64,000 bases of DNA from positions 962,501 to 1,026,500 of the forward strand of contig NZ_LT629733.1 in NCBI RefSeq assembly GCF_900104785.1, given 5' to 3'. A model generated the notes under the pieces. That model worked only from the letters and a program-made list of their open reading frames with translations. It was not told the DNA's origin and did not search any database. A program made the translations under genes and the position numbers. Source of the stretch: Formosa sp. Hel1_31_208. GTDB lineage: Bacteria > Bacteroidota > Bacteroidia > Flavobacteriales > Flavobacteriaceae. Shown piece by piece: positions 1 to 64,000 of this stretch. The stretch's first letter is position 1, and every line of letters starts with the position of its first letter.

Positions 1-1
1 T

Positions 2-328
2 GGGAATTATGCGGTTGAAATAACTTCAGGAATATGTATAGAACGCAGTGAGTGTATTCTTTTTGATACACTTGGTTTGGAATCTTTTCTAAATAATGAA
101 GTTAAAGTATATCCAAATCCTGTCAAATCAAATCTTAACATAGAAGTGAATAGTGAGAATCAAGATATTGTCATTAAACTTTACGATTTGTCTGGTAAGT
201 TGATTTTGACTTCAAACTCGACTAAGGTTTTAACTACTTTAGATGTTAAGGAAATACCTCAAGGTATTTATTTTTTAAATGTATCGTCTTCTGAAAAGTC
301 AGGAACCTATAAAATTGTAAAAGAGTAA
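2..328 (+). CDS. C-terminal end of a T9SS-secreted protein (partial)
   Basis: This is the 3' end of a gene that enters from the left edge; the frame is open from base 2, so the TTG at 77 is not its start. The last 75 residues are a type IX secretion sorting domain (TIGR04183 type): the YPNPV motif, then KLYDLSGK and the GIYFLNV strand, ending in KIVKE. In this family the domain directs export through the T9SS outer-membrane channel and is then removed. The function of the passenger is not visible because its N-terminal part is missing. A clear terminator follows 22 bases after the stop. Confidence 0.85.
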   Translation, partial: GNYAVEITSGICIERSECILFDTLGLESFLNNEVKVYPNPVKSNLNIEVNSENQDIVIKLYDLSGKLILTSNSTKVLTTLDVKEIPQGIYFLNVSSSEKSGTYKIVKE

Positions 329-345
329 TTCAATAAGATTAAATT

Positions 346-378
346 AAAAAGCCACCAATGCTGTTGGTGGCTTTTTTT
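346..378. terminator. bidirectional rho-independent terminator
   Basis: An 8-bp GC-rich stem (GCCACCAA at 351-358 with TTGGTGGC at 364-371) has a five-base loop. It is flanked by five A on the left and seven T on the right. It sits between two convergent genes and can serve both strands. Confidence 0.85.
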
Positions 379-398
379 ATGAGTCAATAATTAGGATA

Positions 399-1787
399 TC
401 ATTGGCTGAGTTCTGAAAAATATTTATAGAACAGTGGAATTGTTTCAATCCCTTTAAAATAATTCCAAACACCAAAATGTTCATTAGGGGAGTGGATTGC
501 ATCACTGTTTAAGCCAAATCCCATGAGAATGGTTTTGCTTTTTAACTCCTGCTCAAATAATGCGACAATGGGAATACTTCCACCACTGCGCTGCGGAATG
601 GGGTTTTTACCAAAGGTATCGTGATATGCTTTTGAAGCCGCTTGGTAACCAATACTATCAATTGGAGTCACATACCCTTGTCCGCCATGATGTGGTTTTA
701 CGTTTACTTTGACACCAGCTGGTGCGATGCTTTCAAAGTGTTTTTTGAAGAGTGTAGTTATCTCCTCCCAATCTTGATGTGGTACTAAGCGCATTGAGAT
801 TTTTGCATAGGCTTTACTAGCGATAACTGTTTTGGCGCCTTCACCTATATAGCCACCCCAAATACCATTAACATCTAGGGTTGGTCTAATTGAATTACGT
901 TCATTGGTTGTATAGCCCTTTTCACCATAAACTGCATCTATACCTATAGCATCTTTATATGCTTCAAGTGAAAATGGAGCTTTAGCCATTTCTTTTCTTT
1001 CCGTATCGGAAAGTTCTTCTACTTTATCGTAGAATCCAGGTATTGTAATATGATTATCCTCATCATGTAATGACGCAATCATTTTGGTTAGAATGTTTAT
1101 AGGATTTGCAACCGCACCTCCATATAATCCAGAGTGTAAGTCTCTATTGGGTCCAATAACTTCAACTTCGACATAACTTAATCCGCGAAGTCCAGTGGTA
1201 ATTGAAGGTACATCTTGAGCGATCATACCAGTATCAGAAATTAAAATGACGTCATTTTTTAGTTTTTCTTGATGGGTTTCCACAAATTTTGAAAGGTTTA
1301 TACTGCCTACTTCTTCCTCACCTTCAATCATGAACTTCACATTACATGGTAATTGATTGGTAGATGTCATAAATTCCATAGCTTTCACATGCATATACAT
1401 TTGACCTTTATCGTCACAAGCGCCACGAGCAAAAATCGCACCCTCGGGATGTGTGTCCGTTTTTTTAATGACAGGCTCGTATGGTGGTGAATCCCATAAC
1501 TCTATTGGGTCTGCTGGTTGTACATCGTAGTGGCCATAAACAAGAACTGTAGGTAAATTTTCATCTATCATTTTTTCACCATAGACAATAGGAAATCCAT
1601 CGGTTTCACAAATTTCAACATGGTCACAACCTGCACTTTCCAGGCTTGCTTTAATCACTTGTGCCGTTTTAATGACATCATTTTTATAAGCAGAATCTGC
1701 ACTAACAGATGGTATCTTTAATAAATCAATAAGTTCGTTTAAGAAGCGATCTTTATGTTCTTCAATATAGGATTGAATACCTTGCAT
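399..1787 (-). CDS. M20 family dipeptidase
   Basis: A cytosolic zinc-dependent di- or tripeptidase of the M20/CNDP type, 462 aa, full length for the family. Visible motifs are GHYDVQPAD (metal His and Asp), ARGACDDKGQ (bridging Asp), EGEEEVGS (general-base Glu and metal Glu), DLHSG in the lid domain and a C-terminal AIHSPNE metal His. No signal peptide is seen. The ATG is preceded by a TACTTTTG -7 box on the minus strand (1811-1818), giving a leader of about 18 nt. It is a single gene convergent with the T9SS cargo gene. The exact peptide substrate cannot be read from sequence. Confidence 0.9.
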   Translation of the reverse strand: MQGIQSYIEEHKDRFLNELIDLLKIPSVSADSAYKNDVIKTAQVIKASLESAGCDHVEICETDGFPIVYGEKMIDENLPTVLVYGHYDVQPADPIELWDSPPYEPVIKKTDTHPEGAIFARGACDDKGQMYMHVKAMEFMTSTNQLPCNVKFMIEGEEEVGSINLSKFVETHQEKLKNDVILISDTGMIAQDVPSITTGLRGLSYVEVEVIGPNRDLHSGLYGGAVANPINILTKMIASLHDEDNHITIPGFYDKVEELSDTERKEMAKAPFSLEAYKDAIGIDAVYGEKGYTTNERNSIRPTLDVNGIWGGYIGEGAKTVIASKAYAKISMRLVPHQDWEEITTLFKKHFESIAPAGVKVNVKPHHGGQGYVTPIDSIGYQAASKAYHDTFGKNPIPQRSGGSIPIVALFEQELKSKTILMGFGLNSDAIHSPNEHFGVWNYFKGIETIPLFYKYFSELSQ

Positions 1788-1810
1788 AAGTTTTGTTTTT
1801 TGAATTCATT

Positions 1811-1818
1811 CAAAAGTA
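1811..1818 (-). promoter_or_regulatory. -7 box for the M20 dipeptidase gene
   Basis: The minus strand reads TACTTTTG, matching the Bacteroidota -7 consensus TAnnTTTG, 24 bases upstream of the ATG. No clear -33 TTG is visible. Confidence 0.45.
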
Positions 1819-1853
1819 CAAAATTGACTGCGATTTTTTCCTAATTAAAGTTA

Positions 1854-1883
1854 TTTGAATATTGAAACTATTGTTTATATTTG
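1854..1883 (+). promoter_or_regulatory. promoter of tRNA-Leu
   Basis: TTTG (1854-1857) and TATATTTG (1876-1883), 18 bases apart, give a full Bacteroidota -33/-7 promoter. It lies 35 bases before the tRNA. Confidence 0.7.
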
Positions 1884-1918
1884 CAACCCGTAATCCTAAT
1901 AGTATTATGGAGAAAGTT

Positions 1919-2000
1919 GCAGGCGTGGTGGAATTGGTAGACACGCTAGACTTAGGATCTAGTGCCGCAAGGTGTGAGAGTTCGAGTCTCTCCGCCTGTA
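1919..2000 (+). tRNA. tRNA-Leu (anticodon UAG)
   Basis: The acceptor strands GCAGGCG and CGCCTGT pair with one G-U. The anticodon stem CTAGA/TCTAG closes the loop CTTAGGA, with anticodon TAG at 1953-1955. A long variable arm, as expected for class II tRNA-Leu, precedes the T-arm TTCGAGTC. CCA is not encoded. Confidence 0.95.
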
Positions 2001-2010
2001 CTTAATTAGA

Positions 2011-2038
2011 AAGCTAACTTTAACGAGTTAGCTTTTTT
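2011..2038 (+). terminator. terminator of tRNA-Leu
   Basis: A 9-bp stem AAGCTAACT/AGTTAGCTT with a six-base loop is followed by a T run, 10 bases after the tRNA. From here to the next gene (2039-2314) I see no gene or structure. Confidence 0.8.
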
Positions 2039-2314
2039 GTTTTTAGTTGGATTCAAAATTACTAGGAATCTATATTAAAGTTTAACAGGCTTTGAAGTCA
2101 AGAGTTGTAAATTCTAATTTGAAATAACCTAAGTGTCATTTTTAGTCAAATCTTCTCAAACGGTATTTACCAATTTAGTTATCCGGAATATCAAATAGTT
2201 GTAAGCACTTTACTGCTTTAAAACACTCCATTCAATCCTTATTATTTAACATTTGTACGTGTAACATTCTGAGCGTAAGAAAGTCTTATTACTAGCGACT
2301 AAACTAATAATTTG

Positions 2315-2322
2315 TAACTTTG
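2315..2322 (+). promoter_or_regulatory. -7 box for the GAF-domain gene; decides the start codon
   Basis: TAACTTTG matches TAnnTTTG. Transcription would begin about 5-8 bases later, downstream of the first in-frame ATG (2324). This favours translation from the ATG at 2342, or possibly 2333. Confidence 0.55.
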
Positions 2323-2341
2323 CATGTTCAGAATGGTTCAC

Positions 2342-4717
2342 ATGAAAGACATTAATGAAAATATCGAATCACCTTTAGAGTTGAAGGTTAGCTTTGATAA
2401 ATTGCTTAAGCACTATGAAATATTGTCTCAAAATGAAGACGAATTTATAGCAGCCAAAGCAAGGCGTGTTCTTAAAACAGCGGATGCTTTTCCGGTGTTG
2501 CGAGATGGATTTAGTGACACCGCTATCTTAAAAGAACGAGAAAAAGAGATAGGTATTATTCTGCAAGATTCGTTTAGTCCAGTACTAACGAAGAATGAAA
2601 TTAAAACAGCTTCTGTGCCATTTCATAATTTGATTTTTAATTCTTCAGAACGATTTAAATCAATCATTCAAACTGCTGGTGACGATTTCGAATTAGAGAT
2701 TAAGAACATGCCCAAAGATGATAAGTACATCATTGCATGTACCATCATTTTATCATTTTGTTATGGGTATCAATTGAATTTTAAACGACCATTTTATTAT
2801 GAAATCCCTGATGCTAATGGGATAATGCAGTATTATAAAATATTATATAATGCCGATTTCACTGAAATTATACCTAGTGTTGGAGTGCCTAAAATCACTC
2901 AAGAGGATGTAGACGAATTATTAGATAATTTTGATAACATCGACTTGTGGAAGAAAAAGTTCCCTCCAAATAGCTATACATTTAAGGGCTTTGTGATCTC
3001 GAATATTTTCAATGTGACTGACGATCAATCCATTTCTAATATTAAATCATCGTTGATAGGTGAGGACAAAAGGAAAGATGAAGGCTTTATGGAAGATTTT
3101 CATGAAATTTTCAGGTCACTACTAGGTCTTAAAGATATCAAAGTAGGATTTTCTATTTACAATGAAGAAGAAGGCACCTTTGAACGTGTTTATGGCGCTG
3201 GAATGAATAGTTTTTTACTTAATAGTTTAGATAATAATGATTGCGCTAATGCTTTATGCAGTAAGTCATATAATGTGTTATTGAAAGATAAGCAATTCTA
3301 TAGCATATCTGATGTGGATAAATACTATGAGTTGTCAAAAGGGAAAGTGCCACAGTATAAAACCTTGAAGGACCAACATATTAAAAGTGCCATATTAGCT
3401 CCTATAGCCAATGAAGACGGCTTGATGGGAATCCTCGAAATTGTTTCAGAACGACCTAAAGTTTTAAATAGTATCAATGCGAATAAATTGATAGATGTAA
3501 TGCCATTTATTGTCTCGGCTGTTGAACGTTCTAAAAAGGAAGAAGAAAATTTAGTTGAGGCTATTATTCAGACTGAGTGTACCTCCATACATCCAAGTGT
3601 GCATTGGCGATTTGAAAAGGAGGCAAAAAACTTCATTAAAGATCAGCTTAATGGTAAGGAGCCTAATTTCAAAAAAATAGCATTTGAAAACATTTATCCG
3701 CTTTATGGACAAATTGATATTAAAGGATCTTCTGAAGCTAGAAATGCCGCAACACAAAAAGATTTAACTATTCAATTAGAATCAATTAAGGCTATAGTGC
3801 AAAAGGCGTTTACAATAGAAAAGCTACCAATTTATGAGCAGTTTTTATACCAAATAGATAATTATTTGGAAGGGCTAAATTCACGTTTTCAGGTGGATAG
3901 TGAACAACAAATTTCCGCCTTCATAAAACAAGATATTGATCCGTTATTAGAGCATCTAAAAGGTGTTGATGCTTTAGAAGAAGAGGTAAATTCATATTTT
4001 GAGAGTATTGATTCGAAAGTACAAGTGCTGTATAAGCATAGAAAAGATTATGATGAAACCATTACTTTGGTAAATAATGAAATGGCATCACTTCTAGATA
4101 AGAAACAACACGAAGCTCAGGACATGTATCCACATTATTTTGAGCGTTTTAAAACGGATGGTGTTGAACACAATATGTATATTGGAGAAGCTATTACTAA
4201 AGAAGAAAACTTTAATCCCATTTATTTATATAATCTGAGGTTATGGCAGTTGCAGGTGATGTGTGAAATGGAGAATGTATTCTATTTAATGCAATCTGAT
4301 TTCCCAGTAAAGCTCGATGTGGCTTCAATGATTTTGGTTTTTAATCAACCGTTATCCATTAGTTTTAGAATGGATGAGAAACAGTTTGATGTCGATGGGA
4401 CCTATAATGCCAGATATGAAATCGTAAAAAAACGTGTTGATAAGGCGTATATAAAAGGAACAAAAGAACGTGTCACCCAAAAAGGAAAAATAAGTATTGT
4501 TTATTCACAAAAACAGGACGAGGTAGAGTACTTGAGGTATATTAAGTTTTTACAATCAAAGAAGTATGTAGATGACGATGTTGAAATTGTTGAACTTCAA
4601 GATCTACAGGCGGTCACAGGTTTAAAAGCAATTCGGGTAAGTGTATTGTATCACAAAAACAAAGATGATAAAGCATTTTATACGTATGATGATTTAATGA
4701 AAGAAATTAAAGCTTAA
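2342..4717 (+). CDS. large GAF-domain protein
   Basis: A soluble protein of about 791 aa. A GAF fold lies roughly in residues 260-400, including KSAILAPIANEDGLMGILEIVSE, typical of the GAF core strand-helix pattern. The N-terminal 250 and C-terminal 390 residues are family-specific and helical; the region around 520-610 is Glu/Lys-rich and probably coiled. No kinase, cyclase or DNA-binding domain is seen, so it is likely a sensor or scaffold rather than a complete signalling enzyme. Three in-frame ATGs (2324, 2333, 2342) lie at the front; the last is preferred because of the -7 box at 2315. It is convergent with the HD/Pycsar gene, 18 bases apart. Confidence 0.75.
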   Translation: MKDINENIESPLELKVSFDKLLKHYEILSQNEDEFIAAKARRVLKTADAFPVLRDGFSDTAILKEREKEIGIILQDSFSPVLTKNEIKTASVPFHNLIFNSSERFKSIIQTAGDDFELEIKNMPKDDKYIIACTIILSFCYGYQLNFKRPFYYEIPDANGIMQYYKILYNADFTEIIPSVGVPKITQEDVDELLDNFDNIDLWKKKFPPNSYTFKGFVISNIFNVTDDQSISNIKSSLIGEDKRKDEGFMEDFHEIFRSLLGLKDIKVGFSIYNEEEGTFERVYGAGMNSFLLNSLDNNDCANALCSKSYNVLLKDKQFYSISDVDKYYELSKGKVPQYKTLKDQHIKSAILAPIANEDGLMGILEIVSERPKVLNSINANKLIDVMPFIVSAVERSKKEEENLVEAIIQTECTSIHPSVHWRFEKEAKNFIKDQLNGKEPNFKKIAFENIYPLYGQIDIKGSSEARNAATQKDLTIQLESIKAIVQKAFTIEKLPIYEQFLYQIDNYLEGLNSRFQVDSEQQISAFIKQDIDPLLEHLKGVDALEEEVNSYFESIDSKVQVLYKHRKDYDETITLVNNEMASLLDKKQHEAQDMYPHYFERFKTDGVEHNMYIGEAITKEENFNPIYLYNLRLWQLQVMCEMENVFYLMQSDFPVKLDVASMILVFNQPLSISFRMDEKQFDVDGTYNARYEIVKKRVDKAYIKGTKERVTQKGKISIVYSQKQDEVEYLRYIKFLQSKKYVDDDVEIVELQDLQAVTGLKAIRVSVLYHKNKDDKAFYTYDDLMKEIKA

Positions 4718-4735
4718 TTTTTAGTAAACCATATC

Positions 4736-5962
4736 CTACAATAAGGAGTTTGCTCCGTCTATTAAAGTATTAGATTCAGACAATTGAAATGCTACAGCAA
4801 AGCAAATGACACTTACTACTATGCCTATCATGAATACAGTATAGGTTAATCTTAATAGACCATATTTCCGATTTAAAACGAGCCCGAGAAAGTAAAGATC
4901 TTTAGTCAGAGAGCTGTAAAGGTAATCTCTATCTTGCATCATTTCTGTCATTGCCCATTCAAATTCATCCAGTTTCATTTTATGGAAATTTCCGAAGAAC
5001 AGAAGATTAACTTTTTTATTAGCCACATCTTCTTTAGTAAATTTTCCACGTGTAACATTTGGACGCGTAGCTAAAACAGATAACACGATTGAAGCCAATG
5101 TAAATAAGGCAAAAATAGCTGTTGGCCAAATTAAATACTGATTCGATGGATTATCGAGTTTAGATACGAGATTGGAAAGGACTAAGGAAATAATAATGGC
5201 ATTCACTGAGAGTAAAATGTTGGCCTTTGTATCGGCAATATCACTCAATGTAATATGATTTCTAAGGGCAACTCTAAACATGGTTTCGATACCACGTTCG
5301 GGTAAGTCCATTTTTTTCTTTTTGAAACTAAGCTCCGCTTTTTTTTGCTTTAATTTTTCCGTTCTCTCTTTTATTTTATTCTGACTTTGTAATAAACGAG
5401 CTAGATTTTGTCCTTTTCGTTTTTCCCATTTACGTGCGGCAATATCAGAATAGAAGGTGTGGTTTGTTAAAAATGAAATATTATCCTGTATCCAATCTGG
5501 TTTCGAAATAATTTTACCTTTTGTTAGTTCCCACTCTTTTCTCAGAAGCGCAGCATATTCATCATATTTTTTACTAGAGACATGGGCGCAATCGGCATCG
5601 CGTATCAGACCTTCTAATTCATTCTTTGGCTTCAAATCCATTTGGGTGGCTAGGATGATATCAGAAACAACATGTATTGTGTCTTCAGAAGCCCCTTGCG
5701 ATTTTAAAAAAGCGCTTGCGATTTTTGCACTCTCCTTTTCATGTCCTTCAATCGTTTTTGTAAACCCTGTATCGTGAAACCAAGCGGCAATCAATAGATG
5801 AGATTTTTGAGGCTCATCTAATTTTATACTCTCAATTAATTCCTGAACTTTTCCAACAACACGCTGTGTATGGGCTAAATTATGATACACAAACTTAGAA
5901 TCTAAGTTGTCATTTAAATAGCTAATGACATACTTTTCGGTTTCTTGAACAAGGCTTTCCAT
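4736..5962 (-). CDS. HD domain fused to a Pycsar-type membrane effector (DUF5706-like)
   Basis: 408 aa with two modules. Residues 1-190 are an HD phosphohydrolase: H31, the H63-D64 doublet, H74 and D122/D124 are the expected metal ligands. Residues 190-220 form a highly charged Lys/Glu linker, probably coiled. Residues 225-400 match the PycTM effector family: RNHITLSDIADTKANILLSVNA followed by transmembrane helices at about 250-268, 280-298 and 373-393. Known PycTM effectors damage the inner membrane when they bind cCMP or cUMP made by a pycC cyclase. No cyclase gene is seen here, so the ligand and role are unknown; the HD domain could hydrolyse or sense a nucleotide. An inverted repeat lies 17 bases upstream of the start. 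Confidence 0.75.
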   Translation of the reverse strand: MESLVQETEKYVISYLNDNLDSKFVYHNLAHTQRVVGKVQELIESIKLDEPQKSHLLIAAWFHDTGFTKTIEGHEKESAKIASAFLKSQGASEDTIHVVSDIILATQMDLKPKNELEGLIRDADCAHVSSKKYDEYAALLRKEWELTKGKIISKPDWIQDNISFLTNHTFYSDIAARKWEKRKGQNLARLLQSQNKIKERTEKLKQKKAELSFKKKKMDLPERGIETMFRVALRNHITLSDIADTKANILLSVNAIIISLVLSNLVSKLDNPSNQYLIWPTAIFALFTLASIVLSVLATRPNVTRGKFTKEDVANKKVNLLFFGNFHKMKLDEFEWAMTEMMQDRDYLYSSLTKDLYFLGLVLNRKYGLLRLTYTVFMIGIVVSVICFAVAFQLSESNTLIDGANSLL

Positions 5963-5978
5963 AGAGAGTAATAGTTTA

Positions 5979-5996
5979 TTTAGTAAAAATACTAAA
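5979..5996. promoter_or_regulatory. inverted repeat upstream of the HD/Pycsar gene
   Basis: TTTAGTA-N4-TACTAAA is a perfect 7-bp inverted repeat centred about 25 bases before the minus-strand ATG at 5962. Its position suits an operator. It has no T run on the transcribed side, so it is not a terminator. Confidence 0.35.
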
Positions 5997-6163
5997 CTTT
6001 AATTAATGCTAATCGAACAATTTACTTTGTCGTTATTTTCAATAAATCTTTCAAAATCTGAATTCTTAAATCTGTAATTTATTACAACATAAAACGACTA
6101 AATTTTTTGTAAATTATAAGATTTAAAATCATTAATTCTAATAGTCAAGTATATAAAGATTTT

Positions 6164-7726
6164 ATGCGCTTAAACTTAAAACATACATTTATAAATGAAC
6201 TGCCTGCTGATCCTATTTCAGATAATTCAAGACGACAAGTAAAACGAGCCTGTTTTTCATATGTTACTCCGAAATTAACGAAATCACCGAAGCTTCTTCA
6301 TGTCTCAAAAGAGATGGCTAATGCTTTAGGAATTTCGGAACGAGATCTTTCTAGTGAGACCTTTACAAATGTCATAACTGGGAATACTCTTTTGCCTAAT
6401 ACTAAGCCTTATGCTATGTGTTATGGCGGACATCAATTCGGACAATGGGCTGGACAATTAGGTGATGGTAGAGCTATTAATTTATTTGAAGTTGAACATC
6501 ATGGCAAACAATGGACCGTTCAGCTTAAAGGTGCAGGAGAAACACCTTATTCGCGAAGTGCTGATGGCTTAGCTGTGTTGCGTTCGTCTATTCGTGAATA
6601 TCTGTGCAGCGAAGCTATGTTTCATTTGGGAGTGCCAACAACTAGAGCATTGTCATTAGCTTTATCTGGAGATGATGTGATGAGAGATATGTTGTATGAT
6701 GGAAATTCAGCCTATGAAAAGGGCGCTATAGTGTCGCGGATTTCACCATCATTTTTGCGCTTTGGAAGCTTTGAAATATTTTCTGCACGACAAGATCATA
6801 AAACACTTAAGATTTTAGTGGATTATACCATAAAGCATCATTTTTCGCATTTAGGAGCACCTTCAAAAGAAAGCTATATCCAATTTTTTGCTGAAGTTTC
6901 TGAACGAACTCTAGATATGATTATTCATTGGCAACGAGTAGGTTTTGTGCATGGCGTAATGAATACTGATAATATGTCTATTCTAGGATTAACCATCGAT
7001 TATGGTCCTTATGGATGGTTGGAAGGATTTGATTTTGGCTGGACACCGAATACAACCGATAGTCAGCATAAACGTTACAGATATGGAAATCAGCCAAACA
7101 TCGGTTTATGGAATTTATACCAATTGGCAAATGCATTGTATCCATTAATAGAAACCCCGGAACCTTTAGAAAACATTTTAGAAAATTATAAAGTAGGTTT
7201 TGAGCGTAAGTCATTAGTCATGATGAAATCAAAACTAGGATTAGTGCAAGAAGACGATAAAGACTATTTGCTTATTGAGGCTTTGGAAGACGCACTGCTA
7301 TTAACAGAAACAGATATGACTATTTTCTTTCGAAATTTAAGCAACTTCAAAAAAGGGGATGCTAAAAAAGGATTAGAAATTGTTCAAGAAGCCTTTTATG
7401 CATCTAATGAAGTCTCTAGTAATATCGCTCAACAATGGCGTGATTGGTTTGAACGCTATGATTTTAGATTAGAAAAGGAGGTCTTGTCAAATCAAGAACG
7501 ACAGTCTAATATGAATTATGTAAACCCTAAATACGTCCTTAGAAATTACATGGCCCAGTTAGCTATTGATGATGCGAATAAAGGAGATTATAAGCTAATA
7601 GATGAACTGTTTCAATTGCTTAAGCAGCCTTATGCTGAACAACCTAATATGAATAAATGGTTTGCCAAACGACCCGATTGGGCACGTCATAAAGTAGGTT
7701 GTTCTATGCTATCTTGTAGTTCGTAA
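6164..7726 (+). CDS. selO: protein adenylyltransferase SelO (YdiU/UPF0061)
   Basis: A pseudokinase-fold enzyme that, in its E. coli and mitochondrial relatives, transfers AMP from ATP to Ser/Thr/Tyr of proteins and responds to oxidative stress. Full length at 520 aa. Visible motifs are GGHQFGQWAGQLGDGRA, LKGAGETPYSR (ATP-binding Lys), RSSIREYL, HGVMNTDNMS (catalytic loop) and LTIDYGPYGW (the DFG equivalent). The C-terminus ends SCSS, with Cys where eukaryotic SelO has selenocysteine. It heads a plus-strand series of redox-related genes, though 247 bases separate it from the next one. Confidence 0.93.
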   Translation: MRLNLKHTFINELPADPISDNSRRQVKRACFSYVTPKLTKSPKLLHVSKEMANALGISERDLSSETFTNVITGNTLLPNTKPYAMCYGGHQFGQWAGQLGDGRAINLFEVEHHGKQWTVQLKGAGETPYSRSADGLAVLRSSIREYLCSEAMFHLGVPTTRALSLALSGDDVMRDMLYDGNSAYEKGAIVSRISPSFLRFGSFEIFSARQDHKTLKILVDYTIKHHFSHLGAPSKESYIQFFAEVSERTLDMIIHWQRVGFVHGVMNTDNMSILGLTIDYGPYGWLEGFDFGWTPNTTDSQHKRYRYGNQPNIGLWNLYQLANALYPLIETPEPLENILENYKVGFERKSLVMMKSKLGLVQEDDKDYLLIEALEDALLLTETDMTIFFRNLSNFKKGDAKKGLEIVQEAFYASNEVSSNIAQQWRDWFERYDFRLEKEVLSNQERQSNMNYVNPKYVLRNYMAQLAIDDANKGDYKLIDELFQLLKQPYAEQPNMNKWFAKRPDWARHKVGCSMLSCSS

Positions 7727-7771
7727 TGCGCATCAAGTCACTTATAATATTTTGAATTAAAGTTTTGTTAA

Positions 7772-7963
7772 CAAAACATCACGAATTGTGAAGTTATAAT
7801 TGCCACTACAAATTCTGAAGATTTAAAGTCAAAGCTCAAGGTCAGAGACTTTCAATTATCTATTGCTAATCTCGACAGGTTTAAGGAATTTAAAATAGAT
7901 ACGACAAACTATTGGGTAGACCACAAAAAACGGAAACACTTAGAGGTCACATCGACATTTTAA
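7772..7963 (+). pseudogene. possible gene remnant without a start codon
   Basis: An open frame of 63 sense codons, free of stops, lies between selO and the hydrolase gene. It reads like real protein (NCEVIIATTNSEDLKSKLK, RDFQLSIANLDRFKEFK, ending LEVTSTF) but has no ATG, GTG or TTG at its front; a stop codon stands directly before it at 7769. It stops 10 bases before the next ATG. It may be the 3' relic of a deleted gene. I do not recognise the family, and chance openness in AT-rich DNA cannot be excluded. Confidence 0.35.
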
Positions 7964-7973
7964 CCATAGAGTT

Positions 7974-9191
7974 ATGAGAAACGAGAAATTACATATAGAA
8001 AATAAAAAGGGAATTAAACTTCAGGCCTATCTTGAATTACCTGCAAATCAAAACCCAAATTATTTTGCCGTTTTTGCACATTGTTTTACGTGCAGCAGTA
8101 CCTTAAGTGCAGTGAAAAATATAAGTCGATCTTTAACCAATCACGGGTTTGGCGTTCTTAGATTTGATTTTACAGGTTTGGGACGAAGTGAAGGTGAGTT
8201 TGCCGATAGCCATTTTTCGGCTAATGTCTATGACTTGATAGCAGTTAATGACTATTTAATAGAACATTATAAGGCGCCATCATTGTTAGTTGGTCACTCT
8301 CTAGGAGGTGCAGCAGTTCTAGTTGTGGCCTCAAAATTGGATAATATCAAGGCCGTAGCCACTATTGGTGCTCCTTCAACAGTAGGTCATGTAAAGCATC
8401 TATTCTCTCATGGTCTTGAACAGGTTAAAGAAAAAGGTGAGGTTGAAGTTAATATTGGTGGACGACCATTTAAAATTAATGAAGAATTTGTAGCCGATTT
8501 TGACAAAACCGATTTACCCGCTATTGTAAAATCTTTAAGAAAACCATTACTTATTTTACATTCTCCAATAGATACAATTGTTGGTGTGAAAAATGCGCAT
8601 GAGTTGTATCATAATGCGCACCATCCTAAAAGTTTTGTCAGTTTAGATAATGCTGATCATTTATTGAGTAACGCTCCTGATAGTTCTTATGTTGGAGATA
8701 TGATTGGCACTTGGGTAAAACGTTATTTTGAACCTCAAGATAATAAAATGTTAGATACAGGTGGTGAACAGTTGGTCGCTCATTTAAATTTAAAAGAAGA
8801 TAAATTCACGACTACCATTCAAACTTCAAAACACAGTTTTATTGCAGATGAACCAACATCTGTTGGGGGTGATGATTTTGGACCTTCACCTTATGATTTT
8901 TTAAGTGCTGGATTAGCCGCTTGCACAGTCATGACCTTAAAACTTTATGCTGAGAGAAAAAAATGGGACTTGCAAGAAGTCTTCGCGCATATTACATATT
9001 CCAAAAAACATAGTGATGATTTAATGTTAGATGTAGATAAACCAAAACGTATGGACCATCTATTAAAAAAATTGACTTTTATTGGTAACTTAGACGAATC
9101 ACAAAGACAACGCTTAAAAGAGATTGCTTCAAAATGTCCCGTTCATAAAACACTACAAAGCGAAGTTATTATTGATACCGAACTTATCTAA
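7974..9191 (+). CDS. bifunctional alpha/beta hydrolase-OsmC family protein
   Basis: A fusion of two domains, 405 aa. Residues 1-250 are an alpha/beta hydrolase with nucleophile elbow GHSLGG (Ser109), a late Asp in HSPIDTIVG and His in NADHLL. Residues 265-405 are an OsmC/Ohr-type domain with the reactive Cys in [13 protein letters not shown] and the second Cys in KCPVHKTL, the pair used by OsmC peroxidases to reduce organic hydroperoxides with a thiol. The fusion is a known architecture in Bacteroidota and Proteobacteria, but its substrate is not established. It stands 21 bases before egtB, probably in one operon. Confidence 0.88.
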
Positions 9192-9212
9192 AACATATTT
9201 CATTACTTATAA

Positions 9213-10358
9213 ATGATTTTAAAAGACTCATATTTAAAAACGCGACAACGATTTATTTCTATTTGTAAATCTTTGAAAATAGAAGATTACTCAGTGCAAC
9301 CTCAACCCTTTGTGTCTCCACCAAAATGGCATTTGGCGCATAGCACTTGGTTTTTTGAACAGTTTGTGCTTTGTCAATTTAAGAAGAATTACGTCGTTTA
9401 TGATGACGATTTCGCCTATTTATTTAACAGTTATTACAATAATGCAGGCAAACGAATTTTACGACTAAACAGAGGTTTGATGACTCGCCCAACAGTAGAT
9501 GAAGTCTATGACTATCGCAAGTATGTTGATGAGCAGATGATTAGTTTTTTTACTGAAAACCCATCGAAAAAAGCTCAGGAAATTATCGAATTGGGAATTC
9601 AACATGAGCAGCAACATCAAGAATTATTCTATTATGATATCAAGTATATTTTAGGAAATCAACCAACCTTTCCTATTATTGAAAACGCCATTAGTTTAGC
9701 TGAAATTGAACAGTCTTCAAAATGGATTAAGATTTCAGAAGGGATTTATAGTATTGGACACGATGGCGATTCGTTTTGTTATGATAATGAATTAGGAAAA
9801 CATAAGGTGTTCTTGCATGAGTTTGAAATTTCTGATCTACTGGTAACTAACGAAGATTATATAAAATTCATGGAAGCTGGAGGTTATGAAGATTTCAATT
9901 TATGGCATGCCGAAGGTTGGGATTTTATTCAGAAACATAAAATAAATGCTCCACAATATTGGCATCATGTCGAAGGCAAATGGTATCATTATACCTTACA
10001 TGGCTTTAGAGAAGTAAACCCTAAAGCACCTGTCAATCATGTTAGTTTTTACGAAGCATATGCCTATGCTGAATGGAAAAACCAGCGCTTACCAACAGAG
10101 TTTGAATGGGAAGTAGCTTCAAAATATTTTAACTATGGGCAATTGTGGGAATGGACCAATAGTGCGTATTTACCATATCCTAATTATTCGAAGGCGGCAG
10201 GTGCTTTAGGCGAATATAATGGCAAATTTATGATTAATCAAATGGTGCTTCGAGGGGCATCTATAGCTACTGTTGACTATCATAGCAGATCGACTTACCG
10301 TAATTTTTTTCACCCTGAAATGCGCTGGCAATTTTCAGGAATAAGACTCGTAAAATAA
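9213..10358 (+). CDS. egtB: ergothioneine biosynthesis sulfoxide synthase EgtB
   Basis: A non-haem iron enzyme that joins a thiol substrate to hercynine (trimethylhistidine) with O2. The N-terminal DinB-like part carries the iron ligands: H43 in HLAHSTWFF, and H131 and H135 in HEQQH. The C-terminal half is an FGE-sulfatase fold with VNHVSFYEAYAYAEW, RLPTEFEWE and the closing FSGIRLVK. At 381 aa it is shorter than mycobacterial EgtB. No egtC (gamma-glutamyl hydrolase) lies beside it, which suggests the cysteine-using type rather than the gamma-glutamylcysteine type. It is one base from egtD, so the two are cotranscribed. Confidence 0.88.
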   Translation: MILKDSYLKTRQRFISICKSLKIEDYSVQPQPFVSPPKWHLAHSTWFFEQFVLCQFKKNYVVYDDDFAYLFNSYYNNAGKRILRLNRGLMTRPTVDEVYDYRKYVDEQMISFFTENPSKKAQEIIELGIQHEQQHQELFYYDIKYILGNQPTFPIIENAISLAEIEQSSKWIKISEGIYSIGHDGDSFCYDNELGKHKVFLHEFEISDLLVTNEDYIKFMEAGGYEDFNLWHAEGWDFIQKHKINAPQYWHHVEGKWYHYTLHGFREVNPKAPVNHVSFYEAYAYAEWKNQRLPTEFEWEVASKYFNYGQLWEWTNSAYLPYPNYSKAAGALGEYNGKFMINQMVLRGASIATVDYHSRSTYRNFFHPEMRWQFSGIRLVK

Positions 10359-10359
10359 C

Positions 10360-11304
10360 ATGAATCATACATTTGCAAATGATGTTTTAGAAGGCCTATC
10401 GGCTGAGAATAAACAGTTGTCTTCAAAATATTTTTATGACGATAATGGGAGCCGCATATTTCAAGAAATTATGAATATGCCAGAATACTATTTAACAAAT
10501 GCCGAGTTTGAAATTCTCTCGTTACAATCAAAACAGATTTATAAAGCGCTTCAATTTAACACACCGTTTAATATTGTCGAGTTAGGTGCAGGAGATGGTT
10601 TTAAAACCTATAAATTATTAGAGTTTTTAATTCGTAATAAGGTCGATTTTAATTATGTACCCATCGATATTTCTCAGGAAGCTATGGACATATTGACCAA
10701 GCGGCTAAATGAACGACTTCCTAGTTTGAATGTTAAACCTAAAGTTGGTGATTACTTTGAGATATTAAAACAAAATAAGCAAAGTGATTATCCAAGTTTA
10801 CTCTTGTTTCTTGGTGGAAATATCGGCAATTATCAAGAAGAAAAAGCAATAGAATTATTAAACCTATTTCATGACAATATGAAGCTTGGCGATAAGCTGC
10901 TCACAGGTTTTGATATAAAGAAGAATCCAATCATCATTCATAATGCCTATTCTGACAAATTTGGTATTACAAAACGATTTAATTTAAACCTCTTACTTAG
11001 AATCAATAAGGAACTAAATGCGAATTTTAAATTGGATGATTTTGATTTTTATTGTCATTATAATCCAATTACAGGGGATGTTAAAAGTTATTTGGTGAGT
11101 TTGCGTCAGCAAACTGTAGAAATTAAAGCATTACGTAAATGTATTCACTTTGATTATAATGAATTGATATGGACAGAGCTGTCAAAGAAATACAGTCTTG
11201 ACGACATTCAAAATATGGCAGAAGCTTCAAATTTTAATCTGGTTACAAATTTTTTAGATTGTAAACACTACTTCACAGATAGTCTGTGGGAAAAATTAGT
11301 CTAA
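10360..11304 (+). CDS. egtD: L-histidine N-alpha-methyltransferase EgtD
   Basis: SAM-dependent enzyme that trimethylates the alpha-amino group of histidine to hercynine, the first ergothioneine step. 314 aa, normal length. Motifs are YFYDDNGSRIFQEI and MPEYYLTNAEFEIL at the N-terminus (histidine-binding region), then the SAM loop ELGAGDGFKT and FLGGNIGNY. It directly follows egtB in the order seen in many compact ergothioneine loci. A gene for the C-S lyase (EgtE) is not in the window, so the last step must be encoded elsewhere. Confidence 0.9.
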   Translation: MNHTFANDVLEGLSAENKQLSSKYFYDDNGSRIFQEIMNMPEYYLTNAEFEILSLQSKQIYKALQFNTPFNIVELGAGDGFKTYKLLEFLIRNKVDFNYVPIDISQEAMDILTKRLNERLPSLNVKPKVGDYFEILKQNKQSDYPSLLLFLGGNIGNYQEEKAIELLNLFHDNMKLGDKLLTGFDIKKNPIIIHNAYSDKFGITKRFNLNLLLRINKELNANFKLDDFDFYCHYNPITGDVKSYLVSLRQQTVEIKALRKCIHFDYNELIWTELSKKYSLDDIQNMAEASNFNLVTNFLDCKHYFTDSLWEKLV

Positions 11305-11337
11305 GAATTAATATCTTTATACATTGAATTTTTTGAA

Positions 11338-14300
11338 ATGAAAAATACCAACCGCTTCGTAGTCATTTTTATATTGAGTCTTTTTTGTAATGCTTGTGCA
11401 ACCTATCAACCGCAATATAAAAATGAGAATACGTCCGTATCATTTCCTAATAAAGAAATTCAACATTCGTTTTATTTAATTGGTGATGCCGGAAACTATG
11501 AAATCGGAGCGTCAGCCGAAGTTTTAAATGCGTTTAGAACAGAATTGAATGCCGCTTCTAAACATAGTACAGCTATATTTTTAGGTGATAATATTTATCC
11601 TATTGGCTTTCCAGATAAGGATCATAAAAATAGAGAATCAGCTGAAAGGTATATCAAAGCGCAAACGGATGTCGCTAAAGATTTTAAAGGGCGAACTGTG
11701 TTTATTCCGGGAAATCATGATTGGTATTCTGGTGTTAAAGGATTGAAACGGCAAGAAAAATTTGTAGAGAATGCCTTAGGAAAAAATACCTTTTTACCTG
11801 AAAATGGATGTCCATTAGAAAAGATAGACATATCCGAAGACATTGTGATGCTTATTTTAGATTCTGAATGGTATTTAACCAATTGGGATAATCACCCCAC
11901 TATCAATGATGATTGTGAAATTAAAACACGCGCTAAGTTTTTTGATGAGTTTGAAAGTGAGATAAAAAAAGCGCGAGGTAAAACAACTATCGTTGCCTTA
12001 CATCACCCAGTTTTCACCAACGGCTCTCATGGCGGACAATATTCGTTTGGTAGTCATATGAAACCAATTCCAGTTTTAGGAACCATAAAAAATATTATAC
12101 GAAAAACGGGCGGAGTTACAACAGTTGACACACAGAATAGTCTATATAATCAGTTTAGAGAACGTATTATCACGCTGTCACAAGAAAATGATAAAACGAT
12201 ATTCGTCTCAGGTCATGACCATAATTTGCAATACATTGTTCAAGATAATTTACCTCAAATTGTAAGCGGATCGGGTTCGAAAGTTTCAGCAACTAGAAAT
12301 GTTGGAGGTGGACAATTTTCATATGGAACAAATGGATTTGCCATACTTGATGTGTTTAAAGATGGTTCTTCATTTGTGCGTTTCATAAAGGCGCCTGAGA
12401 ATGAAACTGTATTTCAAACACCGGTAATATCTCCAGATAAAAAAGTCGCAAGTCGTAATTACGATGATAATGTAGTCAAACAAACTAAAGCTTCAATATA
12501 CTCTGAAGAAGAAACAACAAAAGGCAGTGCTTACAGAGTACTTTGGGGAGAGCGCTATCGTGAAGATTTTAGTAGAAAAGTAACTGCTCCAACGGTAAAT
12601 TTAGACACCTTGTTTGGCGGGCTAACTCCGATTCGAAAAGGTGGTGGACACCAATCGAAATCTGTTCGACTGGTGGATAAAGAAGGACGAGAATATGTCA
12701 TGAGAGCACTGCGAAAAAATGCCATACAATATTTACAAGCTGTGGCTTTTAAAGACCAATATATTGAAGGGCAATTTGATAATACCTATACTCAAGGGCT
12801 CCTGTTAGATGTCTTTACGGGTTCTCATCCTTATGCACCATTTACGATTGCAACCTTATCAGATGCTGTAGGGATATATCATACTAATCCTGTATTGTAT
12901 TATGTTCCTAAACAAAAAGCTTTAGGTGACTATAATAATGAGTTTGGTGACGGGTTATACATGATTGAAGAACGAGCGGGAGATGGTCATGGAGATAATG
13001 CTAGTTTTGGGTTTTCTAATGAGTTGATTAGTACTGACGATCTATTAAAAGAACTGCAAGAAGACGAAGATATAATACTTGACGAAGCAGCTTATGTTAG
13101 AGCACGTTTGTTTGATATGCTTATAGGTGATTGGGATCGTCATGAAGATCAATGGCGATGGGCAAAATTTGACAAAGACGGAAAGACGATGTATCGTCCT
13201 GTGCCAAGAGATCGCGACCAAGCCTTTTCAATTATGGCAGATGGGGCCTTGCTAGGTGTTGCATCAACCTTAATTCCATCATTGCGTTTAATGAAAAGTT
13301 ATGATGAAGAACTAAAAAGTCCAAAATGGTTTAATTTAGCACCTTACCCATTAGATATGGCTTTAATTAACGAGTCAAATCGGGAGGTTTGGAATATCCA
13401 AGTACAGCATATTGTTGACAACCTTACAGATGAGATTATTGATGAAGCATTTACTTATTTCCCTTCGGAAGTTAATCAGGAAACCATTGAAACTATTAAA
13501 CGAAAACTGCAAGGAAGACGCTCAAACCTTCAAAAGATATCTGATGATTACTACAATCATATTAATAGGTTTGGATTAATAAAAGGAACTGATAAAGATG
13601 ATTGGTTTGATATTCTGCGACTACCAAATGGGGAAACGAAAGTGACAGCTTATAGAATTAAAAAAGGTAAAAAAGCAGATGTTTTTCATGAACGCAGTTA
13701 TACGTGTGAAGACACAAAAGAAATCTGGATTTATGGTTTAGATGACGACGATGTATTTCATGTCTCTGGAGAAGGAAATAAACTTATTAAATTAAGATTA
13801 ATTGGTGGTCAAAATAAAGATGTCTATGACATTCAGAACGGTAAGAAAGTAAACATCTATGATTATAAATCAAAAGAAAGTGAGTTTTTAACAACTAAAG
13901 GTCATGTGAAGCTAACTGATGACTATGAAACCAATGTTTATGACTACAAAAAATTAAAAAATAGTAGTAATCAATTTATTCCAACCATTGGCGCTAATCC
14001 AGATGACGGACTTAAAATAGGATTCGCAAATACATATACTAATTATGGATTTGAACGTAATCCATTTACCTCGCAACATACGATTTCAGGAGCATATTAT
14101 TTCGCTACTCAAGGATTTGACCTTGGATATAAAGGTGAATTCGCCCATGTTATTGGACGTATGAATTTAGGTATTAGAGCTCATTTTACAAGTCCAAATT
14201 ATGCGATTAACTTTTTTGGTTTTGGAAATGAAACCCAAAATCCAGAAGCCGATGAGGCTGACGGATTAGATGTAGATTTAGATTATAATCGTGTTAAGTT

Positions 14301-15015
14301 GAGAAACTTAACATTTTCACCCTCTTTAATTTGGAGAGGTCGTCTAGGAGCGAGCTTTGAAGTTGGATTAATATATGAGTCTATAGAAGTTGAAGAAACA
14401 GAAGGACGATTCATCAATTTATTTATAGGAGAGAATTTAGATGTCAATGATGATTTTTACGGTATAGATGCTAAATATCAATATGAGAATTCTGATAATA
14501 AAGCATTTCCAACATTAGGAATGAGGGTCGCTTTACAGGCAGGTTATAAAAATAATGTTAGTTCGTCTAATGGGTTTGGTTATATCATTCCAGAACTAGG
14601 ATTTGATTATAAATTAGTATCAAGCGGACAGTTAGTTTTGGCAACTAAATTAAAAGGGCAATTTAATATTGGAGATGAGTTTGAATTTTATCAAGGCGCA
14701 AATCTTGGAGCAAATGAAGGGCTTCGAGGTTATAGAAATGAGCGGTTTACAGGAAAAAGTGCTTTTGTGCAAAGTACAGATTTGCGTTTAAATTTACGAA
14801 AAATAAAAACAGGTATTTTACCATTGCAAATTGGATTTTATGGTGGCGCCGATTATGGTCGAGTTTGGGTAGATGGTGAAGATTCTGACCGTTGGAATAA
14901 CTCCTTTGGTGGTGGAATTTTTGCCAATGCTGCAGATATGATTACCGCAAATATTTCTGCATTTAATAGCGATGACGGTATACGACTAGCCTTTAAATTA
15001 GGGTTTGGATTTTAG
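11338..15015 (+). CDS. large metallophosphoesterase lipoprotein with C-terminal outer-membrane beta-barrel
   Basis: 1225 aa. The N-terminus is a lipoprotein signal (LFCNACA, lipobox Cys at about 20). Residues 45-340 are a calcineurin-type phosphoesterase: GDAGN, GDNIYP, GNHDW, ALHHP and SGHDHN supply the metal ligands. Residues about 440-800 form a central domain with GDWDRHEDQW and PRDRDQAF, a pattern like metal-binding motifs of atypical kinases. Residues 880-1225 are alternating beta strands ending in Phe (KLGFGF), as in surface-antigen/Omp85 barrels. It is therefore probably an outer-membrane surface phosphatase. The substrate is unknown. It ends back to back with the convergent gene, with no base between the stop codons. 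Confidence 0.8.
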   Translation: MKNTNRFVVIFILSLFCNACATYQPQYKNENTSVSFPNKEIQHSFYLIGDAGNYEIGASAEVLNAFRTELNAASKHSTAIFLGDNIYPIGFPDKDHKNRESAERYIKAQTDVAKDFKGRTVFIPGNHDWYSGVKGLKRQEKFVENALGKNTFLPENGCPLEKIDISEDIVMLILDSEWYLTNWDNHPTINDDCEIKTRAKFFDEFESEIKKARGKTTIVALHHPVFTNGSHGGQYSFGSHMKPIPVLGTIKNIIRKTGGVTTVDTQNSLYNQFRERIITLSQENDKTIFVSGHDHNLQYIVQDNLPQIVSGSGSKVSATRNVGGGQFSYGTNGFAILDVFKDGSSFVRFIKAPENETVFQTPVISPDKKVASRNYDDNVVKQTKASIYSEEETTKGSAYRVLWGERYREDFSRKVTAPTVNLDTLFGGLTPIRKGGGHQSKSVRLVDKEGREYVMRALRKNAIQYLQAVAFKDQYIEGQFDNTYTQGLLLDVFTGSHPYAPFTIATLSDAVGIYHTNPVLYYVPKQKALGDYNNEFGDGLYMIEERAGDGHGDNASFGFSNELISTDDLLKELQEDEDIILDEAAYVRARLFDMLIGDWDRHEDQWRWAKFDKDGKTMYRPVPRDRDQAFSIMADGALLGVASTLIPSLRLMKSYDEELKSPKWFNLAPYPLDMALINESNREVWNIQVQHIVDNLTDEIIDEAFTYFPSEVNQETIETIKRKLQGRRSNLQKISDDYYNHINRFGLIKGTDKDDWFDILRLPNGETKVTAYRIKKGKKADVFHERSYTCEDTKEIWIYGLDDDDVFHVSGEGNKLIKLRLIGGQNKDVYDIQNGKKVNIYDYKSKESEFLTTKGHVKLTDDYETNVYDYKKLKNSSNQFIPTIGANPDDGLKIGFANTYTNYGFERNPFTSQHTISGAYYFATQGFDLGYKGEFAHVIGRMNLGIRAHFTSPNYAINFFGFGNETQNPEADEADGLDVDLDYNRVKLRNLTFSPSLIWRGRLGASFEVGLIYESIEVEETEGRFINLFIGENLDVNDDFYGIDAKYQYENSDNKAFPTLGMRVALQAGYKNNVSSSNGFGYIIPELGFDYKLVSSGQLVLATKLKGQFNIGDEFEFYQGANLGANEGLRGYRNERFTGKSAFVQSTDLRLNLRKIKTGILPLQIGFYGGADYGRVWVDGEDSDRWNNSFGGGIFANAADMITANISAFNSDDGIRLAFKLGFGF

Positions 15016-15825
15016 TTAATCTAAGGCAAAACGGTAAATATTTCCGCCTTCGTGTTTCGTTTTTTCATCCGTAATTAAGACTGTGTTTGAATTGATGAAA
15101 TTAATGCCTTCCTTTTGTGAATCATGATCAAATTTTATGGCGTCAATCGTTCCACTGAAAAAATCAGCACCTGTAAAGTTTGTTATTTTCCATAGTTTAT
15201 CATGATTTAATAACACTACAGTGTTACCGTCATCACTGATATCCGCAGAGGTCACTTTGGTGTGTTTACCCTTTAGTTTTACTTCTGAAATGTATACAGC
15301 CACATGATCTCCAATCACATTAGGAACCGTAATTAACTTACATTTTTTGTGATCTTTACTGAAGATATAAAAGTATCCATCGAAAAGAAAAAACGACTCA
15401 AAATCTTGCGACTTCATATCTTTAGGAAGCTGGAAACTGATAACCTGAGCATCAACAGAGTCTTTTGCTTCTGATGGATTCGTCACTTTGTAAATTGCGA
15501 AATTTTCTCGTTTTTTTGAATTGTTTCCAAAATCACCAATATAGATATTTCCGTAGGTGTCCGAAGTCAAGTCTTCCCAGTCAATATTTTGAACATTATC
15601 AATATCGATATCTTTTATAATATCGCCATGAACACTCAAGCCATAGAGATTATTCTTGTTGCCAGCGTCTTCAATAACCCATAATAATTCAGAATCCTTT
15701 ACTTTTTCTATGGCTGAGGTCTCTTTTAAACTTGAGGGTAAATCTGCAATAACCGTAAGTTTTCCCGTATCACAAGAACTGATCAGAAAAAATAGAATAA
15801 AAAGGGTGATGATATTTAAGTTCAT
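15016..15825 (-). CDS. putative lipoprotein, beta-propeller-like
   Basis: 269 aa from the ATG at 15825; an upstream TTG in the same frame is less likely because the signal peptide starts at the ATG. The lipobox is FLISSC. The rest has regular strand repeats (GNIYIGDFGNN, GYFYIFSKDH, NTVVLLNHDKLW, NTVLITDEK) resembling SdiA-regulated or NHL-type propellers that bind at the cell surface. No catalytic motif is recognised, and the function is unknown. Confidence 0.65.
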   Translation of the reverse strand: MNLNIITLFILFFLISSCDTGKLTVIADLPSSLKETSAIEKVKDSELLWVIEDAGNKNNLYGLSVHGDIIKDIDIDNVQNIDWEDLTSDTYGNIYIGDFGNNSKKRENFAIYKVTNPSEAKDSVDAQVISFQLPKDMKSQDFESFFLFDGYFYIFSKDHKKCKLITVPNVIGDHVAVYISEVKLKGKHTKVTSADISDDGNTVVLLNHDKLWKITNFTGADFFSGTIDAIKFDHDSQKEGINFINSNTVLITDEKTKHEGGNIYRFALD

Positions 15826-15948
15826 AGTCTCTAAATCTGACCTCAAGAAATGAGTTTTTCTTCGGAAAATGAAATCTAAAGTCTTAAAGATTCTTTAAAA
15901 CATATTATGTTGTGATTACTCAACCAATATTTAATACTTTTATCATTC

Positions 15949-16659
15949 ATGACAGCACCACTTAATATAGGGCATCGCGGAGCTAAAGCTCATATAGCAG
16001 AAAATACCTTAGCATCTATTAAAAGAGCATTAGATTTAGGTGTTGATGGGGTAGAAATAGATGTGCATAAGTGTGCCTCGGGCGAATTAGTCGTCTTTCA
16101 TGATTTTACGCTTGACCGTATGACCAATGGCAGTGGAGAAATTGCGAAACATACATGGAGCCAACTGCAAAACCTTAAAATTGATGAGCAGTTTTCAATA
16201 CCATCACTCACTCAGGTTTTAGATCTTATTAATAAGAAATGTCTGCTCAATATTGAACTTAAAGGAAAGGATACAGCTACGGAAACTTGCCGATTAATAG
16301 CAGACTATGTTAGACGTAAAGACTGGCATGAAAATCAGTTTTTAATCTCCAGCTTTCAACATCAGGAATTAGAACAGGTATGTCAACTGAATACAAACTT
16401 ACGCTTGGGAGTCTTAACGAAAGCCAGTGTTACTGATGCCTTAGTTGTTGCAAAAAGAGTTAATGCTTATGCCATACATCCAAATGTTGCGTTGCTCTCA
16501 AAAGCAAATGTAAAACTTGCAAAAGAAAAAGGTTATAAAGTTATTACATGGACTGTTAATGACGATGAAACCATTGAACGTATGCGACTTTATGGTGTTG
16601 ATGGGATTATTTCTGATTATCCCGATAAACTAAAAGGGATTAATATATTTACTAAATGA
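15949..16659 (+). CDS. glycerophosphodiester phosphodiesterase
   Basis: Hydrolyses glycerophosphodiesters to glycerol-3-phosphate and an alcohol. 236 aa, single GDPD domain. Motifs are GHRGAKAHIAENT (catalytic His and Arg), GVEIDVH (metal Glu and Asp), VVFHD (second catalytic His), LNIELKG and ITWTVND at the end. No signal peptide is seen, so it is cytosolic, like UgpQ. Its stop overlaps the next start in an ATGA junction, marking the first gene of a tight operon. Confidence 0.92.
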   Translation: MTAPLNIGHRGAKAHIAENTLASIKRALDLGVDGVEIDVHKCASGELVVFHDFTLDRMTNGSGEIAKHTWSQLQNLKIDEQFSIPSLTQVLDLINKKCLLNIELKGKDTATETCRLIADYVRRKDWHENQFLISSFQHQELEQVCQLNTNLRLGVLTKASVTDALVVAKRVNAYAIHPNVALLSKANVKLAKEKGYKVITWTVNDDETIERMRLYGVDGIISDYPDKLKGINIFTK

Positions 16660-17873
16660 GTAATTACGATGTTATCATAGTAGGAGGTGGAGCTGCAGGT
16701 TTTTTTGCGGCTATTAATATCGCAGAACAGAATTCGCATCTGAAAGTTGCTATTCTCGAGCGAGGAAATAGTGGGCTCCAAAAAGTAAAAATATCAGGAG
16801 GTGGACGATGCAACGTCACGCATGCAGAATTTATTCCTTCAGAATTAGTGCGCAACTATCCTAGAGGTGAAAAGGAATTGTTAGGACCATTTCATCAATT
16901 CATGACAGGAGATACGATTGAGTGGTTTGAAAACAAAGGGATTGCCTTAAAAATTGAAGAGGATGGCAGAATGTTTCCTGTCTCTGATAGCTCGCAAACC
17001 ATTATCGATTGCTTTTTAAATGAAGCCCAGAAATATAAGGTTGAGGTATTATATAATCATTCGGTAAAATCTATTAAGCATGTAAATGATATGTGGCAAC
17101 TAGATACGAATCAAGGTGGATTTGCATCTGAGAAATTATTAATCGCTACAGGTAGTAACCCAAAAATCTGGAGACTTATTGAAAGTTTAGGGCATACCAT
17201 ATCGAAGGCAGTACCATCGCTTTTTACTTTTGATATACAAGATGAACGCATAAAAGATATTCCAGGTGTTGTTGCTTTAGATGTTGATGTTAAAGTGGTT
17301 GATTCAGATTTGTGGAGCGAAGGACCACTTCTCATTACTCATGTAGGAATGAGTGCGCCAGCAATATTAAAATTGTCAGCTTTTGGTGCAATAGAATTGG
17401 CAAAACGTGATTACAACTTTGACATTGAGATTAACTTTGTAAAACAATCTTATGAAGAGTGTATAGAACAACTGAAACAACTCAAGCATAATTTGGCCAA
17501 GAAGACCGTTTTAAAGTCGGCTCAATTTGAACTGCCTAAACGCCTTTGGCGAAAGTTAGTATTAGCCTCAAACATGACCAACGAAACACGTTGGGCCGAT
17601 TTGAGTAAATCACAAACAGAACAGTTAGCTTCACAGCTTACCAAAGCCGTTTTTAAAGTGACCGGTAAAAGCACATTTAAAGAGGAATTTGTAACGGCTG
17701 GAGGCATTGACCTTAAGGAGGTTAATTTTAAAACCTTCGAAAGTAAATTGCATAAGAACCTGTATTTTGCAGGAGAAATTTTAAATATTGACGCTATCAC
17801 CGGAGGGTTTAACTTTCAGAATGCTTGGTCTGGAGCATATATTGCCGCAAAAGCCATAACATTAAGCTCATGA
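16656..17873 (+). CDS. BaiN/HI0933-like FAD-dependent oxidoreductase
   Basis: A flavoprotein of the NAD(P)/FAD-dependent BaiN family, 405 aa. The Rossmann motif VIIVGGGAAGFFAAI stands at the N-terminus, KISGGGRCNVTHA is the family signature, LLIATGS is the second nucleotide motif and CGE-like FAGEILNIDAITGGFNFQNAWSG closes the FAD site. Substrate not known; members have been linked to bile-acid reduction in gut bacteria but most are uncharacterised. It overlaps by 4 bases with the genes on both sides. Confidence 0.88.
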   Translation: MSNYDVIIVGGGAAGFFAAINIAEQNSHLKVAILERGNSGLQKVKISGGGRCNVTHAEFIPSELVRNYPRGEKELLGPFHQFMTGDTIEWFENKGIALKIEEDGRMFPVSDSSQTIIDCFLNEAQKYKVEVLYNHSVKSIKHVNDMWQLDTNQGGFASEKLLIATGSNPKIWRLIESLGHTISKAVPSLFTFDIQDERIKDIPGVVALDVDVKVVDSDLWSEGPLLITHVGMSAPAILKLSAFGAIELAKRDYNFDIEINFVKQSYEECIEQLKQLKHNLAKKTVLKSAQFELPKRLWRKLVLASNMTNETRWADLSKSQTEQLASQLTKAVFKVTGKSTFKEEFVTAGGIDLKEVNFKTFESKLHKNLYFAGEILNIDAITGGFNFQNAWSGAYIAAKAITLSS

Positions 17874-18418
17874 AAACAGTTATTGTATTGCTTAGAGGTA
17901 TAAATGTTGGAGGTCATAAAAAAATCCCTATGGCAGAATTAAGAGACCTATTGGCTTTAGAAGGTTATCAAAATGTTAGAACCTATATTCAAAGTGGTAA
18001 TGTTGTATTAGAATCGGCTGAAGACAGTCTTACGGTCATTGAAGATACCGTTCAGAAAGCCATTCATTCAAAATTTGGATTTGACGTGCCAGTGATTGCT
18101 AAAACCAGTAAAGCGTTACAATTAATTTTTGATGCCTGTCCATTTTCTGAAGAGAAGAAAATCAAAAGCTATTTTACTTTGTTGCAGTCTACTCCTAAAA
18201 AGCAAGACGTGATAGAGGCAACTAAAAAACAGTATGATGGCGAAGAATATGTAATTCTTAATAATTGTATTTATTATTACTGCGAAAAGGGATATGGCCA
18301 AGCTAAATTCAATATGAGTTTATTTGAGAGAAAACTTAATACCCAAGCAACTTCAAGAAACTATAAAACTATGCTAAAATTGTTGGCAATGTCTGATGAA
18401 AATGAAAAAGACCATTAG
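17870..18418 (+). CDS. DUF1697 family protein
   Basis: 182 aa from the ATG at 17870, which overlaps the stop of the flavoprotein gene (ATGA). The front shows the family signature VLLRGINVGGHKKIPMAELRDLL, then YIQSGNVVLES. DUF1697 proteins have no established function. Tight coupling suggests joint expression with the BaiN-like protein. Confidence 0.85.
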   Translation: MKTVIVLLRGINVGGHKKIPMAELRDLLALEGYQNVRTYIQSGNVVLESAEDSLTVIEDTVQKAIHSKFGFDVPVIAKTSKALQLIFDACPFSEEKKIKSYFTLLQSTPKKQDVIEATKKQYDGEEYVILNNCIYYYCEKGYGQAKFNMSLFERKLNTQATSRNYKTMLKLLAMSDENEKDH

Positions 18419-18426
18419 ATATTTCC

Positions 18427-18434
18427 TATTTTTG
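18427..18434 (+). promoter_or_regulatory. -7 box for mvaD
   Basis: TATTTTTG matches TAnnTTTG and lies just after the DUF1697 stop, giving a leader of about 63 nt before the mvaD ATG. The -33 element is not clear. Confidence 0.45.
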
Positions 18435-18503
18435 CTGCGTTATATCAATTACTCAATACAAGACGTCTGTATCAAACGCTCTTTATGAGATGAATTATTA
18501 TTA

Positions 18504-19592
18504 ATGACTGAAAAATCGTTTATTCTTAAGCCCAATACACATACACTAGAGAATGGTAGTGTAACTTGGTCGTCACCAAGTAATATTGCACTAGTAAAAT
18601 ATTGGGGCAAAAAGCAGCATCAAATTCCAGAAAACCCATCTATAAGTTTTACACTAGACAATTGTAAAACAATAACAAATCTTACTTATGCTTCAAAGGA
18701 CTCACGTTCAGGTTTTTCTTTTGATGTGTTTTTAGATGGTGAACAAAAAGACAGTTTTAAATCTAAAATTGAAACTTTCTTTAAACGAATAGAACAGTAT
18801 GTGCCATTTTTGAAGGATTATCATTTTATAATTAAAACGTCAAACACATTTCCACATAGTTCAGGTATAGCCTCTTCGGCTTCAGGAATGAGTGCATTGG
18901 CATTGTGTTTAATGAGTATTGAAAAAGAACTTTCAGAAGACATTTCCGAAGAATTCTTCAAGCAAAAAGCGTCTTTTTTAGCGCGTTTAGGTTCTGGTAG
19001 TGCTTGCAGGAGTGTTGAAGGTGATCTTATAGTTTGGGGGTCTCACAAGGCGATTGTTGGCAGCTCTGATCTTTTTGGTGTGAAATATCCATACAATGTT
19101 CATCAGAATTTTAAAAACTATCAGGACACGATTTTGCTAGTAGATAAAGGGGAGAAGCAGGTGAGCAGTACAGTGGGTCATAATTTAATGCATAATCACC
19201 CATTTGCGACAAGACGCTTTGAGCAAGCACATAAGAACATGTCTCAGCTCATGAACGTTTTTGAAAATGGAGATTTGGATGCTTTTGTGAACATAGTTGA
19301 AAGCGAAGCCTTGACCTTACATGCTATGATGATGACCAGTTTGCCGTATTTTATTTTAATGAAACCAAATACACTTGAAATTATCAATAAAATTTGGTCT
19401 TACAGGAACACAAACAATTCAAAAGTTTGTTTTACCTTAGATGCAGGCGCTAACGTCCATGTATTATATCCAGAAAATGAAAAGGACAGCGTCCTTGAGT
19501 TTATTAAAAATGAATTGGTTGTATATTGTCAAAACGGACAGTATATTTGCGATCAAATAGGTTTTGGCGCAAAACAATTAATAGATGAGTAA
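18504..19592 (+). CDS. mvaD: diphosphomevalonate decarboxylase
   Basis: GHMP-family enzyme that converts mevalonate-5-diphosphate to isopentenyl diphosphate with ATP. 362 aa. Motifs are SSPSNIALVKYWGKK near the N-terminus and PHSSGIASSASGMSALALCL, the phosphate-binding loop. RLGSGSACRS follows, then DAGANVHVLYP near the end. The next gene encodes the other GHMP kinase of the mevalonate route, so the window holds part of an isoprenoid locus. Confidence 0.93.
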   Translation: MTEKSFILKPNTHTLENGSVTWSSPSNIALVKYWGKKQHQIPENPSISFTLDNCKTITNLTYASKDSRSGFSFDVFLDGEQKDSFKSKIETFFKRIEQYVPFLKDYHFIIKTSNTFPHSSGIASSASGMSALALCLMSIEKELSEDISEEFFKQKASFLARLGSGSACRSVEGDLIVWGSHKAIVGSSDLFGVKYPYNVHQNFKNYQDTILLVDKGEKQVSSTVGHNLMHNHPFATRRFEQAHKNMSQLMNVFENGDLDAFVNIVESEALTLHAMMMTSLPYFILMKPNTLEIINKIWSYRNTNNSKVCFTLDAGANVHVLYPENEKDSVLEFIKNELVVYCQNGQYICDQIGFGAKQLIDE

Positions 19593-19647
19593 TATTTTTT
19601 ATAATTGTCTTAACTATTGGCAGTGAATCAAATACTATAATTATACC

Positions 19648-19655
19648 TATATTTG
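19648..19655 (+). promoter_or_regulatory. -7 box for the mevalonate kinase gene
   Basis: TATATTTG is a perfect -7 match, 24 bases before the ATG at 19679. It suggests that the kinase-prenyltransferase-nitrilase genes have their own promoter. Confidence 0.55.
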
Positions 19656-19678
19656 TTAAAGCAAATTGCTAGAAATAC

Positions 19679-20608
19679 ATGAAAGGACCTCTTTTTTACT
19701 CTAAAATTTTACTCTTTGGTGAGTACGGTATCATCAAAGATTCTAAAGGGTTATCAATTCCCTACAATTTTTATAATGGAGCGCTGAAAACAGATGAGAA
19801 TCCATCTCAAGAGGCGATTAAATCTAATAAAAGTTTAATACGGTTTGTATCTTATTTAAAAGATATTGATTCCAAATTGGTCACCTTTGATATTCAAAGT
19901 TTAACTAAAGATGTGTCGGCAGGAATGTATTTTGATTCGTCTATCCCGCAAGGTTATGGCGTTGGAAGTAGTGGTGCTTTGGTTGCTGCTATTTATGATA
20001 AATATGCAGAGAACAAGATTACAGTCTTAGAAAATTTAACTAGAGAAAAATTATTAAAACTTAAGGTGATTTTCTCTGAGATGGAATCATTCTTCCATGG
20101 TAAATCTTCAGGATTAGATCCATTAAATAGTTATTTAAGTATTCCAATTCTTATCAATTCTCAAGATCATATTGAGGCTACTGGAATTCCGGCGCAACAA
20201 ACCGAGGGAAAAGGAGCTGTCTTCTTATTAGATTCAGGTATTATTGGAGAAACAGCACCTATGGTTCGTATTTTTATGGAGAATATGAAACAAGAAGGCT
20301 TTAGAAGTATGCTTAAAGATCAGTTCATTAAACATACCGACGCATGTGTTGACGACTTCTTAAAGGGAGATGTTAAATCCTTATTTAAAAACACAAAGCA
20401 ATTGTCTAAAGTGGTATTAAATCATTTTAAACCAATGATTCCTCAGCAGTTTCATGAACTCTGGAAAAATGGTATTGACACCAATGAGTATTACCTCAAA
20501 TTATGTGGTTCTGGAGGAGGAGGGTATATCTTAGGTTTTACCGAAGATATCGAAACCGCTAAACAGGCGCTTAAAGACTACAAATTGGAAGTGGTTTACA
20601 ACTTCTAA
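19679..20608 (+). CDS. mevalonate kinase (GHMP family)
   Basis: Phosphorylates mevalonate in the cytosol. 309 aa. Motifs are SKILLFGEYGII at the N-terminus, PQGYGVGSSGALVAA (ATP loop), a central SFFHGKSSGLDPLNSYL and the C-terminal CGSGGGGYILGF. The HGKSSGLDP stretch is characteristic of mevalonate rather than phosphomevalonate kinases. It stands 10 bases before the prenyltransferase gene. Confidence 0.88.
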   Translation: MKGPLFYSKILLFGEYGIIKDSKGLSIPYNFYNGALKTDENPSQEAIKSNKSLIRFVSYLKDIDSKLVTFDIQSLTKDVSAGMYFDSSIPQGYGVGSSGALVAAIYDKYAENKITVLENLTREKLLKLKVIFSEMESFFHGKSSGLDPLNSYLSIPILINSQDHIEATGIPAQQTEGKGAVFLLDSGIIGETAPMVRIFMENMKQEGFRSMLKDQFIKHTDACVDDFLKGDVKSLFKNTKQLSKVVLNHFKPMIPQQFHELWKNGIDTNEYYLKLCGSGGGGYILGFTEDIETAKQALKDYKLEVVYNF

Positions 20609-20618
20609 ATTTTCACTT

Positions 20619-21521
20619 ATGCTTTCCCGTAGACAAAAACACATTATGCTGAAATTTTTTAGCATGTTTTCTGTGGTGCGAGGGTATAATATTCTTATTG
20701 TTGTTATTGCTCAATATTTGACTTCTATCTATATATTAGCCTATGACAAGCCTCTAAAGGCTGTCATTTTTGATGTAAACCTACTCATGTTGGTACTCGC
20801 TTCTGCAGCAACGATTGCAGGTGGCTATATTATTAATAATTTTTATGATTCAGAAAAAGATCTCATCAATCGTCCAATCAAATCCAAGCTTGATCGTTTA
20901 ATAAGTCAAAACACGAAATTGTCTTTCTATTTCGTACTTAATTTTGCGGCAGCAATAATGGCAAGTTATGTGTCATTTAGGGCCGTCATATTTTTTTCTG
21001 CCTATATCTTTGGAATTTGGTTTTATTCTCACAAGCTGAAAAAACTTCCATTTGTTGGTAATCTGACTTCGGCAATTCTTACTATTTTACCTTTCTTCGC
21101 CATTTTTCTCTATTACCTAAATTTTGAAAAAGTCATTTTTGTTCATGCCGTCTTTTTATTTCTAATGATTTCTATGAGAGAACTCACTAAAGATCTAGAA
21201 AACATGACTGGTGATTTGTTACTGGATTATAAAACCATACCTGTAGTGTATGGTGAGAAAGCTTCAAAAGTAATGCTTACAGTGTTAATTGTTCTCACTA
21301 GTGTTCCTGTTTATCTCTTACTTAATCATTTTGATTTGGGATACATGTACTTTTTTTTCTACCTCTCTGTGATATTATTACTAGTGTTTCTAATTTTGTT
21401 ATGGAAATCAACAACAAAGACACACTATTTGATATTGCATAACATTATAAAATTTATCATTGTAGCTGGCGTATTTAGTATCGTCTTAATTAATGTCAAT
21501 CTTGTTTTAAATCGTATGTAA
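20619..21521 (+). CDS. UbiA-family prenyltransferase (GGGP synthase-like)
   Basis: An integral membrane enzyme of 300 aa with about eight or nine hydrophobic helices. The two Asp-rich motifs that bind Mg-prenyl diphosphate are present: NNFYDSEKDLINRP and RELTKDLENMTGD. Flavobacterial relatives are usually named geranylgeranylglycerol-phosphate geranylgeranyltransferase, but the acceptor cannot be deduced. Starts at 20619 (MLSRRQK) or at 20646 (MLKFFSMF) are both possible. It lies downstream of mevalonate genes, which fits an isoprenoid-using step. Confidence 0.8.
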   Translation: MLSRRQKHIMLKFFSMFSVVRGYNILIVVIAQYLTSIYILAYDKPLKAVIFDVNLLMLVLASAATIAGGYIINNFYDSEKDLINRPIKSKLDRLISQNTKLSFYFVLNFAAAIMASYVSFRAVIFFSAYIFGIWFYSHKLKKLPFVGNLTSAILTILPFFAIFLYYLNFEKVIFVHAVFLFLMISMRELTKDLENMTGDLLLDYKTIPVVYGEKASKVMLTVLIVLTSVPVYLLLNHFDLGYMYFFFYLSVILLLVFLILLWKSTTKTHYLILHNIIKFIIVAGVFSIVLINVNLVLNRM

Positions 21522-22471
21522 TGAATTCTACTCTAAAAGTTGCATTAGCACAATTATCTCCCGTATGGTTAAATAAAAAACAAACGCTTAAAAAAGTTGA
21601 ACACGCTATTGCAGAGGCTTCAAAAGAGGGTGCAGAGCTCATCACTTTTGGAGAAGGTCTAGTTCCTGGTTATCCCTTTTGGTTAGCCATAACGGGCGGT
21701 GCCGAATGGAACACGGACGTTAACAAAGTATTGCATGCACATTATGTAAGTAACTCCATTACCATTGAAAATGGAGATTTAGATGGAATCTGTGCTTTAG
21801 CAAAAGAGTATGGAATAGCTGTGTATTTGGGAATTATAGAACGCCCTTTGGATCGCGGTGGACATAGTATTTATGCCTCACTAGTTTATATTGATGCTCA
21901 CGGTATAGTTCAATCCGTGCATCGAAAATTACAGCCTACATACGATGAAAGGCTTACTTGGGCTCCAGGTGATGGAAATGGTCTGCGCGTACATAATTTA
22001 AAAGATTTTACTGTTGGCGGACTCAACTGTTGGGAAAATTGGATGCCGCTACCTCGTGCAGCACTCTATGGTCAAGGAGAGAACTTACACATAGCCGTTT
22101 GGCCAGGTAGTGATCACAATACCAAAGATATTACGCGATTTATTGCGCGAGAATCAAGATCGTATGTGATCTCTGTATCTAATATAATGACTTCGGAAGA
22201 TTTTCCAAAAGACACCCCTTACTTAGATAGTATTTTAAAAAAATCGCCAAAAGTTTTAGCTAATGGTGGTAGTTGTATTGCTGGCCCAGATGGTGAATGG
22301 ATTACGGAACCTATACTTCATAAAGAAGGGGTCTTTTATGCGACTTTGGATTTCAACCGTGTGCTTGAAGAGCGTCAGAATTTTGACCCTGTTGGCCATT
22401 ATTCTAGACCAGATGTGACACAACTAACCGTAAACAGGGAACGTCAATCTACAACTAAATTTGTAGATTAA
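21521..22471 (+). CDS. nitrilase-family carbon-nitrogen hydrolase
   Basis: 316 aa. The Glu-Lys-Cys catalytic triad is complete: E45 in FGEGLVPGYP, K136 in HRKLQPTYDER and C170 in GLNCWENWMP. The CWENWMPL context is that of true nitrilases (nitrile to acid plus ammonia) rather than amidases, though substrate cannot be read. The ATG shares one base with the stop of the prenyltransferase gene (TAATG), so translation is coupled. Why a nitrilase travels with isoprenoid genes is unclear. Confidence 0.87.
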   Translation: MNSTLKVALAQLSPVWLNKKQTLKKVEHAIAEASKEGAELITFGEGLVPGYPFWLAITGGAEWNTDVNKVLHAHYVSNSITIENGDLDGICALAKEYGIAVYLGIIERPLDRGGHSIYASLVYIDAHGIVQSVHRKLQPTYDERLTWAPGDGNGLRVHNLKDFTVGGLNCWENWMPLPRAALYGQGENLHIAVWPGSDHNTKDITRFIARESRSYVISVSNIMTSEDFPKDTPYLDSILKKSPKVLANGGSCIAGPDGEWITEPILHKEGVFYATLDFNRVLEERQNFDPVGHYSRPDVTQLTVNRERQSTTKFVD

Positions 22472-22485
22472 TTCAAGTATTGTAG

Positions 22486-22493
22486 TACCTTTG
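22486..22493 (+). promoter_or_regulatory. -7 box for the RsuA-like gene
   Basis: TACCTTTG, with a TTG 22 bases upstream (22461-22463), stands 17 bases before the ATG at 22510. This separates the gene from the nitrilase operon. Confidence 0.5.
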
Positions 22494-22509
22494 CGCAAAA
22501 TTAGTAACC

Positions 22510-23385
22510 ATGGGCAGACATCAAGGCGCAAGCGGAAAAGGAAAATCTTCAATAAAAGGAGCGAGCAAACCTACCAAAAAAAATTACGGTAAAGGAAAGG
22601 ATAATGCTAAAGGCAAAAGTGTAGCAAGAGCTGATGCTCCTGTAAGGAAACAGAAAACACCTGCTAAAGCCAGCAATCCAAATGAAATTAGGTTGAATAA
22701 ATACATTGCAAATTCAGGAATTTGTTCACGTAGAGATGCCGATATGCACATTTCTGTTGGTAGCGTTACCGTTAATGGAAAAGTGGTTACCGAGATGGGA
22801 TATAAAGTTAGATTTGAGGATGAAGTTCGCTTTGATGGCGCACGTATCAATCCGGAGAAAATGACTTATGTCTTACTGAATAAACCAAAGGGATTTGCTA
22901 CAACAACTAGCGAAAGTAAAGGGCGTACGGTTATGGATTTGGTTGCTAATGCTACTAGTGCTCGTATAAAACCCATTGGACGATTAGGACGTAATTCTAC
23001 GGGTTTATTACTCTTTACAAATGATGATAAAATTGTGAATAAATTCACGAATTCAAAATCAGGAGTGTCACGGTTATTTGAAATAGAGTTAGACAAGAAT
23101 TTGAAATTTGATGATTTCAAAAAGATTCAGGAAGGGTTTAAAATTCAAGGGAAGTTAGTCTCTGTTGAAGAGATTAGTTATATAGAAGGGCAATCAAAAA
23201 CAAAGATTGGCTTAAAAATTAAAAACACTGGGAATACCATTTTACATACCATTTTTGACTATTTCAAATATGAGATTATTCGCGTCGATTGCGTGCAAAT
23301 TGCACATCTTACAAAGAAAGATTTACCGCGTGGACACTGGAAAATTTTGAGTCAACAAGAGGTGAATACATTGCAGATGCTCTAA
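22510..23385 (+). CDS. RsuA/RluB-family pseudouridine synthase homologue lacking the catalytic Asp
   Basis: 291 aa. Residues 1-55 are a basic, Gly/Lys-rich tail. Residues 58-105 are an S4 RNA-binding domain (RLNKYIANSGICSRRDAD). The synthase domain follows with YVLLNKPKGF. The active-site motif, normally GRLD, reads GRLGRNSTGLLLFTND: codon 160 is GGA (22987-22989), so the catalytic Asp is replaced by Gly. Known family members need this Asp for activity, so it may bind rRNA without modifying it. The codon is clear in the sequence and the frame is intact. Confidence 0.85.
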   Translation: MGRHQGASGKGKSSIKGASKPTKKNYGKGKDNAKGKSVARADAPVRKQKTPAKASNPNEIRLNKYIANSGICSRRDADMHISVGSVTVNGKVVTEMGYKVRFEDEVRFDGARINPEKMTYVLLNKPKGFATTTSESKGRTVMDLVANATSARIKPIGRLGRNSTGLLLFTNDDKIVNKFTNSKSGVSRLFEIELDKNLKFDDFKKIQEGFKIQGKLVSVEEISYIEGQSKTKIGLKIKNTGNTILHTIFDYFKYEIIRVDCVQIAHLTKKDLPRGHWKILSQQEVNTLQML

Positions 23386-23441
23386 TAATTCGTTTTAACA
23401 GACGTAAATACTTGTTGTATTAAGGCGTTGTCATTTTCATA

Positions 23442-24455
23442 TTACCCCTTCACTTTAAAGGTATAGGTCGAAATGCGATCTTCACCAATAAAGAGGTGTA
23501 CATCATAAAACCCGGCAAATTCAAACTGATATTCAAGGGTTACAGAAGTATCTTCTGCAATAGTTGTTTTTGGCTGTACTTTTTTATTGAAATACCCATT
23601 ATCAATTTCAAATATGATTGTTTTATCTAACACCAATTGACTTAATTCATATTTGAAGGTTACAGTTTCATGTCTCTGTACGGTGTGATGCATTTTTTTC
23701 GGAGCATTATGTAAAGTCAGATTCTTATAAGCTTTCCCATATACAACTGGAGCTTCTAAAAATTCGTCAAAGCTTGGACTATTTTCCTCTATCAGTAGCC
23801 AGTTTTTATCATCTGGAAAATGATTAATTGCAAATAGTTTAGGGTTGGCAAGGAAAAACCCATCATTATATTGAAATCTAAATTTTTGGGTCCTTGGATC
23901 TGGAATTCCACTAGCCCAAGTAGGATCACATAAATACCATTTTCCATTGAGCTCAACTGCATTCCATGAGTGGTTTGGTGCTGTAAGTTGATCGAGATTT
24001 GTAATACTTGTACGACCAAAGCCATGTACGATTTCACAATTAATATTAGCTAAATTGGCGAGTTTTTTAACCAGATAGGCATAGCCGGTACATATCGTTC
24101 TTTTATTAGTTAAGAGCGTCTCTATGAGTTTAGATCTAGATTGGTGGTTCCAAAATTTTAATTTGAGGCTATCCTCTTGAAAGCGCTCTCGTTTGCGTTT
24201 ATTCTTTAAATAAGACGTGTAGTCATTTGATATATTGGTGCAAACCCACATATAAATGGCTCTAAACTTTTCAACATCGGTAGTCAAATTTGAAGTCAGT
24301 TTCAGAGATAATTCTGGCAGATTATAAAGTCCTTCATTAGTGTAAGCCAAAGCCACACTATCTGCTTTTTGAAAATTGAGATGATCAAAATCAGAACGCT
24401 GTGCATGACAGTGACATACAATAATAAAGAACAATAAGTATCTAAAGAAATTCAC
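23442..24455 (-). CDS. secreted transglutaminase-like protein
   Basis: 337 aa beginning with a GTG codon directly before a signal peptide (LLFFIIVCHCHAQ). An in-frame TAG stands immediately upstream, so no earlier start exists. The transglutaminase/peptidase fold has Cys in RTICTGYAYL, His in NHSWNAV and Asp in LCDPTWASG, a full Cys-His-Asp triad. The last 100 residues look like a beta-sandwich. Such proteins act in the periplasm as proteases or cross-linkers; substrate unknown. It lies 13 bases after the CarboxypepD_reg gene in the same direction. Confidence 0.82.
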   Translation of the reverse strand: MNFFRYLLFFIIVCHCHAQRSDFDHLNFQKADSVALAYTNEGLYNLPELSLKLTSNLTTDVEKFRAIYMWVCTNISNDYTSYLKNKRKRERFQEDSLKLKFWNHQSRSKLIETLLTNKRTICTGYAYLVKKLANLANINCEIVHGFGRTSITNLDQLTAPNHSWNAVELNGKWYLCDPTWASGIPDPRTQKFRFQYNDGFFLANPKLFAINHFPDDKNWLLIEENSPSFDEFLEAPVVYGKAYKNLTLHNAPKKMHHTVQRHETVTFKYELSQLVLDKTIIFEIDNGYFNKKVQPKTTIAEDTSVTLEYQFEFAGFYDVHLFIGEDRISTYTFKVKG

Positions 24456-24468
24456 CTAGTTATGGGAT

Positions 24469-24945
24469 TTAATTAGAACGCTTTGATTTATATGGTTTTT
24501 CAGAATCTAAAGCGCCAAGAATTTCAAGAAGGTCGGATGTGAGTTCAACTTTCAAAAACGTCAAATTTTCAATGATCTTTAGTTCTTTGGTATCATAACC
24601 CATAAAGGTAAAAACCAATACGTCGCCTTTCTTTAAGGCCTTCGGAAAGGTAAATTCTCCATTTTTATCGGAAAATGTTCCCGTAGAGGTGCCTTTTAAT
24701 AAGATATTAACACCTAATAATGGTCCGTCTTCATCACTAACCACACCTTTAACAATGCCGTCCTGGGTCGAATTAGAGGTCTTGTTAACTGCTTCGGTTT
24801 GTGCTTGTAATGGGTTAATGAAAAACGTGCTGAGTATAACACCTAAAACTAATAATAATCGAGTTCTAAATTTTAAATGCTGTGAATGCTTTTCAGGAAG
24901 CCCAATGCTTAACTGATCTTGTGTTGCTGTAAAATGTGTTTTCAT
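24469..24945 (-). CDS. exported carboxypeptidase-regulatory-like domain protein
   Basis: 158 aa. A signal peptide or anchor lies around residues 28-49 (LLLVLGVILSTFFINPLQAQ), late because of a 27-residue hydrophilic lead. Residues 62-140 are a CarboxypepD_reg beta-sandwich (GIVKGVVSDEDGPLLGVNILLKG, GTFSDKNGEFTF, FTFMGYDTKEL), the module that normally begins SusC/TonB receptors. No plug or barrel follows, so it stands alone. Function unknown. Confidence 0.75.
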   Translation of the reverse strand: MKTHFTATQDQLSIGLPEKHSQHLKFRTRLLLVLGVILSTFFINPLQAQTEAVNKTSNSTQDGIVKGVVSDEDGPLLGVNILLKGTSTGTFSDKNGEFTFPKALKKGDVLVFTFMGYDTKELKIIENLTFLKVELTSDLLEILGALDSEKPYKSKRSN

Positions 24946-25148
24946 AATTATTTAAGTTTTTATCAAATCTCGACACTAATAAGAGAACTATCAAACCATA
25001 ATGAGTTATCGCAATATATTATCGAGTGAACGGTTTATATGGATGAGTGATCTTAAAATTAATCTTTTTAAAATAAACAACTTTCCTCAGACCTGTTAAA
25101 AATTTTTCAAAAAAATCACAAAAAAGGTTTACGCATTTAAAAATAAAT

Positions 25149-25156
25149 TACATTTG
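25149..25156 (+). promoter_or_regulatory. -7 box for the polyamine operon
   Basis: TACATTTG matches the consensus. It lies about 343 bases before the speA start, implying a long 5' leader. From 24946 to 25148 I see nothing coding. Confidence 0.55.
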
Positions 25157-25498
25157 CGGTGCTTTTTTAAATAAATAGTTTAAAAGCAATAGCATAGCTG
25201 AACAAATTGAAACATGTTTATACGTTCGGGTTTTTGGGCATCAGGGAGTCATATTCAAAAACAGCTTACAGAGTGAGTAACCGAATTTTAGAGCTAACTT
25301 CCGCAAACTACATCGCAATGAGCCAACATATGTATGGCTTTATTCCAACGACCCAGCCTCAGCTGAAGGTCTGAACACTTTATTTGTCAATTATTTTAAT
25401 AGCGATATTCTTATACATCGGTATTTAGATAATTAATTGTCATTGGTATAACGTCAAGTTAGCCATCACCTTTCGTTTTTAACTTTTTTGAACTTATA
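25157..25498 (+). promoter_or_regulatory. structured 5' leader of the speA operon (candidate cis-regulatory RNA)
   Basis: Several complementary segments are visible. (1) GCTTTT 25161-25166 pairs with AAAAGC 25182-25187. (2) TTCGG 25225-25229 pairs with CCGAA 25281-25285. This encloses GTTTTTG 25230-25236 with CAAAAAC 25256-25262, and TTAC 25266-25269 with GTAA 25277-25280, a three-way junction. (3) AGCCA 25321-25325 pairs with TGGCT 25335-25339. (4) GACC-CAGC 25350-25357 pairs with GCTG-GGTC 25362-25371, with an AA bulge. Two tiny ORFs lie inside: 25214-25276 (20 aa) and 25318-25374 (18 aa, MSQHMYGFIPTTQPQLKV). I do not recognise a known riboswitch class. Confidence 0.5.
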
Positions 25499-26956
25499 AT
25501 GAATACAAAATATATTGATTTGGTCAATCAGACATTTGATTTTCCACAACCAGAATTTAAACTTGAAAATAAAGCCTTAGAGTTTCACGATGTTAACCTT
25601 ATGCAATTGGTTGAGCAATATGGAGCGCCTTTAAAATTCACATATTTACCACAAATCACAAATAATATTAATCGTGCAAAAAAATGGTTTTCAGATGCTA
25701 TTGATAAATACAACTATAATGGAACTTATAGCTATTGCTATTGCACAAAAAGTTCACATTTTAAACATGTACTCGATGAGGCTTTGAAGAATGATATTCA
25801 TATAGAAACATCATCAGCATTTGATATTGATATTGTTGAACGCCTAAAAAGTGAAGGGAAAATTACAGATAATACCTTTGTAATTAGCAACGGCTTTAAA
25901 CGTGCTCAATATATTACAAATATTGCGAGATTGATTAATAACGGACATAAAAATGCGATTCCAATTATTGACAACTATGAAGAGATTGAGCTGCTTTCAG
26001 CGGAAATAAATGGAAAATTTAATGTTGGAATTCGTATCGCTTCAGAGGAAGAACCAAAATTTGAATTTTATACGTCTAGATTAGGAATTGGTTATAAGAA
26101 TATTGTCCCATTTTATAAAAATCAGATTCAAAATAATGAAAAGGTAGAACTAAAGATGCTTCACTTTTTTATCAATACGGGAATTCGTGACAACGCCTAT
26201 TACTGGAACGAATTAACAAAGTGTTTAAAAGTTTATACAAGCTTGAAAAAGGTTTGCCCATCATTGGATAGTTTAAATATTGGAGGAGGATTTCCAATTA
26301 AAAACTCATTGGCTTTTGATTTTGATTACGCTTATATGGTTGATGAGATCGTGAATCAAATTAACTTAGTTTGTAAAGAAGAAGAGGTAGAAGTTCCAAA
26401 TATTTTTACTGAATTTGGAAGCTTTACAGTTGGAGAGAGCGGAGGAGCAATCTATGAAGTATTATATCAAAAGCAACAAAACGATAGAGAAAAATGGAAT
26501 ATGATTAACTCCTCTTTCATTACGACATTGCCAGATACATGGGCAATTAACAAACGTTTTATCATGTTGCCCATTAACCGTTGGAATGATAGTTATGAGC
26601 GCGTCCTACTAGGTGGATTAACTTGTGATAGTGATGATTATTACAATAGTGAACAGCATATGAATGCCATTTATCTTCCGAAGTATAATAAAGAAAAACC
26701 TTTATATATAGGTTTCTTTAACACAGGAGCGTACCAAGAGACCATTGGTGGATTTGGAGGTTTGCAACATTGTTTAATTCCTTCACCAAAACATATTTTA
26801 ATTGATAGAGATGCTGAAGGAAATATCACTACAAAAGTATTTAGTGAACAACAAAAAAGTGAAGACTTACTCAAAATATTAGGATACAACCAAACAATTC
26901 AAAATAATACTAATGATCAAAATGAAGCATTAGAATTAGCTTTAAATACACTATAA
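25499..26956 (+). CDS. speA: arginine decarboxylase (PLP fold type III)
   Basis: Converts arginine to agmatine, the first step of the agmatine route to putrescine. 485 aa, an alanine-racemase fold enzyme, shorter than the 630-aa E. coli SpeA. The PLP lysine is K84 in YCYCTKSSH; ETSSAFDID, SLNIGGGFP (phosphate-binding glycine loop) and TEFGSFTVGESGG follow. The C-terminal part has GGLTCDSDD (active-site Cys from the partner subunit) and GFFNTGAYQE. It is 8 bases from speB, so they form an operon. The leader ahead of it suggests control at RNA level. Confidence 0.9.
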   Translation: MNTKYIDLVNQTFDFPQPEFKLENKALEFHDVNLMQLVEQYGAPLKFTYLPQITNNINRAKKWFSDAIDKYNYNGTYSYCYCTKSSHFKHVLDEALKNDIHIETSSAFDIDIVERLKSEGKITDNTFVISNGFKRAQYITNIARLINNGHKNAIPIIDNYEEIELLSAEINGKFNVGIRIASEEEPKFEFYTSRLGIGYKNIVPFYKNQIQNNEKVELKMLHFFINTGIRDNAYYWNELTKCLKVYTSLKKVCPSLDSLNIGGGFPIKNSLAFDFDYAYMVDEIVNQINLVCKEEEVEVPNIFTEFGSFTVGESGGAIYEVLYQKQQNDREKWNMINSSFITTLPDTWAINKRFIMLPINRWNDSYERVLLGGLTCDSDDYYNSEQHMNAIYLPKYNKEKPLYIGFFNTGAYQETIGGFGGLQHCLIPSPKHILIDRDAEGNITTKVFSEQQKSEDLLKILGYNQTIQNNTNDQNEALELALNTL

Positions 26957-26964
26957 TTAAATTA

Positions 26965-27909
26965 ATGAATACAAAAACTTACGCAGGAATAGAAGACCAA
27001 TATTCTAAATTAGACAGTTCAAAAATTGTACTAATTCCAGTGCCTTATGATGGCACAAGCACATGGCAAAAAGGGGCAGATAAGGGGCCTCAAGCATTTT
27101 TAGATGCTTCTGAGAATATGGAGCTTTATGATATTGAAACTAAAACAGAAGCGTATAAACAAGGCGTGTTTTTAGTTGAACCTGTAACAGAAAATACATC
27201 GCCAGAACTCATGGTAGATGCTGTTCATCAAGTCGTTAAAACATATATCAAAAAGAACAAGTTTGTAACAACTTTTGGAGGTGAACATTCCATTTCTATT
27301 GGAACAATTAGAGCCTTTAATGAATGTTTCGATAATATAACAGTCTTACAGTTAGATGCACATGCCGATCTACGAAAAACCTATCAAGGCAGTAAATGTA
27401 ATCATGCTTGTGCATTGTATGAAGCAAGTCAATCGACAAACCTTATTCAAGTGGGAATTAGAAGCATGGATGTTATTGAAACCACGGTGATGGACCAAGA
27501 AAAAACTTATTTTGCTCATGACATGGCAGCAGATGATAGTTGGGTAGATTCAGCCATAGATCAAATGACAGAAAATGTTTATATCACGATAGATTTAGAT
27601 GTTTTTGACCCCTCAATCATGCCTTCAACAGGTACGCCAGAACCAGGTGGTTTATTGTGGTATGAAACATTAGATTTTTTACGTCAGGTTTTTGAAGAAA
27701 AAAATGTTATTGGATTTGATATTGTAGAATTGTGTCCAAACTTAAACGAAAAGTCATCAGATTTTTTAGCAGCAAAATTGTATTACAAAATGCTTAGTTA
27801 TAAATTTTTAAACGAAGAAGCAGACGACGATTTCGATAATAATTTTAATGATTCAAAAGGGAAATTTAATAAGTTTTCTAAATTCAATGACGACGATGAC
27901 AACTCATAA
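26965..27909 (+). CDS. speB: agmatinase (ureohydrolase)
   Basis: Mn-dependent enzyme that splits agmatine into putrescine and urea. 314 aa. All ureohydrolase motifs are present: GGEHSISIG, QLDAHADLR and TIDLDVFDPSIMPSTGTPEPGG supply the metal-binding His and Asp residues. The C-terminal 30 residues are an acidic, Asn-rich tail (EADDDFDNN) that is unusual for the family. The 3' end overlaps the start of the next gene by about 14 to 23 bases. Confidence 0.92.
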   Translation: MNTKTYAGIEDQYSKLDSSKIVLIPVPYDGTSTWQKGADKGPQAFLDASENMELYDIETKTEAYKQGVFLVEPVTENTSPELMVDAVHQVVKTYIKKNKFVTTFGGEHSISIGTIRAFNECFDNITVLQLDAHADLRKTYQGSKCNHACALYEASQSTNLIQVGIRSMDVIETTVMDQEKTYFAHDMAADDSWVDSAIDQMTENVYITIDLDVFDPSIMPSTGTPEPGGLLWYETLDFLRQVFEEKNVIGFDIVELCPNLNEKSSDFLAAKLYYKMLSYKFLNEEADDDFDNNFNDSKGKFNKFSKFNDDDDNS

Positions 27910-28873
27910 AGGACAAATTTCACAATTTATAGAAAAGTACTACCTACACTTTAATGCAGCAGCTTTGGTGGATGCAGCAAAAGGATATGAAGACCAATTG
28001 AACTCTGGTTCAAAAATGCTAGTCTCATTGGCAGGAGCCATGAGTACAGCAGAATTAGGCAAAATATTTGCAGAAATGATTCGTCAAGATAAAGTACATA
28101 TAGTATCCTGTACTGGTGCAAACCTTGAAGAAGATATCATGAATTTGGTGGCACATTCCCACTATAAACGAGTACCTAATTATCGTGATTTGACTGCTCA
28201 AGATGAATGGGATTTATTAGAAAAAGGACTAAACCGTGTTACTGATACTTGTATACCTGAAGAAGAAGCTTTCAGAAGAATACAAGAACATATTGTAAAA
28301 ATATGGATGGATGCTGAAGCTAAAGGCGAACGTTATTTGCCACATGAATACATGTACAAATTATTACTGTCTGGTGTTTTAGAAGAACACTATGAGATAG
28401 ATTTAAAAGATTCTTGGATGTATGCCGCAGCAGAGAAAAACTTACCAATCGTTTGCCCTGGGTGGGAAGATAGTACGATGGGAAATATTTTTGCAAGCTA
28501 TGTGCTTAAGGGCCAGTTAAAAGCAAGTACTATGAAATCTGGAATTGAATATATGACGTTTTTAGCCGATTGGTACACAGATAATTGTCAAAAAGGTATT
28601 GGATTTTTTCAAATTGGCGGAGGAATAGCTGGTGATTTTCCAATTTGTGTTGTACCCATGTTATACCAAGACATGGAACGAACAGACACACCGTTTTGGA
28701 GCTATTTTTGTCAGATAAGTGATTCAACAACAAGTTATGGTTCTTATTCTGGTGCTGTGCCCAATGAAAAAATTACTTGGGGAAAATTAGATATAAACAC
28801 ACCGAAATTTATCATAGAAAGTGATGCAACAATCGTAGCACCATTAATTTTTGCTTATCTCTTGGACATGTAA
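27887..28873 (+). CDS. deoxyhypusine synthase-like protein (probable homospermidine synthase)
   Basis: 328 aa from the ATG at 27887 (27896 is also possible). A member of the deoxyhypusine synthase fold: VSLAGAMSTAELGK, CPGWEDSTMG, GGGIAGDFP and SGAVPNEKITWGKL, the last carrying the Lys that forms the enzyme-substrate imine in deoxyhypusine synthase. Bacteria lack the eIF5A substrate, and bacterial homologues make homospermidine or related polyamines from putrescine and an aminobutyl donor. The position after speA and speB supports that role, which is my inference. The start lies inside the speB tail, so translation is coupled. Confidence 0.85.
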   Translation: MTTMTTHKGQISQFIEKYYLHFNAAALVDAAKGYEDQLNSGSKMLVSLAGAMSTAELGKIFAEMIRQDKVHIVSCTGANLEEDIMNLVAHSHYKRVPNYRDLTAQDEWDLLEKGLNRVTDTCIPEEEAFRRIQEHIVKIWMDAEAKGERYLPHEYMYKLLLSGVLEEHYEIDLKDSWMYAAAEKNLPIVCPGWEDSTMGNIFASYVLKGQLKASTMKSGIEYMTFLADWYTDNCQKGIGFFQIGGGIAGDFPICVVPMLYQDMERTDTPFWSYFCQISDSTTSYGSYSGAVPNEKITWGKLDINTPKFIIESDATIVAPLIFAYLLDM

Positions 28874-30402
28874 TGGAAGATCATAAAATTGAAAATATAG
28901 AGTTAAAGTATTTAACGGTTGATGATTTTGAAGAATTAAAATCGGCAACTTTAGAGTCCTATGGAGGTGGGCTTAATTCCTATTGGAAAAAGCACCACAT
29001 AGAAGATTTAACTTCTATGTTTCCTGAAGGGCAAGTAATCATAAAAATAGATGGTGATATAGCGGGATGTGCATTATCTCTCATCGTAGATTATGATACT
29101 ATTGATGATGAACATACTTATGAGGATATTATTGGAGGGGAATCTTTTAAAAACCACCATCCTGATGGAGATGTGCTTTATGGAATTGATGTATTCATAA
29201 AACCGCAATACAGAGGCTTACGCTTAGGTAGACGACTATATGATTACCGAAAAGAAGTTTGTGAAAACCTAAACCTAAAAGGAATTGTATTTGGAGGAAG
29301 AATGCCAAATTATCATAAACACAAGCAGTTTACTCCTAAAGAATATATTGAAAAGGTGAAACGCAAGGAAATTCATGACCCCGTTTTAAATTTTCAAATT
29401 TCAAATGATTTTCATCCGGTTCGGGTTTTAAAAGGTTACTTAGAAGGCGATACTGATTCAAATGAATATGCAGTATTGATGGAATGGGATAATATCTATT
29501 ATACTAAGAAAAGCCGCAAAGCGAGTAGTGTGAAAACAGTCGTTAGGCTAGGTCTAATACAATGGCAAATGCGTACATATAATAGTTTGGACGAATTGAT
29601 GCAGCAGGTAGAGTATTTTGTAGATAGTGTAGCAGCTTATAGATCTGACTTTGCCTTATTTCCAGAGTTTTTTAATGCACCATTAATGGCGAAGTATAAC
29701 CATATGCATGAACCAGATGCCATTAGAGAATTAGCAAAATATACCAAGATTATTGTTGAAAAAATGCAGCAATTATCAATTTCATATAACATCAATATTA
29801 TTACTGGTAGTATGCCAGAGCTTATCGATGATAAATTATTTAATGTGGGGTATTTATGTCGCAGAGATGGGAGTTCAGAGCGTTACGAAAAAATACATGT
29901 AACACCAGATGAGGCTAAAGTATGGGGAATGCAGCGTGGACATAAATTGAAGACTTTTGAAACCGATGCTGGGAAAATTGGAATATTGATTTGTTATGAT
30001 TCTGAGTTTCCAGAATTATCAAGATTGTTATCAGATGAAGGAATGGATATCTTATTTGTCCCCTTTTTAACCGACACCCAAAATGGATATTCAAGAGTGC
30101 GCTTGTGCGCGCAAGCACGAGCTATTGAAAATGAATGCTATGTTGCAATTGCAGGAAGTGTAGGTAATTTACCAAATGTAAACAATATGGATATCCAGTA
30201 TGCTCAGTCTGCTGTATTTACGCCTTGTGATTTTTCATTTCCAAGTAATGGTATAAAAGCTGAGGCTACAACAAATACAGAAATGATTTTGGTTGCAGAT
30301 GTTGATTTGAGTTTGTTAAGAGAATTACATTCTTTTGGTGCAGTTAAAAATTTAAAAGACAGAAGAAAAGATATGTATGACGTTATACGTGTAGAAAAAT
30401 AA
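28873..30402 (+). CDS. GNAT acetyltransferase / carbon-nitrogen hydrolase fusion
   Basis: 509 aa, two enzymes in one chain. Residues 1-210 are a GNAT domain (GIDVFIKPQYRGLRLGRRLYDYR is the acetyl-CoA loop). Residues 222-509 are a nitrilase-family amidase with Glu in LFPEFFNAP, Lys in YEKIHVTPDE and Cys in ILICYDSEFPE, all three triad residues. The fusion is known in many Bacteroidota, but its reaction is not established. Placed last in the polyamine operon, with its ATG sharing one base with the preceding stop, it could acetylate and deacylate polyamines or agmatine derivatives; this is inference. Confidence 0.87.
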   Translation: MEDHKIENIELKYLTVDDFEELKSATLESYGGGLNSYWKKHHIEDLTSMFPEGQVIIKIDGDIAGCALSLIVDYDTIDDEHTYEDIIGGESFKNHHPDGDVLYGIDVFIKPQYRGLRLGRRLYDYRKEVCENLNLKGIVFGGRMPNYHKHKQFTPKEYIEKVKRKEIHDPVLNFQISNDFHPVRVLKGYLEGDTDSNEYAVLMEWDNIYYTKKSRKASSVKTVVRLGLIQWQMRTYNSLDELMQQVEYFVDSVAAYRSDFALFPEFFNAPLMAKYNHMHEPDAIRELAKYTKIIVEKMQQLSISYNINIITGSMPELIDDKLFNVGYLCRRDGSSERYEKIHVTPDEAKVWGMQRGHKLKTFETDAGKIGILICYDSEFPELSRLLSDEGMDILFVPFLTDTQNGYSRVRLCAQARAIENECYVAIAGSVGNLPNVNNMDIQYAQSAVFTPCDFSFPSNGIKAEATTNTEMILVADVDLSLLRELHSFGAVKNLKDRRKDMYDVIRVEK

Positions 30403-30442
30403 ATACTATCTTTAAACTTAATTAGCTTCAATTATTAAAAAA

Positions 30443-30757
30443 ATGAAACATAAAGACGCAAACTTAAAACGAGTTATCGTTGATTTTAAAAAACTAACGC
30501 CTGAAATATTAGCTTTGCTAGTAGAGAAGTATCCCGATGGATATGATGATGCTCACATTATCACTTTCAAAAATGCCAATAATGAAATTGTTGAAGCTGT
30601 TGAAGTAACTACGGAAGACACCAAGTATCTTGTTAAAGTAAGTACCAAACTCTCTATAACAATGGAAAATTATGACGAAGATGATTACGAAGAATTTGAA
30701 GATGATGATCCAGAAGCAGTTCAAGATCCCGAACTAGAAGTAGATGATGACGACTAA
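30443..30757 (+). CDS. small conserved acidic protein
   Basis: 104 aa. Residues 1-75 form a compact alternating pattern (VIVDFKKLTPEILALLVEKYPDGYDDAHII). The last 30 are almost entirely Asp and Glu. Relatives in Flavobacteriaceae are often labelled DNA primase, but no primase motif is visible and I do not support that name. The acidic tail suggests binding to basic partners such as ribosomal proteins or DNA-binding proteins. It follows the polyamine operon by 40 bases and ends at a strong terminator. Confidence 0.75.
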   Translation: MKHKDANLKRVIVDFKKLTPEILALLVEKYPDGYDDAHIITFKNANNEIVEAVEVTTEDTKYLVKVSTKLSITMENYDEDDYEEFEDDDPEAVQDPELEVDDDD

Positions 30758-30776
30758 ACTTATTTAAATAAAAATT

Positions 30777-30804
30777 AAGCCAATTCTTTTGAGTTGGCTT
30801 TTTT
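30777..30804. terminator. bidirectional terminator
   Basis: AAGCCAA (30777-30783) pairs with TTGGCTT (30794-30800), followed by a T run, between convergent genes. An A-rich stretch on the left lets it serve the minus strand too. Confidence 0.8.
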
Positions 30805-30805
30805 A

Positions 30806-32164
30806 TTAGTGTTTTATGCGTTTCTGTATGAATATTTCCCAAAATAGAGCAGCATAGACAACGCTATATTCAATCGCAATAATCCAGAGGTTTTCAGATT
30901 TATCAGCTTTATTGAGGTGGAGGTATGATAAGTAACTTAGTATAATTACAAAACTCCATACTAAGGGAAATTTATAATTAGTAAATACATTTAAAATGAG
31001 TAGCGTTGCCAAATACCAAGGATGCACTGTTGTACTCAAAAACAGATAAAATGTAAACGCCAAAAGCATAGTCGTGATCAATTTCTTGGTATCTATACGA
31101 TTTCGGAAAAGCGCTAATCCCATCACAAATAAAAACACTAAAATAGCCAAGATTTTTCCAATACTGGCAATTTCATTATACCCTCTAAATAAATAACCAA
31201 TTTCACGTGCTATATAATAAATGCTCGCATTGAATTCAAAATTTTGAAACCAAAGTCCGATGGTTTTTGCATAGTTGTTTACAAATGCGAAAGAAAAGAA
31301 TGGCGCAAATAGTAGGAGTGTTGCAATACCAACAATACCATAAAATAAGACTAGTTTTTTTAGATCGTATGTTTCCGAAGCCCCCTTTTTAAAGTACTTA
31401 AATAATAAAGGTAAAAACAGTAATGGAATGAGTTTTACTGAAATTGATAAAGCAAAAATTAGAGCGGCCCATTTCCATTTTCCAAGGTGTAGAAGATATA
31501 TACTCCAGACTAAAAAGAAAATCATAACACCTTCAAAATGAAGGTTGCCGGTGAGTTCAATAATAATTAACGGGTTTAATAAAAACCAAAAGATGTTCTT
31601 TACAGGAATATTTAGTCGTTCAAGTAATCGTTTTCCAAAGAAAAACGTTCCGAAATCAGCAGTGATAATTAGTAATCGTAACACGATTACGGAACCTGAA
31701 ATACTATACCCAGAAAAAAGTCCAGCTATAACAAAGCACAATTGATTTATTGGTGGGTAATTGGTAAAATGACTGCCATTAAGTTGTCCCATTCCGGCAT
31801 ATAATTCTTTAGCTTGAGCAACTGGAAATTCACCCGACAGCATGAATGATTCTGGAGTGTAGAGATAAGGATTAAAACATTCTAGAATCATGCGGCCATC
31901 CCAAATAAAGCGATAAAAATCTTGAGATAGGTTGGGAATCGCTAAGATGAAAATAGCTCGTGATAAAAAGGCGATAAGGGTTAAGAATTTAATATTCTTG
32001 TTGGCATACTTTAAAAGCAACAAAACGATTAAAAACAAAAAAGAATAAAGCACAACGAGTTTCGTATACTCGGTTCTTACCAGATTATATGCGAAATACC
32101 AATAAAGAAATAGGCTAACAAAAGTAAGCAACAACGGAACCTTATAAAGTTTCCAGAACTGCAT
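30806..32164 (-). CDS. integral membrane glycosyltransferase (polyprenol-phosphate-mannose-dependent type)
   Basis: 452 aa with about 12 to 13 hydrophobic helices. The loop after the second helix pair carries DFYRFIWDGRMILECFNPY, the pattern of GT-C enzymes of the GT87/MptA-B group that take sugar from a polyprenyl phosphate donor; HPWYL and SVKLIPLLFLPL are further family marks. It shares one base with the upstream gene of the operon (32164). A role as a mannosyltransferase is inferred from family and from the DPM1-like gene two places upstream. Confidence 0.75.
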   Translation of the reverse strand: MQFWKLYKVPLLLTFVSLFLYWYFAYNLVRTEYTKLVVLYSFLFLIVLLLLKYANKNIKFLTLIAFLSRAIFILAIPNLSQDFYRFIWDGRMILECFNPYLYTPESFMLSGEFPVAQAKELYAGMGQLNGSHFTNYPPINQLCFVIAGLFSGYSISGSVIVLRLLIITADFGTFFFGKRLLERLNIPVKNIFWFLLNPLIIIELTGNLHFEGVMIFFLVWSIYLLHLGKWKWAALIFALSISVKLIPLLFLPLLFKYFKKGASETYDLKKLVLFYGIVGIATLLLFAPFFSFAFVNNYAKTIGLWFQNFEFNASIYYIAREIGYLFRGYNEIASIGKILAILVFLFVMGLALFRNRIDTKKLITTMLLAFTFYLFLSTTVHPWYLATLLILNVFTNYKFPLVWSFVIILSYLSYLHLNKADKSENLWIIAIEYSVVYAALFWEIFIQKRIKH

Positions 32165-33654
32165 TACATTTTAGATGAGATCGATTTGAAAAATACATAG
32201 CCGAAGCCTAAAAACAGCATCAAGTGAAAAGGAAACAATCCAAAATCACCACCTTGATCACCAACAACAAAGGCACTGTATAACCCAAAGGCAAAATACA
32301 GCATTAATAGGCCTTCAACAATCACATTGAGCGATAGTTTTTTTCGTAAGTATTTGTTGCCTTTCCAAGAATCCTTTATGGTACTAATATTAAATTTTGG
32401 CGTTCTTACAAATTCACTGCGCTTACCAATATGACCTTCAATAACTGCGATAGAGTTGTGAAGTGAAAAACCCATAGCTATTGAAAAGAAGGTGAAGAAC
32501 ATGGCGATATAACCAAAGAATTTTTTAAATCCACCACCATAGATCTGTTTGTACATAAACCAATAACAAACAAAGAAAATGATAGTACTCATTACGAAGA
32601 AACTCATAAAGTAGAAGTAAAATCGTAAATGTGCATACTCGTTTTTAATATATAACATCGGAATGCTCAATACCGCAACTATAAAAATACTTAAGAACAT
32701 CGTACTATTGAGCAAATGCAGTAAACCGTGGATTTTAGTTTTAGCTGAAATATTCTTTGATTTGATAACGCGCCATAACATTTTTCTGAAATTCTCTGCA
32801 CCACCTTTATTCCAACGGAATTGCTGTGAACGCGCAGCACTTATTACTACAGGTAATTCTGCAGGGGTTTCTACGTTTTCTAAATACTTGAATTTCCACT
32901 TTTTAAGCTGTGCTCTGTAGCTTAAATCTAAATCCTCAGTCAAGGTGTCGCCTTCCCAATTTCCTGCATCTATAATGCATGTCTTACGCCAAACACCAGC
33001 AGTACCGTTAAAGTTGATAAAGTGGCCTTTGCTATTGCGTCCAACCTGTTCTAATGTAAAATGCGCATCTAATGCAAAAGCTTGTATTTTAGTAAGTATC
33101 GAATAATTTCTGTTGATGTGTCCCCAACGTGTTTGAACTACACCAATTTGTTCATCTTTAAAATATGGAATGGTGCTTTTTAACCAGTTTTTCTTCGGAA
33201 GAAAATCGGCATCAAAAATAGCAATGAATTCACCTTTTGCAACTTTTAGTCCTTCTTTAAGTGCTCCTGCTTTAAAGCCAGTTCTATCCGTTCTTGTAAT
33301 ATGTTTGATGTCAAGGCCTTTACTTTTTAATGCTTTAATATGCCTGCGAGTGGTTTCAATAGTTTCATCTGTAGAATCATCTAGGACTTGAATTTCTAAT
33401 TTATCTGAAGGATAATCGAGAAGTGCGATATTGTCAAGAAGTCGTTCCATAACGTACATTTCGTTATAAACTGGCAGCTGTATGGTTACCAAAGGAACTT
33501 CGTCAGGATTCGACAAATCAAAAGTCTCACAAGTTTTATCTGTTTTTTTTGATGACAGATAATTATAAAGCAGATTTAGCTGAGCTAATGCGTACATGAA
33601 AATAAGCAAGATAGCTATGGTATAAATGACAATTATAACCGTTTCAAGAATCAT
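32164..33654 (-). CDS. processive family 2 glycosyltransferase (cellulose-synthase-like)
   Basis: 496 aa, inner membrane. A hydrophobic helix at 1-25 and several helices after residue 310 flank a GT-A catalytic domain: VTIQLPVYNE, LDDSTDET, AIFDADFLP (DxD), GTLTEDLDLSYRAQ (base Asp) and QQFRWNKGG, the QxxRW signature of enzymes that build beta-linked polymers or glycolipids. The sugar is not known; cellulose, mannan and glucosylceramide synthases share these motifs. It overlaps its neighbours by 1 and 4 bases. Confidence 0.83.
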   Translation of the reverse strand: MILETVIIVIYTIAILLIFMYALAQLNLLYNYLSSKKTDKTCETFDLSNPDEVPLVTIQLPVYNEMYVMERLLDNIALLDYPSDKLEIQVLDDSTDETIETTRRHIKALKSKGLDIKHITRTDRTGFKAGALKEGLKVAKGEFIAIFDADFLPKKNWLKSTIPYFKDEQIGVVQTRWGHINRNYSILTKIQAFALDAHFTLEQVGRNSKGHFINFNGTAGVWRKTCIIDAGNWEGDTLTEDLDLSYRAQLKKWKFKYLENVETPAELPVVISAARSQQFRWNKGGAENFRKMLWRVIKSKNISAKTKIHGLLHLLNSTMFLSIFIVAVLSIPMLYIKNEYAHLRFYFYFMSFFVMSTIIFFVCYWFMYKQIYGGGFKKFFGYIAMFFTFFSIAMGFSLHNSIAVIEGHIGKRSEFVRTPKFNISTIKDSWKGNKYLRKKLSLNVIVEGLLMLYFAFGLYSAFVVGDQGGDFGLFPFHLMLFLGFGYVFFKSISSKM

Positions 33655-34343
33655 GTTTTAAAACTATATTTAAATATCCAACCTAGGATTTTTACGCCTG
33701 CAAATATAGCACCTTTTACCGTACCTGAAACTTTTGAGACACCTATTCTATTTCGGTAATTTACAGGAACTTCGGTATAGCTTAGTTTTTGACGCAAGGC
33801 TTTAAGTTGCATTTCTATCGTCCAACCATAGGTTTTGTCTTGCATATTAAGCTGTAGTAACTTATTGTATTTTATCGCTCGAAAAGGTCCCAAGTCACTA
33901 AATTTGGCTTTAAACAAAATCGCCATGAGGGAGGTTGCTAGCCAATTTCCGAAGATTTGAGGAAGGGTCATCGATCCTTTTTCTCTTAATCGTTTGACTC
34001 TTGACCCAATGACAAAATCGAGATTTTCATCTCGTATTGGTGCAACAATTTTAACTAATTCTTCGGGATAGTCACTGTAATCACCATCTAGAAATACAAC
34101 AATATCAGGCAGGTCTTTGAGTTTTGAAATATAATCCATGCCCTTTAAACACGCATAGCCATAACCTTTGTTAGCTTCTTTAAGTACAGTGGCTCCTGCA
34201 TTCTTTGCGTTTATTTCAGTATCATCAGTCGAGTTATTACTAACCACAATGATTTCATTGACAATATCAGGGATATCTCCAATAACATGTGCGATGGAAT
34301 CTGCTTCGTTATAAGCAGGTATGATGACTTTAATATGGGTCAT
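33651..34343 (-). CDS. family 2 glycosyltransferase (dolichyl-phosphate-mannose synthase-like)
   Basis: 230 aa, GT-A fold without transmembrane helices. KVIIPAYNEADSI starts the domain, then VVSNNSTDDTEINAK, GYGYACLKGMDY, VVFLDGDYSDYPEEL (DxD) and a GWTIEMQLKAL acceptor region, close to DPM1-type enzymes that load mannose or glucose onto polyprenyl phosphate. The membrane GT-C gene downstream would use such a donor. First of three overlapping glycosyltransferase genes. Confidence 0.82.
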   Translation of the reverse strand: MTHIKVIIPAYNEADSIAHVIGDIPDIVNEIIVVSNNSTDDTEINAKNAGATVLKEANKGYGYACLKGMDYISKLKDLPDIVVFLDGDYSDYPEELVKIVAPIRDENLDFVIGSRVKRLREKGSMTLPQIFGNWLATSLMAILFKAKFSDLGPFRAIKYNKLLQLNMQDKTYGWTIEMQLKALRQKLSYTEVPVNYRNRIGVSKVSGTVKGAIFAGVKILGWIFKYSFKT

Positions 34344-34376
34344 TTAGTTCATTTCAAGTTGCAAAAATACAACTTC

Positions 34377-35966
34377 TTAGTTCTCATTTACTAATTTCAT
34401 AAGATCAACATCATTTCCTAGAAGCACTTCATTTGGATTGATTCGTCCTTTCATAGTGTCATTCTCTAATTTTAATACACCTCTCGGGCAAACGGCTGAG
34501 CATATACCACAACCTACACAACTAGAACGGACGATATTTTCTCCTTTTTGAGCATAAGCTCGAACATCAATTCCCATTTCACAGTAGGTAGAACAATTCC
34601 CGCATGATATACATTGTCCGCCATTGGTCGTAATTCTAAAACGTGAGAACATCCGTTGTTGGAACCCAAGGATCGCTGCCATAGGGCATCCAAATCTGCA
34701 CCATACCCGATTTCCGAAGATTGGGTAAAAGCCTGTTCCAATAACTCCAGAGAAAATAGCTCCTATAAGAAAGCCATAAGTTACTCTTAAAGTTTCAGCC
34801 TTGAATATAAAGAGTTTTGTTTCTGAGCTGAAGAGATGAATTCCAATTAATACCATGATGATTACAAAGTATCCAATAGCACCATATATGGCGTCTTTAC
34901 CTAATTCATGGCTTTTAAAGATCATGGTAAGAGCAAAAACAAGCGTTAAAAAACCAGCAACTGAAAACAAAAACGCATCACGTGTGAGCCAGTATTTATT
35001 TGGATCATAACCCAAATAGGTATAGATCACTGCTGTGGTCATCAAAACAACAAATACTAGAACACTGTGAATCACCCAACGCTCAATCTTCCATGCAGAT
35101 TGGCTTTTGTCACTTAACTGTCTAAAAGAATCACCTGCTGTTTCAGCCAATCCACCGCAGCCACAAACCCAAGAACAGTACCAGCGTTTGCCAAATTTGA
35201 AAGTTAAAATTGGTGTAATCACAAAAACAGATAGGAGACCAAAAATGAGCATGGCCATTCCAATAGTGCCGCCATTGATAAATGAGTTAATACGATATTG
35301 CTCAAAGTTATAGTAGTTGAGAGGCCATACACTTTTGAGATCATAATAAGGTAAATCTGAATTCATGACGTACATAAATTCTGGAATTAAAAAGGCAAAG
35401 GCCAATTGAAAGAACATTACTGAAATGGTTCTGATTTGCTCATAGCGATTATGGCGATATTTCAAAATAAACTTATAGCCAAAAGCCAAGATTGCGATAG
35501 TATATAGGGCGCCGTATACAAACCATTGGCTTGCAGGCCTACCGCTTAAAAGTTGACTTAACGGATCAAAAAGGGCTATTAAACCTGTGTTTTCCGCACC
35601 ATCTGTTGCAGTTCCTAGCAATTCTTCATAAAAGTATAATACAATATAAAATGCTGTAAGTACAATGCCGGTAATCCACCCTAAGGTGCCTCTTGATGAA
35701 ATCGATTTGAACCATACGCCATCATTTTTAATGCCTTTTAATTTGGTCAGATAAACATCATTAGCGAATATGACTGTTCCTACCGCGATTAATGCAAGAG
35801 AAATGATAAGAAATATAGAAGCATTAGGTAGTTTAATATTGAAAAGTGCGAGTACTAAAATAAATAGTCCAATAACACCTAATCCGACGGCTAGTTTTTG
35901 TTTTGCAGATAAGTCTTGTGCATCAGGTTTGGCCAAAGACATACTAGGATTTAATTTATTACTCAT
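34377..35966 (-). CDS. membrane 4Fe-4S polyferredoxin (NapH/CcoG-like)
   Basis: 529 aa with about ten hydrophobic helices. Two Cys motifs of the NapH/NosR type occur in loops (WCSWVCGCGG and WCRFGCPMA). Two classic 4Fe-4S ferredoxin motifs follow near the C-terminus (CISCGNCSTYCEMG and CVGCGICSAVCPRG). Such proteins carry electrons across or along the inner membrane. The partner is probably the FAD oxidoreductase, whose gene overlaps this one by 4 bases. No nitrate or nitrous-oxide reductase gene is nearby, so the terminal acceptor is unknown. Confidence 0.82.
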   Translation of the reverse strand: MSNKLNPSMSLAKPDAQDLSAKQKLAVGLGVIGLFILVLALFNIKLPNASIFLIISLALIAVGTVIFANDVYLTKLKGIKNDGVWFKSISSRGTLGWITGIVLTAFYIVLYFYEELLGTATDGAENTGLIALFDPLSQLLSGRPASQWFVYGALYTIAILAFGYKFILKYRHNRYEQIRTISVMFFQLAFAFLIPEFMYVMNSDLPYYDLKSVWPLNYYNFEQYRINSFINGGTIGMAMLIFGLLSVFVITPILTFKFGKRWYCSWVCGCGGLAETAGDSFRQLSDKSQSAWKIERWVIHSVLVFVVLMTTAVIYTYLGYDPNKYWLTRDAFLFSVAGFLTLVFALTMIFKSHELGKDAIYGAIGYFVIIMVLIGIHLFSSETKLFIFKAETLRVTYGFLIGAIFSGVIGTGFYPIFGNRVWCRFGCPMAAILGFQQRMFSRFRITTNGGQCISCGNCSTYCEMGIDVRAYAQKGENIVRSSCVGCGICSAVCPRGVLKLENDTMKGRINPNEVLLGNDVDLMKLVNEN

Positions 35967-37267
35967 GATGACACGGTTTGAAGTTGTTTGGTATATGCGG
36001 CTAATATGTCTTTTTCAAAACGTTTGTAAAACTCCGGATCGAAATTTGCCTCTGCAAGATGATTCATGACATAATCGATATCGCGTTTTTCAGTAAGCCA
36101 TTTGTCAAATGTTTCATGGCGCATGCGTATTCCAAAAGTGTTGATTCCTATAAACGCACTAGTTTCTGTATGATAAGCTATTGTAATGCATTTTGTGTCG
36201 TCGCTATGTTTCCAATGAAAGTGTGCTTCATTTTCTCTTGGTTGGGCAAAAACCCAACCATAGGTTTGATACTCAATATCTAGAAATTTAGCAGAATTAA
36301 ACCAATGTCCTGGTTTATATGCTATGCGATTTCCACAGATCGTTTGTGCTAAAGTTTCACCCATCATTCGACCAGTATACCACACAGCTTCAATTGGTCG
36401 GCGATTTCCAATAGCCTCATGCTGCTCGGCACAGTCACCAATGGCATAAACATCTGGTACGTTCGTTTCTAGGTAACGATTAACTTTAATACCTCTACCT
36501 GTTTCAATTGCAGAAGATTTTAAAAAATCAATGTTTGGAGAAACTCCAGCAGTGAGACCAACAAGGTTACATTGGATTTCTTCACCCGTTTCTTCAATGA
36601 TTACAGATTTAACCTTTCCGTTAGCATCGCTTTTAATTTCTTTAAGATTATTAGATAGCCTTAGATCAATGTGATGATTTTTAATATGCCTATTTATCAT
36701 TTGACTTTCGCCTTCAGGCAAAACACCATTCCAAAAACTAGACTCTCTAACTAAAAAGGCTACGGGTATATTTCTAGAATTTAACATTTCGGCTAATTCG
36801 ATACCTATTAATCCGCCACCTACAATCACAGCACGTTTACAAATTTTGTTGTTTGGTGCATGGACTTCAAGATTCTCTAAATCCTGTTTATGATACATGC
36901 CCATTACGCCGTCCAAATCTTGTCCAGGCCAACCAAATTTATTGGGTTTGCTCCCGGTTGCAATTACTAATTTGTCATAGTTAAGGTTGTCACCGTCCTT
37001 AAGATTTAAAACTTTATTAGTGGTGTCTATCTGTTCCACATAAGCTTTACGAAGTTCTATTCGATTCTTTTCCCAAAACCAGTTTTCGTATGGTTGAGTG
37101 TGCTCGAATTTCATGTGCCCCATGTAAACATACATAAGTGCAGTACGTGAAAAAAAGTAGTCCGTTTCAGCCGATACGATAGTGATTTTTTTGTCGGAAA
37201 GTTTTCTAATATGTCTTGCTAATGTGACACCAGAAATTCCATTACCAATAATGACGATGTGTTCCAT
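35963..37267 (-). CDS. NAD(P)/FAD-dependent oxidoreductase
   Basis: 434 aa, Pyr_redox_2 fold. HIVIIGNGISGVTLARHIR binds FAD, LVIATGSKPNKF and RAVIVGGGLIGIELAEML form the NAD(P) site and DVYAIGDCAE closes the flavin site. The layout matches NirB N-terminal or rubredoxin-reductase-like enzymes. The last 100 residues are specific to this subgroup. With the overlapping polyferredoxin gene it probably forms an electron-transfer pair from NAD(P)H to a membrane carrier. Confidence 0.83.
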   Translation of the reverse strand: MEHIVIIGNGISGVTLARHIRKLSDKKITIVSAETDYFFSRTALMYVYMGHMKFEHTQPYENWFWEKNRIELRKAYVEQIDTTNKVLNLKDGDNLNYDKLVIATGSKPNKFGWPGQDLDGVMGMYHKQDLENLEVHAPNNKICKRAVIVGGGLIGIELAEMLNSRNIPVAFLVRESSFWNGVLPEGESQMINRHIKNHHIDLRLSNNLKEIKSDANGKVKSVIIEETGEEIQCNLVGLTAGVSPNIDFLKSSAIETGRGIKVNRYLETNVPDVYAIGDCAEQHEAIGNRRPIEAVWYTGRMMGETLAQTICGNRIAYKPGHWFNSAKFLDIEYQTYGWVFAQPRENEAHFHWKHSDDTKCITIAYHTETSAFIGINTFGIRMRHETFDKWLTEKRDIDYVMNHLAEANFDPEFYKRFEKDILAAYTKQLQTVSS

Positions 37268-37517
37268 GTGTTTTGGTTGTTGTTAGGAGTCTGTCGAAAA
37301 TAAAGATAAGAACTTAATTGGTGAATCTTATTTATATCAGGTTTAAATTAAAGGTCAATTGTAAGGTTTATTTAAGAATTTGCACAAGCAAGCGTTTTAA
37401 TATACTTTTATGGCAATGGCCAGCTTAATAAACTTGAGTTTAATTAAATATTTAACATAGGCTTAAGAGCTTTGTTTTAGTCTTCATAGTATTTTAGAGC
37501 AAATAATTGATCAACCT

Positions 37518-38516
37518 ATGCGTATATTAAAAGCTTTTCTTTTATTGATATTTCTTAATTCTTGCGCTGCACAACCAGCAAAAATTAACGGATTGAGTTT
37601 TGTAGCCGCTCGTGATGCTATCGATGAATCTCATACAAAACCAGTTGTTTCTGTAGGTGCTAATTATACGGCAATCATGCCGTTTGGTTTTATTAAAAAC
37701 CTCGAACATCCTGATATTGTTCATAATACAGATCGTCAATGGTTTGGTGAAACTAGGGCAGGCGCCAAACAATATATCAATGAACTGCGTAAGAAAAACA
37801 TCAAAATTATGATTAAGCCTCAAATATGGGTTTGGCGCGGCGAATTTACAGGGAACATCAAGATGTCTGATGAAGACAATTGGAAAGCCTTAGAAGCATC
37901 ATATTCGAGTTTCATTTTAGAATATGCCGATTTAGCTCAAGAAACCAAATCTGAAATTTTGTGTATAGGTACCGAATTAGAGAATTTCGTAAAAGAGCGT
38001 CCAGAATACTGGAAAGGTCTTATCGAAAAAATTAGAACTATTTATAAAGGTCAATTAACCTATGCAGCCAATTGGGATGAATTTAAACGAACGCCTTTTT
38101 GGAGTGATTTAGATTATATAGGTGTAGATGCTTATTTTCCCGTAAGCAATAATCAAACACCTTCAGTGGAAGAATGTAAGGCTGGATGGCGAAAACATAA
38201 AGAAGTCATAAAGTCATTGTCTGTGAGCCATAACCGACCAGTATTATTCACTGAATATGGTTATCGCAGTATGGATTATACGGGCAAAGAACCATGGGAA
38301 AGTGATCATACAATTAAATCTTTAAATTTTGAAGCTCAAGCTAATGCTACCCAAGCTTTGTTTGAAGAATTCTGGGATGAAGAGTGGTTTGCTGGAGGTT
38401 TTGTTTGGAAATGGTTTCATTCACATGAGAAAGTTGGTGGAGAAAAAGACAATCAGTTTACACCACAAAATAAACCAGCTGAAATTATCATTAAATCTTT
38501 CTATAAATCGGAATAA
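37518..38516 (+). CDS. glycoside hydrolase-like lipoprotein (GH113-type TIM barrel)
   Basis: 332 aa. The lipobox is FLNSC. The barrel has the clan GH-A pair of acids: acid/base Glu in CIGTELENF and nucleophile Glu in LFTEYGYRS. KPQIWVWRGEF and DYIGVDAYFP are further family marks. GH113 members are beta-mannanases, but many flavobacterial homologues are unassigned. It is divergent from the FAD oxidoreductase gene; the 250-base gap has no other gene that I can see. Confidence 0.8.
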   Translation: MRILKAFLLLIFLNSCAAQPAKINGLSFVAARDAIDESHTKPVVSVGANYTAIMPFGFIKNLEHPDIVHNTDRQWFGETRAGAKQYINELRKKNIKIMIKPQIWVWRGEFTGNIKMSDEDNWKALEASYSSFILEYADLAQETKSEILCIGTELENFVKERPEYWKGLIEKIRTIYKGQLTYAANWDEFKRTPFWSDLDYIGVDAYFPVSNNQTPSVEECKAGWRKHKEVIKSLSVSHNRPVLFTEYGYRSMDYTGKEPWESDHTIKSLNFEAQANATQALFEEFWDEEWFAGGFVWKWFHSHEKVGGEKDNQFTPQNKPAEIIIKSFYKSE

Positions 38517-38597
38517 AGTTTGAAATTTCCCATAAAAAATAGTTCGAAAACACTTTTTTGAGCTAATTATTACAATAGATTTGTAAATAAAACAATC

Positions 38598-39329
38598 ATG
38601 CGAACATTAGCTATCGGTGATATTCATGGCGGACTTAAAGGACTGAGCCAACTTTTAGAGTGCGCAAAGGTAACTTCAAAGGATACACTGGTATTTGTTG
38701 GTGACTATGTGGATGGTTGGAGTGAGTCTGCACAAGTGATTCAATATTTAATTGAGCTATCAAAAACCAATGACTGTATTTTTGTTAAAGGAAACCATGA
38801 CGTTTGGTGTGAAGATTGGCTTCGTACGGGACAAGGGGAGCCTGTTTGGCTCGCACATGGAGGCAAAGAAACTGTTGATAGTTATAAGACGTTTTCCGAA
38901 GATGAGAAAAAGCAACATCTATACTTTTTTGGGGATATGCAGTTGTATCATATTGACAACCAAAATCGCTTGTTTATTCATGCAGGTTTTACCTCAATAC
39001 ATGGTGTAGAGCGTGAATATGACGTCAGAAGTTTTTATTTTGATCGTACACTTTGGGAAATGGCACTAACTATGGATCGCAAGATTGAAAAAGATTCTGA
39101 AATATTTCCAAACCGGTTAAAGCATTACTCTGAAATATATATTGGTCATACACCAACCACAAATTTTTATAAAGACAAACCCATGAATGCCATGAATGTT
39201 TGGAATATTGATACCGGAGCTGCATTTGCTGGTAAGCTTTCAGCTATTGATATTGAGACAAAAGAAATTTTCCAGAGTGACACTTTAAAAGATTTGTATC
39301 CCGATGAGCTCGGAAGAAATAAGGCTTAA
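38598..39329 (+). CDS. serine/threonine-type metallophosphoesterase
   Basis: 243 aa, cytosolic. GDIHGG, GDYVDGW, GNHDVWC and the late HAGF and GHTP motifs give the dinuclear metal site of PPP-family phosphatases (ApaH/PrpE-like). The substrate could be phosphoproteins or dinucleoside polyphosphates. It ends with no gap against the convergent arsenosugar cluster. Confidence 0.85.
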   Translation: MRTLAIGDIHGGLKGLSQLLECAKVTSKDTLVFVGDYVDGWSESAQVIQYLIELSKTNDCIFVKGNHDVWCEDWLRTGQGEPVWLAHGGKETVDSYKTFSEDEKKQHLYFFGDMQLYHIDNQNRLFIHAGFTSIHGVEREYDVRSFYFDRTLWEMALTMDRKIEKDSEIFPNRLKHYSEIYIGHTPTTNFYKDKPMNAMNVWNIDTGAAFAGKLSAIDIETKEIFQSDTLKDLYPDELGRNKA

Positions 39330-40025
39330 TTAGCAAATGTATTTCTTGTAATAGGCAAATAATTCATCGGCTGAGGCGCCCAGCCATTTTTTAACATAAA
39401 TGGTCCAAAAATGGTATTGGAGCTTCCAAACACCATGTTTGCGATACAATCGAGCTGAGGTTTTTATTTTTTTATTGATTACCACAAACTCATTTCTAGC
39501 ATAAAGCTCATTAATTAAAATATTATCCTCGTAAATGATATAGGATTCATCATAGCCTCCAATCTCATCAAAAAGTTCCCTTGTGATAAACTGACTTTGG
39601 TCACCACCTCTGCAGGCACGCCATGAAAATTGTGTGAGCCAGCTCGCCAAACGCAACCACCAATGATTATGGTCAAATTTCAATCTAAAACAACCTGCTT
39701 GATGTCCTTTTTCTATTTCATTAATGATGTGTTGGTCATAGCGATTGGGAGGAAAGGAATCGGCATGTAAAAAATAGAGTATATTCCCTTTTGCAGCATT
39801 GGCTCCAATGTTCATTTGTTTAGCACGTCCTTTAGGACTCTTTAATAATACAATGTCTAAGTCTAAATTTTGAATGATAGCTATCGAATTATCGGTACTA
39901 CCACCATCGACTACAATAATTTCTGAAATGGTCTGTAGTGAGGCGTTGTCTATTAAATGAAATAGAAGCGCTTTAATAGTTTTAGCTTCATTAAGAATAG
40001 GAATAATGACAGAAATCTTATTCAT
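39330..40025 (-). CDS. arsenosugar biosynthesis glycosyltransferase (TIGR04283-like)
   Basis: 231 aa, GT-A family 2. ISVIIPILNEAKTI starts it, then IIVVDGGSTDNS, GRAKQMNIGANAAKG, LYFLHADSFPP (DxD) and FKTYW-like WRACRGGDQSQF, all typical of the TIGR04283 group linked to arsenosugar clusters. It probably transfers or modifies the ribose unit in arsenosugar assembly. It overlaps the DUF547 gene by 8 bases and is the last gene of the minus-strand run. Confidence 0.87.
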   Translation of the reverse strand: MNKISVIIPILNEAKTIKALLFHLIDNASLQTISEIIVVDGGSTDNSIAIIQNLDLDIVLLKSPKGRAKQMNIGANAAKGNILYFLHADSFPPNRYDQHIINEIEKGHQAGCFRLKFDHNHWWLRLASWLTQFSWRACRGGDQSQFITRELFDEIGGYDESYIIYEDNILINELYARNEFVVINKKIKTSARLYRKHGVWKLQYHFWTIYVKKWLGASADELFAYYKKYIC

Positions 40026-40896
40026 TTAAATTCCAGTTATAATCTTTATAACTCTTCTTCGCATTAGGAGAAATCCTAACCTTTGAATATTGATTTAGAA
40101 AATCAATAAGATTGTTGCCATACGTTTTAAAATCGCCGCCGTACCATTTGAATATTTTGGAGATTTTAATATGATCTTTAGATAATTCGTTCTTTGTAAT
40201 GTCATTTAAAAACCCTCGCGTTAAGAGATCTAAATCGGATTCTAAGTGGTTTGCTGTAAAAGCTTTGTTGTATAGCCTAGGGCAGGACACAGCCGCACAA
40301 ACGAGTGCAAAATGAATTCTTGGCTCTCCCATTTTACGTATGATTTTGTGTTCGACATCGTTAAGAGTGTACCAGGTTTCACCAATTTTTATAAAACGAT
40401 GATTCCATGGGTTATTAATATCTTTGATGCTTTTTGTTGGATAATTATCGAGTATGAGCTTTACGGTAAAGGCATTATAAACATTCATCCAATAGGCAAG
40501 TGTTTCATCTTTGCTCCAAGACTCTTGAGGGGGCTTTTTAGTAAGCAATTCTAAATAAGAGTTAAACTTAGCATGATCGGCTATAAAACCTTTGTAGTTG
40601 ACATTCCCTTGATTTGAAACATGTTTTTGTAATAAGTCATTCCATAAGGAGTGATCAACTGTTTCAAAATCAGTTAGAACCTCATTTGCGATTTCTGTTT
40701 TAGTTTTAGCAACGGGTATTTCGGTTACTATTTTGTTTTCTATTACTTCAGTTACGACTTCAATGTCTGTTTTGATTATGGTGTCAAGTTTAATAATAGC
40801 TTCATTTCTAGCTAAACTAGCAACTCTCTTAGTTTCACAACAACCAAAAGCATTAATACTCACGAATAAGACGGTTAAAAATTTTAAGTATTGCAT
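40018..40896 (-). CDS. DUF547 lipoprotein-like protein
   Basis: 292 aa with an N-terminal signal (LTVLFVSINAFGC, weak lipobox). Residues 95-290 are DUF547: WNDLLQKHVSNQGNVNYKGF, ETLAYWMNVYNAFTVKLIL, RIHFALVCAAVSCPRL. The last motif holds a conserved Cys and the fold resembles a papain-like protease, but activity is unproven. Such genes often stand in arsenosugar clusters without a known role. Confidence 0.8.
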   Translation of the reverse strand: MQYLKFLTVLFVSINAFGCCETKRVASLARNEAIIKLDTIIKTDIEVVTEVIENKIVTEIPVAKTKTEIANEVLTDFETVDHSLWNDLLQKHVSNQGNVNYKGFIADHAKFNSYLELLTKKPPQESWSKDETLAYWMNVYNAFTVKLILDNYPTKSIKDINNPWNHRFIKIGETWYTLNDVEHKIIRKMGEPRIHFALVCAAVSCPRLYNKAFTANHLESDLDLLTRGFLNDITKNELSKDHIKISKIFKWYGGDFKTYGNNLIDFLNQYSKVRISPNAKKSYKDYNWNLNE

Positions 40897-41098
40897 TGCT
40901 CTTGTTTTGATATAAACATCATCTATTATAAAGATCTTATTCTAAGTGTTTTAATTTAGTCTGTAAGTTATGTCGAACCTAACATGATTTGGTCGTTCTT
41001 TTACGCGATTCCAAATACACTTCTTCATCCTACTGAAACTAAGTAATACTTTTCAAGTGCAATTGAAGCCGTAGTTTCATTCTTAAGATCATTGTCAT

Positions 41099-42067
41099 CT
41101 AACAGCAACCACCACCATCATAATGATATGTAGAGGCACTAAGGAAGATGTCGTCTCTTTTTAAATCTGCTAATGCCCCTGCAGTTTTATCGCAGATGGC
41201 TAAGGGTTGATTTTTAAGTAAAATATGACCCGCTTGATCGTCAAAATAATCGTTTTCTCCAAAATAAATGGCTGCTTTTCCTGTAAAAACGCATGGGCCA
41301 TCAGCAGGCATAGGGTCTTTAATTGCGGCGACCTCTATAGATTCAATATAGATCAACTCATTTGTTGGATAATGTTTAGGGTCTAAAATTCGATATGGCT
41401 TTCTCGCTCTAATTTCTATGGTTCCAAAACCAGCATCAGTTAATGCTTTGACATATTCTGCTATTGGCAAACTACCACTTAAACATAAGGCTCTCAAACG
41501 ATCATCATTTCGCAATTCATCATTCATGGCTTGCTCACATGTTGGATCACTCATCACCAATCGACCATGAGGTTTTAATACACGGTACATTTCTGCTATG
41601 GCTTTCTTTAAATCGTCTGCTTTAAAAATGTTGAATAAGCAGTTTTGAGCAGCAACATCAATAGTATTGTCTTGAACGGGAAGATTCATGGCGTCACCCT
41701 TTTTTAGGTCTACAAATTCAGACTTAAACCAATCATTTTGAGCTTCGGCTTCTTTGAAATTTTTACGTGAAGCTTCCAACATTTCATCTACAACATCAAT
41801 ACCAATAACGCCACCTTTTTGGCGATTAAAATATGAAAACTGTAATAATTCCATACCTCCTCCAACACCAACATAAAGCATCTTTGGATTATTGGTTAAA
41901 TCGCGAGCATGAACGGTACTTCCGCAACCATAATTCATTTCTTGCATGATTCTAGGGATTTTTAATCCAGGTAATTCCCATATGGGATTTGTAGTACAAC
42001 ACAACCCAACATCTGGAGTTAATGCTGCTTCTTTATATAAATCGTTAGTGGCGTTTAAGTAACTCAT
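41099..42067 (-). CDS. arsM: arsenosugar biosynthesis arsenite methyltransferase ArsM
   Basis: SAM-dependent methyltransferase that methylates trivalent arsenic. 322 aa. A Cys pair stands at the N-terminus (GLCCTTNP). The SAM loop is YVGVGGGMELL, followed by GVIGIDVVDEML and NCLFNIF. The C-terminus ends GGCC. These cysteines are candidates for arsenic binding. The family is the flavobacterial arsenosugar type rather than the classic resistance ArsM. It precedes the other cluster genes with 80 and 200 base gaps, so it may have its own promoter. Confidence 0.9.
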   Translation of the reverse strand: MSYLNATNDLYKEAALTPDVGLCCTTNPIWELPGLKIPRIMQEMNYGCGSTVHARDLTNNPKMLYVGVGGGMELLQFSYFNRQKGGVIGIDVVDEMLEASRKNFKEAEAQNDWFKSEFVDLKKGDAMNLPVQDNTIDVAAQNCLFNIFKADDLKKAIAEMYRVLKPHGRLVMSDPTCEQAMNDELRNDDRLRALCLSGSLPIAEYVKALTDAGFGTIEIRARKPYRILDPKHYPTNELIYIESIEVAAIKDPMPADGPCVFTGKAAIYFGENDYFDDQAGHILLKNQPLAICDKTAGALADLKRDDIFLSASTYHYDGGGCC

Positions 42068-42147
42068 AGCTTAAGATTATAATTTAATGTTTTGGTGGAT
42101 AAAGGTAAGTCCTTTATCAGTTTGATAGTGTAACAACTATTACACGA

Positions 42148-42960
42148 TTAAATGGTTTTTATCAGTGTTTTAAATAAGGTAATCATATGTGGCTCTGCTT
42201 TGCCAGCCATTGCAATAATTTCTGAAATATTTACAGGCTTTAAATTATCTGGATCGCATTCATCTGTTAAAACAGACACTGCCGCTACTTTTATTTTTAA
42301 GTGATTGGCAACTATAATCTCAGGAACAGTGCTCATTCCTACGGCATCAGCTCCAATAATTTTTAGCATTCGATACTCGGCTCTTGTTTCTAATTGTGGA
42401 CCAACAACACTAGCATAAATACCTTCATGTAAGGTAATCTGATGCTCGGCAGCAATAGCTCTAAACTGAGCATTGATGTCTTCGTTATACGGAGCACTCA
42501 TATCGGTAAATCGCTCACCCAAAGCTTCAACACCTTTAAAGGCTAAAGGAGAACTTCCTTGTAAATTGATGTGATCGGTAATAAGCATTAATTCCCCTTT
42601 TTTGAAATTGAGGTTGATAGCGCCAGAGGCATTAGAGACTAATAATGTTTTAATTCCAAGTTTTTCCATGATGCGAACAGGGTAAGTCACATCTTGCAAT
42701 GAATATCCTTCATACACATGAAAACGTCCTTGCATCACAATCACTTTTTTGCCAGCTAAAGTTCCAAAGATTAATTTTCCTTTATGAAATTCGACAGTTG
42801 CCGTTGGGAAGTTTGGAATATGATTATAACTCACTTCGGAAATGACTTCAATCTCTTCTGTTAGCTGACCTAATCCTGTCCCTAGGATTATACCAATTTC
42901 AGGATCGTTAAAGCCTTTCGATTTTAAATAATCTACGGTTTCGTTTATCAATTTAATCAT
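42148..42960 (-). CDS. purine-nucleoside phosphorylase
   Basis: Trimeric PNP family, 270 aa: cleaves inosine or guanosine with phosphate. IILGTGLGQL, MQGRFHVYEGY, LLVSNASGAIN, DHINLQGSSPL and the late SVLTDECDPDN are visible. In arsenosugar clusters it may release adenine from the 5'-deoxyarsenoadenosine intermediate made by ArsS, which is a proposed role. It overlaps the TIGR04282 gene by 8 bases. Confidence 0.9.
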   Translation of the reverse strand: MIKLINETVDYLKSKGFNDPEIGIILGTGLGQLTEEIEVISEVSYNHIPNFPTATVEFHKGKLIFGTLAGKKVIVMQGRFHVYEGYSLQDVTYPVRIMEKLGIKTLLVSNASGAINLNFKKGELMLITDHINLQGSSPLAFKGVEALGERFTDMSAPYNEDINAQFRAIAAEHQITLHEGIYASVVGPQLETRAEYRMLKIIGADAVGMSTVPEIIVANHLKIKVAAVSVLTDECDPDNLKPVNISEIIAMAGKAEPHMITLFKTLIKTI

Positions 42961-43564
42961 GCGTCTTATAAAAGCGTTTTAGTTGTTCGTAATGTTTCAT
43001 GTCATCAAAAGTGTCAATATCATTCAATTCTCGTAATAAAGACACTTTAATATTTTTTAGGTCTTCCAATGTTTCTGCTCGCACTGTTTCGGTTCCCCAA
43101 GATTTATTCTGAAAAATATTGAAATGCAGTTCTTTCATGCCAAGCAGATAATAACCACCATCTTCAGCAGGTCCCAAAACCACATTGTTTGTATCTAAGG
43201 ATTGAAATGCCTTTTTAATAATAACAGGAGTTAAGTCTAATAAATCACTGCCAATAATGACAACTTTAGAATACCCCAATTCAAATAAATTCGCAAATGC
43301 ATTATGCATTCGTTCGCCTAGATCTTTTCCGATCTGGACTTTTTTAATGAAGTATGCATTCGGCCATAGGTCCTTATTCGCAATGGCTTCAGAATAAAAT
43401 ACAAAACGGTCAGCATCAATGGCTTCTGCAACGTTGGCCGTATGAGCAAGCAAATACTTATAAATATCAAGAGCCGCTTGATTGCCTATGGTTTTCGCCA
43501 ATCGCGTTTTGCACTGCCCTAACTCAGGGTTTCTAGTAAAAACAATTAAGGCATTTTTAGTCAT
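42953..43564 (-). CDS. arsenosugar biosynthesis glycosyltransferase (TIGR04282/DUF2064)
   Basis: 203 aa. LIVFTRNPELGQCKTRLAKTIG is the family start; VVIIGSDLLDL and LGPAEDGGYYLLGM form the nucleotide-sugar site of a MobA/GT-A-like fold. Members are named for their link to arsenosugar loci. It overlaps PNP on one side and the rhodanese on the other, by 8 bases each. Confidence 0.88.
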   Translation of the reverse strand: MTKNALIVFTRNPELGQCKTRLAKTIGNQAALDIYKYLLAHTANVAEAIDADRFVFYSEAIANKDLWPNAYFIKKVQIGKDLGERMHNAFANLFELGYSKVVIIGSDLLDLTPVIIKKAFQSLDTNNVVLGPAEDGGYYLLGMKELHFNIFQNKSWGTETVRAETLEDLKNIKVSLLRELNDIDTFDDMKHYEQLKRFYKTHD

Positions 43565-44072
43565 CTGTCACTAATTCGTTAGGGTATACTTTTATGCCTT
43601 TTTCTAACCATTTACTCCAAGATTTAGAATATGCATGTATGCTATCTGTAAGTTTATCTTGAGAATTATATACCTTGAAATTCTTGTTTTTCCACTCAAA
43701 GATGCCTCCAAACAGGTTTTTGACATTTGTATACCCTTCTTCTCTGAGTCTTTTAGCTATCACTTCTGATCGAATTCCCAATGAACAGTACACAATAATT
43801 TCATTGTTTTTGTTTTGAATGACATTCTCTATCGAAGCCATTTGAAATTCATCATAGCCAATGTGAATAGCATTTTTAAGATGACTGATTTCAAATTCTG
43901 CCAATTCTCTTGCATCCAGAATAATAGCCTTAGTTTTTGGCATCGCTAATTCTTCTACAGAGATATATGGAATGTCTCCAGTATTGTATTTTTTAAGCAA
44001 CTCACGCATGCTGTTTTGCGAGAAACAAATACTAGTAGTCAATGAGAATAATAATAAAAATTTTGTTTTCAT
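43557..44072 (-). CDS. exported rhodanese-like protein
   Basis: 171 aa with a signal peptide (FLLLFSLTTSICFSQ). The rhodanese domain has ILDARELAEFEISHLKNAIHIGY and the active-site loop VYCSLGIRSE with the catalytic Cys. It acts in the periplasm, perhaps in sulfur or thio-arsenic handling; substrate unknown. The start overlaps the arsS stop by one base. Confidence 0.85.
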   Translation of the reverse strand: MKTKFLLLFSLTTSICFSQNSMRELLKKYNTGDIPYISVEELAMPKTKAIILDARELAEFEISHLKNAIHIGYDEFQMASIENVIQNKNNEIIVYCSLGIRSEVIAKRLREEGYTNVKNLFGGIFEWKNKNFKVYNSQDKLTDSIHAYSKSWSKWLEKGIKVYPNELVTDD

Positions 44073-45136
44073 TACGCGACCACACCTTGACAGCTACTGC
44101 CTGCACCAGCCGTGCATCCATAGCAATGTTGAGAAATGACAATCTTGCGTCCTTCTAATAACTCCTTATTAAATTCTGAAATATGCTTGACTTTACTGTT
44201 TACAGGTAGTTCTAGCATTTGATTAAAATCACAATCGTATAAATTACCATCCCAACTTACCGATAAAGTATTTGTACACATAACATTGGCAACAGCAGAA
44301 GGATTATACGCCTCCACAAGCTGGTACATATAGTCTTCGTAATTTTCGGATGCAATTAAGTAATCGAGAAAACGAGAAATAGGCAAATTTGTTATGGCAA
44401 AAAGAGTATGAAAATTAATACCAAAATCTTCCAACAACGCTTTTTTAAAGTCTTTTTCCATTGCGCTTTGATCACCGGGTAAAAAGGCACCAGAAGGATT
44501 GTAAACTAAATCAAGCCGCAGATCGCTACCAGGTAATCCATAACCTACAGCATTAAGTTCTTGAAGTGCTTTGATAGATTTATCAAAAACACCATCACCG
44601 CGCTGTTTGTCTGTTTTTCCTCTTGTCCAGTGGGGCATTGAACTTACAACATGTACATTATGTTTCTTAAAGAATTCGGGTAAATCGTAATATTTTTTAT
44701 TAGCTCGAATGATCGTTAGATTTGACCGAACGATAAAATCTTTAATACCTACTTTAGCAGCTTCTTCAACAAACCATCTGAAATCGGGATTCATTTCTGG
44801 AGCACCTCCAGTAAGATCTAAAGTATGAGCACCAGAGTTTTTAATAACATCTAAACATTGTTGCATGGTTTCGCGAGTCATGATCTCTTTTCGATCAGGA
44901 CCAGCGTCAACATGGCAATGCTCACAAACTTGGTTACACATATATCCTACATTAATCTGTAGTATTTCTAAAGCCTTGGCTTTAAGTGGGAACTGATTGG
45001 TTTCAGAAATTTTATCCTTAAACTTGGGGAGTTCGCCATTTTGAAATATACCATTGGATAAAATTTCAAGTTGCCTATTGCTTTTTGCTAATTCACTTTC
45101 GCGTTTGTGTAGGGATTGGGTCTTTAATTTTGTCAT
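44072..45136 (-). CDS. arsS: arsenosugar biosynthesis radical SAM protein ArsS
   Basis: Radical SAM enzyme thought to attach a 5'-deoxyadenosyl group to dimethylarsenite. 354 aa. The CxxxCxxC iron-sulfur motif is GYMCNQVCEHCH. DLTGGAPEMNPDF follows. The C-terminal DUF3641 part ends with HCYGCTAGAGSSCQG, where Cys replaces the selenocysteine of some homologues. It defines the cluster as arsenosugar-type. Confidence 0.93.
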   Translation of the reverse strand: MTKLKTQSLHKRESELAKSNRQLEILSNGIFQNGELPKFKDKISETNQFPLKAKALEILQINVGYMCNQVCEHCHVDAGPDRKEIMTRETMQQCLDVIKNSGAHTLDLTGGAPEMNPDFRWFVEEAAKVGIKDFIVRSNLTIIRANKKYYDLPEFFKKHNVHVVSSMPHWTRGKTDKQRGDGVFDKSIKALQELNAVGYGLPGSDLRLDLVYNPSGAFLPGDQSAMEKDFKKALLEDFGINFHTLFAITNLPISRFLDYLIASENYEDYMYQLVEAYNPSAVANVMCTNTLSVSWDGNLYDCDFNQMLELPVNSKVKHISEFNKELLEGRKIVISQHCYGCTAGAGSSCQGVVA

Positions 45137-45142
45137 TTGCTG

Positions 45143-45478
45143 TTAGCCATCAAGTTTATTAACCTTATTCATCATTTGCACGCCATGCACTAAAGTTGCG
45201 CCACTTTTTATGGCGGCTCCAACATGAATGGCTTCCATCATTTCTTCCTTGGTAACACCTCTTTGTAAACCATCTTTTGTATAGGCATCTATACAGTATG
45301 GACATTGTTCAGTATGGGATACCGCTAAAGCGATCAACGATTTTTCGCGTGCTGTAAGTGCGCCTTCTTCAAATACTTTTCCGTAGTACTCAAAGAATTT
45401 ATTACCCAGTTCTTCACTCCATTCGGTAATTTTTCCAAATTTTCTTAAATCTGCTGGATCGTAGTATGTTTTTTGCAT
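45143..45478 (-). CDS. arsenosugar-associated AhpD/peroxidase-like protein
   Basis: 111 aa from the ATG at 45478; a TTG 15 bases upstream in frame is less likely. The CMD/AhpD motif HTEQCPYCIDAYTKDG has the CxxC pair and upstream Glu and His used for thiol-disulfide redox. Members in these loci are named arsenosugar biosynthesis-associated peroxidase-like. First gene of the minus-strand run, 6 bases from arsS. Confidence 0.87.
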   Translation of the reverse strand: MQKTYYDPADLRKFGKITEWSEELGNKFFEYYGKVFEEGALTAREKSLIALAVSHTEQCPYCIDAYTKDGLQRGVTKEEMMEAIHVGAAIKSGATLVHGVQMMNKVNKLDG

Positions 45479-45566
45479 ATTGTAAAATTTCAAAAGGGTT
45501 TCTCGTAGCTACGTAAAATATGGATAATAGATGTTAGGTCGCAAAATTTACGCAAGCATTACAAAA

Positions 45567-46037
45567 TTAATATTCAATTTTATCTTCTTTTTCTGTCCAT
45601 GCCTTAAATGGTTCAAGAGCGCTAGCTCGCCCTAATTGCTCAAACGGAATACTTCGTTCGTTATAAGGTAGCGGTATTTCTTTGTAAATAAAGGCATCAT
45701 CAAATCCAATATGAGCTGCATCCTCTTGATTACTACCAAAATAGACTTTGTCAGGTCGCGCCCAATATATGGCCCCTAAACACATTGGGCAAGGTTCACA
45801 AGAGGTGTATATTTCACATCCTTCTAACTGAAAAGAATTCAAATGTTTACAAGCTGCTCGTATTGCAGTGACTTCGGCATGAGCAGTTGGATCATTTGTT
45901 GAAGTGACTTCGTTATGCCCTCTTCCAATTATTTCACCATGCTTAACAATAACGCATCCAAAGGGTCCGCCTTCATCGTTATTCAAGCCATTTAGGGCTT
46001 CTTGAACTGCAGCCTGCATGAACTTTTCTTTACTCAT
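45567..46037 (-). CDS. guaD: guanine deaminase
   Basis: 156 aa from the ATG at 46037, which matches the usual start of Bacillus-type GuaD; an earlier ATG at 46070 adds 11 residues. The zinc site is HAEVTAIRAA and PCPMCLGAIYWAR; GFDDAFIYKEI and the final EY tail fit domain-swapped guanine deaminases rather than tRNA adenosine deaminases. It converts guanine to xanthine. Adjacent to a cluster containing a purine phosphorylase. Confidence 0.85.
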   Translation of the reverse strand: MSKEKFMQAAVQEALNGLNNDEGGPFGCVIVKHGEIIGRGHNEVTSTNDPTAHAEVTAIRAACKHLNSFQLEGCEIYTSCEPCPMCLGAIYWARPDKVYFGSNQEDAAHIGFDDAFIYKEIPLPYNERSIPFEQLGRASALEPFKAWTEKEDKIEY

Positions 46038-46149
46038 TTGCCTTAAAAATTTTTTAAAAATACTAATCATTTTCTCACTTGAAGTAAATTTTAATATTTA
46101 ATTATTAAAAAATGTTTAGCTTCGGAAATCTGAAAAACTGTTGTAAGCA

Positions 46150-46920
46150 ATGACACTCTATTTTGTTATATTTTTTTTTCTGATTGCTTTTATAATCTAT
46201 ACGTTTATTAAGATAAAACCGAGACAAGCATCAAATTTCCCAATACATTGGTATGCTATTTTAGTAGCAGAAGTTCGTTTTTATAGCGCGCTAGATCGTA
46301 ATGAACAAAAACGCTTTCAAAATCGAATGATGCAGTTTCTGTCTGAAGTTTATATTGATAGTGTAGGATTTGAATTAGAGGAATTGGACAAGATACTCAT
46401 CGCATCAAGTGCCGTAATACCTGTTTTTGCATTCAAAGAATGGCATTATCCAACCGTAACTGGGATACTGTTATATCCAGATAATTTTAATGAAGATTTT
46501 GAATTTGCAGATAAGAGCCAATCACGATATATTTCTGGAGTAGTTGGTGGTGGTCGCCTAGAACGTCAGATGATTCTATCAAGAAAAGCCTTGTGTCACG
46601 GATTTAAAAACGACAATGACGGACGAAATACTGCGATCCATGAGTTTGTGCACCTTATTGATAAAATGGATGATCACATTGATGGAATACCTAAAATTTT
46701 GATGCAGAATTCTTATACAATTCCTTGGTTGAAACTAATGCATGATGAAATGGAAGCAATTAATAAAGACGAGTCTGATTTAAGAGCTTATGGCGGGACA
46801 AAACAGGCTGAGTTTTTTGCAGTGGCTTCCGAATACTTTTTTGAGAAACCGAAGCAAATGCAAAAGAAAAAGCCAGAATTATACAATATGCTTGCTGATT
46901 GTTTTAGATTTAAAACATAG
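46150..46920 (+). CDS. MtfA-family zinc peptidase (M90)
   Basis: 256 aa with one N-terminal membrane helix (LYFVIFFFLIAFIIYTFI). The zinc motif is IHEFVHLIDKMDD (HExxH) with the downstream Glu in AEFFAVASEYFFEKP. E. coli MtfA is a peptidase that also binds the regulator Mlc; here no sugar-transport gene is near. It is the last chromosomal gene before the integrated element. Confidence 0.85.
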   Translation: MTLYFVIFFFLIAFIIYTFIKIKPRQASNFPIHWYAILVAEVRFYSALDRNEQKRFQNRMMQFLSEVYIDSVGFELEELDKILIASSAVIPVFAFKEWHYPTVTGILLYPDNFNEDFEFADKSQSRYISGVVGGGRLERQMILSRKALCHGFKNDNDGRNTAIHEFVHLIDKMDDHIDGIPKILMQNSYTIPWLKLMHDEMEAINKDESDLRAYGGTKQAEFFAVASEYFFEKPKQMQKKKPELYNMLADCFRFKT

Positions 46921-46942
46921 CCTTGCAAAAAGGTACAAAACC

Positions 46943-46973
46943 AAAAAACCCGATTCATGTGAATCGGGTTTTT
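46943..46973. terminator. bidirectional terminator, probably the ancestral tRNA-Phe terminator
   Basis: AACCCGATTC (46947-46956) pairs with GAATCGGGTT (46961-46970) around ATGT, with A and T runs on the two sides. It ends the peptidase gene and, before integration, would have ended the minus-strand tRNA-Phe. Confidence 0.85.
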
Positions 46974-46975
46974 GA

Positions 46976-46990
46976 TGGTGGTGCCTCCAG
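46976..46990. repeat. attL of the integrated element
   Basis: TGGTGGTGCCTCCAG is identical to 60287-60301 and corresponds to the last 12 bases of tRNA-Phe plus three bases beyond. It is the left copy of the 15-bp direct repeat and no tRNA body follows it. Confidence 0.9.
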
Positions 46991-47088
46991 TACCTGAAAT
47001 TATGAATAGGCTTGTTTTGGTTTAATTTCATTTAACTAGTAAATCCTTTTATTTACATAGTACATAAAGCTTAAATGAAATAATTTAC

Positions 47089-47096
47089 TACATTTG
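47089..47096 (+). promoter_or_regulatory. -7 box for the integrase gene
   Basis: TACATTTG matches the consensus; transcription from about 47102 would start just before the GTTGTACAC pair, which could then regulate the gene. Confidence 0.45.
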
Positions 47097-47118
47097 AATT
47101 TAAATAGATTCATTAAAT

Positions 47119-47139
47119 GTTGTACACTTTGTTGTACAC
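47119..47139. repeat. left pair of GTTGTACAC repeats (candidate integrase arm site)
   Basis: GTTGTACAC occurs at 47119-47127 and 47131-47139, same orientation, 12-bp period. The same 9-mer pair with the same period occurs near the right end (60212-60232). Confidence 0.55.
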
Positions 47140-47152
47140 TAATAGAGATTTC

Positions 47153-48487
47153 ATGGCAAATACAGTATTAAAAACTAAGGTTTCAGTAAACTTCGTTCTT
47201 AAGGAACCTAAAGCAAAGAATGAAACGCTTATCGTGTTTAGAGTCTCAGCAGGTCGAAAGATAGATAGAAGGTTCTCAACAGGGTATAAGGTTAAACCTA
47301 AATACTGGGATTCAACGAAGAAAAAAGTACGAAATGTTGCTACCGTATCTAACAGCTTAGAGATTAATAATTATTTGGACCAATTGAAGAATGAGTTTAA
47401 TAAGATTGTAGCTGATAGAATTTCTAAGGGGGAAATGATAACAAAAGATTCAATTAAAGAGATTTATCATTCCATTTCAAACAAAGAACAGATTAAAGAA
47501 AGTGATGAAACAATGACCTTTTTTAAGTATTGTGATGTGTTTATTGAGGGGAAAATCAGAACCCTTCAGAAAGATAATAAAAGAGCTAAAAGCACGACTG
47601 TAAGTGCTTATAAACAGGCAATAAAGCATATTAAAGAGTTTCAAAAGGATGAAGGTTTTAAAGTTGATTTTGATAGCATAGATTTAGAATTTTATTACAG
47701 CTTTGTTGAATACATGCAGACAAAAGAAAAGGTAGATGGTTCATTCTATGCCATTAATACTATTGGGAAGCATATTAAAACACTTAAGACAATACTTAAT
47801 TCAGCAACAAATGAAGGTCATAACTCGAACTCAAAGTATAAACTTCCTGAATTTAAAATTGTTAATGAGTTGACTACCGCTGTTTATTTAGACATGGATG
47901 AATTAAAGAATATGTTTGAACTAGATTTGTCGAAATATCCAGAGCATGAAAAAGCTAGAGATATATTTATTTTAGGTTGTGAGACTGGTCAAAGAATTTC
48001 AGACTACAACAATTTTTCAAATTGTCAAATTATTAAGGAAGATGACGGGGAATATATACAGGTTGTTCAGAAGAAAACAAGAAATAAAGTTTATTGCTTC
48101 ATTACACCTGTAATGAGAAAAATTATGAATGACAGATATAATGGTAATCCACCAAAACCTATGATAGAGCAGTATATTAACGCCTGTATAAAAGAGGTTG
48201 CTCAAATGGCAGGAATTAATAAAAGAGTCAAATTTGAAAGAAACGAGGGTGGTAATCAAGTTGTAAAAGAAATACTTAAATATAAATTAATTTCTACCCA
48301 TACCGCTAGAAGAAGTTATAGCACTATTAAATATAGAGCAGGTGTCAATGTTCATGATATAATGCCTTTAACTGGTCATAAGTCAGAAAGAGAGTTCTTA
48401 AAGTATATAAGAGAAGATGGTAAGGATAGAGCATCTAGAATTGTTCAGTCAAACGCTTTTAAAGATTCATATCTTAAGGTTGTATAA
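47153..48487 (+). CDS. tyrosine recombinase/integrase with arm-binding and SAM-like domains
   Basis: 444 aa from the ATG at 47153 (MANTVLKTK). An ATG at 47117 would add residues encoded by the GTTGTACAC repeats, so I reject it. Residues 5-55 are an arm DNA-binding domain (VSVNFVLKEP, FSTGYKVKPKYWD), about 120-225 a SAM-like core-binding domain, and 250-440 the catalytic domain with Arg in GCETGQRIS, HTARRSY (HxxR), GHKSE and the Tyr nucleophile in FLKYI. It would insert and excise the element at tRNA-Phe. It converges on the AbiH gene with one base between stops. Confidence 0.92.
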   Translation: MANTVLKTKVSVNFVLKEPKAKNETLIVFRVSAGRKIDRRFSTGYKVKPKYWDSTKKKVRNVATVSNSLEINNYLDQLKNEFNKIVADRISKGEMITKDSIKEIYHSISNKEQIKESDETMTFFKYCDVFIEGKIRTLQKDNKRAKSTTVSAYKQAIKHIKEFQKDEGFKVDFDSIDLEFYYSFVEYMQTKEKVDGSFYAINTIGKHIKTLKTILNSATNEGHNSNSKYKLPEFKIVNELTTAVYLDMDELKNMFELDLSKYPEHEKARDIFILGCETGQRISDYNNFSNCQIIKEDDGEYIQVVQKKTRNKVYCFITPVMRKIMNDRYNGNPPKPMIEQYINACIKEVAQMAGINKRVKFERNEGGNQVVKEILKYKLISTHTARRSYSTIKYRAGVNVHDIMPLTGHKSEREFLKYIREDGKDRASRIVQSNAFKDSYLKVV

Positions 48488-48488
48488 T

Positions 48489-49496
48489 CTACAGTTTCAA
48501 TCTTGTCTGTTGATTATTAATCAAAATATGTGCTAGTTCAAAAAAGTTGATATTTGTAACTCCAATACTATTTAAATTTAATTTTATATTTTTTATTGAG
48601 TCGTAATTGTAGAAAGACACATTCCATTTTGCTTTTTTTCTTATATGTTTTTTTAATTCCTCAAAATAGGGCAAATCAACTTTTGATACTGAATGTCCAA
48701 GTACGAAAACCTCATTAATACATCCTAAATTTTCAAAGAAATGCATATTATTATTGATTACTTCATTGCTTGGTTTGTAAGTTCTTTCAAAATACTTCAA
48801 TAGGTTCTCTTTACCTGTATCTATTGAATAGTCAAAGTTACCATACCATTGTTCTAGTTCCTCTTCAGATAGGTTTTCAGGTGGTTTTTCTTCAAAGCTT
48901 TTTGGTTCAATTTCATGTCCAAGAATAATTGGTTCAGACCCATAAAATGCACTATTATGTATATAATTAATTCTTTGACTTTCTATTCCGTAAATTTTTT
49001 CTAATGTAGGAGTATAATTAAAGGTTAGGAAGTTTGACTTCTTTTTTAAATTGATTAATAATCCATCTACTGATTTTGAGTATTCAATACTCTGTATAAA
49101 CTCTAAAAAATTCTGCAATAAATTAGTTGTCAAACTTTCGCATAGGTCTTCCATTATATCTGGAAAAGTATGCATATCTCTAGACCTAAAATCGTCACTT
49201 GCTATATCAGGTAGAAACAATGAATAATCATTGAAAATTTCATCAAGATTTAAATTCGCTAGGTTTTCTTCAAATTTACTCCATAAGCTATTGTCCTCGG
49301 TTGGAAAGTCAATATAAGATTCCAGAGTATTATATAACTCACTGTCTTTTTGTTGAAGATATTCTGAAAAATCAAAATAACTTGTTTTCAAGCCATGGTG
49401 TAAATCAAACCCATTACCTATTATATAAAGAGTTTTGTTATTGTGTCTCCTTATTAACCAGTTTCCAATACATTTAAAAAAGCACTTGCAATTCAT
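48489..49496 (-). CDS. AbiH family abortive-infection protein
   Basis: 335 aa from the ATG at 49496; a TTG six bases upstream is the only other option. The signature TLYIIGNGFDLHHGLKTSYFDF, then LLINLKKKSNFLTFNYTPTLEKIYG and HIHN-like NYIHNSA and VFVLGHSVSKVDLPYF are those of AbiH, first known from lactococcal plasmids, which blocks phage growth by an undefined mechanism. The gene is very AT-rich. A -7 box (49507-49500) is so close that the mRNA may be leaderless. Confidence 0.88.
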   Translation of the reverse strand: MNCKCFFKCIGNWLIRRHNNKTLYIIGNGFDLHHGLKTSYFDFSEYLQQKDSELYNTLESYIDFPTEDNSLWSKFEENLANLNLDEIFNDYSLFLPDIASDDFRSRDMHTFPDIMEDLCESLTTNLLQNFLEFIQSIEYSKSVDGLLINLKKKSNFLTFNYTPTLEKIYGIESQRINYIHNSAFYGSEPIILGHEIEPKSFEEKPPENLSEEELEQWYGNFDYSIDTGKENLLKYFERTYKPSNEVINNNMHFFENLGCINEVFVLGHSVSKVDLPYFEELKKHIRKKAKWNVSFYNYDSIKNIKLNLNSIGVTNINFFELAHILINNQQTRLKL

Positions 49497-49499
49497 GTT

Positions 49500-49507
49500 C
49501 AAATATA
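49500..49507 (-). promoter_or_regulatory. -7 box at the AbiH start
   Basis: The minus strand reads TATATTTG, then AAC and the ATG. A transcript from here would start at or next to the AUG. Its location between the upstream terminator and the gene supports a separate promoter. Confidence 0.4.
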
Positions 49508-49533
49508 AAAAAACGCCCTTGTTTTAAGGGCGT
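49505..49533 (-). terminator. terminator of the replication-protein operon
   Basis: ACGCCCTT (49513-49520) pairs with AAGGGCGT (49526-49533), loop GTTTT. On the minus strand the stem is followed by seven T, 9 bases after the stop of the replication gene. Confidence 0.85.
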
Positions 49534-49541
49534 ATAAGAAG

Positions 49542-50510
49542 CTATTTTAAAGGAATTAACATAGACTGCATTTTTGAGTTTAACTCTCCTGTAAAGTCGT
49601 AGTTTGAGGTGTTATTTGCATTGTCATAAGCGTTATTTAGCACCTGTTTTAAGTAGTATGCTTTTTGCCGAGTAAAGTTATCTGCATTTTTGGATTCATC
49701 AATCATTTTGTAAGCATATTCAATCCCTCCAATTGCTTCAACTCCTTTTGTAAAAAAATAGTCTTTAAAATCTTTAGCGGTAAAAGTTCTATTTTCAGAT
49801 TCAAATATTACTGGATTCTGCTTTTTAATGTTCCAGTAATAACTTTGCCACTTATCAAAGACTTCTTTTAAGAAAGATTCAGTTCGTAAGTCAGTTACCC
49901 TTATTGTTCTGTCAAATATCTTAGCAACATCCTTTTTAAAACGAATCTCATACCTCAAAATATTTTCAGTATTTAAGTGTTTAGTAGGGATTTTAAATCC
50001 TTTCTCTTTGTACTCCTTCTTCTTATCATAGAAGTTGAGTTCTATTCTTTTAGTTTTAAAGTATAAATTTCCATTAATAGCGTATCTTTTATATCTCGAA
50101 AGATGTTTTAAACACTCATGGTAGGTGCTTGGTTTGTATTCCATTAAAAAGTTGTTAGCTATATCAATTCTACATACTCTAGCATTGTTTAAGCAAACTC
50201 CTAATCTTTCGGAAATTTCATCAATAGCATTATTGAACTGCATAAGTGTTAGGGTCTCAAAATTGTTGCCTAAATAGTATTTACAGATAGAGCTGTTCTT
50301 ACCCATCATTGAAATTCTATAAGGTTCAACTTTAAAACTTAGTTTTTGGTTATTCTTACCTTCTATACTTATATATGCAAATGGTACATCATTTAATTTA
50401 AGACCATACCTTTCAATAGTTATGTTATTGGAGTTCTCTAAAACTTCATCATATAAATTTATGTTGTTTGCATCTCTACTATCTAAATACAAGCTAATAT
50501 TATCATACAT
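49542..50510 (-). CDS. phage/plasmid-type replication initiation protein
   Basis: 322 aa. RVCRIDIANNFLM, KRIELNFYDKKKEYKE and ENILRYEIRFKKDV are the conserved stretches of the replication initiators (phage gene II/X-like) found on Bacteroidota mobile elements; a Tyr-based nick site is expected but I cannot point to it surely (YDKK is a candidate). It could replicate the excised circle or act as a mobilisation nickase. It follows the excisionase-like gene by 45 bases and ends at a strong terminator. Confidence 0.72.
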   Translation of the reverse strand: MYDNISLYLDSRDANNINLYDEVLENSNNITIERYGLKLNDVPFAYISIEGKNNQKLSFKVEPYRISMMGKNSSICKYYLGNNFETLTLMQFNNAIDEISERLGVCLNNARVCRIDIANNFLMEYKPSTYHECLKHLSRYKRYAINGNLYFKTKRIELNFYDKKKEYKEKGFKIPTKHLNTENILRYEIRFKKDVAKIFDRTIRVTDLRTESFLKEVFDKWQSYYWNIKKQNPVIFESENRTFTAKDFKDYFFTKGVEAIGGIEYAYKMIDESKNADNFTRQKAYYLKQVLNNAYDNANNTSNYDFTGELNSKMQSMLIPLK

Positions 50511-50555
50511 AATCTCTTTCTTTTTAAAAATTTGTTACAAGTACCTACTTATATA

Positions 50556-50858
50556 TTAGACAGCATTCTGATTTCTTAATGCTCCAATTCTTTCTAGTAC
50601 CTCTTTTTTGTCATATCTAGTTGATTTACCAAAAGACTTACGCTTTAGAATCCCTTGTTTGGTGTAATTGTAAACTGTGGTTTTGCATACCTTCAATAGT
50701 TTTGCTGTTTCTTCAATGGTTAGCAATTCGGTTTCACTTTCTTTTTGGTTTTTAAGACCACTTGGAAAGAGAGCGTTGAGCTTCTCATCAATTAAGTTTG
50801 AAATTTGTTTTAATAATTCTTCTGAACTAGTCTGTTCAATCACAAAGTTTTTAGTCAT
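50556..50858 (-). CDS. excisionase-like helix-turn-helix protein
   Basis: 100 aa. Residues 47-95 are a MerR/excisionase-type winged HTH: LLTIEETAKLLKVCKTTVYNYTKQGIL, then KSFGKSTRYDKKEVLERI. The first 40 residues are a helix. In related elements such proteins steer the integrase toward excision and control replication genes. A promoter with an overlapping palindrome lies upstream. Confidence 0.85.
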   Translation of the reverse strand: MTKNFVIEQTSSEELLKQISNLIDEKLNALFPSGLKNQKESETELLTIEETAKLLKVCKTTVYNYTKQGILKRKSFGKSTRYDKKEVLERIGALRNQNAV

Positions 50859-50894
50859 TTTTCATAATGATTTAATTTAAATTACTATTTATAT

Positions 50895-50921
50895 TGTCGA
50901 ACTAACGACAGTACAAAGGTA
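50895..50921 (-). promoter_or_regulatory. promoter and operator of the excisionase-replication operon
   Basis: On the minus strand TACCTTTG (50921-50914) is a -7 box. The inverted repeat TGTCG-N6-CGACA (50895-50910) covers the predicted transcription start, as expected for a repressor site. The first gene starts 37 bases further. Confidence 0.5.
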
Positions 50922-50933
50922 CAACTGAGTAAA

Positions 50934-51062
50934 ACGGATGGAAGTCTCAAAAAGTATATAATAACCTGTAAAACAAGTGGTTAAATCAATAAGGGGTTCT
51001 TGATTTTTATAAAAAACGGAAGTGGAAGTCTGAAAAACGGAAATGAAATTGAAAGTCTAAAA
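50934..51062. repeat. three iteron-like repeats beginning ACGGA
   Basis: Units at 50934-50953, 51016-51036 and 51037-51062 share ACGGA or ACGGAT at the front and AGTCT followed by A-rich bases at the end. They lie between the excisionase and RteC-like genes, upstream of the replication gene, a usual place for an origin or for excisionase binding. Confidence 0.4.
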
Positions 51063-52238
51063 TGCTTTTTCTATCCATCTAAACTCATATGAAGGAAGTT
51101 TAATGAGTTTTCTCTGATTTGGTTTGAATTGGTTTGTAATATTGATTGAGTATCTCTTTTCGAAAAAGTGTCTAAGTTTTCTTATCTCAGTATTATCAGT
51201 TACATCTGCTCTGATTTTAAAATAAGCTAAAGAGCGACAATGTAAAATAAACTCAACAAGCTGTTTCTTTTGATTAATCCATTTAGCAGAAGAATCAAAA
51301 TACTCCTCTTTAATTAATTGTCTTTCTAAGTCTTCAAACGGGCGAATATTAGCAGGTAAAACAAGTTCAGATAGACTGTTTCTATCTTGTAACAAAGCGA
51401 ATATCTCATCTTTATTAACCAGTATCACTTCTAAATAAGCGTTATAGTTTTGCTTCATGTAAGCATCAAAGAAAATCGTAATAAAGAATGGTTTAAGGTC
51501 AATAAGATTTTGAGACTCAAAAGTGTTGGTTTTTATGAAAATATCTAAGAAATTGGCTAAATCAATATCGTTGTTGTAATCATAATTTATTACATCGTTT
51601 ACTACTAAATAAGGACTTTGCCTTAATTTGATTTTATTGAGGTTATGTAATTCTCTAATGTGAGTTCTTTTTTCTTCTTGGTTTTTATTTTTTAATGTCT
51701 TTTCAAGTTCTTCTTTTAGATTGCTGAGTGAGGTTTTTAAAGGTGTTTTAACGCTATCTAAGAGCTTCAGGTAATTGATAAAGCTATTACCTAATTGAAC
51801 ATCTTTAAGTTTAATATAATAGCTTAAAATTTCCTTTTTAGATTTAATGCTATTATTGAGATTTCTTATTAATTCTTTGCCGAAAATATATTCATCCAGT
51901 TTTTTACATTTATAAGTAGTCTCAAGGATATTTTTTAATTCAATTCTAATTTCACCAAAGAGGGGTTCTTCAATTTCTATATCTTTTAAGAGGTTTGTGA
52001 TTTTCGAAGTGGTCTCATCATAAAAAGTGTCAAAACTTACCTCTCCAGACTTATCAATTATTTGTTGAACTTGCTTGTAATTCAAGTTAGTTTCTTGTTC
52101 TTTTAGTTTCGATTCTGTAATAAGTTTTCTACTATCTTTAATACTTTCTAAATAATCAGAAATACCGATTTTTTGAAGGTCTAAGGTTGCTAAGACTTTT
52201 AAATTAAATAGATGTGTTGTTAATTCTTCAAAAAACAT
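51057..52238 (-). CDS. RteC-like protein (element regulator, tentative)
   Basis: 393 aa, largely helical and charged. The N-terminal 300 residues are not recognised. The last 70 resemble the C-terminal DNA-binding part of RteC proteins: KKQLVEFILHCRSLAYF, then RKLRHFFEKRYSINITNQF and a basic NQRKLIKL end. RteC of the Bacteroides element CTnDOT activates excision genes, so a similar role at the adjacent excisionase promoter is reasonable. The match is weak and made by eye. Its stop lies inside the third iteron-like repeat. Confidence 0.5.
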   Translation of the reverse strand: MFFEELTTHLFNLKVLATLDLQKIGISDYLESIKDSRKLITESKLKEQETNLNYKQVQQIIDKSGEVSFDTFYDETTSKITNLLKDIEIEEPLFGEIRIELKNILETTYKCKKLDEYIFGKELIRNLNNSIKSKKEILSYYIKLKDVQLGNSFINYLKLLDSVKTPLKTSLSNLKEELEKTLKNKNQEEKRTHIRELHNLNKIKLRQSPYLVVNDVINYDYNNDIDLANFLDIFIKTNTFESQNLIDLKPFFITIFFDAYMKQNYNAYLEVILVNKDEIFALLQDRNSLSELVLPANIRPFEDLERQLIKEEYFDSSAKWINQKKQLVEFILHCRSLAYFKIRADVTDNTEIRKLRHFFEKRYSINITNQFKPNQRKLIKLPSYEFRWIEKAF

Positions 52239-52267
52239 AGCTTAATGTGAAACTGTTAGTTTGTAAT

Positions 52268-52275
52268 CAAACATA
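52268..52275 (-). promoter_or_regulatory. -7 box of the RteC-like gene
   Basis: The minus strand reads TATGTTTG, 30 bases before the ATG at 52238. It overlaps a GTTTG-TAAT-CAAAC inverted repeat (52259-52272). Confidence 0.45.
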
Positions 52276-52290
52276 ATGATTATTTTTATA

Positions 52291-52303
52291 CTCACTTAGT
52301 GAG
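52291..52303. promoter_or_regulatory. 13-bp palindrome in the divergent control region
   Basis: CTCACT-T-AGTGAG is a perfect palindrome between the RteC-like gene and the XRE regulator. It is a likely operator for the 64-aa regulator, in the manner of C-protein boxes of restriction systems. Confidence 0.5.
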
Positions 52304-52352
52304 ATATTGAAAATAGTTCCTAATTTAGAAAACAGAATTAAATGATTCAGTA

Positions 52353-52547
52353 ATGAACCGAATTAAAGAGGTTATAGAGGCGAAAGGGATTAAACAAATT
52401 TGGTTGGCTGAACAATTAGGAAAAAGCTACAATATGGTAAACTCCTACGCTCAAAATAGAAGGCAACCAAGTTTAGAAGATTTATACAAAATCGCTGAAA
52501 TACTTAATGTAGATATTAAAGAGTTAATAGTTTCAAACAAGAAATAA
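52353..52547 (+). CDS. XRE-family regulator of the type I R-M operon
   Basis: 64 aa, one Cro/C1 HTH: IKEVIEAKGIKQIWLAEQLGKSYNMVNSYAQNR contains both helices, then LYKIAEILNVDIKEL. Its stop is 2 bases before hsdM, so it is the first gene of the operon. It probably binds the palindrome at 52291-52303 and times expression of the restriction system when the element enters a new cell. Confidence 0.87.
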   Translation: MNRIKEVIEAKGIKQIWLAEQLGKSYNMVNSYAQNRRQPSLEDLYKIAEILNVDIKELIVSNKK

Positions 52548-52549
52548 AT

Positions 52550-55312
52550 ATGAATAAACAGCAATTAGCAGCTAAAATATGGGAATCAGCAAATCAAATG
52601 CGTTCCAAGATTGAGGCTAATGAATATAAAGATTACATTTTAGGCTTCATTTTTTACAAATACCTGTCAGATAAAGAAATACAGTTTTGCAAAAAACAAG
52701 ATTTTACTGATAAGGATATAAAAGCCCTTTCTGAAGAGGAAGTTGAAACGGTAAATTACATCAAAAAGAACATAGGCTATTTTATTGCTTATGATGATTT
52801 ATTCACCACTTGGATTGATTTAGCAAAAGACTTTAGTGTTGACAATGTAAGGACTGCATTGTCTGCCTTTAATCGTTCAATTAGTCCAGCTCACAAAAAA
52901 CTGTTTGATGGGATTTTCAACACTTTAGAAACTGGTTTAAGTAAGCTGGGAGATACTTCTGGAAAGCAAACTAAAGCTATTAGTGAACTAATCCATTTAA
53001 TAAAGGATATTCCAATGGATAGCAAGCAAAGTTATGATGTACTTGGTTTTATTTACGAATATCTTATTGAAAAATTTGCTGCTAATGCTGGAAAAAAGGC
53101 TGGAGAATTCTATACACCTCACGAAGTTTCAGTGTTGTTGTCCGAAATTGTTTCAAACCATTTAAAAGACAGAAAAGAAATTCAAATTTACGATTCATGT
53201 AGTGGTTCAGGTTCTTTATTGATTAATATTGGTAATAGTGTGGCAAAACATATTGACGACAGAAACAATATTAAATACTACGCACAAGAATTAAAAAAGA
53301 ACACTTATAACCTAACAAGAATGAACTTGGTAATGCGTGATATTTTGCCAAATAACATTGTAACTCGTAATGGTGATACTTTAGAAGATGATTGGCCATA
53401 TTTTGATGAAAATGATGCTGTACACACTTACGAGACACTTTATGTAGATGCAGTTGTTTCAAACCCTCCATATTCTCAAAAATGGGACCCAGCAAATAAA
53501 GATTCAGACCCAAGATATTCACGATTTGGATTGGCTCCAAAATCTAAAGCAGACTTTGCTTTCCTTTTACACGATTTATTTCACATTAAACCAGATGGTA
53601 TTATGACCATTGTATTACCTCATGGTGTGTTGTTTAGAGGTGGTGAAGAAGGTACAATTCGTGAAAAATTAATAGAATCCAATCATATTGATGCCATCAT
53701 TGGCTTACCACCAAGTATTTTCTTTGGAACTGGTATTCCTACTGTAGTTATTGTTTTAAAACAAAAACGTAAAAACACAGATGTCTTAATTATTGATGCA
53801 TCTAAAGGTTTTATAAAAGAAGGTAAAAACAATAAGTTAAGAGCTTCGGACATTAAAAGAATTGCTGATGTAATACGTGATAGACAAACTACACCAAAAT
53901 TTTCTAAAGTAATAGAACGAGATACCATTAGAGAAAATGAATACAATCTAAACATTCCAAGATATGTAGACTCTTCTGCAAACCCAGAAAGTTGGGATAT
54001 TTATGCTTCTATGTTTGGTGGTATTCCTGTAAAAGAAATAGACGAGCTTGAAAAATACTGGCAAGCCTTTCCTAATTTACGAGAAGCCTTATTTTCTAAA
54101 ACTTCAGAAGTTAATTCAGAATTAAAAGTGGAAGATATTAATTTGGCTATTAAAGAACAAGCTAGCGTTAAAGCATTTAAGGAAAAGTTTGATAATTCAT
54201 TTAAAGATTTAGACACCTTCTTAAAACAGGAATTATTAACCAATATTGAGACCGTTAATGTTCCAAGAGAAAAAGAAGTATTGAGTAATGATATTTTTAA
54301 AAGGCTTGAAACTATAGACTTAATAGATAAATATGAAGCCTATCAATTGCTGGATAATGAATGGGAAGCTATAAAAGTAGATTTAGAAATTATACAAACT
54401 GAAGGTTTTGAATCTACAAAAATAGTAGATGCAAATATGGTGCTCAAAAAGAAAGATGGCAAAGAAGTAGAAAAACAAGAAGGTTGGAAAGGTAGAATTA
54501 TGCCTTTTGAACTGGTTCAAGAAACCTACTTAAAAGAAGAGCTACAAAGCTTACAACAAAAAGAAAATCGCTTGTTAGAAATTACTTCTGAATATGAGGA
54601 AATTATTGATTCCTTTTCTGAAGAAGAAAAAGACAGTCCTGTTTTAAATGATAATAATGATGCTTTTGTAACTAAAGAAATAAATAGTGCGCTTAAAGAG
54701 ATTTTTGCAGATGTAGAATCTGAAGAAATAAACACCTTAAAAAGCTATCTTGAGTTGTTAGACAATAAAGCAAGGAAACCTGAAAAAGTTGATTTTATAA
54801 ACAACAATAAACAAGTGCGATGGTCCAAAATAGTAGCTAATAAAGATGGCACTTATGGTAAAGGCAATGTTAACAAATATCTATTCACATTACAATCAAC
54901 ATTTACATTTCCAGAAGATTCTTTTGAAAGCAAATTAGTAAAAACAGCAAAGCTTATAGCAGAAGAAAAAGACGTGAAAAAAATAGCTAAGGAAGAAAAA
55001 GCGAAACTACACTTGCTAACTAAAGAAACCATTGAAAACCTTGAAGAAAGTCAGATTTACAAGTTATTAGACCTAAAATGGGTACACCCAATTGTAACGT
55101 CTTTATATAATTTGCCAAAAACAATTATTGATGGATTGACAATGAAAGTTGTAGCACTTTCTGAAAAGTACAGTACAACCTACTCAGATGTTGCTAAAGA
55201 AATTAACAAGGCAGAAAATTCTTTGTCTAAATTAATTGATAACTTAGAAGGAAATGAGTTTGATATGAAAGGATTAAATGAATTGAAGGTTTTATTAAAT
55301 AGAGAAGACTAG
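52550..55312 (+). CDS. hsdM: type I restriction-modification methyltransferase subunit HsdM, long form
   Basis: 920 aa. Residues 1-140 are the HsdM N-terminal helical domain. The N6-adenine methyltransferase follows with GEFYTPHEVSVLLSEIV, YDSCSGSGSLLINIG (SAM motif I) and VVSNPPYSQKW (NPPY, about 304). Usual HsdM is about 500 aa; here about 420 more residues (500-920) follow, Lys/Glu-rich and helical, with no domain I recognise. It stands 2 bases before hsdS. It methylates the host sites and is the core of both the methylase and the nuclease complex. Confidence 0.93.
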   Translation: MNKQQLAAKIWESANQMRSKIEANEYKDYILGFIFYKYLSDKEIQFCKKQDFTDKDIKALSEEEVETVNYIKKNIGYFIAYDDLFTTWIDLAKDFSVDNVRTALSAFNRSISPAHKKLFDGIFNTLETGLSKLGDTSGKQTKAISELIHLIKDIPMDSKQSYDVLGFIYEYLIEKFAANAGKKAGEFYTPHEVSVLLSEIVSNHLKDRKEIQIYDSCSGSGSLLINIGNSVAKHIDDRNNIKYYAQELKKNTYNLTRMNLVMRDILPNNIVTRNGDTLEDDWPYFDENDAVHTYETLYVDAVVSNPPYSQKWDPANKDSDPRYSRFGLAPKSKADFAFLLHDLFHIKPDGIMTIVLPHGVLFRGGEEGTIREKLIESNHIDAIIGLPPSIFFGTGIPTVVIVLKQKRKNTDVLIIDASKGFIKEGKNNKLRASDIKRIADVIRDRQTTPKFSKVIERDTIRENEYNLNIPRYVDSSANPESWDIYASMFGGIPVKEIDELEKYWQAFPNLREALFSKTSEVNSELKVEDINLAIKEQASVKAFKEKFDNSFKDLDTFLKQELLTNIETVNVPREKEVLSNDIFKRLETIDLIDKYEAYQLLDNEWEAIKVDLEIIQTEGFESTKIVDANMVLKKKDGKEVEKQEGWKGRIMPFELVQETYLKEELQSLQQKENRLLEITSEYEEIIDSFSEEEKDSPVLNDNNDAFVTKEINSALKEIFADVESEEINTLKSYLELLDNKARKPEKVDFINNNKQVRWSKIVANKDGTYGKGNVNKYLFTLQSTFTFPEDSFESKLVKTAKLIAEEKDVKKIAKEEKAKLHLLTKETIENLEESQIYKLLDLKWVHPIVTSLYNLPKTIIDGLTMKVVALSEKYSTTYSDVAKEINKAENSLSKLIDNLEGNEFDMKGLNELKVLLNRED

Positions 55313-55313
55313 T

Positions 55314-56582
55314 ATGGCAAATAAGAATAAAAATCCTGAAGTTCGTTTTAAAGGTTTTACTGAAGATTGGGAAGAAGATTTTATAGGTTCATTTTATGAT
55401 TTTAAAAATGGTCTTAATAAGGGAAAAGAATATTTCGGTTACGGTAAGCCAATAGTAAATTTCACTGATGTATTTCACAAAAGAGGGTTATTAACTAAAG
55501 AGCTAAAAGGAAAGGTTGATGTAACTAGGGATGAAATTAAAAATTACAGTGTTCAAATTGGAGATTTGTTTTTTACCAGAACATCTGAAACAATAGATGA
55601 AATAGGTCAACCATCGGTTATGCTTGATAACCCAAAAGATGCAGTATTTAGTGGTTTTGTTTTACGTGCTAGACCAATACATAAAGACCCTTTAGAAATT
55701 GGTTTTAAGCAATATGCTTTTTACACAGATTTTTTTCGTTCAGAAATGACAAAAAAAAGTTCAATGACAACCAGAGCATTAACTTCTGGTACTGCTATTA
55801 AAAAAATGATATTTTCATTTCCAAAAAGTAAAATTGAACAAAAACAAATAGGTACTTTCTTCCAAAACTTAGAAAAACTTATTAGTCATCATCAAAAAAA
55901 ACACGACAAACTAGTTGTTCTAAAAAAAGCTATGCTTGAAAAGATGTTTCCAAGTAATGGTGCTACTGTTCCTAAAGTTCGTTTTAAAGGATTTACTGGA
56001 GATTGGGAAGAAAAACCATTTGGAGAATTTGCTTTAGTGAAAAGAGGTTTAACTTATAGTCCTAGTGATGTTTCAAATAAAGGAGTTAAAGTTTTAAGGT
56101 CCTCTAATATTTATGAAGATACTTTTATCGAAAAGGAAGATGATGTTTATGTAAGGGAAGAAGCTATAAATATTGAATTTGCAAAGAACAAAGACATTCT
56201 TATTACTTCTGCAAATGGTTCTAGTCGTTTAGTTGGAAAACATGCAATAATTGACGGTTTAAATGGAAAGGCTGTTCACGGTGGTTTTATGTTAATTGTT
56301 AGGTCAAAAACGCCATATTTCTTAAATGCCTCTATGAGTTCTTCTTGGTATAGAAAATTTATAAGCGTTAATGTTTCAGGAGGTAATGGTGCAATCGGAA
56401 ACTTAAAGGCTAGCGATTTTGAAGAACAGAAAATACTTATCCCTAATGAAGATGAACAACAAAAAATAGGTAATTATTTCCAAAACTTAGATAATCAATT
56501 AGCATTACACAAATCACAGTTAGAAAAACTCAAGAACATCAAAAAAGCCTGTTTTACTAAAATGTTTATAGCACAAGACTAA
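55314..56582 (+). CDS. hsdS: type I specificity subunit HsdS
   Basis: 422 aa with the usual two half-molecules. Each begins with a near-identical stretch (PEVRFKGFTEDWEE at residue 8 and PKVRFKGFTGDWEE near 220). Each ends with a coiled spacer (EQKQIGTFFQNLEKLISHHQKK and EQQKIGNYFQNLDNQLALHKSQ). The two target-recognition domains between them differ, so the DNA site is bipartite; its sequence cannot be deduced here. One base separates it from hsdM. Confidence 0.92.
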   Translation: MANKNKNPEVRFKGFTEDWEEDFIGSFYDFKNGLNKGKEYFGYGKPIVNFTDVFHKRGLLTKELKGKVDVTRDEIKNYSVQIGDLFFTRTSETIDEIGQPSVMLDNPKDAVFSGFVLRARPIHKDPLEIGFKQYAFYTDFFRSEMTKKSSMTTRALTSGTAIKKMIFSFPKSKIEQKQIGTFFQNLEKLISHHQKKHDKLVVLKKAMLEKMFPSNGATVPKVRFKGFTGDWEEKPFGEFALVKRGLTYSPSDVSNKGVKVLRSSNIYEDTFIEKEDDVYVREEAINIEFAKNKDILITSANGSSRLVGKHAIIDGLNGKAVHGGFMLIVRSKTPYFLNASMSSSWYRKFISVNVSGGNGAIGNLKASDFEEQKILIPNEDEQQKIGNYFQNLDNQLALHKSQLEKLKNIKKACFTKMFIAQD

Positions 56583-56609
56583 TTTACTGGCACTGTAAAA
56601 TTAAAGAAA

Positions 56610-59600
56610 ATGACATTTACCAAAGAATCTGAATTTGAAGAAGCCTTAATATTGGCACTAAGTAAAAAAGGCTGGGAAAATGAGGTTATAAAAAACCCTA
56701 CAGAAGAAGATTTACTAAACAACTGGGCAAATATTCTTTTTGATAACAATAGAGGTATAGACCGTTTAAATGACACGCCATTAACAAATGGTGAAATGCA
56801 ACAAATACTTGAGCAAATAAATGCTTTAAGAACACCTCTAAAGCTAAATGGATTTATAAATGGTAAAACAGTTGCTATAAAACGAGATAACCAAGAAGAC
56901 AAATTACATTTTGGTAAAGAAGTTAGTTTAAAAATCTACGATAGACATGAGATAGCAGCAGGACAGAGTAGATATCAAATTGTACAACAACCAAAATTTA
57001 AAACTAAATCTAAAATATTAAATGATAGACGTGGTGATTTAATGCTTTTAATTAATGGAATGCCAGTGATTCACATCGAGTTAAAAAGAAGTGGTGTATC
57101 TGTAAGTCAAGCCTATCATCAAATAGAAAATTACGCTCGTTCTGGAATCTTTTCAGGTCTGTTTTCTTTAGTTCAGGTATTTGTAGCAATGGAGCCTAAA
57201 GAAACTGTTTATTTCGCTAACCCTGGTCCAGATGGGAAATTCAATAAGGACTTTTATTTCCATTGGGCAGACTTTAATAATGAGCCAAAAAATGATTGGA
57301 ATGATATAGCATCTTCTTTTCTCTCTATTCCAATGGCACATCAATTAATAGGTTTCTACACCGTACCAGATGATGGTGATGGTGTTTTAAAGGTAATGCG
57401 CAGTTATCAGTATTATGCAGCAAATGCAATATCAGATAAAGTTGCTAAAACAGATTGGAAAAGCACACATGCATTAGGTGGTTATATATGGCATACTACA
57501 GGTTCTGGTAAAACAATGACCAGTTTTAAATCGGCTCAGCTTATTGCCAATTCAAAAGATGCCGATAAGGTTATTTTTTTGATGGATAGAATAGAGTTAG
57601 GGACACAATCTCTAAAAGAGTATCGAGGTTTTTCAGATGAGAACGAAGAAGTGCAAGCAACTGAAAACACAGGTATTTTAGTTACAAAACTAAAAAGTAA
57701 AGACCCTGTAAATACTTTAATAGTTACTTCTATACAAAAGATGAGTAACATTAAGGATGAAGAGGGTGGATTAAATGCAAGAGACATTCAGATTATGAAT
57801 GAAAAAAGAACTGTATTTATTGTAGATGAAGCACATCGTTCAACTTTTGGAGATATGCTTATTGATATTAAAAATACATTTTCATCAGCCATTTTCTTTG
57901 GGTTTACAGGAACACCTATTAAAGATGAAAACCAGATAAACATGAACACCACTTCAACAGTATTTGGAGGAGAGTTACACAGATATACTCTTGGTGATGG
58001 CATAAGAGATAAAAATGTATTAGGTTTTGACCCGTATAAAATATTGACATATAAAGACCGTGATTTAAGGAAGGTAATTGCTCTAGAAAAGGCAAGAGCT
58101 ACAGATGAAGCAGATGCTCTTTCTGACCCTGCAAAAAGAGAAATTTTCAATAGGTATATGAATGATTTGAGAATGGCAGGATATTATGACCATTCTGGTA
58201 ATTATGTTCGTGGTATTGAAGATTTTGTACCAAAGTCTCAATACGAAATAGATACGCATCAAGAAAAAGTAGTTGAGGATATATTAGAAAATTGGGTTGT
58301 GCTAAGTCAAAATAGTAAGTTTCATGCCATTTTTGCAACAAGTAGTATAAATGAATCTATTGAATATTATAGGTTAATAAAAAGACTTCAACCAGAATTA
58401 AAAGTAACAGCACTGTTTGACTCGACAATTGACAATGTTGGTAATGCTGCTTTTAAAGAAGATGGTTTAGTTGAGATTTTAGAAGATTATAACGAAAGAT
58501 TTGAACAAGATTATACCTTAGCAACGCATGCAAAATTTAAAAAGGATATTGCTGCTAGATTGGCTCACAAACTACCTTATTTGAGAATTGAAACAACACC
58601 AGAAGAGCAGATTGATTTGCTAATTGTTGTAGACCAAATGCTGACAGGTTTTGATTCTAAATGGGTTAATACATTGTATTTGGATAAGGTAATTAGATAT
58701 CAAAATATTATTCAAGCATTTTCAAGAACAAATCGTCTATTTGGACCAGACAAACCATTTGGGACAATACGCTATTATAGGTTACCACATACCATGGAAC
58801 AGCACATTGATAGTGCCATTAAATTATACTCTGGAGATAGCCCTGTAGATTTATTTGTTGACCGTTTAGAACAAAATCTAAATTCAATAAATTTTATGTA
58901 TAACGAAATTTCCCAATTGTTTAATTCAGCAGGAGTCCAAAATTTTGAAAGCCTACCAGAGGGTATTCCAGAAAGAGGACGATTTGCTTCACTCTTTAAA
59001 GATTTAAATGACTTTTTAGAAGCAGCCAAAATTCAAGGTTTCAATTGGAATCAATCAAAATATGTGTTTGGTAAAGGAAACGAAAAGTCTGTGGTTGAAA
59101 TGAATTTTGATGAAAACACATACTTAATTCTAGCATTACGTTATAGAGAACTATTTAGTGGTGATGGCGGTGGCACTGGAACAAGAGAGGTTCCTTTTGA
59201 AATTGAAGGGTATTTAACGGAGATTGATACAGATAAAATTGATGCAGACTACATGAATTCTCGTTTTGAGAAATACATCAAAGAACTTAAAGGAGAGGAT
59301 GTTGACAGTAAACAACTACAGCATACTTTAGATGAGTTGCATAAGTCATTTGCCACGTTAACTCAAGAAGAACAAAAATATGCTAATATTTTTATACATG
59401 ATGTCCAAAGTGGTGCTGTAACTATTGAAAAAGGTAAAACATTTAGAGAATATATTACAGAGTATCTTTTTAATGCTAAGAATGACCAGATATTTAGAAT
59501 TTCAGAATTACTAGGTTTAGATGAAACTAAGCTTCGTAGTATGATGGATTCAGGAGTAACTGATAAAAATATAAATGATTATGGCCGTTTTGATGATTTA

Positions 59601-59738
59601 AAAAGTACCGTTGATAGGGACAAGGCTAAAGCGTATTTTGAGAAATTGGAAGGTAAAACAATTCCTGCTTTTAAAATAAACATAAGAATTGATAAGCTGT
59701 TACAAGAGTTTATTATTAGTGGTGGAATTGAAATTTAA
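56610..59738 (+). CDS. hsdR: type I restriction endonuclease subunit HsdR
   Basis: 1042 aa. The N-terminal nuclease has PVIHIELKRSG (PD-ExK type). The motor follows with HTTGSGKTMTSF (Walker A, about 295), IVDEAHRS (Walker B, about 405), FFGFTGTPI (motif III) and AFSRTNRLF (motif VI). The C-terminal 250 residues are helical and would dock on HsdM. Full length with no frameshift, so the system looks able to restrict. It follows hsdS by 27 bases. Confidence 0.94.
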   Translation: MTFTKESEFEEALILALSKKGWENEVIKNPTEEDLLNNWANILFDNNRGIDRLNDTPLTNGEMQQILEQINALRTPLKLNGFINGKTVAIKRDNQEDKLHFGKEVSLKIYDRHEIAAGQSRYQIVQQPKFKTKSKILNDRRGDLMLLINGMPVIHIELKRSGVSVSQAYHQIENYARSGIFSGLFSLVQVFVAMEPKETVYFANPGPDGKFNKDFYFHWADFNNEPKNDWNDIASSFLSIPMAHQLIGFYTVPDDGDGVLKVMRSYQYYAANAISDKVAKTDWKSTHALGGYIWHTTGSGKTMTSFKSAQLIANSKDADKVIFLMDRIELGTQSLKEYRGFSDENEEVQATENTGILVTKLKSKDPVNTLIVTSIQKMSNIKDEEGGLNARDIQIMNEKRTVFIVDEAHRSTFGDMLIDIKNTFSSAIFFGFTGTPIKDENQINMNTTSTVFGGELHRYTLGDGIRDKNVLGFDPYKILTYKDRDLRKVIALEKARATDEADALSDPAKREIFNRYMNDLRMAGYYDHSGNYVRGIEDFVPKSQYEIDTHQEKVVEDILENWVVLSQNSKFHAIFATSSINESIEYYRLIKRLQPELKVTALFDSTIDNVGNAAFKEDGLVEILEDYNERFEQDYTLATHAKFKKDIAARLAHKLPYLRIETTPEEQIDLLIVVDQMLTGFDSKWVNTLYLDKVIRYQNIIQAFSRTNRLFGPDKPFGTIRYYRLPHTMEQHIDSAIKLYSGDSPVDLFVDRLEQNLNSINFMYNEISQLFNSAGVQNFESLPEGIPERGRFASLFKDLNDFLEAAKIQGFNWNQSKYVFGKGNEKSVVEMNFDENTYLILALRYRELFSGDGGGTGTREVPFEIEGYLTEIDTDKIDADYMNSRFEKYIKELKGEDVDSKQLQHTLDELHKSFATLTQEEQKYANIFIHDVQSGAVTIEKGKTFREYITEYLFNAKNDQIFRISELLGLDETKLRSMMDSGVTDKNINDYGRFDDLKSTVDRDKAKAYFEKLEGKTIPAFKINIRIDKLLQEFIISGGIEI

Positions 59739-60211
59739 TTTTTGACCCTATTGTAACTTTTTTACTGATAATGATGGCTATATGTTTACTTGCATTGTCA
59801 AAATCTAATAAAGCTCGCATTTGTATTGATTATAGTATTGTCATTTGAAAAATTCATTCTCCTCTCTCTTCCCCTTACTAGGGTATATGACAAATTAGCC
59901 CCTCACTTTTCAAAAGGGAAAGTCGATTTTTTCGATAGGGGTGGGTCTGGGTTTTAGTAATTTGAGTTGAAATTTTTGAATTTTTTATTTTTCTTCTCAC
60001 TTTTTGCGCTATTTGGGTACCTATTTTGCTGCAGTTAACAGATATATGTTTTACTCATCTGACGAACCTTTGACAAAGGGAAAGTTGTTTGAAATGACTT
60101 TGGTAGTTCAGATATAACAAGGTTTTGTTTCAGAAGTCCGTTTTTTTTGACCGTTTTGCCAAGGGATAATTTTTAATTTGACAACCTGAAAAAAGTAGTA
60201 GAAATTAGTTC
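59739..60211. other. non-coding right end of the element with palindromic repeats
   Basis: No credible gene in about 470 bases. Two similar elements occur: CTTTT-C-AAAAG followed by GGAAAGT (59906-59923) and CCTTTG-A-CAAAGG followed by GAAAGT (60067-60085). They share a palindrome plus the tail GGGAAAGT and may be protein-binding sites. The rest is T-rich. Confidence 0.45.
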
Positions 60212-60232
60212 GTTGTACACGTAGTTGTACAC
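60212..60232. repeat. right pair of GTTGTACAC repeats (candidate integrase arm site)
   Basis: GTTGTACAC at 60212-60220 and 60224-60232, same orientation and 12-bp period as the pair next to the integrase gene. They lie 55 bases inside attR. Confidence 0.55.
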
Positions 60233-60244
60233 TGTTAAACCAAA

Positions 60245-60283
60245 AAACTCGTAACTTTCTAAAAAATAGATTGTTACGAGTTT
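60245..60283 (-). terminator. terminator of tRNA-Phe supplied by the element
   Basis: AAACTCGTAAC (60245-60255) pairs with GTTACGAGTTT (60273-60283), 11 bp. On the minus strand the stem runs into a T run, starting 7 bases after the tRNA. It lies inside the element. Confidence 0.75.
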
Positions 60284-60286
60284 AGG

Positions 60287-60301
60287 TGGTGGTGCCTCCA
60301 G
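60287..60301. repeat. attR of the integrated element
   Basis: Right copy of the 15-bp direct repeat; it includes the 3' acceptor strand and the first T-stem bases of the intact tRNA-Phe. Confidence 0.9.
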
Positions 60302-60362
60302 GAATCGAACCAGGGACACAAGGATTTTCAGTCCTTTGCTCTACCAACTGAGCTAAGGCACC
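60290..60362 (-). tRNA. tRNA-Phe (anticodon GAA)
   Basis: On the minus strand, acceptor GGTGCCT pairs with AGGCACC. The anticodon stem AAGGA/TCCTT closes the loop CTGAAAA, anticodon GAA. D-loop (AGCTCAGTTGGTAGAGC) and T-loop (TTCGATT) are normal. The T-stem CCTGG/CCTGG has a central U-U mismatch. The 3' end is the integration site of the element. Confidence 0.95.
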
Positions 60363-60383
60363 AGTTGCATAAAAATGCGAGTG

Positions 60384-60414
60384 CAAATATAGAGGCATTT
60401 TTATTATTCGCAAA
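60384..60414 (-). promoter_or_regulatory. promoter of tRNA-Phe
   Basis: On the minus strand TTTG (60414-60411) and TATATTTG (60391-60384) are 19 bases apart, an ideal Bacteroidota promoter 22 bases upstream of the tRNA. Confidence 0.7.
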
Positions 60415-60552
60415 AAGAAATATTAAAAATTTAGGTTTATTATCAGATAAGGACTTCAAATGACTGGTTTCATTAGAAATAATGTTATAATTTGGTTAAG
60501 AGTTATATTGATTTGAAGCTTCATTTCGTAGATTTAACCTTTTAAAACTCCT

Positions 60553-61281
60553 ATGAATTTAATTCTTGATGTCGGTAATACCTTTTTGAAGTTAGCTGTT
60601 TTTGACAAAGGGCGACTTATAGAAAAGTATATCGGTAAGCTTGTTGATTTAGATGTGCTTATTAAAGAGGTGCTTTTATCTTATCCGCAAGTGAAACAGG
60701 CTATAGTGTCTTCCGTAGGAAAATTAAAACAAGAACATGTCAAAATTCTTAAGGCAAAGATGCCTGTTATTGAATTGTCTCATGAACTCAAGTTGCCTTT
60801 TAAAAACCTTTATAAGAGTCCGAAGACCTTAGGTGTAGACCGCATCGCACTCGTATGTGCTTCTGTGGAGCAATTCCCTAATACTAATGTGCTTATCATT
60901 GATGCAGGTACTTGTATAACTTACGATTTTATTAATACTCAAAATGAATATTTAGGAGGTGCTATTTCACCTGGTATACGATTGAGGTATCGCAGTTTGA
61001 ATAATCTAACGGCAAATTTACCGTTGTTAGATACAGAAATACCAGACACTATCATTGGAGATTCAACGCAGCAGTCCATCCATTCCGGTGTTATGTATGG
61101 CGTTTTAAAAGAAATTGATGGTGTAATTGATGATTATGCTAAAAAATATTCAGATTTAACAGTTATTTTAACAGGAGGCGATACCAAATTCTTGTCAAAC
61201 CAATTAAAAAATAGCATATTTGCCAATTCAAATTTTCTTTTAGAAGGTTTGAATTTTATTTTAGAATATAATAGACAATAA
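60553..61281 (+). CDS. coaX: type III pantothenate kinase
   Basis: First enzyme of coenzyme A synthesis, phosphorylating pantothenate with ATP. 242 aa, ASKHA fold. LILDVGNTFLKLAVF, KTLGVDRIALV, IIDAGTCITYDFI and GGAISPGIRLR are all family motifs. It shares one base with the next gene (TAATG), a coupling usual in Flavobacteriaceae, where coaX heads a run of envelope genes. Confidence 0.93.
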   Translation: MNLILDVGNTFLKLAVFDKGRLIEKYIGKLVDLDVLIKEVLLSYPQVKQAIVSSVGKLKQEHVKILKAKMPVIELSHELKLPFKNLYKSPKTLGVDRIALVCASVEQFPNTNVLIIDAGTCITYDFINTQNEYLGGAISPGIRLRYRSLNNLTANLPLLDTEIPDTIIGDSTQQSIHSGVMYGVLKEIDGVIDDYAKKYSDLTVILTGGDTKFLSNQLKNSIFANSNFLLEGLNFILEYNRQ

Positions 61282-62585
61282 TGATAAAAAAACTTTTAAT
61301 AGTTTTAGTTGCTTCTTTTGCTATACAAGCCTATGCGCAAGAAGGTACCGCTTCGCCTTATTCGTTCTACGGAATAGGGAGTTTGAAGTTTAAAGGTACA
61401 GTAGAAAATAGAAGCATGGGAGGTTTGAGTATTTATACAGATAGTGTTCATGTCAATTTACGAAATCCAGCAGCCTACGTTGGTTCAAATCTTAAACTTT
61501 GGAACGAGACCAACCGTCCTGTGAAATTTTCTGTAGGTGCAAGTCATAATAGTATAAATTTAGAAGCGAACTCTGGGGAGGCTGAGGTGAGCTCTACTAC
61601 GTTTGATTATATAGCATTATCAATGCCTGTAGGTAAATTTGGTTTTGGTTTTGGCTTGGTCCCTTATACGTCTGTTGGTTACAAACTTGAAGATACTGAA
61701 GAAGATGTTATCCAAAATAGATATACTGGAGAGGGTGGTGTGAACAGAGCATTTTTTGGGTTTGGTTACCAAATATCACCTAAGTTAAGTGCTGGTATTG
61801 ACTTCAATTATAACTTCGGAAATATTCAGAATAGCGTCGTTGAGTTTTTGTATGACGAAGATGGAAATATCGTGCAATATCAAACCAGAGAAAATAATCG
61901 TTCAGATTTAAGTGGTTTAAATATCAATGTAGGATTGACTTATAAAACAATGCTTAATGAGAAATTAGAGCTTCAGACTGGATTAACCTATTCTCCAAAA
62001 AGTAATTTATCATCGGTTAATGAACGATCATTCGCAACCATAGTGATCAATTCATTAACAGGTCAGGAGTTTGTGGTTAATGAAGTTGCTGCCGATTTAG
62101 AAGCTTCGAATCTTGATAAAACAGATTTAACTTTACCTTCAAGATTGTCTTTTGGAGCTGGTATTGGCGCACCAAGAAAGTGGTTTGTTGGAGCGGAGTA
62201 CACCCTTCAAAACACAAGTGAATTTTCAAATCCAATTGTATCAATAGAAAATGCTAATTTTGTAAATGCTTCAAATGTGTCTGTTGGAGGTTTTTATATT
62301 CCAGATTACAATTCATTTTCAAGCTACTGGAAACGAGTAACCTATCGTGCTGGTTTTCATTTTGAAAACACTGGATTAGAGGTGAACAACGAAACTATTA
62401 ATGAGTTTGGCATGTCTTTTGGAGTAGGATTACCAGTTGGAAATGTTTTCTCAAATGCCAATGTTGGTTTTGAGTTCGGAAGACGAGGAACAATAAATCA
62501 AAATCTCATTCAAGAAAACTTTATCAATGTGAACATAAGTCTATCATTAAACGATAGATGGTTTGAAAAAAGAAAATATAACTAA
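61281..62585 (+). CDS. outer-membrane beta-barrel protein
   Basis: 434 aa with signal peptide (LLIVLVASFAIQAYAQ). Repeated amphipathic strands and Gly-rich turns (KFGFGFGLVPYTSVGYK, FFGFGYQISPKLSAGIDFNYNF) and a C-terminal aromatic-rich strand fit a FadL-like barrel. The start region SPYSFYGIGSLKFKGTVENRSMGG is conserved in flavobacterial homologues. Function unknown; it may move hydrophobic compounds or act in envelope biogenesis. Confidence 0.8.
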   Translation: MIKKLLIVLVASFAIQAYAQEGTASPYSFYGIGSLKFKGTVENRSMGGLSIYTDSVHVNLRNPAAYVGSNLKLWNETNRPVKFSVGASHNSINLEANSGEAEVSSTTFDYIALSMPVGKFGFGFGLVPYTSVGYKLEDTEEDVIQNRYTGEGGVNRAFFGFGYQISPKLSAGIDFNYNFGNIQNSVVEFLYDEDGNIVQYQTRENNRSDLSGLNINVGLTYKTMLNEKLELQTGLTYSPKSNLSSVNERSFATIVINSLTGQEFVVNEVAADLEASNLDKTDLTLPSRLSFGAGIGAPRKWFVGAEYTLQNTSEFSNPIVSIENANFVNASNVSVGGFYIPDYNSFSSYWKRVTYRAGFHFENTGLEVNNETINEFGMSFGVGLPVGNVFSNANVGFEFGRRGTINQNLIQENFINVNISLSLNDRWFEKRKYN

Positions 62586-62601
62586 CGTAAATTAAAAGAA
62601 G

Positions 62602-63984
62602 ATGAAAACGAGAATTACACTAATCATTGCTGCTTTGTTCATGGCGACAAACTTTAGCTTTGCGCAACAAGACGAAGAGTGTATGTTAAACTTAACGTTG
62701 ATGAATGACTACGTTAAGACAAAGAAATATGACGAAGCCTATGAGCCTTGGATGAAAGTAAGAAATAAATGTCCGAAGTTTAATATCGCACTTTATAAAT
62801 ACGGTGAGAAGATTTTAGATCATAAAATTGACAATTCCTCAGGAGCAGAAAAAGTAGCGTTTATAGAAGATTATATGGTTTTATTAGATAAAGCCAGAGA
62901 ATACTATTCAAGTAAATATGAATTAGGAGAAGTATTAGAGAGAAAAGGCGTGTTAATGTATGAGAATCAAAAAGATTTGAATATTAATGACAAAAAAATA
63001 TACGATACCTTCCACGATGCATATATGCAAGATTTGCCAAACTTTACAAATACAAAAGGATTGTATGTTTACTTTACTAAAACGGTAGACCTTTTTAATG
63101 CTGGAGAATTTGAACTTCAAAGCGTGTTTGATAAGTATGATGATGTTAACGAGCAGTTAGAAAATCTAAACGAAAAATATGCCAAGGCATTGAATGAAAT
63201 CATTCTTAAAGAAGAAAGAGGAGAAGCTTTAGGTAAAAAAGAAAAGCAATATAAAAAATACTACCAAGCTAAAATTGAAGCTAACGGTAAAGTTGCAGGA
63301 AGTTTAGATACGTATTTGGGTCAGTTAGCCAATTGTGAGAACTTAATTCCTTTATATCAAAAAGATTTTCCAACATATAAAACAGATGCTGTATGGTTAA
63401 AAAGAGCCGTAAGTAGAATGTACAACAAAGAATGTACAGATGATCCGTTATATATTGAGTTGGTAAAAGCTTATGATGCAACCGCACCATCAGCAGATAC
63501 AAAGTATTTTGTTGCAAATGTATTGTATAAGCAAGGCAAAAACTCTGAAGGTGATAAATACATCAGAGAAGCTTATGAATTAGAAACAGATACATTTAAA
63601 AAATCAAAACTAGCGAAGCGAATCGCAAATGCTTTCAAAAAGAGAGGAAGCTATGGGACTGCGAGAACATACTATAGAGAAGCCTTGAAGTTGAATCCAT
63701 CAGATGGAACTCCACACTTAAGAATTGCATCTATGTATGCAGACAGTGCTAAGAATTGTGGTGATTCTAACTTTAATAAAAGAGCGGTATTTTGGTATGC
63801 TGCACAAGAGGCTTTAAAAGCGGGCCAAGTAGATCCAAGCTTAAAATCGACAGCGTCAAAAACAGCAGCATCTTATAACGCTAATGCACCAACAAAAGCT
63901 GAAATATTTACAGCTGGGAATGCAGGAGAAACCATCACTATTGGGTGTTGGATGGGAGGTAGCGTAAGAGTGCCAAGCCTATAA
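62602..63984 (+). CDS. exported TPR protein
   Basis: 460 aa with signal peptide (LIIAALFMATNFSFAQ). Helical repeats occur throughout; a clear TPR pair is around residues 350-385 (GTARTYYREALKLNPSDGTPHLRIASMYAD). The C-terminal 40 residues (GETITIGCWMGGSVRVPSL) are a separate small motif. Probably a periplasmic scaffold. It follows the barrel gene by 16 bases. Confidence 0.82.
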   Translation: MKTRITLIIAALFMATNFSFAQQDEECMLNLTLMNDYVKTKKYDEAYEPWMKVRNKCPKFNIALYKYGEKILDHKIDNSSGAEKVAFIEDYMVLLDKAREYYSSKYELGEVLERKGVLMYENQKDLNINDKKIYDTFHDAYMQDLPNFTNTKGLYVYFTKTVDLFNAGEFELQSVFDKYDDVNEQLENLNEKYAKALNEIILKEERGEALGKKEKQYKKYYQAKIEANGKVAGSLDTYLGQLANCENLIPLYQKDFPTYKTDAVWLKRAVSRMYNKECTDDPLYIELVKAYDATAPSADTKYFVANVLYKQGKNSEGDKYIREAYELETDTFKKSKLAKRIANAFKKRGSYGTARTYYREALKLNPSDGTPHLRIASMYADSAKNCGDSNFNKRAVFWYAAQEALKAGQVDPSLKSTASKTAASYNANAPTKAEIFTAGNAGETITIGCWMGGSVRVPSL

Positions 63985-64000
63985 ATGAAACGTCAAATAT
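63985..64000 (+). CDS. start of the next gene (partial; possibly lptC)
   Basis: ATG directly follows the TPR stop and the frame reads MKRQI to the window edge. In related genomes the gene here is often the LPS-export protein LptC; the five codons seen are too few to confirm this. Confidence 0.35.

Follow-up and report, generated by a model that had tools for sequence, protein, structure and literature searches.

The leader of speA in Formosa sp. Hel1_31_208 carries a structured RNA and a short open reading frame that largely share the same bases. In the window (the whole stretch of 64,000 nucleotides that was analysed), positions 25194-25302 are a conserved pseudoknotted RNA around a three-way junction. 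Sequence comparison further indicates that an upstream open reading frame (uORF) of about 55 codons, ending [Q/P]-[I/L/F]-[R/Q]-[I/V]-UGA, is conserved before speA in Flavobacteriaceae. Over its first 32 codons and the bases just upstream, selection on the RNA appears to outweigh selection on the peptide where the RNA is present (55/80 speA loci sampled). We consider it probable, at roughly 0.6, that this leader regulates speA by a termination-arrest peptide, with the pseudoknot of the structured RNA in its first half gating leader translation; the arrest and its signal are what we infer from these features.

To our knowledge, the control of polyamine synthesis in Bacteroidota is poorly understood. 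The leader would represent one conserved device in about half of the Flavobacteriaceae genomes searched, with a similar leader ORF in most Flavobacterium-titled loci, and it is a concrete candidate for a termination-arrest peptide in Bacteroidota.

The promoter and the genes downstream of the leader are:

25149-25156, plus strand: -7 promoter box TACATTTG, read from the sequence
about 25161, plus strand: expected transcription start, about 4-5 nt past the -7 box TACATTTG, with the spacing of 4-5 nt reported for F. johnsoniae promoters (PMC6847099)
25499-26956, plus strand: speA-type PLP-dependent decarboxylase of 485 aa, arginine decarboxylase by similarity
26965-27909, plus strand: agmatinase, TIGR01230 above cut-off
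27848-28873, plus strand: deoxyhypusine-synthase family protein, PF01916, below the NCBIfam cut-offs

An earlier note on this DNA had read a -7 box at 25149 and predicted a transcript of about 340 nt before speA. Both readings agree with the positions above, since the box TACATTTG lies at 25149-25156 and the speA ATG at 25499. The speA product of the window scores below the curated NCBIfam speA cut-off. The deoxyhypusine-synthase family protein is possibly of the homospermidine-synthase type. As called, its ORF overlaps that of the agmatinase by about 60 nt (27848-27909), and its true start is probably later, around MTTHKG. Directly 3′ of the polyamine genes, 28873-30402 encodes fused GNAT-type and carbon-nitrogen hydrolase domains.

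A conserved pseudoknotted RNA before speA

The elements of the RNA, with the fraction of paired cells and the pairs showing double changes among the aligned copies, are:

25183-25306, plus strand: full covariance-model match, 128.8 bits, the window copy being among the 28 copies from which the model was built
25194-25199 / 25292-25297, plus strand: P1, 93.4% of cells paired, double changes at 4/6 pairs
25225-25229 / 25281-25285, plus strand: P2, 99.0% paired, double changes at 5/5 pairs
25232-25238 / 25254-25260, plus strand: P3, 95.9% paired, double changes at 7/7 pairs
25264-25269 / 25273-25278, plus strand: P4 hairpin, 89.8% paired, double changes at 6/6 pairs
25244-25248 / 25298-25302, plus strand: pseudoknot between the loop strand GGGAG and the 3′ strand CTTCC, 99.4% paired, double changes at 3/5 pairs
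25161-25187, plus strand: 5′ hairpin with a folding energy of -2.8 kcal/mol, not common to all lineages

When the leader was compared by BLAST with the genomes of 97 relatives, 33 were hit, in part through short and spurious matches. The 30 places that were fetched share a core at window 25195-25303, which is 72-91% identical in the relatives. Counting the window's own, 28 of the 30 precede speA, while one is cut by a contig end and one stands before another gene. The covariance model R1 was built from 28 of these first 30 loci (L035 is cut off and L037 was omitted). A structure-free alignment of the 28 copies supports four helices and the pseudoknot, with double-sided changes at 9/29 pairs, a number reached in 0/500 shuffles.

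At E<=0.01, R1 matched 187/397 Flavobacteriaceae genomes (176/330 of the high-quality ones) and 129/237 genera. From the 98 regions listed, 78 were fetched, the omitted ones being the first 20, closest to the model. Alignment A2 comprises 99 of the 138 loci L009-L146, of which 98 are distinct (L022 is the same as L059). In these 99 copies, double changes occur at 22/24 modelled pairs and 94.4% of cells are paired versus 85.3% in shuffles; the alignment is biased towards the modelled helices, a bias from which the pseudoknot is free, as it lies outside the search model and yet covaries. For the whole structure including the pseudoknot, double changes are found at 25/29 pairs, with 0/500 shuffles as high and slid-partner controls far lower. 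Every helix covaries across relatives. The earlier note had proposed a new cis-regulatory RNA and had staked the proposal on compensatory changes in the stems, to be sought with a covariance model from speA upstream regions; such changes are abundant, both in the modelled helices and in the pseudoknot outside the model.

The RNA is closely associated with speA. This gene follows 94/99 aligned copies and 34/40 of the further places with the RNA, where L151 repeats one of the 99 and L161 and L162 are probably chance hits. The earlier note could not match it to a known riboswitch class. Rfam 15 gave no match to the leader at the gathering score, and a search at E<=10 returned four matches only, far below gathering (best E 2). 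Flavo-1 (RF01705), described as an RNA motif of Bacteroidetes (PMC2864571), matched the leader at neither of these thresholds. A new conserved cis-acting RNA before speA is thus strongly supported by the covariation, the missing Rfam match and the position before speA in 94/99 copies, although it is not a plain untranslated leader (see the next section). By title or beginning of the abstract, none of the papers returned by our searches describes the element. The speA leader of Flavobacterium psychrophilum may be among the 64 structured 5′ regions published for that species (PMC9723704).

Outside the family, the searches used stricter filters, by which weak matches were lost. In a sample of the order, R1 matched 10/296 genomes, all Flavobacteriaceae and including the window's genome. 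Model R2, which was built from 96 aligned matches with the diverged ones included, matched 4/296 genomes in a sample of the phylum, again all Flavobacteriaceae with the window's genome among them.

The three-way junction had been placed at 25225-25285, and these limits are exact: P2, P3 and P4 form it, and it is conserved with compensatory changes. The outer helix P1, whose first pair is A-A in the window, and the pseudoknot have to be added. The other stems of the earlier note fared less well. The 5′ stem at 25161-25187 is predicted to fold, but by eye the promoter box of several relatives is too near P1 to leave room for it. The stem at 25321-25339 is unsupported as conserved RNA: 199/275 cells (72%) are paired over 55 relatives, versus 33-56% in slid controls, and its commonest pairs show one-sided changes only; in five near relatives, 24/25 cells are paired. 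Equally unsupported is the stem at 25350-25371, with 51% of cells paired and 30-40% in slid controls. Both fall in codons of the leader ORF, which the earlier note had missed. Lastly, the description of the leader as highly structured is not borne out by energy alone (z -0.43 for the whole leader, 32/100 shuffles being at least as stable). The minimum-energy fold of the whole leader was discarded as a structure guide: it is no stabler than shuffles and is misleading on P1 and the pseudoknot.

The strict promoter box TANNTTTG occurs no more than 90 nt before P1 in 15/99 RNA-bearing copies, where 10.6 are expected; the window's own leader has it, unlike most RNA-bearing copies. By eye, a looser TTTCATTTG-like box lies 8-10 nt before P1 in most of them and is a candidate promoter.

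The leader open reading frame and its stop codon

The coding features of the leader and the region that follows are:

25207-25374, plus strand: leader ORF (uORF) of 55 codons with TTG start and TGA stop, open in 99/99 aligned copies
25336-25374, plus strand: C-terminal 12 codons GFIPTTQPQLKV and the UGA stop, conserved, the proposed arrest region
25375-25498, plus strand: region from the leader stop to the speA start, with predicted hairpins at 25389-25434, 25444-25465 and 25472-25477/25498-25503

Most of the RNA falls within codons 1-32 of the leader ORF. The start codon is located in the linker between P1 and P2, and the frame is that of a conserved TTCGGG. Among the 99 copies, the ORF starts with TTG in 62, ATG in 30, GTG in 6 and CTG in 1. 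It has 55 codons in 50/99 copies and 55-57 codons in 75/99. The +1 and +2 frames hit stops in 99/99 and 96/99 copies, respectively. The distance from P1 to the start codon is variable (9-16 nt), and that from the start codon to the end of the pseudoknot is frame-preserving; three counts of 95 nt for the latter are ATG starts whose A stands one alignment column earlier. A further 42 rows come from alignment A4; most are more diverged, and one is a repeat of the L131 copy. In 41 of the 42 the frame stays open through the RNA, 28 stop at UGA and 37 have I/V as final residue; the only broken frame is that of L157, which lies before another gene. A 20-codon ATG frame at 25214 was also considered as the leader ORF and was rejected, as stops break it in nearly all of the 30 loci.

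The stop codon and the last residue are strongly biased. UGA ends 86/99 leaders (85/98 distinct ones) versus 15/335 neighbourhood ORFs and 5/45 window ORFs, and isoleucine or valine is the last residue in 89/99 leaders (88/98 distinct) versus 24/335 and 5/45. The first background takes its ORFs, each no shorter than 250 codons, from 80 speA neighbourhoods and includes many orthologues; the second takes window ORFs of at least 200 codons, which are different genes. The consensus among the leaders is [Q/P]-[I/L/F]-[R/Q]-[I/V]-stop, with arginine second-last in 33/99 peptides. The C-terminus differs by lineage (FIPTTxxQIQI, WLNPIRI, LLPIIV, YANIRV), unlike a single strict arrest motif. Conserved C-terminal residues directly at a preferred stop codon, one of the marks of termination-arrest peptides, are found in these leaders.

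Substitution patterns were compared in 87/99 ORFs (50-58 aa). After the RNA, pN/pS is 0.38 in 526 close pairs (proteins at least 60% identical) and 0.66 in all 3741 pairs; inside the RNA it is 0.73 and 0.86. The choice of close pairs by protein identity favours low values, the contrast over all pairs is weaker and pS in the first half is perhaps lowered by constraint on the RNA, so that the ratios are a rough guide. From this contrast we conclude that selection maintains the first half of the leader chiefly for its RNA, and the second half to a greater extent for its peptide. With selection on its second half, its stop codon and its last residues, the ORF makes the RNA more than a plain untranslated leader.

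In the fold of 25375-25510, the speA AUG is predicted to be paired with a probability of 0.82-0.85, its partner strand being 25472-25477 and not the bases next to the leader stop. In 87 of the 94 speA-preceding copies, speA begins 45-130 nt after the leader stop. Post-stop bases are complementary to bases at the speA start in many relatives, and in L098 and L094 they can pair with the speA AUG itself. In the 87 of the 99 loci with speA present and such a gap, the mean pairing energy is -7.0 kcal/mol versus -5.3 kcal/mol in mismatched loci, with 0/5000 permutations as strong; this and the other tests treat related loci as independent, and one locus, present as both L022 and L059, is counted twice. 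Against its own dinucleotide shuffles, the pairing is better at p<=0.05 in 27/87 loci (L022 and L059 within these being one locus) and not significant in 60/87. RNA-less loci reach this level in 2/12 cases, and the window's own pairing is at chance (rank 0.54). Sequestration of the speA start, relieved by a halted ribosome, is therefore a fair model for some members of the family, but for the window it is no more than a guess. A consensus scan of the window detected no intrinsic terminator.

Leaders without the RNA and copies before other genes

The 80 best SpeA-similar loci were fetched by protein similarity alone. At E<=0.01, R2 finds the RNA before speA in 55 of them. Where upstream sequence sufficed (77 loci), 54 carry an ORF of at least 25 codons that ends I/V-UGA 35-200 nt before speA; the same type of ORF occurs at 5/257 other gene starts and 95/2400 random positions. 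Among the 26 speA loci lacking a clear RNA match (25 and one marginal hit), 12 have a leader ORF ending ANIRV-UGA, nine of them titled Flavobacterium and three others. These 12 were picked by that ending, which makes the figure a count and not a test; the selection itself required TGA, but an unrestricted listing also shows TGA in the 11 with enough upstream sequence. Nine of the ten Flavobacterium-titled loci have a leader ORF, sometimes annotated as a hypothetical protein, and no RNA. The tenth (L233, a metagenome bin) has the RNA.

Since the Flavobacterium-type loci have the ORF and lack the RNA, the leader ORF is the more widely kept part. Either the RNA was gained in many lineages or it was lost in the Flavobacterium type. 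In 11/11 RNA-less leaders tested, an in-frame ATG follows the end of the -7 box by 4-5 nt, and with the spacing reported for F. johnsoniae promoters (PMC6847099) these leaders would begin at or next to the end of the mRNA. In L255 and L260, an in-frame TTG is found further upstream of the leader ATG. Leader ORFs with and without the RNA offer a natural comparison for what the RNA adds.

Other loci depart from both types. Neither RNA nor leader ORF was recognised in Leeuwenhoekiella (L228), Mesonia (L229) and the Gramella/Christiangramia/Salegentibacter loci (L244, L247-L249). In L244, L247, L248 and L249, a conserved stretch TTCTTAACATTAATTTACCA, unlike the element, precedes speA and perhaps represents a different control. 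L238 and L242 have an ORF ending FIPTTEKQIIV with a TAG stop, and a weak RNA match. In L239 (titled Aequorivita) and L240 the leader ORF is short, at about 29 codons, and has LPIHI-UGA or LPIRM-UAA at its end, with no RNA found; this is perhaps a minimal form of the leader. By eye, none of 12 speA loci from other families of the order has a leader ORF with such an ending. In L287 and L288, an ORF ending FTY-UGA 110-122 nt before speA was rejected because the frame that it closes is open over about 300 codons. Contigs titled Campylobacterales (L231) and Bifidobacterium breve (L255) have flavobacterial speA loci with the leader and are probably mislabelled or contaminated bins.

Five of the 99 copies have no speA downstream (L031, L071, L129, L131, L136), and L153, L154, L156 and L157 are further cases. 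A small acidic protein of about 92-103 aa with the pattern VDxxKL...LVEKxPxGYD follows L129, L031, L071 and L154, and these copies possibly form a second regulon of the same device. In L154, by eye, a RimK-like/ATP-grasp protein follows. A small acidic protein that is probably secreted lies after L131 (also fetched as L152), the minus-strand copy of L236, L153, L156 and L157, and a glyoxalase-like protein after L136. A Pfam search with three of the small acidic neighbour proteins, that of L129 included, found no family. Genome G239 (L131/L152/L160) has one copy before speA and one before an acidic protein of about 100 aa (ATYDGYEDGTYYFTD...), probably secreted; the same holds for L236. In both, the two copies are divergent and share one intergenic region; in L236 (Kordia) they lie at 2386-2509 on the minus strand and 2725-2848 on the plus strand. 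In L157, the second copy of genome G168, the RNA fold is kept and the leader frame is broken by stops, which makes this a naturally occurring example of the RNA persisting alone, its peptide lost.

Possible mechanisms and known systems

In the termination-arrest reading, the C-terminal residues of the leader peptide would slow RF2-dependent release at the UGA from within the exit tunnel, as for TnaC. The signal may be a metabolite of the arginine/polyamine pathway, judging from an operon that encodes SpeA, an agmatinase and a deoxyhypusine-synthase family protein. A ribosome halted at the UGA would cover the post-stop bases and thereby open the speA start in those lineages where the two pair, comparable to orf34 and speF. 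Bacteroidota initiate translation without Shine-Dalgarno sequences. The pseudoknot around the often weak start codon of the leader could gate or meter initiation, either alone or by binding a ligand; such gating would fit the frequent TTG starts of RNA-bearing leaders and the ATG starts of RNA-less ones. Some findings speak against this explanation: C-termini are not the same from lineage to lineage, most of the loci tested (60/87) show no significant pairing between post-stop bases and the speA start, and some copies before other genes no longer have the usual ORF end or an intact frame (L031, L071, L154, L157).

A more elaborate, two-input regulator is a rather unlikely reading, which we propose tentatively. 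A pseudoknotted aptamer for one arginine/polyamine metabolite would decide whether the leader is started, and the nascent peptide would sense a second metabolite and arrest at the UGA. If so, one set of bases would be under selection twice, for the aptamer and for the beginning of an arrest peptide. The peptide would be the more widely kept input, and whole lineages would have acquired or lost the RNA.

The RNA could also be a metabolite riboswitch that exerts direct control over speA when arginine, agmatine, putrescine or homospermidine binds to its pseudoknotted junction; the uORF would then be secondary or a relay of the RNA state. Known aptamers are similar to this RNA in size and complexity. 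The pseudoknot, helices that change the encoded amino acids freely and the retention of the RNA before another gene in L157, despite the stop-broken frame, would all suit a riboswitch. We nevertheless hold it to be unlikely, as the second half of the ORF, its UGA and its terminal residue are selected beyond the RNA, Flavobacterium-type loci have the leader ORF with no RNA found and ribosomes translating the uORF would disrupt the aptamer fold.

Classical attenuation, in which the speed of the ribosome on leader arginine codons chooses between RNA folds as in the trp and his leaders, is quite improbable. Leader ORFs are richer in arginine than the SpeA of the window (6.9% versus 2.5%), and in the predicted fold of the window the strand at about 25292-25302 can pair either in P1 and the pseudoknot or with the downstream AAGUUAGC. 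A run of arginine codons is, however, missing: the window's leader has three, scattered and none adjacent, and an RR pair occurs in 8/99 leaders. Arginine is second-last in just a third of the peptides (33/99), the window scan found no intrinsic terminator and the preference for UGA would be left unexplained. Most improbable is a small protein acting in trans, with the RNA as its own translation control: the ORF is open, conserved and in Flavobacterium sometimes annotated as a hypothetical protein, but its N-terminal half is weakly selected as protein, and selection is concentrated at the C-terminus and the stop codon beside speA, which points to a role in cis.

Several known systems come close to the termination-arrest leader that we favour. 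The ilvB-II motif of Corynebacterium came from a search for structured RNAs and proved to carry a uORF regulator (PMC10272879). Attenuation through enriched amino-acid codons is proposed there, whereas the speA leader also has a strongly covarying RNA that includes a pseudoknot. In M. tuberculosis, B12 riboswitches and the Mbox are described as structured RNAs that act together with a small uORF (PMC11260477, PMC12810186). Their ligands are known; in the speA leader, the RNA extends over 32 codons at the beginning of the uORF itself, and a ligand is hypothetical. A covarying pseudoknot within an open reading frame also serves as a warning, as searches for RNA motifs and for small ORFs could each see half of such an element.

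In Salmonella, translation of orf34 is reported to help open up the fold in which the speF start is sequestered and to interfere with Rho termination (PMC6386406). SpeFL is described as an ornithine-sensing termination-arrest peptide that blocks RF1 (PMC8429421). The speA leader resembles this gamma-proteobacterial system in having a short uORF in the long leader of a gene for a polyamine-forming decarboxylase. It differs in the enzyme (SpeA), the phylum, the start without a Shine-Dalgarno sequence and the length of about 55 codons, compared with 34 in SpeFL. Furthermore, a pseudoknot lies over the ORF, a feature that the sources cited here do not describe for SpeFL, and the stop is mostly UGA, in the window as well, and thus read by RF2 and not RF1, which places the leader outside the SpeFL family proper.

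In TnaC, the leader peptide of the tryptophanase operon, a small molecule causes the C-terminal residues to block RF2 at a UGA (PMC8429421), and the speA leader likewise has its UGA right after conserved C-terminal residues. TnaC has 24 codons, responds to tryptophan, has conserved Trp12 and Asp16 and ends in Pro24, as reported in the same source, whereas the speA leaders mostly end in Ile or Val; proline is the last residue in 0/99 of them, so they do not belong to the TnaC family proper. Taken together, these comparisons suggest that the speA leader, while standing outside the Rfam families, TnaC and SpeFL proper, would work like a leader peptide of the SpeFL/TnaC type to which a structured RNA has been added.
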